Shown here in pieces: positions 1 through 40,342 of a DNA stretch of 40,342 bases (its first letter is position 1; each line of letters opens with the position of its first letter). The translations under genes were made by a program, and so were the position numbers. Origin of the DNA: a bacterium (GTDB taxonomy: Bacteria; Actinomycetota; Acidimicrobiia; Spongiisociales; ZC4RG35); contig JAHEDH010000012.1 in the NCBI GenBank assembly GCA_024641285.1, positions 1 to 40,342 of the forward strand. The letters run 5' to 3'. The notes under the pieces were generated by a model, which had not been told where the DNA came from, ran no database searches, and saw only the letters and a program-made list of their open reading frames with translations.

Positions 1-1
1 C

Positions 2-1972
2 CATCGAGGCCTCGGCGAGGTCAGGGATCGGCACGGCTCGCAGTCCCTCTCGCTCTACATCGGGAACCCGAACGCCCACAGCTATCAGAATTCTCTGGCG
101 ATCCGCCCGCTCGCCAAGGCGTTGGGCTCACCGAACATCTTCTCGGCGTCGACCCTCGATCAGATGCCGAAGCACGTCTCGGCCGGTCACATGTTCGGCT
201 CGCCCGGTGCCATTCCGGTCCCCGACATCGACCGGACCGATCTGATCGTCATCCTGGGCGCCAACCCGTACGAGTCGAACGGCAGTCTCGCAACGGCGCC
301 CGACTGGCCTGGGCGGCTCGAGGCCCTGCGCGCACGGGGCGGGCGGGTCGTCGTCGTGGATCCGAGGCGAACGAAGACGGCGGAGAACGCCGACCAACAC
401 ATCCCGATCGTCCCGGGCACCGACGCGGCACTCCTCATGGCGGTGATAGCGGTGCTGTTCGACGAGTCGTTGGTCGACCTCGGGCGGCTGGAGAGCCACC
501 TCGCGGGCGTCGAGGAGGTCGCAGCCGCAGCGCTCGCCTTCACTCCCGAGACCGTGGCGCCGTTCACCGGAGTCGACGCAGACACGATCCGGGCGCTCGC
601 ACGGGAGATCGCCGCCGCCGAGAGCGCCGCGGTGTACGGGCGGATCGGTACCCACACCGTCGAGTTCGGAACGATCGCATCCTGGGCGGTCGACGTGATC
701 TCGACGCTCACCGGCAATCTCGACGAGCCGGGCGGGATGATGTTCCCGCTGGCACTCCACCAACAGTCGACCAGGGCGGCGCGTGGCTTCAAGACCGGCC
801 GCTGGCGCAGCCGGGTCCGCGATCTGCCGGAGGTCCTGGGCGAGTTGCCTGCCTCGACGATGGTCGATGAGATGACCGAGCCTGGCGTCGGCCAGATCAG
901 GGCGATGATCACCATCGGCGGTAACCCGGCGCTGACCTCACCGGACTCCGAGGCGCTGAACGAAGCGCTCGACTCGCTGGAGTTCATGGTCAGCGTGGAC
1001 CCGTACCTCAACGAGACCACTCGGCACGCAGACGTGCTGCTACCGCCTCCGTCTGCGCTCGAAAAATCGCATTACGACGCCGCCTTCACGTCGCTGTCGG
1101 TTCGCAACTACGCGATGTGGTCTGCGCCCGTCTACGACCGGCCGACCGGACACCCGTCGGAGTTCGACATCCTCGTGAAGTTGACGGTGATCCTCAGCGG
1201 GGCCGGACCAGACGTCGACCCGCAGATGGCTGCAGAGGCGACCCTTGCGGCGCGGGTCGGCTCGGCGGTCGGCGAACCGGGGTCACCGATCGAAGGACGC
1301 GACCCCGATGAGATCCTCCGAGAGCTGTCCGTCCATCCCGAGATCACTGAGCGGTTTCTCGACCTCATGATCCGCACCTCCGCCAGAGGAGACGGATTCG
1401 TCTCCGATCCCGAAGGGTGGTCGCTGGGACGACTGCAACGCCATGAGCACGGCGTCGATCTCGGCCCGCTCGAATCGAGAATTCCCGAGATGCTGGCCAC
1501 CCCCTCCGGCAAGGTCGAACTTGCTCCCGAGCCGATCATCGAGGATCTCGGACGGCTCTCCGAGCGCATCGAACGCAGGCCAGACGGGCTCGTGCTGGTC
1601 GGGCGACGTGAGCTTCGGTCGAACAACTCCTGGCTGCACAACATCGAGGTGCTCGTCAAGGGACGCAACCGGTGCACGCTCCGCCTCCACCCCGACGATG
1701 CCTCCAGGCTGTCCCTCGCCGACGGGGACACGGCCCGCGTGAGGTCCTCGGTAGGCGAGGTCGCAGTCGAAGTCGAGGTCAACGATGAGATGATGGCCGG
1801 CGTCGTCAGCCTTCCGTACGGATGGGGTCATGATCGGGAGGGGTCGAGGCTCGGGACGGCCTCGAGGCGCCCTGGTGTGAACACCAACATCCTCACCGAC
1901 CGCTCGAAGATCGACCCACTGTCCGGCAATGCGGTCCTCAACGGAATCCCGGTGGAGGTCGTGCCGGCGTGA
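2..1972 (+). CDS. Molybdopterin-dependent oxidoreductase (formate dehydrogenase/nitrate reductase alpha-like), 5' end outside window
   Basis: Frame 2 is open from the window edge (HRGLGEVRDRHGSQSLSLYIGNPNAHSYQNS...) into the 122..1972 ORF; motifs ILGANPYESNGS, VVDPRRTKTAENAD, HADVLLPPPSALEK and C-terminal molydopterin dinucleotide-binding region (RSNNSWLHN..LRLHPDDASRLSLADGD) are typical of the family. Confidence 0.9.
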   Translation, partial: HRGLGEVRDRHGSQSLSLYIGNPNAHSYQNSLAIRPLAKALGSPNIFSASTLDQMPKHVSAGHMFGSPGAIPVPDIDRTDLIVILGANPYESNGSLATAPDWPGRLEALRARGGRVVVVDPRRTKTAENADQHIPIVPGTDAALLMAVIAVLFDESLVDLGRLESHLAGVEEVAAAALAFTPETVAPFTGVDADTIRALAREIAAAESAAVYGRIGTHTVEFGTIASWAVDVISTLTGNLDEPGGMMFPLALHQQSTRAARGFKTGRWRSRVRDLPEVLGELPASTMVDEMTEPGVGQIRAMITIGGNPALTSPDSEALNEALDSLEFMVSVDPYLNETTRHADVLLPPPSALEKSHYDAAFTSLSVRNYAMWSAPVYDRPTGHPSEFDILVKLTVILSGAGPDVDPQMAAEATLAARVGSAVGEPGSPIEGRDPDEILRELSVHPEITERFLDLMIRTSARGDGFVSDPEGWSLGRLQRHEHGVDLGPLESRIPEMLATPSGKVELAPEPIIEDLGRLSERIERRPDGLVLVGRRELRSNNSWLHNIEVLVKGRNRCTLRLHPDDASRLSLADGDTARVRSSVGEVAVEVEVNDEMMAGVVSLPYGWGHDREGSRLGTASRRPGVNTNILTDRSKIDPLSGNAVLNGIPVEVVPA

Positions 1973-2574
1973 AGCGACTGGTGGGGCTGGTCGCCGTCAC
2001 CTGCGGCTGGCACGCACTGGTCGAATGGACCGAACGGTGGGGAACGCTGCCCTTCGATGCAGAGCGGACGATCCCCGGAGATGGGTTGATCGCGTCCCCC
2101 GCGATGAGCGCCACCAGGGCGATCGTCGTCGACGTCACACCGGACGAGGTCTTTGCATGGTTCGCCCAGATGGGACCGGGTCGCGCAGGCTGGTACAGCT
2201 ACGACCGGATCGACAACGCCGGAGTCGAGAGCGCTCGTGAGATCCACCCCGAGTGGGTCATCACCGAGCCCGGAGTCTCGATGGGCTCGATGGCCGGGAT
2301 CGAGTTCTCGACCGCCGAGGTCGCTCCCGGTCGGCACCTGGTTGTCTCGTTGGCCCCGTCATCGATCATGTCCTTCTCGCTTGCGTATCTGCTCGAGCCC
2401 TGGGGCGAGCACTCCACGCGAGTGGTTGTGCGGGTTCGCGGGGTCTCGAACCGAGGCCGGTGGCTCGATCCGCTCATCAGATACCTGCTCGGGCCGGGCG
2501 ATTTCGTCATGGTTCGCCGGCAGCTGTTCGGGGTCAAGGAGCGCGCCGAACGGATCGGGTCCGCTCGTCGATGA
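1969..2574 (+). CDS. SRPBCC-like hypothetical protein
   Basis: GTG start overlapping the upstream stop (GTGA); DVTPDEVFAWFAQMGPGRAGWYSYDRIDNAG resembles SRPBCC-type proteins. Confidence 0.7.
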   Translation: MKRLVGLVAVTCGWHALVEWTERWGTLPFDAERTIPGDGLIASPAMSATRAIVVDVTPDEVFAWFAQMGPGRAGWYSYDRIDNAGVESAREIHPEWVITEPGVSMGSMAGIEFSTAEVAPGRHLVVSLAPSSIMSFSLAYLLEPWGEHSTRVVVRVRGVSNRGRWLDPLIRYLLGPGDFVMVRRQLFGVKERAERIGSARR

Positions 2575-2587
2575 GTGGGTAGCCTCA

Positions 2588-3886
2588 ATGGCCGTGAAGC
2601 CAGACATCCCGTCGTTCGAGACGCTCACGATCCACGCAGGGGCTCAGCCGGATCCGGTGACCGGCGCTCGGACGACGCCGATCTACAAGACCACGTCGTT
2701 CATGTTCGAGAGCACCGAGCACGCCGCAGCGCTGTTCAACCTGGAGGTGCCCGGACACATCTACTCGCGGATTTCGAATCCGACCGTCGCCGTGTTCGAG
2801 GAGCGCATGGCGGCGCTCGAAGGCGGTGTCGGAGCTGTCGCGACCGCCTCGGGCCAGGCGGCGCTGTTTCTGGCGGTCGCCACCCTGATGGGATCTGGTG
2901 GCCACATCGTCAGCTCATCCGCGGTCTACGGCGGCACCGCCAACCTGTTCCTCCACACGCTGCCGAGATTCGGGATCACGACCACGTTCGTCGATCCACG
3001 TGATCACGCGGCGATCGAGGCGGCCATCACCGACGAGACGCGGCTCGTCCACGGCGAGACGATCGGCAACCCGTCCATGCCGGTACTCGACATCGCGGCG
3101 GTCTCGACGATCGCGCATCGCAACGACGTACCGCTCATGGTCGACTCGACCTTCGCCAGTCCTGCGCTGTGCCGCCCGATCGAGTGGGGAGCAGACATCG
3201 TCATGCACTCGGCGACCAAATTCATCGGTGGTCATGGAACCGTCGTCGGAGGAGTGCTCGTGGACGGTGGGCGCTTCGATTGGGAGGCTTCGGGCCGCTT
3301 CCCGACCCTGACGGAGCCCTACGCCGCATATCACGACATCGACTTCGTCGACGAGTTCGGCCCGGCGGCATTCGTGTCTCGGGCTCGGGCCGAAGGCCTC
3401 CGGGACTTCGGCGCCGTGATGGCGGCCGACACGGCGTTCTCGATGATCCAGGGCCTCGAGACGCTCCCGATCCGCATGGCGCGCCACGTGGCAAACGCGA
3501 CAGCGGTCGCCGAGTTCCTCGAGGCGGCACCCGAGGTCCTCTGGGTGGCCTACCCGGGGCTGGACAGCCACCCCGACCGCGAACTGTCTTCGAGGCTCCT
3601 CCCACATGGAGCGGGCTCGATCTTCTCGTTCGGCATTCGGGGCGGCCGCAAGGCGGGGGCGGCGTTCATCGAGTCTCTCGAGCTGTGGTCGCACCTCGCC
3701 AACGTGGGCGACGTCCGGTCGCTGGTCATCCATCCCGGTTCGACCACCCATCAGCAGATGACGGCAGATCAGCTCGCCGCCGCGGGCATCGGCGAGGAGC
3801 TGATTCGCCTCTCGGTCGGCCTCGAGGATCCCGACGATCTGATCGCCGACCTCCGGCGGGCGCTGAAGGTCTCCCAGCGCGCATGA
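2588..3886 (+). CDS. metY: O-acetylhomoserine aminocarboxypropyltransferase / cysteine synthase family (PLP)
   Basis: ATG at 2588 (MAVKPDIPSFETLTIHAGAQPDPVTGARTTPIYKTTSFMFES...HSATKFIGGHGTVVGG); the track ORF start at 2153 is upstream read-through. Confidence 0.92.
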   Translation: MAVKPDIPSFETLTIHAGAQPDPVTGARTTPIYKTTSFMFESTEHAAALFNLEVPGHIYSRISNPTVAVFEERMAALEGGVGAVATASGQAALFLAVATLMGSGGHIVSSSAVYGGTANLFLHTLPRFGITTTFVDPRDHAAIEAAITDETRLVHGETIGNPSMPVLDIAAVSTIAHRNDVPLMVDSTFASPALCRPIEWGADIVMHSATKFIGGHGTVVGGVLVDGGRFDWEASGRFPTLTEPYAAYHDIDFVDEFGPAAFVSRARAEGLRDFGAVMAADTAFSMIQGLETLPIRMARHVANATAVAEFLEAAPEVLWVAYPGLDSHPDRELSSRLLPHGAGSIFSFGIRGGRKAGAAFIESLELWSHLANVGDVRSLVIHPGSTTHQQMTADQLAAAGIGEELIRLSVGLEDPDDLIADLRRALKVSQRA

Positions 3887-4689
3887 GAGAGATCACGATC
3901 TGGGGGAGGACGGCCGCGGTGCACCTCGAGTTGCCGCAGGTCGATACAGAAGCCCCGGATGTGGCGCTCGTGCACGGCGCCGGTTTCGATCACAGCGTCT
4001 GGCGATTCCAGACGCGCGCCCTCGCAGGTCGCGGGCACCGGGTGTTCGCGCCCGACCTGCCTGGCCACGGGCGGAGCGAAGGCCCGGCCCTGGAGAGCAT
4101 TGCAGAGATGCAGGGCTGGCTGGGGGAGGTGCTCTCCAACCTCGGAAGCGAGACGGCGGTGCTGGCGGGTCACTCGATGGGATCGTTCGTCGCGCTCGAA
4201 CGTGCAACGTCTGCGCCCGAATCGGTACTTGGAATCGTGCTCGTGGCGACATCCGACCGCATGCAGGTCCATCCCGAACTGCTCGAGACCGCCGCCTGCC
4301 AGGACACGCAAGCCATCGACCTGATGATCGGTTGGATGCACTCCGGCAAGCAGCGGTACGGCGGGCATCGCAGCGCGGGCTCGTGGTCGATGGGCCTGTC
4401 CCGCGCACTGCTCGAGGCAAACCTCGGTGCACTCGGCATCGATCTCGCCACATGCAATGCCCACGACCCGACGATCGCAGCTATGAGGGCTCGGACTCGG
4501 GCACTCGCCCTGCTGGGAGGCGCCGACAGGATGACACCCCCACGGGCAGGACTCAGGTTGTCGTCGCTCATCGAAGGCTGCGAGTCCGTCGTGCTCGACG
4601 GAGCCGGTCACAACGCCCTCTACGACCAGGCAGAAGACGTCAACCGGGAGATCACCCGGTTCCTGACCGGGTTGAGCGGAGGTCGGTGA
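3883..4689 (+). CDS. Alpha/beta hydrolase
   Basis: ATGA overlap with metY; VALVHGAGFDHSVW, LAGHSMGS nucleophile elbow, GAGHNALYDQ C-terminal His. Confidence 0.88.
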   Translation: MREITIWGRTAAVHLELPQVDTEAPDVALVHGAGFDHSVWRFQTRALAGRGHRVFAPDLPGHGRSEGPALESIAEMQGWLGEVLSNLGSETAVLAGHSMGSFVALERATSAPESVLGIVLVATSDRMQVHPELLETAACQDTQAIDLMIGWMHSGKQRYGGHRSAGSWSMGLSRALLEANLGALGIDLATCNAHDPTIAAMRARTRALALLGGADRMTPPRAGLRLSSLIEGCESVVLDGAGHNALYDQAEDVNREITRFLTGLSGGR

Positions 4690-6326
4690 TGGCCGAGAGA
4701 ACCGATCGGCGGCTGCTGTCGGCGGGAGTGATCATCCTCACCGTTGCCGCCCTGACATTCGGCGCGATCGGCCTGATCACCTCCGACAATGCGTGGTACG
4801 GCGCGGCGATCAGCGCCATCGTGGCCGCCGGCGTCCCGGCGGTTCAGCTCCTGGTAGCGAAACCACGACTCGAGCTCGCGGTCGGGTGGGCGGCACTCGT
4901 CATCGCCGTTTCCCAGGGGATCGTGAACGTGCCCGAGGCCCGGCCGCTCTCGGGCGTGTCCCTCGTCGTGCTCGGTGTGGCCGCCGCAACCTTCCTGCAT
5001 CGACGGCTGCAGCTCATCGCAGGCGGCGTCTGGGCGGTTGCCCTCGTCGGACTGTCCGTCTGGTGGGATCCGGATGGCGGCCTGGCGTTCGGCTTGGGCC
5101 TCGCCGGCGGCCTGGTGTTCATGCTCTGGATCCAGCTCGAATTGCAGGCGGCCTACCGCCGCAGCCAACGGGCACGGTTGCGGTCGGATGCGCTCGTGTC
5201 CCGATCGCTCGTGCCGATCCTCGACTTCGACTTCTCGCCGATCGCCCCCGAACTGGCGGAACTGCACAGCCGTCACGGCGACCTCGAGGTGGCGCTCCGT
5301 TCCGACCGGGACCTCTTGGACGATCTCTTCTCGAGGGTCCGGGTTCGGGACATGAACGCCGCGGCGGAAGCAGACCTGGCGGCGAATGGCGTCGAGTTCC
5401 CGGCACCGGCGTGGACGGGGGTCCACCCCTCGAACCGTGATGCCGGCTCCTCGTGGTTGGCGGCGATCGGCCGTGGTGAGCGTCAGTGGGATGGTGTCAT
5501 CTGGCTCTCGGGACCCGGCGAGGTCGGAGCGTGGTATCGGGTGAGGCACATCATCCCGGACGACGAGACACGCGACCTGTCCCGCACGATCGTGACCGGG
5601 ATGAACATCACCGAGCTCAAGGAAGCCCAGGCGCGGCTCAGCACCCTCGATCAGGCCAAGAACGAGTTCATCGCCACGATCGCGCACGAGATGCGAAACC
5701 CCCTGGCGGGGGTCGTCGGCTTCTCTTCCGAGCTGTCGAACAACCTGGACCTGTACGAGCCCGAGGTGATCCGGGAGATGGCGACGTTGATCAACCGTCA
5801 GAGCGCCGAGATCTCCTACATCCTGGATGACCTGATGGCCGCCGCATCCGCCGAGATGGCGGCGCTCAAGATCGTTCGTGAGCCCTTCGACGTCGGGCTG
5901 CTGGTTCGCGGCGTCGTCGAGACCACCGGCAGCAAGCTGGAGGCGTCGGACGCGACCGGGACGTACGCCGTCGCCGACCCGGTCCGAACACGCCAGATCA
6001 TCCGCAACCTCGTCACCAACGCCGACCGGTACGGCGGCCCCAACCGGCGGATCGAGGTCACATCGGTCGGTCGCCGGCTGAGGATCTCGGTGATCGACGA
6101 CGGACCGGGTCTCACCGACGAGCGTGTCGCCCAGATCTTCGGGAGCTTCGGGCATGTCGCCAGCTCCGGAGTCGAGGGGTCGATGGGTCTGGGACTGAAC
6201 GTCTCCCGGATGCTCGCCGACCTGATGGGCACCAAACTCGTCTATGAGCGCTTCGGCAGTGAGACGCACTTCTCGATCGACCTCGACCTCGCAGACGTCT
6301 CCGACGTCGCAAGCGGCGACGCCTGA
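4689..6326 (+). CDS. Membrane sensor histidine kinase
   Basis: ATG at 4689 (TGATG overlap); N-terminal TM segments, PAS-like region, H-box FIATIAHEMRNPLAG, N-box RNLVTNADRYGG, G-box DDGPGL / GSMGLGLNVSRMLA. Confidence 0.9.
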   Translation: MAERTDRRLLSAGVIILTVAALTFGAIGLITSDNAWYGAAISAIVAAGVPAVQLLVAKPRLELAVGWAALVIAVSQGIVNVPEARPLSGVSLVVLGVAAATFLHRRLQLIAGGVWAVALVGLSVWWDPDGGLAFGLGLAGGLVFMLWIQLELQAAYRRSQRARLRSDALVSRSLVPILDFDFSPIAPELAELHSRHGDLEVALRSDRDLLDDLFSRVRVRDMNAAAEADLAANGVEFPAPAWTGVHPSNRDAGSSWLAAIGRGERQWDGVIWLSGPGEVGAWYRVRHIIPDDETRDLSRTIVTGMNITELKEAQARLSTLDQAKNEFIATIAHEMRNPLAGVVGFSSELSNNLDLYEPEVIREMATLINRQSAEISYILDDLMAAASAEMAALKIVREPFDVGLLVRGVVETTGSKLEASDATGTYAVADPVRTRQIIRNLVTNADRYGGPNRRIEVTSVGRRLRISVIDDGPGLTDERVAQIFGSFGHVASSGVEGSMGLGLNVSRMLADLMGTKLVYERFGSETHFSIDLDLADVSDVASGDA

Positions 6327-6362
6327 TCTAGGGTTGTGACCCCACAGTCTCAGGACAAACCG

Positions 6363-7517
6363 ATGCACACGTCCCGCTCCGTCGGACCAACGCAAACGCA
6401 CATCCACCGGCTCTCCGGTGAGTTCGTCACGCAGTCCGGAGCGGTGCTTCCCGAGGTCGATCTGGCCTACGAGCTGTATGGCGAGATCAACGATCGGCGC
6501 GACAACGTCATCCTCGTGTTCCATGCCCTCACCGGCAGCCAGCACGCAGCCGGACAATGTGACGCCGTGCCAGTGGTCGGTGAACGCTGGACCGACGACC
6601 TCCGGACAGGCTGGTGGGACGGCTACGTCGGCCCCGAGCGCGGGATCGACACGGACAGGTATGCGGTGTTGTGCGTGAACTACCTCGGTGGGTGCTACGG
6701 ATCGACCGGACCGGCGTCGATCGATCCTTCGACGGGCTCACCGTACGGCGGCTCGTTCCCGACGCTCACGCTGACCGACATCGTCGATTCGCAGGCCCGG
6801 CTCCTCGACGAGCTCGGCATCCACACGCTGCACGCCGTGATCGGGGGTTCGGTCGGCGGGTTGATGTGCGCCGTCTTCGCAACGAAGTATCCGGATCGGG
6901 TGAAGGTCGTCATCCCGATCGCCGCCGGATTCGGCGTGACCTCGTTGCAGGTGCTGCACAACTTCGAGCAGATGTTCGCCATCGTCACCGACCCGGCCTT
7001 CAAGGGAGGCGACTACTACCCCGGGCCGGGCCCAGAGCTGGGTCTGAGCCTCGCCAGGATGATCGGGCACAAGACCTTCGTGTCGCTCGACGCGCTGCAG
7101 GAGCGGGCCCGGAGTGAGATCGCGTCGCACGTGAACATCGGTGGCTACGAGGTCGGTCATCCGATCGAGTCCTACATGCTGCACCAGGCGCAGAAGTTCA
7201 CGCGGCGCTTCGACGCCAACACCTACCTGCGGATCATGATGGTGTGGCAGCAGTTCGATCTCGTCGGGGAGGTGGGTGGCGGCTCGATCCCGCAGCTGCT
7301 CGAGCGCTGCCGTGATCAGCGCTGGCAGATCTTCACCATCGATTCGGACGTCTGCTTCTATCCCGACGAGCAGACCGACATGGTCGAGACGCTGAAACGC
7401 TCGAGGGTGCCGGTGAGGCGGTTCACCGTTCACTCGGACAAAGGCCACGATTCGTTCCTGACCGAGCCCGAGCTCTACACCGCCCTGCTGCGCGACGCCC
7501 TCACCGGCCACTGGTGA
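6363..7517 (+). CDS. metX: Homoserine O-acetyltransferase
   Basis: NVILVFHALTGSQHAAG, NYLGGCYGSTGPASIDP, VIGGSVGGLM, GHDSFLTE are MetX hallmarks. Track start is GTG 6336; ATG 6363 preferred. Confidence 0.92.
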   Translation: MHTSRSVGPTQTHIHRLSGEFVTQSGAVLPEVDLAYELYGEINDRRDNVILVFHALTGSQHAAGQCDAVPVVGERWTDDLRTGWWDGYVGPERGIDTDRYAVLCVNYLGGCYGSTGPASIDPSTGSPYGGSFPTLTLTDIVDSQARLLDELGIHTLHAVIGGSVGGLMCAVFATKYPDRVKVVIPIAAGFGVTSLQVLHNFEQMFAIVTDPAFKGGDYYPGPGPELGLSLARMIGHKTFVSLDALQERARSEIASHVNIGGYEVGHPIESYMLHQAQKFTRRFDANTYLRIMMVWQQFDLVGEVGGGSIPQLLERCRDQRWQIFTIDSDVCFYPDEQTDMVETLKRSRVPVRRFTVHSDKGHDSFLTEPELYTALLRDALTGHW

Positions 7518-7521
7518 GCCC

Positions 7522-7570
7522 GTTCTTGTGACGCCTGACCACCCATGTGGTGGTTCAGCGTCACAAGAAC
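7522..7570. terminator. Long inverted repeat between convergent genes, probable bidirectional terminator
   Basis: GTTCTTGTGACGCCTGACCACC-CATGT-GGTGGTTCAGCGTCACAAGAAC; 22-nt arms with 3 mismatches. Confidence 0.7.
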
Positions 7571-7574
7571 GACC

Positions 7575-8348
7575 TCACAACGGACTGCGGCCGGGGCCGG
7601 GGGGGCCGGCGAAGGCCTGGGCGATCGACATCCACTCGTGGGCGATCGGGCCTTCCATGACCAGGTGCGTGTCGTCGAGGTGTCGCCGCTGGGTGACGAC
7701 GAGGCAGAAGTCCTCGAGCGGTCCGGTCACCGAGTTCGACGACGCGTCGTTCCACACTCTCACGGTGCCCGTCGGCCCGCGCAAGGCCACGCGGACTCGC
7801 TCGTCCGGAGCCTCCAATCCTCGGTTCTCATAGGAGAACCGGAAGGTCCGGATTCCCAACTCGGCGATGTGGAACAGGCGGTCGGTCGGCTGCCGGTCGA
7901 CGCCTAGCGCGTCGACGATGTCCTGGCCATGCGCCCAGGTCTCCATGATCCTGGCGATGACGAACGAGCGAGCCCGCATCGGCGGTCCGTACCAGGGGAT
8001 CCGCTCATCGGGATCGCGCCCTTCGAGCGCCGACGCCAGGTCGTCGCCTGAGCGAACGAGCCACTCGATCAGCTCGCCGGGCTCCATTTCACGCCCGCGA
8101 GCCAGGTGTTGGTCCATGTACACGTCGGCTCCGACCTCGGCCATGGCGGCGACGCCGGCGAAGAAGGCGTCAGGATCCGATACCGCCTTGGTCGCCTCGT
8201 CGTCGAAGAACGCCAGATGAGAGACCTGATCTCGCACCATCCACGGCTGCGCGGGGGTCGGCAGGTCGAAGCTCCTGGGGCCGGCCGCCTCGAGGATGTC
8301 GATCAGCTCGGCCCGCTCAGCCAGAAAGTCTTTGATGGCCCGTCGCAT
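7575..8348 (-). CDS. TIGR03084-like / maleylpyruvate isomerase N-terminal (DinB-type metal-binding) family protein
   Basis: MRRAIKDFLAERAELIDILE...WMVRDQVSHLAFFD...METWAHGQDIVDALGV. Confidence 0.8.
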   Translation of the reverse strand: MRRAIKDFLAERAELIDILEAAGPRSFDLPTPAQPWMVRDQVSHLAFFDDEATKAVSDPDAFFAGVAAMAEVGADVYMDQHLARGREMEPGELIEWLVRSGDDLASALEGRDPDERIPWYGPPMRARSFVIARIMETWAHGQDIVDALGVDRQPTDRLFHIAELGIRTFRFSYENRGLEAPDERVRVALRGPTGTVRVWNDASSNSVTGPLEDFCLVVTQRRHLDDTHLVMEGPIAHEWMSIAQAFAGPPGPGRSPL

Positions 8349-8370
8349 CGAAGAGCGAGGCTAGCTGTTG

Positions 8371-8405
8371 CGGCTTCCGGCTTCCGGCTGCCGGCTGCCG
8401 GCTAC
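8371..8405. repeat. Heptamer tandem repeat (CGGCTTC x2, CGGCTGC x2, CGGCTAC)
   Basis: Exact 7-bp period read directly: cggcttc cggcttc cggctgc cggctgc cggctac. Confidence 0.9.
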
Positions 8406-8469
8406 CAGCCCTTCGGATTCGGACCGTCTTGGCTCTCCGGCGGCTGCGGAGGCGGGCAACGCGCTCCCT

Positions 8470-9684
8470 CTAGAGGTAGAGGCCCGTGTGGGGGGTGGGG
8501 AGGCGGAAGGCGTCGTCGAGGGCAGCGAGCAGGTCGCGAGGGCCGGTGAGCGCGGTCGTCAGGGCGAGTGAGCTTGCCGGTCGGGCGCCGAGCCACATCC
8601 TGGTGAAGGGCCCGACGGGCGTGTCGAGTGTCGGAAGCCCGGTTGTCGTGCCGGTCTCGACCGTCGAATCTGCGGCGATCGTGACCGTGTAGTCGCCTGC
8701 GATCCCCGGCCACCCGACGTCGGTCTCGCCGATCGGGTCGGAGAGAGCCAGGTTGAATCGGATGGGCTCACCCGACCAACGGCGGGCAGCGACGCAGGCG
8801 TCGAGGTCCAGGATCCTGGCCTGCCACCAGGCGTGCGAACGGCCACCGACCTCGAAGTCGGTCTTCCGGGTCACGATCCGCTGGCGGTTCGGATGGCGGA
8901 TGAGGTCCTGGATCTGGATCTCGGGCGGTTCCATCAGATCGACCGAGCGGACCTGGTCCCCGAGCGACTTGATCATACCGAGCAACTCGAAGAGCTGATC
9001 GGTGTCCCGGTAGGCGAGGGCGCCCACCTGGTACGGACCGGATTCCCCCTTCGTCTTCCCCCACACGAAATGGGTGAGCTGGCCGCTTGGGTCGCGGAAT
9101 CCCAGGCCGAAGGAAGGCGACTCCCACGCCAATTCGGCAGTCAACATGTTCGTCGAGTCCAGCCGGATCCCACCGTGGGACCGCTTCCTCGCCAGCAGGG
9201 CCTCGTGTATCTCCTCGACGTCGTCGTTCGAGAGTCGAACCGGCGGCCGTTGCGGATGCGGCACGATGAGCGTGGCCGGGTCGAACCGATAGTGGAGTGA
9301 GTATGGCCCGCTGCCGAAACCGAGAAGGTCGTAGAAACCCTGTTCGAAGATACCGAGCAGCGCAACGGCGGCGCCTTCGTTCGCTGCTCGGGCGACGACG
9401 TCGGCCGTCACTGCCCTGGCGAGCCCCTGCTTGCGGCCGATCAGCGATGTCGTCACGGACGTGACTCCGGCGAGCGGAAGGTCGATGCCGGCGTAGGAGA
9501 TGGCGCCGCGATGGACGGTGGCGGAGCATTCTGCTTCGCCGGCCATGACCGCAACCGTGCCGATGGCATCGGTGAAGAACTGTTCGAGGGCGGCTGCCTC
9601 CTCGTCCGACTCGATCCAGCCGCATTCCTTCCAGATCCGCTGGATGGCGGCGAGGTCTGATGGTTCGTACCGTCTGATGTCCAT
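8470..9684 (-). CDS. GNAT family N-acetyltransferase, Eis-like
   Basis: MDIRRYEPSDLAAIQRIWKECGW...LPLAGVTSVTTSLIGRKQGLARAVTADVVARAANEGAAVALLGIFEQGFYDLLGFGSG. Confidence 0.8.
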   Translation of the reverse strand: MDIRRYEPSDLAAIQRIWKECGWIESDEEAAALEQFFTDAIGTVAVMAGEAECSATVHRGAISYAGIDLPLAGVTSVTTSLIGRKQGLARAVTADVVARAANEGAAVALLGIFEQGFYDLLGFGSGPYSLHYRFDPATLIVPHPQRPPVRLSNDDVEEIHEALLARKRSHGGIRLDSTNMLTAELAWESPSFGLGFRDPSGQLTHFVWGKTKGESGPYQVGALAYRDTDQLFELLGMIKSLGDQVRSVDLMEPPEIQIQDLIRHPNRQRIVTRKTDFEVGGRSHAWWQARILDLDACVAARRWSGEPIRFNLALSDPIGETDVGWPGIAGDYTVTIAADSTVETGTTTGLPTLDTPVGPFTRMWLGARPASSLALTTALTGPRDLLAALDDAFRLPTPHTGLYL

Positions 9685-9726
9685 GAAGTCCGACGGTACC
9701 TGTCCGATTCCCAGGAGCGGGGTGCT

Positions 9727-10593
9727 TTACGCCTGACCGGTCAGCCGGTAGAGCGCCTTGACCAGCGCATGATTGCCTTCGCCGCCCAGCCCCTGCTGCT
9801 GGAGCGTGCGGTACAGCTGATGGATCAGCGAGGTGGCGATCACGGGCACACCGAGCTGGTCTGCACGTTCGAGCACGAGCCTGAGATCCTTCTGTTGCAG
9901 GTCGATCGTGAAACCCGGACGCCAGTCGTCGGCGATCATCTGCGGACCGCGGTTCGACAGCATCCAGGACCCGGCCGCTCCGCCGGCTACGGCATCCAGC
10001 GTGCGTTCGAGATCGAGGCCGGCCGCCTCAGCGAACAGCAGCGCCTCGGAGACGGCCAGTTGATTGACGACCACCAGGATCTGGTTGACCAGTTTGACGG
10101 TCTGACCGTCACCGAGCCCCCCGACGTGGGTGATCGTGGTGGCGTACGCCTCGAGGATCGGCTTCGCCCGATGGAAGGCGTGGTCATCGCCTCCGGCCAT
10201 CACCGACAGGGTCCCGTTCTGGGCTCCTTCGCTGCCCCCGGACACCGGGGCATCGAGCCACGCTCCGCCACGCTCGGCGACCAGCTCGCCGAGCCGGATC
10301 GTCTCCGACGGGCTGATGGTCGAGTGGTCCACGATCAGATGACGTCCCTCGACGGCATCGATGAGCCGGTGGCTGCCCTCGATCAGGTGGACCACGTCCG
10401 GTGTGTCCGACACGCAGATCATCACGGTGTCGCAGATCTCGAACAGTCGCGTCGGCTCGTCGACGACGGTGGCGCCCTCGATGGCGAACGCCTTCTCGGG
10501 AGTGCGGTTCCACACCGCAACGTCGTGTCCGAACCGGACCAGGTTGGCGGCCATGCCGGACCCCATGATCCCGATGCCGATGAACCCGATCAT
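9727..10593 (-). CDS. NAD(P)-dependent oxidoreductase, 3-hydroxyisobutyrate dehydrogenase family
   Basis: MIGFIGIGIMGSGMAANLVRFGHDVAVWNRTPEK; DAPVSGG, KLVNQILVVVNQLAVSEALL. ATGA overlap with next gene fixes the start near 10593. Confidence 0.9.
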   Translation of the reverse strand: MIGFIGIGIMGSGMAANLVRFGHDVAVWNRTPEKAFAIEGATVVDEPTRLFEICDTVMICVSDTPDVVHLIEGSHRLIDAVEGRHLIVDHSTISPSETIRLGELVAERGGAWLDAPVSGGSEGAQNGTLSVMAGGDDHAFHRAKPILEAYATTITHVGGLGDGQTVKLVNQILVVVNQLAVSEALLFAEAAGLDLERTLDAVAGGAAGSWMLSNRGPQMIADDWRPGFTIDLQQKDLRLVLERADQLGVPVIATSLIHQLYRTLQQQGLGGEGNHALVKALYRLTGQA

Positions 10594-12545
10594 GCTTCGT
10601 GCACGATCGCCAGCACGGCGTCGCCCTCCACCTGGTCTCCCACCTGGACGAGGATCGATGCCACGGTTCCCGCCGTGGGGGATCGAAGGGTGTGTTCCAT
10701 CTTCATCGCCTCCATCACGATCAGTGCGTCTCCCTGTTCGACTTCTGCCCCCTCTTCGGTCAGCACCTGGAGGATCTTTCCCGGCATGGGAGACTGCAGG
10801 CTCCCGGGATCGATGTCGATCTGCGACGGCGCGAACCGCGGGAGCATCCACAGCTCGGCCGTTCCGTCGAAAGTCACGACGTGGGCGACGTCACCGGTCC
10901 AGCTGATGCGGGGACGGGTGATCTTCCCGCCGAGTTCGAAGATCGCGGGTGAGTCCGGCTGGTAGCGGGCTTCGATCAGTTCGTCGCCCACCTCGACCAT
11001 GAACGTGCTCTTCCCAGTCGAGACGTACCGGACATCGATCGGCTCTCGAGCTGCCGGCGACGAGAACGAGACGCTCTGCATCGACGACGGGTTGTTGCGC
11101 CAGCCGGACGGGATAGACCGGAGAACGGTGGCCTTGCTCCGGCGGCGGACCGACGCGTCGAGCGCGGCGACGACGGCCGCCCCATGCAGCTCCGCAGGTG
11201 TCAGGAAGGGGGTGGACAACCCGACGGGATCATGGCGTTCGAGGAAGTGGGTGTCGATCTCTCCCGACATGAACTCGGGGTGCTCGAGGATGCCGACCAG
11301 CAGCTCGCGATTGGTGGTCATCCCTGCAACGACAGACCGCCGTAGCGCCAACGCGAGGAGCCGTGCGGCGCTCGCCCGGTCGTCGCCGTGGGCGATGACC
11401 TTGGCGAGCATCGGGTCGTAGTGGACGCTGACGACCGATCCGGCGGCCACGCCGGTGTCGGTGCGAACCGAGTCGGGCACGCGGAATTCGATCAGGCGAC
11501 CCGTGACCGGCAGATAGTCGTTCAGAGGGTCCTCGGCATAGAGGCGCGCCTCGATGGCATGACCGGAGATCGAGGGCGTCCAGGCTCGAGGCGGGAGGTC
11601 GTCGCCCATCGCGGTCAGGAGCTGGAGCTCGACGAGATCGAGACCGGTCACCATCTCGGTCACCGGATGCTCGACCTGGAGGCGCGTGTTCATCTCGAGG
11701 AACCAGAAGTCGCCGTCTTTGAAGAGGAACTCGACCGTTCCGGCGCCGACGTAGCCGACGGCCTCGGCGGCGTCGACCGCCGCTGCGCCCATCTTCGCCC
11801 GCAACTCGGCGTCGATCGCCACGGAAGGGCTCTCCTCGATGATCTTCTGATGGCGCCGCTGGATCGAGCACTCGCGTTCGAACAGTGACAGCGCCCGGCC
11901 GGTGTGGTCGGCAAAGACCTGGATCTCGATGTGGCGGGGTGCTTCGAGGTACTTCTCGAGGAAGACGGTGTCGTCGCCGAACGCCGACGCTGCCTCCCGC
12001 TTCGCCCCGGCGACGGCGTCCTCGAGCGAATCGGGATCGTCGACGATGCGCATCCCTTTGCCGCCGCCACCGGCACTCGCCTTGATCAGGACGGGATAGC
12101 CGATCCGACTGGCGGCTTCCCCAGCGCCGCCGTCGGTGACGTCGATGCTGGGGAGCGTCGGAACGCCGGCCTGGGCCACGAGCTTCTTGGAGGCGAGTTT
12201 GGAGCCCATCACGTCGATCGCGTTCGGCGGGGGCCCGACCCAGATCAGGCCGGCATCGAGCACCGCCCTGGCGAAGGCCGCGTTCTCGGAGAGGAAGCCG
12301 TATCCGGGGTGGATCGCACTTGCTTCCGCCGCCCTGGCCGCCTCGATGATGGCGTCGCCGCGCAGGTACGACTCGGCGGGTGACGACCCGCCGATCGAGA
12401 CCGCCTCGTCGGCGGCGCGGGTGAACACCGCATGCCGGTCGGGGTCGGAGTAGACCGCCACCGTGGAGATGCCCATCTTGGCCGCCGTCTCGAACACCCG
12501 AACGGCGATCTCCCCCCGATTCGCAACGAGCAACTTCGAGATCAC
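10590..12545 (-). CDS. Acetyl/propionyl-CoA carboxylase alpha subunit (biotin carboxylase plus biotin carrier domain)
   Basis: MISKLLVANRGEIAVRVFETA, KASAGGGGKGMRIV, MNTRLQVEHPVTE, C-terminal VMEAMKMEHTLRSP biotinylation motif. Confidence 0.95.
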   Translation of the reverse strand: MISKLLVANRGEIAVRVFETAAKMGISTVAVYSDPDRHAVFTRAADEAVSIGGSSPAESYLRGDAIIEAARAAEASAIHPGYGFLSENAAFARAVLDAGLIWVGPPPNAIDVMGSKLASKKLVAQAGVPTLPSIDVTDGGAGEAASRIGYPVLIKASAGGGGKGMRIVDDPDSLEDAVAGAKREAASAFGDDTVFLEKYLEAPRHIEIQVFADHTGRALSLFERECSIQRRHQKIIEESPSVAIDAELRAKMGAAAVDAAEAVGYVGAGTVEFLFKDGDFWFLEMNTRLQVEHPVTEMVTGLDLVELQLLTAMGDDLPPRAWTPSISGHAIEARLYAEDPLNDYLPVTGRLIEFRVPDSVRTDTGVAAGSVVSVHYDPMLAKVIAHGDDRASAARLLALALRRSVVAGMTTNRELLVGILEHPEFMSGEIDTHFLERHDPVGLSTPFLTPAELHGAAVVAALDASVRRRSKATVLRSIPSGWRNNPSSMQSVSFSSPAAREPIDVRYVSTGKSTFMVEVGDELIEARYQPDSPAIFELGGKITRPRISWTGDVAHVVTFDGTAELWMLPRFAPSQIDIDPGSLQSPMPGKILQVLTEEGAEVEQGDALIVMEAMKMEHTLRSPTAGTVASILVQVGDQVEGDAVLAIVHEA

Positions 12546-12573
12546 AGCCGTCTCTCCCGCAAGTCGAGCCGGT

Positions 12574-12608
12574 ACGTGGATTGTGATACGTCGAACGTGA
12601 AACGCATG
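12574..12608. repeat. Heptamer repeat, ACGTGAA-like (CACGYNN family on the minus strand)
   Basis: acgtgga ttgtgat acgtcga acgtgaa acgcatg. Confidence 0.65.
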
Positions 12609-12609
12609 A

Positions 12610-14208
12610 TCACATCCTGAAGACGCCGAATTCCGACGTCCCCTCGACCGGCCCGGTGTGGACGGCCGACAGCCCGATGCCGAGCACGGTGCGGGTGTCC
12701 CGCGGGTCGAAGAGACCGTCGTCGCGGACCCGAGCGGTGGAGAAGTAGGCCTGCTCCTCGAACCCGATCTGGGCCTCGATGGCGGTGGTCCGGTTCTGGT
12801 CGGCCTCTTCGTCGAACTCGGCGCCGCGCGCCTCGGCGGCGGCTCGCGAGATGATCGACATCACCCCGGCCAGTTGGGTTGGCCCCATGACTGCGACCTT
12901 GTGGTTCGGCCAACCGAAGACGAAGCGCGGGTCGTAGCTCCGGCCCGACATTCCGTAGTTGCCCGCCCCATACGAGACCCCTGCCATGAGGGAGATGTGG
13001 GGCACCGTGCTGTTGGCCACGGCGTTGATCATCTTCGCTCCGTCCTTGATGATCCCCCGCTGCTCGTACTGGCGGCCGACCATGTAGCCGGTTGCGTTGT
13101 GGATGAACACGAGCGGGGTGTCGTAGCGGTTGCACAGCTGGATGAACTCGGTCGACTTGTGGGCCTCCTCGCTGAAGATCACGCCCTGCTGATTGGCGAT
13201 GACGCCGACCGGGAATCCGTGGATCGAGCCCCATCCCGTCACCATCGAGGTTCCGTACACCTGCTTGTACTCGTCGAAACGCGAGCCGTCGAGCACCCGG
13301 GCGAGCACCTCGCGCATGTCCATCGGGATCTTCAGGTCGCGTGGGATGATCCCGAGGAGATGCTCGGGATCATGGACCGGATCGTCGGGCGACATCGTCG
13401 GGCCCGGGCCTTGTTTGCGGTGGTTCAGGTGAGCGACGATCTGACGCCCCATCCTGAGCGCGTCGTGCTCGTCCTGTGCGAAGTAGTCACCGAGCCCGGA
13501 GATCCGGCTGTGCATCTCTGCTCCGCCCAGCTCCTCGTCCGTGGATTCCTCGCCGGTCGCCATCTTGACGAGCGGCGGGCCACCGAGGAACACCTTCGCG
13601 GCCTCTTTCACGAGTACCGCGTAGTCGCACATCGCGGGCACATAGGCGCCGCCAGCGGTCGAGTTGCCGAACACGAGGGCGATGGTCGGGATGCCGAGCT
13701 TCGACATGTGGGCGAGGTTCCTGAACCACTTGCCGCCAGTCAGAAAGACCTCGGCCTGGTCGGGGAGGTCGGCCCCGCCGGACTCGACCAGGTTGATGAG
13801 GGGCATCCGGTTCTGGAGGGCGATGTCTTGGGCCCGCAGCGTCTTGGCGAGGGTGAACCGGTTCGACGAGCCGGCCTGCGACGTCGGGTCGTTCGCCGAG
13901 ATGACGCACTCGACGCCCTCGACTACGCCGATGCCGGTGACCACGTTGGCTCCCAGCGGCTTCTGGCTGCCCCATGCCGCAAGTGTCGAGAACTCGAGGA
14001 ATGCGGTGTCGTGATCGATGAGCAGCTCGATCCGCTCCCTGACCAGCAGCTTCCCGCGCTTGCGATGGCGGTCGATGTACTTCGGTCCGCCGCCCTGGCG
14101 CGCCTGAGCCTGCAGCGCCTCGAACTCATCGAGTTTCTCGATCATGGCGTCCCGATTGGCGATGAAGTCCGCCGAACGAACATCGAGACCCGATCCCAGC
14201 ACTTGCAT
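12610..14208 (-). CDS. Acyl-CoA carboxylase beta subunit (carboxyltransferase)
   Basis: RERIELLIDHDTAFLEFSTLAAW..., VESGGADLPDQAEVF, GNSTAGGAYVPAMCDYAV, FIHNATGYMVGRQYEQRGIIKDGAKM. Start trimmed to ATG 14208 (MQVLGSGLDV); the extra N-terminus in the track reads into a repeat. Confidence 0.93.
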   Translation of the reverse strand: MQVLGSGLDVRSADFIANRDAMIEKLDEFEALQAQARQGGGPKYIDRHRKRGKLLVRERIELLIDHDTAFLEFSTLAAWGSQKPLGANVVTGIGVVEGVECVISANDPTSQAGSSNRFTLAKTLRAQDIALQNRMPLINLVESGGADLPDQAEVFLTGGKWFRNLAHMSKLGIPTIALVFGNSTAGGAYVPAMCDYAVLVKEAAKVFLGGPPLVKMATGEESTDEELGGAEMHSRISGLGDYFAQDEHDALRMGRQIVAHLNHRKQGPGPTMSPDDPVHDPEHLLGIIPRDLKIPMDMREVLARVLDGSRFDEYKQVYGTSMVTGWGSIHGFPVGVIANQQGVIFSEEAHKSTEFIQLCNRYDTPLVFIHNATGYMVGRQYEQRGIIKDGAKMINAVANSTVPHISLMAGVSYGAGNYGMSGRSYDPRFVFGWPNHKVAVMGPTQLAGVMSIISRAAAEARGAEFDEEADQNRTTAIEAQIGFEEQAYFSTARVRDDGLFDPRDTRTVLGIGLSAVHTGPVEGTSEFGVFRM

Positions 14209-14255
14209 GCCCGGTACCTTACGCGGCCGCCTGGCTCGGCTGCGCCTCGCCTCGG

Positions 14256-14290
14256 CTCGTTCTCGGTTGTCGGTCATCAGTTCTCAGTCC
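14256..14290. repeat. Heptamer repeat (YTNYCRG family)
   Basis: ctcgttc tcggttg tcggtca tcagttc tcagtcc. Confidence 0.75.
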
Positions 14291-14311
14291 GCTGCCAGAC
14301 GAGCGAGCTCC

Positions 14312-16060
14312 TCACTCGTCCAGGAGGTAGACGGGCTCGCGGTAATAGCGGATCTCGCCGCGGTGGTGGCGGGCTCGCAGCTGTTCGTGGAGCTCACGGT
14401 TCTTCTCGGGGACGCTGGCGTCGGAGGCCAGCCATCGAAGGTCGATGTCGAGGTGGAGCACTCGACCGGGGACGATGAAGCGCGTGACCCCTGCGGGAAG
14501 CAGCTGACCCGATCGGGCGGCGAGCAGGACCTGTTCCACCGAGAAATGCGGGAAGACCACCATCGCTGCCAGCTCGGGAAATTCGGCGACGACGTTGGAC
14601 AGGTCGCGCTCGAGCGTCCGGGCGACCGTGGACACGTCGGTGTAGGCGCGGGTGGCACGTTCGGCAGCCTGGAAGCGATTCACGCCGTGCTCGGCCAGGA
14701 CGACCACGGCGTCACCTGCAGGATCGATCACCGCGCAGACGCCGCCCTGTTCGAGGAGCATGTCGATCGCGATCGCCGCTCGGGTCGGCTCGGTGAACAA
14801 GCCCTCGGTGGCCTCTACCGCGGCAACGGCTTCGGAGAACGTGGTGTCCAGGAGACCGTGGCTCCACGTCTCGAGCTGGAGCGAATCGTCGGCCTGGACC
14901 ACCTGGACGACCATGTGCTCGAACCCGGCCCGGCGCAGCGCCTCGGACCGGGTGGCGCCGTCGAGGAGCACGAAATGGTCCTCGACCGGCGTGACGATCG
15001 GAGGGTTGCGCAGCGTGTCCTCGGTGCGGAGGCGTTCCGCCAGCGCATCGACCCGACGGTTGTCGTGAGCCTCGTGCGGCACGAGCGAGGCTGTCTCGAT
15101 GACCCGGACCGGGAGGACCGTTCTGGGCTCGATGTCGGTCAGCAGGTCGATCATCTGTCGGGCGACGTCGATCGCCGCCGTCGTCTGCGCGTCGCTGGTC
15201 GACGCGCCGATGTGCGGGGTGGCGATGACCTTTGGGTGCCGGGCGAGTCGAGAGTCCACGGCCGGCTCGGTTGCGAAGACGTCGAGGGCCGCCCCCCTGA
15301 TGCGATCGTCGTCCAGGGCGTCGAGCAGTGCCTGCTCGTCCACGACCGAGCCGCGGGAGGTGTTGATGAGCCAGGCGGATGGCTTCATCTTCGAGAGGAA
15401 GTCGGCATCGACGAGACCCTCGGTCTCTTCGGTCGCGGGCACGTGGATCGTCACGAAGTCGGAGTGGGCGAGGAGGTCGTCGAGGTCGACAGGCGCGACG
15501 CCGGCATCGAGATACAGCTCGGGGGTGGGCCTGCGTTGGTTGGTGACGATGTCCATGTCGAAGGCGCGGGCGCGTTCGGCAACCGAGCGTCCGATACGGC
15601 CGAATCCGATGATCCCGAGCGTCTTGCCCGAGAGCCCGGTGCCCATGAGCGCCGACTTCTCCCATCGGCCCTCCTTGAGGCTCGCATCGGCCTTGGGCAG
15701 GTTCCGCGCGAGGGCCAGGACGAGCGCGAGCGTGAGCTCGGCGACGGCGATCGTGTTGGCGTCGGGGCTGTTGATCACCTGAACACCGGCGTCGAGCGCC
15801 GCCGGAACGTCGATGGTGTCCAGCCCGGCTCCCGCCCTGGCGATGACCTTGAGATGGGTCGCCCGAGCGATCACATCGGCAGTCACCTTCGTTGCGCTGC
15901 GAACCACGATGCCCTCGTACTCGCCGATGATGGCTGTGAGTCGCTCCGGTGTCGGCCCGAGCTCGATGTCGACGTCGAAGTGCTCCCGGAGCAGGTCGGT
16001 GCCGGTGTCGGCGATCTCGTCTGCGATCAGGACTTTGGGTCTGCGGATCGGTTCGGTCAC
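14312..16060 (-). CDS. serA: Phosphoglycerate dehydrogenase fused to a C-terminal SbnI/SerK-like (ParB/Srx-fold) domain
   Basis: Residues 1 to about 316 PGDH (VRSATKVTADVI, GIIGFGRIGRSVAERA, NTSRGSVVDEQALLDAL, TPHIGAST); residues about 317-582: LVPHEAHDNRRVDALAERL...LRNPPIVTP...FVLLDGATRSEALRRAGFEHMVVQVV...ETWSHG...LPAGVTRFIVPGRVLHLDIDL...RYYREPVYLLDE. Single uninterrupted ORF, GTG start. Confidence 0.88.
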   Translation of the reverse strand: MTEPIRRPKVLIADEIADTGTDLLREHFDVDIELGPTPERLTAIIGEYEGIVVRSATKVTADVIARATHLKVIARAGAGLDTIDVPAALDAGVQVINSPDANTIAVAELTLALVLALARNLPKADASLKEGRWEKSALMGTGLSGKTLGIIGFGRIGRSVAERARAFDMDIVTNQRRPTPELYLDAGVAPVDLDDLLAHSDFVTIHVPATEETEGLVDADFLSKMKPSAWLINTSRGSVVDEQALLDALDDDRIRGAALDVFATEPAVDSRLARHPKVIATPHIGASTSDAQTTAAIDVARQMIDLLTDIEPRTVLPVRVIETASLVPHEAHDNRRVDALAERLRTEDTLRNPPIVTPVEDHFVLLDGATRSEALRRAGFEHMVVQVVQADDSLQLETWSHGLLDTTFSEAVAAVEATEGLFTEPTRAAIAIDMLLEQGGVCAVIDPAGDAVVVLAEHGVNRFQAAERATRAYTDVSTVARTLERDLSNVVAEFPELAAMVVFPHFSVEQVLLAARSGQLLPAGVTRFIVPGRVLHLDIDLRWLASDASVPEKNRELHEQLRARHHRGEIRYYREPVYLLDE

Positions 16061-16767
16061 GTCAGGCTCCTCCCGCCACCGATCACGTGGACGTGGCCGG
16101 TGATGTACGACGATCGGGCCGACGCCAGGAACGCAACGAGCTCGGCGACCTCCGAGGGCTCGCCCATCCGCTTCATGGGGATCGCCTCGATCATCCTCGC
16201 CCGGATGTCGTCGGGAATTCCCATCGCCATCTCTGTGGCGATCAGCCCGGGGGCGACGGCGTTCACGTGGACGCGGGGTGCGAGCTCGATGGCCAGCGCC
16301 CTGGTCAGCCCGACGATCCCGCCTTTGGACATCGAGTAGTTGAACTGCCCGAAGTTGCCGAGGTACGCCCGTGAGGCGATGTTGACGATCCCGGCGCCCT
16401 GGTCGAAGCGTCCGGAGAGTGCCTGGATGAGCCGGTGCGGCGCCCCGAGATTGACCGCCAGCACCGCGGCGAAGTCTGCTTCGGTCATGTTGACCAGGCG
16501 GGCGTCCCGCGTGATCCCGGCGTTGTTGACCAACATGCCGATGGGCTCGTCGTGCAGGGCGGCTGCCACCGCCGCGATGCCGTCGTCGTTCGTGAGGTCG
16601 ACCTGGACGGGAGACACCTCGGTTCCGGTGGCGGAGATCTCAACGGCGGTGTCCGCCAGCTCGGGGGCGAGGTCGACGAGGACGAGTCGATCGACCTCGG
16701 CTGCCAGCCGCTGAGCGATCGCTGCGCCGATGCCCCGCGCCGCGCCGGTCACGATGCCGACGGTCAC
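16057..16767 (-). CDS. SDR family oxidoreductase (3-oxoacyl-ACP reductase-like)
   Basis: TGAARGIG, NNAGITRD, IASRAYLGNFGQFNYSMSK (YxxxK). Overlaps neighbours on both sides. Confidence 0.92.
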   Translation of the reverse strand: MTVGIVTGAARGIGAAIAQRLAAEVDRLVLVDLAPELADTAVEISATGTEVSPVQVDLTNDDGIAAVAAALHDEPIGMLVNNAGITRDARLVNMTEADFAAVLAVNLGAPHRLIQALSGRFDQGAGIVNIASRAYLGNFGQFNYSMSKGGIVGLTRALAIELAPRVHVNAVAPGLIATEMAMGIPDDIRARMIEAIPMKRMGEPSEVAELVAFLASARSSYITGHVHVIGGGRSLT

Positions 16768-17222
16768 GGAAGCGCCTTGCCGATCTGGGCTCCTCTGAGC
16801 TGGACGAGCTCACCGGTGGGACCGCCGGGTTCGAGTAGCCGCTCGACCCAGGCAGCGACGATCGATGGCGGTGCATCGTCGCCGACACCGAGGACATTGA
16901 CGGGGACGCCGGACTTCGCCATCTCGACCGCCAGGGTCCTCGCCGCCGACAGCAGGCCGGTGGCGACCATGGCGTTGCCTGCGCCGGTGCGACCGAGCAG
17001 CGCGTCCGAAGACACGATGTACACGACTGGGCGCCCGTCGATCGCCGCCGGCCGGGTCGCAACGAAGGCTTCGTTCAGCTCGGCTGCGATGTGAACCCAG
17101 TCGTCGTCCACGTCATCGGCCTGGAACACCACGGCATCGGTGAGGTGGGACAACAGCGTTGCGATCGCATCATCGGTTCTGATCACTGGTCGCACGATAC
17201 GCGGGCGGCGCCGGGCCGGCAC
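16764..17222 (-). CDS. Truncated SDR-like protein lacking Rossmann glycine motif and catalytic YxxxK
   Basis: VVYIVSSDALLGRTGAGNAMVATGLLSAARTLAVEMAKSGVPVNVLGV aligns by eye with the SDR active-site helix; no TGxxxGxG. Start may be GTG 17186. Confidence 0.75.
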   Translation of the reverse strand: MPARRRPRIVRPVIRTDDAIATLLSHLTDAVVFQADDVDDDWVHIAAELNEAFVATRPAAIDGRPVVYIVSSDALLGRTGAGNAMVATGLLSAARTLAVEMAKSGVPVNVLGVGDDAPPSIVAAWVERLLEPGGPTGELVQLRGAQIGKALP

Positions 17223-17237
17223 CAGAATCGGGGATGG

Positions 17238-18353
17238 TCACTGGTCCAACGGCGGTGGCGGGAGGGTCGAGCGGACCTGGCGTCCATCGATCCTGATCGG
17301 CGACCCCAGGCCGCGGACACGGCCGGCGACCGGATGGTCGTACTCGTGGACCATCTCGTTGTGGCGGACCTGAGGGTCCTCCCACACCTCGGGGAGGGTC
17401 AGAACCCGACCACACGGGAGGCCGGCTCCCGTGAAGAGGTCCAGCCAGTGAGCGGTGGTCTCGGAGGCGAAGATTGGTTCGAGGATGTCCTCGAGCGCCT
17501 CGCGATTCGCCAGGCGGGCATCGTTGCCCATGAACGGGTCGATCAGATCGACCCGGCCGAGGGCCTCGCACATGATCTGGTAGTGGCGGTCCGACACGAT
17601 CGCGATCACGAAGTGGCCATCGGCGGTCTCGAACATCCGGTTCGGTGCGAGAAACGGGGACGCCGTGCCGGTTCGTTCGGGCTGTTCGCCGAGGGCGAAG
17701 GCGATGGCGTTCCAGCCGGCCTGCACGGCGATCAGGCTGTCGCGTAACGAGACATCGACGCGATGACCCGAGCCGGAGCTCGAGCGCCCCACGAGGGCGG
17801 CGCAGATCGCGAGCGCGGTATTGGTGGCGGCGACATAGTCGCCGATCGTGGTGGCGGTCTTGCCAGGCGGCGATCCCGGCTCGCCGGTCAGCGACATCAT
17901 CCCCGACTCGGCCTGGAAGATGACGTCGATCCCGGTCCGCTCGGCGTCGGGGCCGTCGGCGCCGAACGCGGACACCACGGCATAGATCACGTCAGGGTTC
18001 GCCGAGCGGACCGCCTCCTCGTCCAGACCGAGCCGCGCCATCGCCCCGTGCCTGAGGTTGTTGACCACCACGTCGGCAGAGGCGGCGAGCTCGAAGGCCT
18101 TGCGCCGTCCGGCATCGGAGCGGAAGTCGACCACGATGGAGCGCTTGCCACGGTTGGTGGAGAGGAAGAAGGCCGATTCCCCGTTGATGTACGGGCCGAA
18201 CTGGCGGCCGAGGTCGCCCGATGGGGGCTCGACCTTCACCACGTCCGCGCCGAGGTCGGCGAGGAGCATCGCGCAGAATGGAGCGGCGATCAGATTGCCG
18301 AATTCGACCACGCGTGTCCCGGCCAGCGGTCCAGGTGTCTGTGATTCGGTCAT
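17238..18353 (-). CDS. CaiB/BaiF (class III) CoA-transferase family protein
   Basis: MTESQTPGPLAGTRVVEFGNLIAAPFCAMLLADLGADVVKVEPPSGDLGR, FFLSTNRGKRSIVVDF. Start trimmed from 18455. Confidence 0.93.
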   Translation of the reverse strand: MTESQTPGPLAGTRVVEFGNLIAAPFCAMLLADLGADVVKVEPPSGDLGRQFGPYINGESAFFLSTNRGKRSIVVDFRSDAGRRKAFELAASADVVVNNLRHGAMARLGLDEEAVRSANPDVIYAVVSAFGADGPDAERTGIDVIFQAESGMMSLTGEPGSPPGKTATTIGDYVAATNTALAICAALVGRSSSGSGHRVDVSLRDSLIAVQAGWNAIAFALGEQPERTGTASPFLAPNRMFETADGHFVIAIVSDRHYQIMCEALGRVDLIDPFMGNDARLANREALEDILEPIFASETTAHWLDLFTGAGLPCGRVLTLPEVWEDPQVRHNEMVHEYDHPVAGRVRGLGSPIRIDGRQVRSTLPPPPLDQ

Positions 18354-18490
18354 CCGATTGAAGCTACCCGCGGTCGGCGCAGCATCCTGGGCGGTCGGGA
18401 CATTCGGCCTCGGAAAGGTGACGGACGGAGGCTCCCGGTGCTCTCGCGAACCCATAGAGTGAGGCCCAGGTATCGAGAAGGAGTCACAGC

Positions 18491-18889
18491 GTGAGCATCG
18501 TCGTCGGATTCATCGACACACCGGAGGGCAACGCCGCAGTCCAGTCGGCGATCGATGAAGCCAAGTTGCGGTCCACGTCGATCGTCATTCTCCATTCAAT
18601 GGTGGGCGGTGGCCACGAGAAGGGATCGGAGTATCTCGCATCCGCCGAGGCGATCGAGCGAATCGAGCAGCTCCTCTCGGAATCGGGTGTTGAGTACTCG
18701 TCCCACGAATACGTGCGCGGCAAGTCGCCAGCCGAGGACATCGTGACTGCTGCCAAGGTCCACGACGCCGAGCTCATCGTCATCGGCATTCGCAAGCGGT
18801 CCGCCACCGGGAAGCTGCTGCTGGGCTCCAACGCCCTCGACATCCTCCACGACGCCCCCGTCCCCGTCCTCTGCGTCAAGGCAGGGTGA
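18491..18889 (+). CDS. Universal stress protein family
   Basis: GTG start after GAAGGAG; MSIVVGFIDTPEGNAAVQSAIDEAK..., ELIVIGIRKRSATGKLLLGSNALDILHDAPVPVLCV. Confidence 0.92.
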   Translation: MSIVVGFIDTPEGNAAVQSAIDEAKLRSTSIVILHSMVGGGHEKGSEYLASAEAIERIEQLLSESGVEYSSHEYVRGKSPAEDIVTAAKVHDAELIVIGIRKRSATGKLLLGSNALDILHDAPVPVLCVKAG

Positions 18890-18890
18890 C

Positions 18891-18939
18891 GTTCCACGTT
18901 CCAGGTTGAATCGTGAAACGTGAAACGTGAAACGGGTCA
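18891..18939. repeat. Heptamer repeat and potential hairpin between convergent genes
   Basis: gttccac gttccag gttgaat cgtgaaa cgtgaaa cgtgaaa cgggtca: three identical consecutive units; left units nearly complementary to right units. Confidence 0.85.
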
Positions 18940-20298
18940 GGCGATGACTGGGACGTTCGCCATCGCGGCGCGGACCTTCTCCTCGGGGTAGTCGTAGTCG
19001 ACGAGCTCGCCTGAGAGATACGCCTCATAGGACTTCAGGTCGAAGTGACCGTGACCACACAGCGCCGTCAGGATGACCGTCTCTTCGCCTGTCTCCTTGG
19101 CACGGTTGGCCTCCCGGATCGCAGCGGCGATCGCGTGGGTCGGCTCCGGTGCCGGCACGATGCCTTCGCTCTTGGCGAACTTGATGGCGGCGTCGAAGCA
19201 CTCGTTCTGATGGATCGCCTCGGCCTCGACCAGGCCCGACTCGTAGATGTGCGAGACCAGCGGTGCCATGCCGTGGTAGCGCAGCCCTCCGGCGTGGATC
19301 GGATCAGGGATGAAGTCATGGCCGAGCGTGTGCATCTTCACGAGCGGCGTCATTCCCATCGTGTCACCGAAGTCATACCGGTACTCACCCTTGGTCAGCG
19401 ACGGGCAGGCCGCAGGCTCGACGCAGCGGATCGTCGGGTTCATCCGGCCCGCCATCTTCTCCCTGAGGAACGGGAACGAGAGGCCACCGAAGTTCGACCC
19501 GCCGCCGGTGCACCCGACCAGGAGGTCGGGGGTCTCGCCGATCTTGGCGAGCTGCAGCAGGGCTTCCTCTCCGATGATCGTCTGGTGCATCAGCACGTGG
19601 TTGAGCACCGAGCCGAGCGCGTACTTGGTGTCGGGGTCGCCGACGGCTGCCTCCACGGCCTCGGAGATGGCGATGCCGAGGCTTCCGGGAGAATCGGGAT
19701 CCCTGGCGAGGATCGCCCGACCGGCTCCTGTGAGGTCCGATGGGCTGGGATGCACGGTCGCCCCCCAGACCTGCATCATCGTTCTCCGATACGGCTTCTG
19801 GTCGTAGGAGGCGCGCACCTGCCACACCTCGCACTCCATCCCGTACTGGGCGGTGGCGAACGCCAGCGCCGAGCCCCACTGTCCGGCTCCGGTCTCGGTC
19901 GTCAGCTTCTTGACGCCCTCGGAGTGGTTGTAATACGCCTGTGGCACCGAGGTGTTGGGCTTGTGCGACCCGGCGGGCGAGACGCCCTCGTACTTGTAGT
20001 AGATACGGGCGGGCGTATCGAGGAGCTTCTCGAGCCGGTGCGCCCGATACAGCGGTGACGGCCGCCACAACCGGTACACGTCGAGGACCTCGCCGGGGAT
20101 GTCGATGTAACTCTCGCTGGACACCTCCTGTTCGATGAGGGCCATCGGGAACAGCGGGGCGAGGTCGTCGGGTCCGATCGGCTCGTGCGTGCCAGGGTGG
20201 AGCGGGGGAGGGGGCGGCGTCGGGAGGTCCGGGATGATGTTGTACCACTGGGTCGGCATCTCGGATTCGTCGAGAAGGATCTTGGTCTGGGCAGCCAT
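18937..20298 (-). CDS. trpB: TrpB-like PLP-dependent enzyme (tryptophan synthase beta chain, TrpB2 type)
   Basis: [54 protein letters not shown], and the extended N-terminus [24 protein letters not shown] typical of TrpB2. Confidence 0.92.
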
Positions 20299-20394
20299 GT
20301 GCGCTCCTGATCGCTGGGTCGGGGACGGTAATGGCCCCCGTGGGCGGACAGCCCCGGAAAGCCGGTTCGACCGCCTGGCGGCCGGATTCTTCTC

Positions 20395-20423
20395 CTCAAG
20401 GCGCCCGCGCGGCCGGCCGATGA
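20395..20423 (+). promoter_or_regulatory. Predicted sigma28 (FliA/WhiG)-type promoter
   Basis: CTCAAG-N15-GCCGATGA, about 34 nt before ATG 20457, which has GAGGAGAA RBS. Confidence 0.65.
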
Positions 20424-20456
20424 CAGCTCGACAGTGGTAATCGAGGAGAACCGACG

Positions 20457-21716
20457 ATGATGCTTTCTGGCAACCTGACCGACTGGAGTGTCGGCGACCT
20501 CCTGCAGATGCTCCACATCACCAAGAAGACGGCTTCGCTTCACGTGTCCGGGGCCGATCGGGCCGGCGTGGTGCACTTCGAAGGCGGTGCCATCGTCAAC
20601 GCCGACGTGTCTCTCGGCGGCGGTGCCGGCGAGCACCCCCGCGACGAAGTCATCGAGGCGGTGTACGTCCTGGAGTTGCTCGGCGAAGGCACCTTCGAGA
20701 TCAAGGGTGAGGTGCCGTCGCGCACCGTGGACCCGATCCCCGTCGCCGAGGCGCTCGAGCTCGCCGGCGAGCACCTCGAGGCCGAGAAGCACCTCGACGA
20801 GACCGGGCTGCTGGCGGCGCGCGGTCTGCGGCTCGCCCAGACCATCGAAGAGCCGATCATCCTCTCCGAGCAGGTGTGGAACGCCATCTCGGCATCGATC
20901 CCGGCATTCACCTTCCCCGAGCTCGAAGCGCGGCTCGGACGCGCCGGCGCCGTCGCAACCATCGAGCAGTTCCGGGATCTCGGCATCCTGGAAGCGGTAC
21001 TCGAGGACGTCGAGCTGCCGGCCGCCCAGAACGAACCGATCGTGGTCGCTCCGGAGGAACCGAACCCGATCGTGGTCTTGGAGGAGTCGCCCGCCCTAGG
21101 CGATCCGTATGCCCACGATGAACAGTACGCCCACGATGAAACGTACGTCCACGAGGAGTCGTACATCCACGAGGAGCCGCATGTCCAGGATGAGCCGTCG
21201 GACCTCGAAGGTGAGGGTGATGCCGAGGTCGACGCTGCCCTCGCAGAGGCGTTTCGCGATGCCTGGATGACTCCCGGCGAGGAGCCCGGCGACGCCATGA
21301 TCGTCCCCGAAGCTGTCGAAGACGTCCGGCCGATCGTGGCGCAAGCCGCCGACGATTCGATCGTCGTCCCCTCCGTCGACAGCCCGGCGGAACCGGCGGT
21401 GGATCCCGCACCGGCGCCGAGCGGCGTTTCGTCCCTCTCGGCCGCCATCCGCGCCGCTGCCGAGGCTGGTGGCGCAGCCGCCGTCGTCAATCAAGCCGAC
21501 GACGAGTCGAAGCTGCTGTCCGAAGCGGCCGGAGACCCCGCAGCTGCGGAGGCGCCCTCCACCATGGATGCGGCTCCCCACGACGGGGACGGATCGCTGC
21601 GTCGAACGGTGCGATCGCTCGTCTCGCCTCCCGAGACCGCACTCGTCTCCGGAGTGCTCGGGGATCTCGGCACCCGCTTCCGTCAGGCGGCAGCCGCTTC
21701 CGACAACGAGGACTGA
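20457..21716 (+). CDS. DUF4388 (PATAN-like) domain protein with acidic low-complexity C-terminal half
   Basis: [51 protein letters not shown]. Confidence 0.85.
21108..21197 (+). repeat. In-frame 18-bp tandem repeat encoding five hexapeptides
   Basis: [30 protein letters not shown]. Confidence 0.9.
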
Positions 21717-21761
21717 CACTCGATCTTCGCAGCCCGGCCGGGACAGAGCGGGCGTAGCCTG

Positions 21762-22421
21762 ATGGCGATGTCACTGCCACCGCCGCCCCATTTCGACCCG
21801 TCAGCCTGGGCGAGCGCCTCGCCGCTCGTGATCGGCATCGCCGGCGGTTCGGGCTCGGGCAAGACGACGATCGCCGAGGCACTCGCCGATGCGATCGACG
21901 GCGTCACCTTCATCCGTCACGACGACTACTACCGTCATCGGCCGGAGCTGACGCTCGAACAGCGGGCATTACTCAACTACGACCACCCCGACTCGCTGGA
22001 GACCGATCTGCTCGCCAAGCACCTGGGGATGCTGCGAGACGGTCAGCCGATCGACAAGCCGACCTACGACTTCACCAACCACGTGAGGTCGGACGTGACC
22101 ATCACCATTGCTCCCGCTCCCGTCGTGGTGGTCGAAGGCATCCTCGTGCTCGCCGAGCCCGAACTGCGAGACCACATGGACCTGAAGGTGTTCGTCGACA
22201 CCGACGCCGATCTGAGGCTCGCCAGGCGGCTCGAGCGTGACATGACCGAGCGCGGACGAACACCGGATTCGGTGTTGCGCCAGTATCTGGCAACGGTCAG
22301 ACCCATGCACCTCCAGTTCGTGGAGCCATCGAAGCGCCACGCCGACATCATCATCCCCGGCGGTATGCGGATCGGTGCGGTGGCAACGATCATCGAGTTG
22401 ATGCGCGCTCGCTTCATCTGA
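21762..22421 (+). CDS. udk: Uridine kinase
   Basis: GIAGGSGSGKTTIAEALA, RHDDYYRHRPELTLEQRALLNYDHPDSLETDLL, PTYDFTNHVR. Confidence 0.93.
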   Translation: MAMSLPPPPHFDPSAWASASPLVIGIAGGSGSGKTTIAEALADAIDGVTFIRHDDYYRHRPELTLEQRALLNYDHPDSLETDLLAKHLGMLRDGQPIDKPTYDFTNHVRSDVTITIAPAPVVVVEGILVLAEPELRDHMDLKVFVDTDADLRLARRLERDMTERGRTPDSVLRQYLATVRPMHLQFVEPSKRHADIIIPGGMRIGAVATIIELMRARFI

Positions 22422-22467
22422 GCCCCGTCCAACTCGTCGTCCCCTCAGGGGGTCTACGATCTCTCGG

Positions 22468-23274
22468 ATGTCGGTGAACGTTGCAGTCGTCGGAGTCGGA
22501 GCCATGGGCGAGGCGATCGTGCGCGGCCTGCTCGCCAGTGGATGGGAGCCGCACTCGGTGGCTGCCCTGGTGCGGACCGCCGATCGGGCTTCCGAGCTCG
22601 CCGAGTCGCTCGGAATCGAGGCGGCAACAGATGCAGCCCAGGCGATCCCGGGTGCCTCGGTCGTGGTGATCGCCGTGAAACCCAAGGATGTGGAGTCCGT
22701 GCTCACCGTGATCTCCGACCATCTCGAAGCCGACGCGGTGGTGTTGTCGGTTGCCGCCGGCGTGACGGTCGCTGCCATCGAATCCGTGCTGGTCGACCGT
22801 GCGGTCGTCCGCTCGATGCCCAACACACCGGCGATCGTCGGAGAGGGCGTCGCCGGCGCCGCGGTGGGCCATCACACCACCGAAGCCCAACTGGAGCGAG
22901 CCATCTCGGTCCTCGAGGCCGTTGGCGTGGTCGAGGTTCTCGACGAGACGGTGCTCGACGCCGTCACCGCCGTGTCGGGGACGGGCCCGGCCTACGTGTT
23001 TCTCCTCGCGGAAGCACTCATCGAGGCGGCGATCCGAGAGGGCATGTCTCGCCGGGTCGCCGAGACGTTCGTCCACCAGACGATCCGCGGTGCCGGTCAC
23101 CTGCTGACCGAGACGGGGGTGGGTGCGCCGAGGTTGCGCAGCCAGGTCACGTCGCCGGGCGGCACGACTGCGGCAGCAGTCCACGTCCTCGAAGAGCGGG
23201 GCTTTCGCGCCCTGGTCGAGGACGCCGTTCGCGCCGCCGCGAAACGCTCGCGAGAACTGGGCTCGGTCGACTGA
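22468..23274 (+). CDS. proC: Pyrroline-5-carboxylate reductase
   Basis: VGVGAMGEAIVRGLL, AVKPKDVESVL, VRSMPNTPAIVGEGV, TAVSGTGPAYVFLLAEALIEA, TSPGGTTAAA. Confidence 0.95.
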   Translation: MSVNVAVVGVGAMGEAIVRGLLASGWEPHSVAALVRTADRASELAESLGIEAATDAAQAIPGASVVVIAVKPKDVESVLTVISDHLEADAVVLSVAAGVTVAAIESVLVDRAVVRSMPNTPAIVGEGVAGAAVGHHTTEAQLERAISVLEAVGVVEVLDETVLDAVTAVSGTGPAYVFLLAEALIEAAIREGMSRRVAETFVHQTIRGAGHLLTETGVGAPRLRSQVTSPGGTTAAAVHVLEERGFRALVEDAVRAAAKRSRELGSVD

Positions 23275-23309
23275 CGGCGCCGGCTTCGGCCCGGTGTATG
23301 TTGATTGTG

Positions 23310-24224
23310 ATGAGTCTCTTCTCCAAGGTCGTCTTGTCGGCCACCCAGCACCCGTTGGTGACCAGAACCGTCACGGGCACTGCGCCGGGACGTCTGGTCG
23401 CCGAGCGTTTCGTCGCCGGCGACGACCTCGACGGAGCGACCAGCGCCGCGCTCGGCCTCAACGGCCATGGTCTGACCGTCTCGCTGGATCTCCTCGGGGA
23501 GGAGGTCCACGATCGGGAGTCGGCCATGGCAGCCACCGACGAGTATCTGGCATCGATCGAGCGGATCGCATCGGCCGGGATCGATGGCAACATCTCGATC
23601 AAGCTCACCCAACTGGGCCTGGCGTTCGACGAGGGGCTCGCCGCCGAGAGCGTCGAACGGTTGGCGGCTCGGGCGGCCGAGATCGGGTCGACGGTGACCA
23701 TCGACATGGAGGCGTCAGAGTTCACCGATGCGACCGTCGGTCTCTACGAGACGGCGCAGAAGACCCATGGAAACCTGGGGCTGTGCCTGCAGGCCTACCT
23801 CCACAGGACCCCCGAGGACCTCGAGCGCCTCCTGCCGCTCGGAGGACACATCCGGCTCTGCAAGGGTGCGTACGTCGAGCCGTCGGCGATCGCGTTCCAA
23901 TCCGACGACGACGTCGATGCCGCCTTCGCCCGCCTGCTGGAGCGCCTGATGGGCGTCGACGAGGTCAAGCCGGCGATCGCCACCCACGACGGAAGGTTGA
24001 TAGCGCTCGCCACCAAGCTGGCCGAACGCCGAAGGGGACCGTGGGAGATGCAGATGCTCTACGGCGTGCGGCCCGCCCTGCAGACCGAGCTCGTCGAATC
24101 CGGGCACTCGGTGCGGATCTACGTTCCGTTCGGCTCGGAGTGGTACGCATACCTGACGAGGCGACTGGCCGAGCGCCCGGCCAATCTGACGTTCTTCGTG
24201 AGAGCACTGGTCGGTCGAAGATGA
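23310..24224 (+). CDS. Proline dehydrogenase
   Basis: ISIKLTQLGLAFD, TIDMEASEFTDATVGLYE, GLCLQAYLHRTPEDLERL, RLCKGAYVEPSAIAF, EMQMLYGVRPALQ, RIYVPFGSEWYAYLTRRLAERPAN. Start ATG 23310 or 23298. Confidence 0.92.
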   Translation: MSLFSKVVLSATQHPLVTRTVTGTAPGRLVAERFVAGDDLDGATSAALGLNGHGLTVSLDLLGEEVHDRESAMAATDEYLASIERIASAGIDGNISIKLTQLGLAFDEGLAAESVERLAARAAEIGSTVTIDMEASEFTDATVGLYETAQKTHGNLGLCLQAYLHRTPEDLERLLPLGGHIRLCKGAYVEPSAIAFQSDDDVDAAFARLLERLMGVDEVKPAIATHDGRLIALATKLAERRRGPWEMQMLYGVRPALQTELVESGHSVRIYVPFGSEWYAYLTRRLAERPANLTFFVRALVGRR

Positions 24225-24673
24225 TGCAGCAGGCACCGGGGTTCTCGCTCACGAGCAGCGATGGCGGGTCGGTCTCGCTGAAGGACCTTCTCGGGAGCAA
24301 GCTCGTGATCTTCTTCTATCCGGCGGCGATGACACCGGGATGCACCGCCGAGGCCTGTGACTTCCGCGACGACTATTCGGCGTTCACCGACGCCGGCTAT
24401 CGAATCGTCGGGATCAGCCCGGACAGCCCGGATCGGAACGCCGCCTTCAAGGAGAAGCACGACCTCCCGTTCGCTTTGCTCTCCGACCCGAACCACGTCG
24501 TGGCCGATGCGTTCGGGGCGTGGGGAACGAAGAAGAACTACGGGCGCGAATACGAGGGGCTGATTCGCTCGACGTTCGTCATCGATGCCGACGGGACCAT
24601 CCTCCAGGAGCTGAGAAACGTCAAGGCGACGGGCCATGTCGACCGTTTGAAGGCGGCCCTCGGCATCGGCTGA
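24221..24673 (+). CDS. bcp: Peroxiredoxin, thioredoxin-dependent thiol peroxidase
   Basis: MMQQAPGFSLTSSDGGSVSLKDL, FFYPAAMTPGCTAEACDFRD. Confidence 0.92.
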   Translation: MMQQAPGFSLTSSDGGSVSLKDLLGSKLVIFFYPAAMTPGCTAEACDFRDDYSAFTDAGYRIVGISPDSPDRNAAFKEKHDLPFALLSDPNHVVADAFGAWGTKKNYGREYEGLIRSTFVIDADGTILQELRNVKATGHVDRLKAALGIG

Positions 24674-25234
24674 TCAGCCGGGGTCGAGCGACCCGACGAA
24701 CGCCGACACCGCGGCAATCAGTGGTTCGACGTGCGGGGCATGGCGACAGCTGTGTGAGAGCTCGAGCTGCACACCCCCGCGTCGAGGGAGGTTGACCGGG
24801 TTGGCGGGGTGCGCCCCTCGCAGCCCGCTGGGGATGTCGTCGCCGGTGACCACATCGAGGTCGGTGCCGTGACGGAGCCTGTCGGCCATCTCGCCCGCCA
24901 AACCGCCAGAACCGCCACCCACCAGCACCGTGCGTTCGAGATGGCGGCGACCGAAGCCGTGGAGTGAGACCGCAATGTCCACGTGGTCGATGAAGCGCGC
25001 CAGCCGGTCGCTCGTTGCCGGGTCGTAGTGGATCGAGGGGACGTGCCATGCCAGCGCGTCCGACTGGGTGACGACGTAGAGCGACGCTCCGGTGCGGGCG
25101 GCGATCGACCGGGCGATCCGGGCCGTCCCCTTTTCGATCCCACCGTGGAGCGCCATGACACCGACCGGGGATCTCAGGTCGACGTGCTCGGAGACGTCCG
25201 GATGCGCGAGGAGTTGATCGAACACGCTCGGCAT
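24674..25234 (-). CDS. Poly-gamma-glutamate hydrolase family protein
   Basis: MALHGGIEKGTARIARSIA, SIHYDPATSDRLARFIDHVDIAVSLHGFG, VQLELSHSCR match the phage-type PGA hydrolase family. Start ATG 25234. Confidence 0.75.
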   Translation of the reverse strand: MPSVFDQLLAHPDVSEHVDLRSPVGVMALHGGIEKGTARIARSIAARTGASLYVVTQSDALAWHVPSIHYDPATSDRLARFIDHVDIAVSLHGFGRRHLERTVLVGGGSGGLAGEMADRLRHGTDLDVVTGDDIPSGLRGAHPANPVNLPRRGGVQLELSHSCRHAPHVEPLIAAVSAFVGSLDPG

Positions 25235-25321
25235 TGTGGTGGGTCCCGGCGGCGAGCGTGTGTTTGAGTCGATGTTCAAGTTCTTGGGGCGCGGGAGTGG
25301 TGTGGCGTAGTATTTCGCCCC

Positions 25322-27526
25322 ATGACAGCGACCGCCGAGCGCCCGGACACAGACGACAACACCGAGGCGGAAGTCGGGGGATCCCGACGTCCGACGCCGA
25401 GCCAGATCCTGCTCGGATCGGGTGTGGTGGCAGCGCTGGCGATCATGGCGGCGTGGCCGCTGGGATCGATCAGTGCGAAGTTTGTCCCAGAGGTCGGCCG
25501 GGAGATCTTCGGCAACATCCCAGGGTTCGTCAAGGCGTCGTTCTACGTCACCACCGGCGTCACGGTCGGGATCATGTTCTATCTCTTCTCGTTGCGGGCG
25601 AAGAACTGGTCGCGGGGACAGTCGGAGCGGCGCACCGGACGCTGGCTCGAGCGGTACAAGGCGTTCGAACGCGGGGTCAGCATGCGGACGCTGCTGCGGG
25701 ACCGCCAGGCCGGTCTGATGCACTCGATGGTGTATTTCGGGTTCATCGTGCTGTTCGTCGGCACCGTCACGCTCGAGATCGACAATCTGCTGCCCTCCAA
25801 TCTCAAGTTCCTCCAGGGGATCTTCTATCAGGGGTACTCGGCCGTCCTCGACGCCGCTTCGCTGGTGTATCTGGGAGGCCTCGGATGGGCGTTCGTCCGC
25901 CGCTACGTCCAGCGTCCTTGGCGGTTGCGCTCAAAGACCAGGCACGAGGATGCGTGGATCCTCGCCACGCTGGCGATCATCGGATTCACGGGGCTCGCCA
26001 CCGAGGCGGCCCGCATCCGAGTGATGGGCCAGCCCGACTTCGAGGTGTGGTCGTTCGTCGGACATCCGTTGTCCTCGCTGGTGCCCGAGGCGACGGCGGC
26101 CGGCTGGCATCAGGCGTTCTGGGTGGCGCACGCCGTTTCGTTTGCCGCCTTCCTGGTGGTGTTGCCGACCACGAAGCTCCGGCACATGGTCACGTCGCCG
26201 GCGAACATGTTCCTCTCTCCGAAGGACCGCCCCAAGGGTGCAATGAAGCAGATGCCGAACCTGCTGGAGGCCGAGGACATCGACGTCATCGGTGCCTCGA
26301 CGATATCGGAGTTCAGCTGGAAGCAACTCTTCGACACCGATGCGTGCACCGTCTGCGGGCGGTGCACCTCGGTCTGCCCGGCGAACATCACCGGCAAACC
26401 GTTGGACCCCCGCGAGATGGTCCTCAAGACCGGCCAGGTGATGACGGCCAGCGGCAGCCCGGTGGTCTCGCCTCCGGTCGGGATGGCACCGGGGATCGTC
26501 ATCGACGGCGAGTCGGTGTTCCAGCGGATCCAGCCCGAAGAGGTCTGGGCCTGCACCACCTGTCGAGCGTGCGACGAGATCTGCCCGGTCAACATCGAGA
26601 TCCTCGACAAGATCCTGGACATGCGCCGCTACCTGTCGCTGATGGAATCGAACTTCCCGAGCGAGCTCGGCAAGGCCTACATGGCGATGGAGAACCAGGG
26701 CAACCCCTGGGGGATGGGCCAGCACAACCGGGCCGACTGGACGTCGAAGCTCGATTTCGACGTGAAGATCCTCGGGGAGGATGGCGTCGACTCCGCCGAG
26801 TACCTCTGGTATGTGGGCTGTGCGGGCAGCTTCGACGATCGCAACCAGCATGTGACGATCTCACTCGCCAAGCTCCTCAACGAGGCCGGCATCGACTTCG
26901 CGATTCTCGGCCCCCGCGAGATGTGCAACGGCGACCCTGCCAGACGGTCCGGGAACGAGTTCATCTGGCAGCAGCTCGCCCTCCAGAACATCGAGACGTT
27001 CGACGACCTCGGCGTGAAGAAGGTCATCACCCAATGCCCGCACTGCTTCAACACGCTCGCAAACGAGTACCCGCAGATGGGTGGCGACTACGAGGTCGTG
27101 CACCACACCGAGGTGCTCGCCGAGCTGGTCCGCCAGAATCGGCTCAATGGCTCGGCGAAGGGCTCGGAGAAGAAGAAGGTCACCTATCACGACCCGTGTT
27201 ATCTCGGCCGCCACAACGACATCTATCTCGCTCCACGAGAGGTCGTGGCCGCCTCCGGCAACGTCGAGATGGTCGAGATGCCCCGCCATGGGACCCGAGG
27301 GCTGTGCTGTGGTGCCGGCGGCTCGCGCTTCTGGATGGAGGAGCACACCGGCAAGAAAGTGAACATCGAGCGCGCCGAAGAGGCGCTCGCCACGGGAGCG
27401 AGCGAGATCGCCGTCTCCTGTCCCTACTGCTACGTGATGATCGACGACGGCGTGAAGGAGCTCGGCAAGGGCGACGAGGTGCGCGTTCGCGACGTCGCCC
27501 AGCTGCTGACCGACGGCTACGACTGA
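25322..27526 (+). CDS. Membrane-anchored Fe-S protein, heterodisulfide reductase D / EtfD(FadF)-like
   Basis: N-terminal TM (nitrate reductase gamma-like) region, CTVCGRCTSVCPAN and CTTCRACDEICPVN [4Fe-4S] motifs, two CCG-type domains (CPHCFN...; YLGRHNDIY...GLCCGAGGSRFWME). Confidence 0.88.
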   Translation: MTATAERPDTDDNTEAEVGGSRRPTPSQILLGSGVVAALAIMAAWPLGSISAKFVPEVGREIFGNIPGFVKASFYVTTGVTVGIMFYLFSLRAKNWSRGQSERRTGRWLERYKAFERGVSMRTLLRDRQAGLMHSMVYFGFIVLFVGTVTLEIDNLLPSNLKFLQGIFYQGYSAVLDAASLVYLGGLGWAFVRRYVQRPWRLRSKTRHEDAWILATLAIIGFTGLATEAARIRVMGQPDFEVWSFVGHPLSSLVPEATAAGWHQAFWVAHAVSFAAFLVVLPTTKLRHMVTSPANMFLSPKDRPKGAMKQMPNLLEAEDIDVIGASTISEFSWKQLFDTDACTVCGRCTSVCPANITGKPLDPREMVLKTGQVMTASGSPVVSPPVGMAPGIVIDGESVFQRIQPEEVWACTTCRACDEICPVNIEILDKILDMRRYLSLMESNFPSELGKAYMAMENQGNPWGMGQHNRADWTSKLDFDVKILGEDGVDSAEYLWYVGCAGSFDDRNQHVTISLAKLLNEAGIDFAILGPREMCNGDPARRSGNEFIWQQLALQNIETFDDLGVKKVITQCPHCFNTLANEYPQMGGDYEVVHHTEVLAELVRQNRLNGSAKGSEKKKVTYHDPCYLGRHNDIYLAPREVVAASGNVEMVEMPRHGTRGLCCGAGGSRFWMEEHTGKKVNIERAEEALATGASEIAVSCPYCYVMIDDGVKELGKGDEVRVRDVAQLLTDGYD

Positions 27527-27744
27527 CCGGTGCATGCGTCGATCGATGTTCGCGCTCAGCGTCGCGTTGCCTTGCTTGGACGATGTCGTGTGGCGTGGTT
27601 CCACCAGCCCAGACGATGCGCTGAATCAAGGTGTGGCGCCGGTGGATGACTAGCCCGAACGCGCGGAACTTGAATAGCGCTAAAGTTCACGGAGAGTGGT
27701 TGTACATTGACCGTGGGATGGGCAAACACACAGAGGGCTATCGG

Positions 27745-27999
27745 ATGCCGAGGGCGACAACAGAATGCAGATCCGGCCGGCATGATTTCTCCGCACCGAT
27801 TGCGGTGGGTGTGGGGATTTCCAGGTCGACGTGCAGGCGGTGCGGAGCGGTAGAGCTCGACATCACCGAACAGACGGTCTCAGGCGCCAACCCGGGACTG
27901 TTCGGATCGGGAAGTCGGGATTCGATCTTCGCTGGTGGGCCGACAGGCTCGGACCTCCTAGCACCAGCGGGCTTCGGGGAAGCTCGACACCGCCGCTGA
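27745..27999 (+). CDS. Small putative zinc-binding protein
   Basis: MPRATTECRSGRHDFSAPIAVGVGISRSTCRRCGAVELDIT: C...H...CxxC arrangement. Alternative start ATG 27721. Confidence 0.5.
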   Translation: MPRATTECRSGRHDFSAPIAVGVGISRSTCRRCGAVELDITEQTVSGANPGLFGSGSRDSIFAGGPTGSDLLAPAGFGEARHRR

Positions 28000-28020
28000 T
28001 TGTGAGGCATCGGGCAGTAA

Positions 28021-28048
28021 GACGGGGCGGCCAACAGGTCGCCCCGTC
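28021..28048 (+). terminator. Hairpin, possible terminator
   Basis: GACGGGGCG-gccaacaggt-CGCCCCGTC, perfect 9-bp stem just after the 27999 stop. Confidence 0.6.
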
Positions 28049-28052
28049 ATGC

Positions 28053-28102
28053 TGTGTTCTTGCCGGCCGACTTCCGGACAGGTGCGTTGGAGGTACACGG
28101 GG
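28053..28102 (+). repeat. 50-bp direct repeat, copy 1
   Basis: tgtgttcttgccggccgacttccggacaggtgcgttggaggtacacgggg; 2 mismatches versus copy 2. Confidence 0.95.
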
Positions 28103-28179
28103 AGTCACGAGTCCGGAACAGACGCCGGTCGGCCGGGGCTGCCGCTCGCGGGGTTCGGGTGGGTTGTTGTGATCGTGCG

Positions 28180-28229
28180 TGTGGTCTTGCCGGCCGACTT
28201 CCGGACAGGCGCGTTGGAGGTACACGGGG
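28180..28229 (+). repeat. 50-bp direct repeat, copy 2
   Basis: tgtggtcttgccggccgacttccggacaggcgcgttggaggtacacgggg. Confidence 0.95.
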
Positions 28230-28230
28230 C

Positions 28231-28279
28231 GTGTGGCGTGTCGCGTGTCGCGTGTGGCGTGTGGCGTGAGGCGTGACGC
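28231..28279. repeat. Heptamer tandem repeat, 7 units
   Basis: gtgtggc gtgtcgc gtgtcgc gtgtggc gtgtggc gtgaggc gtgacgc. Confidence 0.93.
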
Positions 28280-28310
28280 TCGCGGATACCGGTTCCCGGC
28301 CTCTACCCTC

Positions 28311-28898
28311 ATGAGCATGCGTCGGATCGCTCTCGTTCTCACACTCGCCGTGCTGGCGGTTGCGTGCAGCCAAGGGGCCGAGGAGCCCCCCGAATCCACG
28401 ATTCCCAGCTCCGAGGACCTCTCCGCATCGGCCGACGCGTCGGCGGACACCACCACCACGACCCTCGGCCGACTCGGGTTGGAACAGGCGACGCTCGAGT
28501 TCACCGCCTGCATGCGAGAGCAGGGGATCGACACCCCCGACATCCGACTGGACGCCCAGGGACGTCCGGTGCTCGACGACCTGATCGAATCGGTCGACAC
28601 CACGACCGCGGAGTTCCGCGTCGCGCTGGCGGAGTGCGCCTCGATCCTCACCCGGGCCGGGGCGCTCGATCTCCGCACCGATCCGGAGTTGCAGGCGGTG
28701 ATCATCGATCAGCTACAGGAGTTCTCCGAATGCGCCCGGCGTGAGGGGCTGAGAGACTTCCCGGATCCGGATCCGGCGTTCACGGGCACCGGCTCGCCGT
28801 ACCCGTTCGAAGAGATACCCTTCTCCGATCCTGCCTTTCAGAAAGCCCTGGTGGCGTGCCAGGAACTGCTCGGCAACCTGACTGTGAACGGGGGATGA
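28311..28898 (+). CDS. Secreted lipoprotein of unknown function upstream of ABC exporter genes
   Basis: MSMRRIALVLTLAVLAVACSQG lipobox; four Cys incl. FTACMREQGI and FSECARREGLRDFPDPDP. Confidence 0.8.
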   Translation: MSMRRIALVLTLAVLAVACSQGAEEPPESTIPSSEDLSASADASADTTTTTLGRLGLEQATLEFTACMREQGIDTPDIRLDAQGRPVLDDLIESVDTTTAEFRVALAECASILTRAGALDLRTDPELQAVIIDQLQEFSECARREGLRDFPDPDPAFTGTGSPYPFEEIPFSDPAFQKALVACQELLGNLTVNGG

Positions 28899-29938
28899 GG
28901 CGCCTCGCGCTGCTGATCGGAGTCCTGGTCGTCGGAGCGGCGGCCGGCGTCATCGCCACACAGCTGGGGTCCGACGACCCCGAGATCACCGAGTCGACTC
29001 GGCTCCCGGTCGAGTTCGCCGACGTGATTCGCACAGATCTCGTCCAAACCGAGACGCTCGACGGCTCGCTGAGGTTCGCCGACCCTGATCGCCTGCTCTC
29101 GCAAGCGGCCGGCACCATCACCGACCTCCCGGAAGAGGGAACGCGACTCGAGATCGGCGACACGGCATTCGAGCTCGACGGGATTCCTGTCGAGCTCCTC
29201 CAAGGCGAGCGACCTGCCTGGCGCCCGTTCCTCGACGGGATGGACGACGGCGCCGACGTCGAGCAGCTCGAACGCAATCTCCAACGACTCGGATACGACC
29301 CGGGTGAACCCGATCGCGAGTTCGACGACGACACGATCGCTGCGATCGAAGCCTGGCAGGAGGACCGCGGGCGCGAGGTCACCGGCCAAATCGAACTCGG
29401 GACGGTTGCCTTCGCCGCGACCGGGTTCCGGGTGGGGGCGCTGATCGCAGCGAAGGGTTCGACGGTGGCGCCGGGAGGCGCGGTCTACGAGACCAGCAGT
29501 CTCGATCAGGAGGTGGTGATCGAACTCGACCCCAACGACCTCGATCTGGTGACACTCGGTGCGGTGGTGACGGTCGTGTTACCGGACGACACCGAAGTGC
29601 CGGGCGAGATCGCAGAGATCGGCAAAGTCGTCCGACGGTCGGGCCCCGAGCCCGACAGCCCGGGGGTGCTCGACGTCATCGTCTCGATCGATGCGACCTC
29701 GTTCGACCTCGAGCGGGCGCCGGTGGAAGTCGAGGTCGAGAGCGATCGAGCCTCAGGTGTCCTGGCGGTCCCCGTGAGGGCACTGGTTTCGCTCTCCGAC
29801 GGCGGCTACGCAGTGGAGGTCCGAGAAGGAGCCGACTCACGGCTGATAGGTGTCTCCATCGGGGACTTCGCCGGCGGGCTCGTCGAGATCGAGGGTGACC
29901 TCGACGAAGGCGATTCCGTTGTCGTCCCGGCCGGTTGA
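28895..29938 (+). CDS. Periplasmic-adaptor (HlyD/MacA)-like protein with peptidoglycan-binding domain
   Basis: ATGA overlap; signal anchor; VEQLERNLQRLGYDPGEPDREFDDDTIAAIEAWQEDRGREVTGQI is PG_binding_1-like; C-terminal beta-barrel-like region. Confidence 0.8.
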   Translation: MRRLALLIGVLVVGAAAGVIATQLGSDDPEITESTRLPVEFADVIRTDLVQTETLDGSLRFADPDRLLSQAAGTITDLPEEGTRLEIGDTAFELDGIPVELLQGERPAWRPFLDGMDDGADVEQLERNLQRLGYDPGEPDREFDDDTIAAIEAWQEDRGREVTGQIELGTVAFAATGFRVGALIAAKGSTVAPGGAVYETSSLDQEVVIELDPNDLDLVTLGAVVTVVLPDDTEVPGEIAEIGKVVRRSGPEPDSPGVLDVIVSIDATSFDLERAPVEVEVESDRASGVLAVPVRALVSLSDGGYAVEVREGADSRLIGVSIGDFAGGLVEIEGDLDEGDSVVVPAG

Positions 29939-29939
29939 C

Positions 29940-30611
29940 GTGGCGATCGTCCTGTCCCTGGCCGATGTGGTGAAGGAGTATCCGGGGCCCCCTCCGGTCC
30001 GGGCGGTCGACGGGATCAGCCTCGATGTCGAAGCCGGCGAACTCGTCGCGGTCGTGGGACCGAGCGGCTCCGGCAAGAGCACACTGCTCCACATCATGGG
30101 AGCCCTCGACCTCCCCACGTCCGGTGACGTGGTGGTCGACGGGAACGCGGTCGCTTCGATGTCCGATCGCGAGCTTTCGGCGCTCCGCGCCCACACGCTC
30201 GGCTTCGTCTTCCAGGAGTTCTTCCTGATCGACGGAGTCTCGGCCACCGAGAATGTCGCGCAAGGGCTGCTCTACCGGGGGATCGGTCCGGACGAGCGCA
30301 GCAAACGGGCGAGATCGGCGCTCGAGCGCGTCGGGCTGGGAGGTCGACTGGGGCACCTGCCGAGCCAGCTCTCGGGAGGTGAGCGGCAGCGAGTGGCGAT
30401 CGCCCGAGCGCTCGTCGGCGACCCTGCGATCATGTTTGCCGACGAGCCGACCGGAAACCTCGACTCGGTGACTTCCGGTGAGATCATCGAACTGTTTCTC
30501 GCCCTCAACGCCGAGGGTTCGACGATTGTCGTGATCACCCACGATCACGAACTGGCGAGCCGGTTTCCGCGCCAGGTCCGGCTCCGTGACGGGCGCCTGG
30601 AGATGTCGTGA
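29940..30611 (+). CDS. ABC transporter ATP-binding protein (MacB/LolD type)
   Basis: [60 protein letters not shown] start. Confidence 0.94.
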
Positions 30612-31792
30612 AGTCGAAGCTTCGGTTCGCCGACACGCTCGGGTTGGCCTGGCTCGGCCTCCGTGCGCGGTCCGGCAGGACGGCGCTGACGTCGCTGGGG
30701 ATCGCCATCGGGATCGCCGCGGTTGTGGCCGTGATCGGGATCTCGGCCTCCGGGCGCGCCGATCTGCTCGCCGCGCTCGATCGGCTCGGCACCAACCTCC
30801 TGCGGGTCTCGGCGGGCCAGGGGATCCTCGGCGGGCCGGCCGAACTCCCGGAGGACGCGCCGGCGATGACCGCCAGGGTCGGCCCCGTCGAGGCGGTGAG
30901 CGCGGTTGCCCGCCTGGACGCGACCGTCCGGAGGACCGAGTTGATCCCAGAAGTCGAGACCGGAGGCCTGTCGGTCGTAGCCGTCGAACCCGATCTGTTC
31001 GACGTGCTCGGAGGAGAGATGGCGGCGGGAACGTTCCTCGATGCCGGCTCGTCCCGCCTTCCGGCGACCGTGCTCGGCTCCGTCGCCGCCGAGCGCCTCG
31101 GCGTGTCGACGCTCGCCTATCAGCAGATGGTCACGATCGATGGGCAGGAGTTCGTCGTCGTGGGGATCGCAGATGGACTCCAGCTCCACCCCGACTTGGA
31201 GCGATCGGCCCTCGTGGGATTCGATGTCGCCACCGCCGAGATCGGCGAGGCGCCTCTGTCGGCGATGTACGTGCGGGTCGATCCCACCAGCATCGATGAC
31301 GTGGTCGAGGTCATTCCGACGACGGTCAACCCCGAAAGCCCGGATCGGGTCGAGATCACGCGCCCGTCTGATGCCCTCGCTGCTCGAGAGGCGGCCGACG
31401 CCGCGCTGACGCAGCTGCTCATCGCCTTGGGCTCCGTTGCGCTGATCGTCGGAGGCGTAGCCATCGCCAACATCATGGTGATGTCGGTGCTCGAGCGGAG
31501 GATGGAGATCGGCGTGAGAAGGTCCCTCGGTGCGACCAGGGGACACATTCGGAGGCAGTTTCTCACCGAAGCGATTCTGTTGGCCGCCATCGGAGGGCTG
31601 GTTGGTGTCGGGTTGGGCGCGGGGATCACGTGGGGCTTCGCCGCAGCCCGTGGACTTCCGGTCACCGTTCCGATCGAGGCGCTCTTCGGGGCCGTCGGCG
31701 TGGCCCTCCTGATCGGAACGCTGGCCGGCCTGTACCCCGCCTCGCGTGCCGCAGCGATCCCCCCGTCCCAGGCGGTCCGCGGAACGAGATGA
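30608..31792 (+). CDS. ABC transporter permease (MacB/FtsX type)
   Basis: [31 protein letters not shown]...; [30 protein letters not shown]. Confidence 0.92.
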
Positions 31793-31795
31793 GGC

Positions 31796-31829
31796 GGGGC
31801 CGCGGGAACGTCTCCATTCCCGCGGCCCC
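31796..31829. terminator. Bidirectional terminator between convergent genes
   Basis: GGGGCCGCGGGAA-cgtctcca-TTCCCGCGGCCCC perfect 13-bp stem. Confidence 0.85.
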
Positions 31830-31838
31830 CTACGCCTC

Positions 31839-33188
31839 TCAGACGTCGACCAGCTCGGGCTCGGTGTCGGACTCGTCCCGGGTCACGACGGTCGGCACGG
31901 TCGTGCGGCGGCGCCGGACATACCACACGATCGGCACGATCCAGACGAACGGGAGGATCGCCCCGACAGCGAGAACCAGCAGTTCGCCCAGCGTGACGAG
32001 TGCCTCCCACGAGGCCTCGAGCCCGTCACGGAACGTGGGCAGGCCGCCCGGATCGACGGCTTGGAGCGTCGCCGTGGCGGTGCTCGCAACGCCGCGGCCA
32101 GGCAGGGGATCGCCGTTCTCGTCTATGGCGACCGCCGACACCCTGGTCTGGAGTCGGAACGTCTGCTCGGCTGTCAGCTCGTAGAAGTAGACCGCAGACT
32201 GACCCGGCTCGAGGATCTCCTCGGGTTGGATGAACACCGGGGTGAGATCGTCGAGTTCGAGCTCCAGGACCGGGTCGTTCAGCTGGATGTCGGTGAGCGA
32301 GGTGTCGCCGGTGTTGCGGATCTCGAAGCAGACCGTCGTCAGCGTGCCCTCGTCGACGACGAGATTGGCGGATCCGGGACAAGACAGCCCCTGATCGGCG
32401 GCACCCGGGTAGGAGGTGACGGAGACCGAGATCGAGGGCCGGATGACCGCTTCGGTGATGGTGAGTGTGATGGTGGCGAGGTCGACCTGATCCTGGACCG
32501 TCCGGAGCTGACCCCGAAGCGCTTCGAGATTGGTCTCGCGCTGAAGGAGCTGATTCTCCAGGTCGGCGATGTCATTGATGTTCGTGGCGTTCTCGAGCAG
32601 CGTGCGCAGGCGCTCGACGCTGGCAGCGGCCGTGTTGATCCTGCTCTCGAGATCGACGACCCGCTCGGTCACGTCATCGGCCGACACCTGCTGGTTGCGA
32701 ACGGTGCCGATCGAACCGAGTGCATCGAGCGCCTCGGAGAAGTCCTCGGGAAGCACTCGGAACACCAGCATCGTCCGCGGCTCCGGGCTGCCGGTGGTCT
32801 CCTGGCCGAACAACAGCCCGCCGAAGCGCTGCATGATCCGGCTCGCTTCACGCGTCGCCTCGGCGACGTCGTTCACTTCGACGGCGATCGACGCGGTGTA
32901 GACGATGTCGCGACCGAGGTCGATCGGATTTGCCTGCACGGTGAGGGCGCCGGAGCCGAGCGGGTCCTCGAGCGGGCTCTCTGCACTGTCGCCTCCGGTG
33001 GCGAGGTCGCCTTCCCGGACTGCTTCGCCGCTGAGCGCCATCTGGTCGAGGCCCCCGGCGTCGTCGGAGCTCGCCGCCTCAGGGGCGACGTTGATCGCTT
33101 CGGTGCCGTCGTCCCCGCTGCTGCATGCCGAGGCCACGAGGGCGATGATCACGGTGAGCACGATGAGTGTCAGTCGGTTTCGCTTCAT
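31839..33188 (-). CDS. DUF4349 domain lipoprotein with extra C-terminal domain and TM anchor
   Basis: MKRNRLTLIVLTVIIALVASACSSG; IVYTASIAVEVNDVAEATREASRIMQRFGGLL; coiled coil RVVDLESRINTAAASVERLRTLLENATNINDIADLENQLLQRETNLE. Confidence 0.85.
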   Translation of the reverse strand: MKRNRLTLIVLTVIIALVASACSSGDDGTEAINVAPEAASSDDAGGLDQMALSGEAVREGDLATGGDSAESPLEDPLGSGALTVQANPIDLGRDIVYTASIAVEVNDVAEATREASRIMQRFGGLLFGQETTGSPEPRTMLVFRVLPEDFSEALDALGSIGTVRNQQVSADDVTERVVDLESRINTAAASVERLRTLLENATNINDIADLENQLLQRETNLEALRGQLRTVQDQVDLATITLTITEAVIRPSISVSVTSYPGAADQGLSCPGSANLVVDEGTLTTVCFEIRNTGDTSLTDIQLNDPVLELELDDLTPVFIQPEEILEPGQSAVYFYELTAEQTFRLQTRVSAVAIDENGDPLPGRGVASTATATLQAVDPGGLPTFRDGLEASWEALVTLGELLVLAVGAILPFVWIVPIVWYVRRRRTTVPTVVTRDESDTEPELVDV

Positions 33189-33345
33189 CAGGTGACCTCC
33201 TTGGTCCACCCTCTGACGGCAGCCACCCTGCGTGAGGTTCCCGTCCTGGCTCCCCAGGTCCGGATCAGCTCGTGGGCGGCGGCGCGGTCAGCATGCGATG
33301 ACGAAGGGGGAGACCGTCTCGGTGTCCGGCGTCTGACCGAACATG

Positions 33346-33367
33346 AAAAGGGGCTGCATTGCCCTTG
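33346..33367 (-). terminator. Possible intrinsic terminator after histidine kinase
   Basis: On minus strand AAGGGC-aatgca-GCCCCTTTT; lies just past the 33377 gene end. Confidence 0.45.
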
Positions 33368-33376
33368 TGACCTGGC

Positions 33377-35011
33377 TCAGGCCGGATCCGGCTGAAGCCG
33401 TGCGGACGGAACGGTCGACGCGGGGACGATGAGCGAGAAGCAGGCGCCGCCCAGACGCTCCGAGGATCGGTAGGACATCGAGCCGCCTTGTGCGATGGCC
33501 AGAGCCCGCGCGATCGACAAGCCCAATCCAGATCCCGGGATGCGAGCATCGAGACGGTGGGCCCCGCGTTCGAACTGCTCCCAGATCAAGTCCTGGTACT
33601 TCCGAGGGACGCCCGGACCGTCGTCGTGCACCTCGATGGCTATCGCCGAGCCGGCCCGCTGCGCAACGATTGCGATGCGTCCACGGCCGTAGCGACCAGC
33701 GTTGCTCAGCAGGTTGATGAGGATCTGGCGCGAGCGCTCGGGGTCGCAAAGTGCCGTGAGCGCATTCGGAATGTGGAGATCTGTCCGTGACTCGAGCAAC
33801 GAGGCGGCGATGGCCGGACGTATCACGTCCTCGACCGCAATCGGTTCGACGGTGAGCTTTTCCTGATGCAGGCTGCCGCGTGCCGATGCAACCAGGTCCG
33901 ACACGATCCGATTCAGGTAGCTCGACTGTTCGTGGACCATCACCAGGGCCTCGTTCCTGTCCTCGAGCGGGATCTCGTCGTCGATCAACAGCGCAGTGAA
34001 TCCGTGAACGGCGGCCAGCGGCGTGCGGAGCTCATGGGACACCGAGGCGACGAGATCGTTCCTCTGCTTCTCCAGCAGCTGGGTGCTCTCCCGGTTGGAC
34101 ACCGTTTGGCGTGCAACCACCAGGAGGACGACGGCCGCTGAACCGATGCTCAAGGTCGAATCGACGTGTCCGCTCAACGTGTCGGAGATCTCGTGGAACA
34201 TCATGGCGCCCACCGCAAGGTAGACCGGGGCTGTCCTCCACCATCGATCGGCACGTTCGAGAGTCGCAAGAGGCCCGGGTCGGTCGATGAGCGCAGCAGC
34301 TACTGCCATGAGGAGGTAGGTGAGAAACCAGAGAGCGCTGATGGCGTTGCCCGACCAGTATGTCCCTTTTGCCAGCTCCTCCATGTAGAGCGCGTTGGCA
34401 ACCACCAGCGTTGCGATGGCGCCTCCCACGGCAAGGATCCGACGGTCGAGCACGTAGCGGGTGGGGCGGACCATGAGGAGAACCAACGCCGTGATCTTCA
34501 AGAGATCGAACAGCGGATATGCCCCTGACACGAGACGTGTGAGCAATGAACCCGAGGCCGTGGCCAAGGCGAACATCTCGCCGAGGTACGTGTGCCACAT
34601 GAGAACTGCCGCCGTCAGCGTGGCAATCGTGGCGTCGAGCAGCCATTTCGTGCGCGCTGCAGGCAAGCTCCGTCGCGCTGGCAGGCGAAGGGAAGCGACG
34701 AACAGCAGGAGGAAGCCGGCCGAGTAGGCGACGTCCGCCGGCCCGGGATAGGACGGATCAATGCCACGGAGGCCGCTCGCAGACCAGATGATGTCGCCGA
34801 CGCTCAGTGCCGCAAAAGCGGCAGTCAAGGTCGTCCAGCCCCTGCGCCCTTCGGCCGGGAGACGGCGGGTCCCCACGAACAGCGCATAGGCGGTGAGTGC
34901 TGCGCCGAACAAGAGTCCGATGTCACTGATGAGAGACCATGTTCGATCCGGTTCTGCAGGTGCAAACGCAAGTACCATCGTCCACGTCCCCGACCAAACC
35001 AATGCCGGCAT
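33377..35011 (-). CDS. Membrane sensor histidine kinase
   Basis: Multi-TM N-terminus; LVASVSHELRTPLAAVHGF, NLLSNAGRYGRG, DDGPGVP, GSGLGLSIARALA. Start ATG 35011 preferred over GTG 35050 because of the predicted promoter. Confidence 0.9.
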   Translation of the reverse strand: MPALVWSGTWTMVLAFAPAEPDRTWSLISDIGLLFGAALTAYALFVGTRRLPAEGRRGWTTLTAAFAALSVGDIIWSASGLRGIDPSYPGPADVAYSAGFLLLFVASLRLPARRSLPAARTKWLLDATIATLTAAVLMWHTYLGEMFALATASGSLLTRLVSGAYPLFDLLKITALVLLMVRPTRYVLDRRILAVGGAIATLVVANALYMEELAKGTYWSGNAISALWFLTYLLMAVAAALIDRPGPLATLERADRWWRTAPVYLAVGAMMFHEISDTLSGHVDSTLSIGSAAVVLLVVARQTVSNRESTQLLEKQRNDLVASVSHELRTPLAAVHGFTALLIDDEIPLEDRNEALVMVHEQSSYLNRIVSDLVASARGSLHQEKLTVEPIAVEDVIRPAIAASLLESRTDLHIPNALTALCDPERSRQILINLLSNAGRYGRGRIAIVAQRAGSAIAIEVHDDGPGVPRKYQDLIWEQFERGAHRLDARIPGSGLGLSIARALAIAQGGSMSYRSSERLGGACFSLIVPASTVPSARLQPDPA

Positions 35012-35056
35012 GCTGTACCCGGGGATGCGCCGTCTGCCCTTGATGTCCACGAAGGT

Positions 35057-35085
35057 CTATCGGGCTGCCCAGCCAGGGTCTTGAG
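35057..35085 (-). promoter_or_regulatory. Predicted sigma28 (FliA/WhiG)-type promoter
   Basis: Minus strand CTCAAG-ACCCTGGCTGGGCAG-CCCGATAG, 15-nt spacer. Confidence 0.65.
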
Positions 35086-35132
35086 GGCCATGAGGCACCC
35101 GTCAAAGCGATCTCCTGCCTTGAACTGTGCGA

Positions 35133-36305
35133 TCACCGGCGCAGGCTGAACCTCGCAACCGTTTCGATGTGCGGAGTCTGCGGGAACATGTCGACCGGCT
35201 GTACCCACTCGAGGTGGTAGCCACCGGCGATCAGCGCGGCTGCGTCCCTGGCGAAGCTCGCCACGTCACACGAGACCGAGGCGATCACTGCCGGCCGGAG
35301 CTCGACGAGGAGTCCGGTGACCTCGGGACCGAGCCCCACTCTGGGGGGATCGACCATCACGACGTCCCAGTCGGCCGGGAGCTCGGCGAGACCATCGGCG
35401 ACGGTCGCCTCGATGACCTCCACCTCCGTATTGACGAGGAGGTCTTCGAGAGCGAGCGGGTCCGACTCGATGGCGACCACTTCGTCTGCGTCGCCGGCAA
35501 CGGTGGCGGTGAACAGCCCCCCGCCGGCGTAGGCGTCGAGGACCCGGTCGCCGGCCTCGATCGTCGCCGCCTCCCGGACCAGCTCGACGAGCGCCTCGGC
35601 CCCTGCGGTGTTGTTCTGGAAGAAGGCGGAGCCGGTGATCTGGAAGGCGTGGCCGGCGACGATCTCGTGGAAGACGATGTCGTCGCCGCCGAACGGCACC
35701 CCCCAATCGTCCGACGAGATCGGCAGCTCCCCGTCGAGCACGATGATCGTCTCTCCGGTGTTGACCCCGGTTCGGAGCGAGAGTCGATCCACCCCGCGCA
35801 GGTCGCCGAGCCGGCCGAACAGCTCGACGATGGCCTCGTCTGCCAGGAGGCAGACGTCGATGGGGACGACCTGGTTCGAACCGCCCCTCATCAAGGCGGG
35901 CCGGCCTCGGTCGACGCGGAGGTCGATCCGGTTGCGATAGTGGTACGGGTCGCCCGGAGCGATGATGTCCCGCACGTCGACGTCACCGATCCCACCGAGG
36001 TGGCGGAGTTGTCCCGCCACCGTCGCCGTCTTCCACGTCAGCTGAGCGGCGTAGTCGGCGTGCTGCCACGAGCATCCCCCGCATTCGCCGAAGTAGCGGC
36101 ACGGTGGCTCGACCCGACTGGGCGACGCCTCCACGATCTCGACAAGCCGGCCGCGCTCGAATCGCTTCTTGACCTCGACGATCTCGATGTCGGCCACGTC
36201 GCCTGGGATGGCTCCGGGCACGAAGACGGCTTTGCCGTCTCTGCGGGCGATGCCGTCACCCCCGTTTGCCATGGCATCGATGTCGAGTCTGAGGATGTCG
36301 GTCAC
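35133..36305 (-). CDS. Class I SAM-dependent RNA (uracil-5-)-methyltransferase, TrmA/RlmD family
   Basis: CRYFGECGGCSWQHADYAAQLTWKT Fe-S cluster motif, FFQNNTAGAEAL, LDAYAGGGLFT, MVDPPRVGLG, SCDVASFARD. Confidence 0.92.
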   Translation of the reverse strand: MTDILRLDIDAMANGGDGIARRDGKAVFVPGAIPGDVADIEIVEVKKRFERGRLVEIVEASPSRVEPPCRYFGECGGCSWQHADYAAQLTWKTATVAGQLRHLGGIGDVDVRDIIAPGDPYHYRNRIDLRVDRGRPALMRGGSNQVVPIDVCLLADEAIVELFGRLGDLRGVDRLSLRTGVNTGETIIVLDGELPISSDDWGVPFGGDDIVFHEIVAGHAFQITGSAFFQNNTAGAEALVELVREAATIEAGDRVLDAYAGGGLFTATVAGDADEVVAIESDPLALEDLLVNTEVEVIEATVADGLAELPADWDVVMVDPPRVGLGPEVTGLLVELRPAVIASVSCDVASFARDAAALIAGGYHLEWVQPVDMFPQTPHIETVARFSLRR

Positions 36306-36327
36306 CCTCGCAACGGTAGGCGCTGGG

Positions 36328-37080
36328 TCAGGCGTCCCTGCCGAGGAGGCTGCCTGTGAGCTTCACACCGTCTTCGTAGGCGACCATGAGACAGTGAACC
36401 GTGCGGTCGTCCTCTCGCCAGCCGTCTTCGCTCGGCCAGAAGATGGTGATGTCGACGTCGGGCACCTGCTGGTACGGGGCACCGATGTACGAGTGGAAGC
36501 CGGCGAAGCACTTGTCGAAACCCCAATCGGTCAACGCATCGTCTCCCGGATAGGCCGTCCCCGAAACCGACGGGTACTCGACGATCGCGAAGACCTCCAT
36601 GTCGTGCGGGTCCGAGCATGGACGGGCATTCACGGAGTCGAACACCTCGATGTCATCGCCGCCGGATCCCGGCCAGTCCAGGCAGTCACCGATCTGGAGC
36701 TCAGCGGCGCCCAGGGTCCCCGCATCGATGATCGAGCCACCCTCGCTGCGATCGGCGCTGGTGAGGAAGCCCCAGATCGCGCCGCCTCCCAAGAAGACAC
36801 CGAGCAGGATGAGTCGGATCAGCAGGCCACCGCCGATGCGCGCCAGAACGGACGGTTGCGCCCCGGCCGCCGGCTCCGAGGTCGAGGCTGCGGCTTCGAA
36901 GGCCTGCCCCGATTCGAGCGTCGCCGGTTCGGGCTCCCAGCCCGTCGGCTCCGGCAACGGTGCAGGCGAGGGCGCCGATTCCAGCCCTTCGATCGGGAGC
37001 ATCGTCCCGCAGTCGAGACACGCCCCATAGAAGCTGGTGTCGATCTTCCTGTTGCACGTCGGGCAGCGAACCATGGTCAT
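36328..37080 (-). CDS. Zinc-ribbon plus TM plus Septum_form-like domain protein
   Basis: MTMVRCPTCNRKIDTSFYGACLDCGTMLP; TM segment; GDCLDWPG...VNARPCSDPHDMEVFAIV...CFAGFHSYIG. Start ATG 37080 or 37074, not TTG 37089. Confidence 0.75.
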   Translation of the reverse strand: MTMVRCPTCNRKIDTSFYGACLDCGTMLPIEGLESAPSPAPLPEPTGWEPEPATLESGQAFEAAASTSEPAAGAQPSVLARIGGGLLIRLILLGVFLGGGAIWGFLTSADRSEGGSIIDAGTLGAAELQIGDCLDWPGSGGDDIEVFDSVNARPCSDPHDMEVFAIVEYPSVSGTAYPGDDALTDWGFDKCFAGFHSYIGAPYQQVPDVDITIFWPSEDGWREDDRTVHCLMVAYEDGVKLTGSLLGRDA

Positions 37081-37089
37081 GGTTGTCAA

Positions 37090-37118
37090 CTATCGGTCGA
37101 AGGTCTTCGAGCCTTGAG
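37090..37118 (-). promoter_or_regulatory. Predicted sigma28 (FliA/WhiG)-type promoter
   Basis: Minus strand CTCAAG-GCTCGAAGACCTTCG-ACCGATAG, 15-nt spacer. Confidence 0.65.
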
Positions 37119-37249
37119 CCGGCTACCGGCTTCCCCTCGCAGCTGCGTGCGGAGGCACCGGTCGTGCCGCCGTCACTGACACACAGCGCGGTCGCCGTGC
37201 ATGGACTTCGTATCGGGGGCTGCCTCCCCGCAGGACGAGAGGTGAATCC

Positions 37250-39214
37250 ATGAGAACCAACTTCACACGCTGGGTCGCGCTCACAGCGATCTCCGCTGTC
37301 ATCGTCGCGGCGTGCTCCTCGGAGGCGACCGACGACCTGTCCACGACTACAGCAGCAGACGACGCTCCCACCCAGACCGATGTCACGCCGCCGGCAGACT
37401 CCGGCTCCGACGAATCGTTCGAGCTGTCGATCGCCATCTTCGAAGACCTCACGACGGACAACTTCTGGGCGTATCTAGATCCGGAGAACTCGGTCTGGAA
37501 CAGCTACGTGTTCGGAAACCAGGCGCCGGCGCTGTTCCAGTACGCATCGCCCACGCTCCAACTCGTCCCACAGGTGAGCGAAGGCCTGCCGGTCGAACCC
37601 GTCCAGACCGGCGACACCTGGACGGTCACCCAGACCATCAAACAGGGCCTCACCTGGTCGGATGGCGAGGAAATCACCGCCGGTGACATCGTCTTCACGT
37701 ACGAGACCGTGCGTGACCTCGTGCTGGGAGGTCAGTGGTTCTCCAGCTATCCGATCGCATCCGAGGACGATCCCGCCACCGACGACGACGAGTCGCTTCC
37801 AGGTCTGACCGCCGTCACGGCAATCGACGACCACACCGTCGAGTACACGTTCAACCAGACGCCGGGACTTTCACTCTGGCAGTTCGGGGTCGGCCTCGCA
37901 CCGATCCTCCCCGAGCACTACTGGGCGGCTGTCGTGGCCGACTCGGCGACTTCGGCGGATCTATACGCCGCGCCGGGTCTCGGCGCCCCGGGAATGTGGG
38001 CGTACGACTTCACCGAGCGTGAGCCGGGTGCCTTTGCGAGGAACACCGCCAACGCCAACTACCCGTTCGCCGGTTCGACCACCCGCATCTACGACGACGG
38101 CACCTATGAGTTCTCCGCCGACGGCATCGACGAGCAGTTCTATGGCGACGGCACGGGCAGTGTGGGGTACGAGTACACCGAAGGCCCGTACGCAGAGGAC
38201 GTGACGTACTCGATCTACACCGACCAGAACGCCGCCGTGCTGGCGCTGACGAGCGGTGAGGTCGACTTCATGCTCAACTCCCTCGGTCTCCAACGAGGTC
38301 TCCAATCGCTGGTGCTCGCCGACCCGTCCCTCGACATCGTGGTGAACCCAGCCAACTCGTATCGGTATCTGGCGTTCAACACTCGGCGCTTCCCGATGTC
38401 GGAGGTTGCATTCCGCCAGGCGATGGGCTGCATGATCGACAAGGAGTTCATGGCGAACAACGTGCTGCAGGGCTCGGCCATACCCGCCTGGAGCCAGGTC
38501 CCCGAGGCCAATGCCTTCTGGTACAACCCGGACGCGCCGAGGTTGTGCGAGGGGTTGACGCAGGAGGAGCGTCTCGCGGAGGCGACCCGCATCCTCAAGG
38601 ATGCCGGATGGACGTGGGACGTCGAGCCCCTGTGGGACGCGGACAACCTCGATGCGCTGCCGAAGGGCGAGGGACTCCGTGGCCCGGACGGAACAACCGT
38701 TCCGGACCTCGAGTTGCTCGCTCCCGGACCGGGTTACGACCCGCTGCGCGCCACCTACTCCCTGTTCATCGAGGAGTGGGCCCAGGATCTCGGCGTCCCG
38801 TTGACCGCCGAGCCGACGGGGTTCAACGTGATCGTGGACGCCATCACCGATCGCAGCGCTCCGTTCGACATGTACATCCTCGGGTGGTCGCTCACCCCCT
38901 TCCCCGATCACATCGTCGACTTCTTCGCCTCGTCGAACGACTCGACTGCCGGTGGAAACAACTACCCGGGATACTCGAATCCGACGTTCGACGCCTTGGC
39001 GGCGCAATTCCAGTCGACGACCGACGTGGACGAGGCACGCGGAGTGATCAAGCAGATGGACGCGATCCTGGCGGAGGATCTGCCCTACGTCGTGCTCTTC
39101 ACGGCGCCGATCATCGAGCCGTACCGCAACACCCTGTCGTTCCCGTTCTCGGACACCTTGAGCGGGCTCCAGAACCTCCAGGGTCTGCCGTCGTTCGTCC
39201 GTCTGGCGCAGTGA
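37250..39214 (+). CDS. ABC transporter substrate-binding protein, family 5 (peptide/nickel type)
   Basis: Lipoprotein signal MRTNFTRWVALTAISAVIVAACSS; TWTVTQTIKQGLTWSDGEEITAGDIVFTYETV; VAFRQAMGCMIDKEFMANNVLQGSA. Confidence 0.92.
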   Translation: MRTNFTRWVALTAISAVIVAACSSEATDDLSTTTAADDAPTQTDVTPPADSGSDESFELSIAIFEDLTTDNFWAYLDPENSVWNSYVFGNQAPALFQYASPTLQLVPQVSEGLPVEPVQTGDTWTVTQTIKQGLTWSDGEEITAGDIVFTYETVRDLVLGGQWFSSYPIASEDDPATDDDESLPGLTAVTAIDDHTVEYTFNQTPGLSLWQFGVGLAPILPEHYWAAVVADSATSADLYAAPGLGAPGMWAYDFTEREPGAFARNTANANYPFAGSTTRIYDDGTYEFSADGIDEQFYGDGTGSVGYEYTEGPYAEDVTYSIYTDQNAAVLALTSGEVDFMLNSLGLQRGLQSLVLADPSLDIVVNPANSYRYLAFNTRRFPMSEVAFRQAMGCMIDKEFMANNVLQGSAIPAWSQVPEANAFWYNPDAPRLCEGLTQEERLAEATRILKDAGWTWDVEPLWDADNLDALPKGEGLRGPDGTTVPDLELLAPGPGYDPLRATYSLFIEEWAQDLGVPLTAEPTGFNVIVDAITDRSAPFDMYILGWSLTPFPDHIVDFFASSNDSTAGGNNYPGYSNPTFDALAAQFQSTTDVDEARGVIKQMDAILAEDLPYVVLFTAPIIEPYRNTLSFPFSDTLSGLQNLQGLPSFVRLAQ

Positions 39215-39222
39215 GGTTTTTG

Positions 39223-39396
39223 CCTCGCCTGGCGGTTCGGCGCTTTTGGCCCTCGGCTGTCAGCTGTCGGCTCCACGGGGAGGTGTGCGTGTGCCGTCGG
39301 AGTCTGATGGGGACCTGGTTGCCTGCCTTGGGCTGGGACCTCCGGCGCCGACCTTCCATGCGAGAGGAAGGCTGGGAGCTGGGCTTCGGTTTCGGC
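39223..39396 (+). repeat. Composite repeat copy 1: heptamer array, unique core, opposing heptamer array
   Basis: Left units 39236-39277 ttcggcg cttttgg ccctcgg ctgtcag ctgtcgg ctccacg; core gtgtgccgtcggagtctgatggggacctggttgcctgccttgggctgggacct; right units 39369-39396 aggctgg gagctgg gcttcgg tttcggc. Confidence 0.88.
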
Positions 39397-39462
39397 TGAC
39401 GTGAATTCGTCGGTCGAACAGCCGCATCGGGTCTCAACAGGCCCGGGGCGGCCCTCCACACG

Positions 39463-39500
39463 ACGGGGTGGCAGAGTCGATGACTCTGTCACCCCGTTTC
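39463..39500 (+). terminator. Strong intrinsic terminator
   Basis: ACGGGGTGGCAGAGTC-gat-GACTCTGTCACCCCGT-TTC; 16-bp stem with one G-U pair. Confidence 0.8.
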
Positions 39501-39664
39501 CTCGCCTACCGGCTCGGCGCTTTCGGCTTTCGGCTCTCGGCTCCACGAGGAGGTGGGCGTGTGCCGTCGGAGTCTGACGGGGACCTGGTTGCCTGCCTTG
39601 GGCTGGGACCTTCGGCGTCGCCCTTGCCTGCGAGGAAGGCTGGAAGCTGGTAGCCGGCAGCCGG
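39500..39664 (+). repeat. Composite repeat copy 2
   Basis: Left units 39513-39547 ctcggcg ctttcgg ctttcgg ctctcgg ctccacg; core near-identical to copy 1; right units 39637-39664 aggctgg aagctgg tagccgg cagccgg. Confidence 0.88.
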
Positions 39665-39669
39665 GGGTA

Positions 39670-40119
39670 TCAGCCCCCCAGGGCTTCGATCAGGCTCTCT
39701 TGCAGCAGGGCGAGGGTGTTGAGGACTGCCAGGGTGTGCTCGTCGAGGGTTTCGTAGTCGGCTTCGATCTCGAGACCGGCCCGGGCGGCGATGACCAGCC
39801 TGGTCTCGGTCAACACGCGCAGCATGGCGTAAGCCTCCAGCTCGGAGATGACGACCCCCTCGTCGGCGACCGCCAGGATCTCGGCGAACGCAGAGCGGTC
39901 GGCTATTTTCGACTCATTCAGCTCGCCGCCCATCCAGCGCCACCAGTCCTCGTTGGCCTCGGCGTCGTCGAGGTAGACAGGGACCTGGAGGCGCTCGGCA
40001 GCCGGATCCTCCCCGACCGAACCAATTGTCGCCAGTAGCTCGGGGATGTCCGAGAGGAAGGTGACCATCCAGTCGGGCATCTGGAGTTCAAGGCCGTCGC
40101 GGTGTCTGGAGATCTTCAT
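39670..40119 (-). CDS. DUF2017 family protein
   Basis: MKISRHRDGLELQMPDWMVTFLSDIPELLAT; directly follows clpS with ATGA overlap. Confidence 0.85.
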   Translation of the reverse strand: MKISRHRDGLELQMPDWMVTFLSDIPELLATIGSVGEDPAAERLQVPVYLDDAEANEDWWRWMGGELNESKIADRSAFAEILAVADEGVVISELEAYAMLRVLTETRLVIAARAGLEIEADYETLDEHTLAVLNTLALLQESLIEALGG

Positions 40120-40342
40120 GTCTCCATCGTCGCCCACAGGCCGTGCTGATGCAGCCGGTAGCAGTCCATCTCGGCCTGTTCCCGCGGTCCGTCGTTGACG
40201 ATCGCCCGCCCCTCGTTGTGCACCTGCATCGTCAATCGCATCGCCTTCTCCTTGGAATGCCCGAACAGCGTCCGCAGGACCCAGGCCACGTAGGACACGA
40301 GGTTGACGGGGTCGTTCCAGACCACGACCTTCCAGACCTCAT
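40116..40342 (-). CDS. clpS: ATP-dependent Clp protease adaptor ClpS, N-terminus outside window
   Basis: Minus strand EVWKVVVWNDPVNLVSYVAWVLRTLFGHSKEKAMRLTMQVHNEGRAIV; frame open to window edge. Confidence 0.93.
   Translation of the reverse strand, partial: EVWKVVVWNDPVNLVSYVAWVLRTLFGHSKEKAMRLTMQVHNEGRAIVNDGPREQAEMDCYRLHQHGLWATMET

Follow-up and report, generated by a model that had tools for sequence, protein, structure and literature searches.

Two tandem copies of a composite element, in which opposing arrays of degenerate heptamers flank a spacer, lie between two convergent genes near the end of the window (the whole 40,342-bp stretch of DNA analysed here, which is contig C224 in a draft genome of 3.4 Mb and 224 contigs; the assembly is 89.5% complete and, judged by its gene content and relatives, probably comes from an actinobacterium). 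We estimate a probability of roughly 60% that this locus represents a tandem duplication within a genome-wide family of inverted heptamer-array elements in intergenic gaps, in which arrays would lengthen and shorten by 7-nt slippage and whole elements would be copied or swapped between gene gaps through a DNA-level process. An element of this family follows the stop codon of a gene, at a distance that is usually about 20 bp, and would persist since gaps after stop codons tolerate it. Its transcript could form an imperfect hairpin, with at most a REP-like effect on mRNA and no dedicated function.

Anatomy and local duplication of the window elements

A preliminary description made from the window alone had claimed a duplicated composite element with opposing heptamer arrays, and direct reading of both copies confirmed it (Table 1). 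Each copy carries degenerate RGCTNYC heptamers on the left, inverse heptamers on the right and a near-identical spacer between them, with 85% identity between copies over 151 query bases in a search of the host genome. The cores (gtgccgtcgg at 39291 and 39561) are 270 bp apart and the cctcgcc heads (39223 and 39500) are 277 bp apart; thus, copy 2 has one 7-bp unit fewer before the core, exactly the one-unit difference that had been described. A right array had also been ascribed to both copies; that of copy 2 is intact, whereas that of copy 1 is badly degraded. The hairpin between the copies is likely to be the terminator of the upstream gene; it has three T only, including the last stem base, which places it under the threshold of the terminator-finding tool, and the tool did not list it.

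Table 1. Features of the window locus, and gaps compared between the host genome and sister species G001
Feature	Position	Strand	Basis or remark
Element copy 1 (head, left heptamer array, core/spacer, degraded right array)	39223..39385	+	Sequence reading, comparison
Element copy 2 (head, left array, core, intact right array)	39500..39664	+	Sequence reading, comparison
Copy 1 head motif CTCGCCTGGCGGTTCGG	39224..39240	+	One mismatch to CTCGCCTGGCGGCTCGG
Copy 2 head motif CTCGCCTACCGGCTCGG	39501..39517	+	Two mismatches to CTCGCCTGGCGGCTCGG
Copy 1 left array, 6 units: ttcggcg cttttgg ccctcgg ctgtcag ctgtcgg ctccacg	39236..39277	+	
Copy 2 left array, 5 units: ctcggcg ctttcgg ctttcgg ctctcgg ctccacg	39514..39548	+	
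Copy 1 core/spacer	39278..39366	+	Homology to copy 2 alone
Copy 2 core/spacer	39549..39636	+	Homology to copy 1 alone
Copy 1 right array (aggctgg gagctgg ..., badly degraded)	about 39369-39385		
Copy 2 right array, inverse of RGCTNYC heptamers: aggctgg aagctgg tagccgg cagccgg	39637..39664	-	
Near-perfect hairpin ACGGGGTGGCAGAGT-CGATG-ACTCTGTCACCCCGT + TT, between the two copies	39463..39499	+	Direct reading
Upstream gene, ABC-transporter solute-binding protein (SBP_bac_5)	37250..39214	+	Stop codon 9 bp before copy 1
Downstream convergent gene, DUF2017 protein	39670..40137	-	Stop codon 5 bp from copy 2
Type-switched gap	L165:3350 (GGCTTCC) / L155:6334 (GTTGACA)		
Type-switched gap	L165:2708 (CCACGCC) / L155:5689 (GGGTYNT-like)		
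Type-switched gap	L166:5469 (GGCTGTC) / L167:5580 (GTTGACA)		
Type-switched gap	L166:7532 (GTTGACA) / L167:7673 (GGGTYNT-like)		
Type-switched gap, flagellin	L035 (GGCTCTC) / L182:2084 (GTTGACG)		
Same-type nuo gap	L165:2232 / L155:5209		
Same-type nuo gap	L165:4993 / L155:8040		
Same-type nuo gap	CGTTTCACGTTCCACG array after L165:4993 / L155:8040		

The core had been proposed to belong to a dispersed mobile module, and searches did not bear this out; they gave the very result, a core confined to this locus, that the preliminary description had named as refuting it. With copy 2 as query, full-length matches in its own genome were confined to the two window copies; eight further matches covered arrays or a head plus an array, and in 60 relatives we found short, weak matches only, none of them convincing. 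We therefore rejected the window core as a dispersed module, because everything else matched in the host genome and the relatives consisted of arrays or short chance matches; its confinement to two local copies indicates that the spacer was duplicated along with its arrays. An all-against-all comparison of RGCTNYC spacers, together with the core model described below for another element type, likewise detected no core shared among them.

Several other repeats occur in the window. An array of the same RGCTNYC type (GGCTTCC GGCTTCC GGCTGCC GGCTGCC GGCTACC) at 8360-8415 is without a clear inverse partner, and a short intergenic GTGAAAC array at 18888-18946 has a partial inverse (CCACGTTCCAGGTT) directly before it. 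The intergenic GGCGTGT array at 28217-28288 adjoins a directly repeated stretch, CTTGCCGGCCGACTTCCGGACAGG.GCGTTGGAGGTACACGGGG, and the orthologous gap in G001 (L149:308-453) lacks this array. A different dispersed repeat, (GA)ACAGACGCCGGTCGGCC(A/G)GGGCTGCCG, stands beside several heptamer loci on different contigs (about 28120-28150 in the window; L043 about 1280; L039 about 290; L056 about 130), and an 18-bp tandem repeat (CCGTACGTCCACGAGGAG, 5 copies) lies within an open reading frame at 21105-21198. The window end (40239-40342) and the end of contig C206 overlap in clpS, and the two contigs probably join. Several other contigs (C125, C184 and C187) have an array about 110 bp or less from their end, a pattern suggesting that the assembly was interrupted by the repeats.

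A genome-wide family behind stop codons

Across the genome, the dispersed unit is a frame that starts directly behind a stop codon with a short GC hairpin (the head, CTCGCCTGGCGGCTCG or variants of it) and continues with a heptamer array, then a spacer, then the inverse array. A pattern search for RGCTNNCRGCTNNCRGCT found 71 places at about 36 loci, compared with an expectation, estimated from base composition, of well under one place. Genome-wide counts given here come from such pattern searches and the other statistics from sampled stretches; reversed patterns were unusable as a chance level for RGCTNYC because CTGTCGG-type units match both readings. For the 37 arrays with enough flanking sequence, an inverse partial array was present within 260 bp downstream in 19 and upstream in 1, against 0.007 expected per flank, and the inverted pairing of one polarity is thus real. 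When arrays were chosen by one arm, the inverse partner was better in their own flanks than in the flanks of other arrays (p = 7e-5). By eye, NTC units seemed to mark the left arm and NCC units the right in a fixed polarity, but tabulation showed this to be inconsistent.

With at most one mismatch, the head occurs at 8 places here and 7 in G001, against a total of 2 in 11 other genomes from the family and order. The head is a genus-level repeat; it usually stands directly behind a stop codon and usually leads into a heptamer array. Period-7 DNA came after 79% of intergenic heads versus 14% of other stop codons (p = 4e-8). The same head also precedes other heptamers (GTCATCG, GACAGTT, GTTGTGA and GGGTTCT types) in G001 and at other loci here, and an inverse partner was again often present for these non-RGCTNYC arrays. 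Spacers ranged from 7 to 120 bp across elements and were often 75-95 bp. Upstream of clpS, contig C206 holds a second tandem pair of RGCTNYC-type elements; at this locus G001 keeps the head without a clear array. The evidence supports the view that arrays and heads belong to a composite element found across the genome, with inverted arrays as its ends. Of the earlier proposal that solo arrays elsewhere are remnants or recruitment sites, what held is that they belong to the same family as the window arrays. Terminal inverted repeats on contigs C134 and C180, considered as transposon ends, were rejected as such; they are two head-array units, one per flanking end.

Period 7 was the standout tandem period outside multiples of 3 in an unselected sample of both genomes. 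At 18/21 matches, we found 10 period-7 arrays in 325 kb of the host genome and 7 in 216 kb of G001, and none at periods 4, 5, 8, 10, 11 or 13 in the same sequence; period 14 was seen only as the double of period 7. When the nuo contigs and more of the G001 contigs were added, 60 of the 62 arrays in this enlarged sample were intergenic, although 88% of the DNA was coding. Array hairpins avoided gaps between divergent genes (2/43 versus 40/127; p = 2e-4), lay at median distances of 20 bp (stop codons) and 39 bp (starts), and were numerous between co-directional genes of the nuo operon.

This placement, together with the consistent arm polarity, which yields a hairpin, is what would be expected if the elements were functional hairpins of mRNA 3' UTRs or intercistronic regions (REP-like stabilisers, processing sites or terminators) with structure under selection. 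We regard this explanation as quite improbable given the structural results. The predicted fold of copy 2 pairs its arms, but the minimum free energies of the window copies were no better than those of shuffled sequences (z = -0.66 and +0.50), and arm duplex energies had no consistent strand asymmetry. An alignment of SACAGTT elements, a second heptamer type, gave an unfavourable covariation term (+1.32), with double changes at 3 of 27 pairs, and Rfam yielded no match above chance for the window elements and only sub-threshold matches elsewhere. The structured RNA put forward in the preliminary description was therefore unsupported by shuffles, duplex energies and covariation. Moreover, separate terminator-like hairpins lie beside the window elements and near arrays at other loci, so the array elements need not terminate, and those between co-transcribed nuo genes cannot be strong terminators.

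Heptamer types, homologous cores and replacement between sister species

Several heptamer types coexist in one genome, with hairpins formed mainly by RGCTNYC, SACAGTT, GGGTYNT-like and CACG-like units. The two arms of an element match by heptamer type. Arm duplexes within a type had energies of about -39 kcal/mol for RGCTNYC and SACAGTT, compared with mostly -16 to -21 kcal/mol for cross-type pairs; GGGTYNT-like arms paired with lower specificity. Because hairpins were selected through an arm-matching threshold, these pairing figures are inflated, the exceptions being the downstream/upstream count and the one-arm flank test above. Within a type, the arms of one element paired little or no better than arms swapped between elements (GGCT, p = 0.036; SACAGTT, p = 1.0), and coevolution of arms at the level of single loci was thus unsupported.

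These comparisons bear on the idea that the inverted arrays of each gap grew independently in place and were never dispersed, a short palindrome being extended by slippage and by template switching between its arms. We consider such an origin rather unlikely. It would account for a period that is always 7, for degenerate units that vary by locus, for the lack of homology among RGCTNYC spacers and for the sporadic appearance of RGYTNNC-form heptamers across the phylum (22/247 genomes). Heads and unit types are, however, common to many unlinked loci, and template switching predicts that own arms should pair better than swapped arms, which is not so for SACAGTT elements.

The SACAGTT elements also have cores that are homologous between loci, which speaks against independent growth. 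These elements are about 150 bp long, with spacers of 79-90 bp that contain common motifs (TGGAACCGAG ... GACTGTCATGCC). A profile built from the core only recovered all seed loci and one extra G001 copy (L182, position 10; E = 1e-5) and matched no RGCTNYC element. Homology of this core at many loci in both species indicates that complete elements of at least one type have been dispersed, and the conservation of the core suggests, from sequence comparison, an active element rather than passive drift, a point against the explanation favoured above.

Comparison with G001 revealed differences in both the types and the presence of arrays. RGCTNYC 21-mers occurred at 49 places here and 1 in G001, whereas RGTTSAC 21-mers occurred at 14 here and 37 in G001. 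In a small sample of orthologous gaps, centred on one operon and including some arrays with only one clear arm, the arrays were of a different heptamer type at 5 of 8 gaps and of the same type at three (Table 1). A 150-bp element is present at L010 in the host genome, whereas at the corresponding site of G001 (L158:6853) two convergent genes almost abut. The window gap has no counterpart for comparison in G001 because the upstream gene differs there. Farther afield, RGCTNYC arrays were almost absent from the rest of the family but abundant in scattered genera of other families, with up to 118 places (G060). Some matches to the more general RGYTNNC pattern, in large genomes, are long perfect arrays, which may be a different phenomenon. 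RGCTNYC or RGTTSAC arrays are numerous in unrelated genera of the order and phylum (G060, G046, G052, G082 and G287), where they are frequently paired in + then - order, and the neighbours of these genera have none.

Whole-element replacement of this kind, the presence/absence difference at L010, the sporadic abundance of RGCTNYC arrays and the dispersed SACAGTT core would all fit a non-autonomous MITE-like element that uses its inverted arrays as ends for a transposase encoded elsewhere and inserts after stop codons. We nevertheless judge this explanation unlikely overall. The homologous internal sequence that characterizes a MITE is present in SACAGTT elements and absent from the undispersed window core, and the MITE-like reading fits the SACAGTT type better than the RGCTNYC type of the window. 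By eye, we saw no target-site duplication, which the preliminary description had named as a check, around the window copies or at L010/L158, the sole clean empty site. A transposase search that covered Y1_Tnp alone (PF01797, the REP-type/RAYT transposase) gave 0 matches in the 89.5%-complete genome, and insertion would need to be confined to gaps after stop codons. The REPIN-like module suggested in the preliminary description was rejected for want of Y1_Tnp, and direct reading of head and array ends revealed no GTAG/CGTC-tagged palindrome.

A related proposal is that the elements form a genus-wide composite family of a constant head and exchangeable heptamer arms, in which both arms and the spacer are replaced together by another type between sister species through a copying system that lacks a REP-type transposase. 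Replacement of types is observed at the gaps compared; the proposal as a whole is a tentative idea to which we give limited credence.

Relation to known heptamer repeats

The closest relatives of the family proposed here are the intergenic heptamers of Xanthomonas (GGGAATC) and Nostoc (GGGGA(C/T)T). These repeats (PMC4692102) are about 90% intergenic, lie close to one gene end, occur as closely spaced, convergently oriented inverted pairs (70 and 75 cases) and are under-represented in divergent gaps, and no function is assigned to them. The elements described here share with them degenerate 7-bp units, intergenic placement at one gene end, inverted pairs of fixed polarity and scarcity in divergent gaps, but differ in having several types with type-matched arms, a shared head and no quadruplex G-tracts. 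Neither the RGCTNYC nor the SACAGTT consensus unit contains a run of three G on either strand, and we therefore place the elements in the broad inverted-heptamer kind rather than among G4 repeats.

Other systems share fewer features. In the P6b region of the Nostoc trnL intron, degenerate heptanucleotides on two sides pair into a hairpin and different repeat classes occur at one locus, but these repeats belong to a single intron locus and not to a genome-wide intergenic family (PMC3488679). Geobacter metallireducens has dispersed multicopy elements built of tandem heptanucleotides, and for some of them paired sites on the two strands are predicted, with a consensus (MTYCTGA) close to the GTTCTGA units of our sister species; the accessible part of that source proposes them as regulator-binding sites and describes no head or replacement between sister species (PMC2700814). 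The TAACTGA repeats of Beggiatoaceae are likewise intergenic heptamer arrays of patchy phylogenetic spread, but they are direct, with one inverted case, and lie mostly upstream of start codons (PMC4679880). REP and REPIN sequences resemble our elements as extragenic palindromic repeats near gene ends that are often transcribed, but contain no heptamer arrays, and their RAYT transposases and GTAG/CGTC tags were not found here (PMC3116915, PMC3733652).

We found no paper on this lineage in the open-access literature. New here are the several types per genome, the type-matched arms, the shared head and the replacement of types at orthologous gaps. Earlier accounts of heptamer repeats, from Xanthomonas, cyanobacteria, Geobacter and Beggiatoaceae, are piecemeal, and neither an origin nor a function has gained acceptance. 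The two sister species provide a natural experiment in which the same gaps often keep the inverted architecture while the unit sequence is replaced, and comparison of strains could directly test both the origin of the elements, by slippage, template switching or transposition, and selection for the hairpin.
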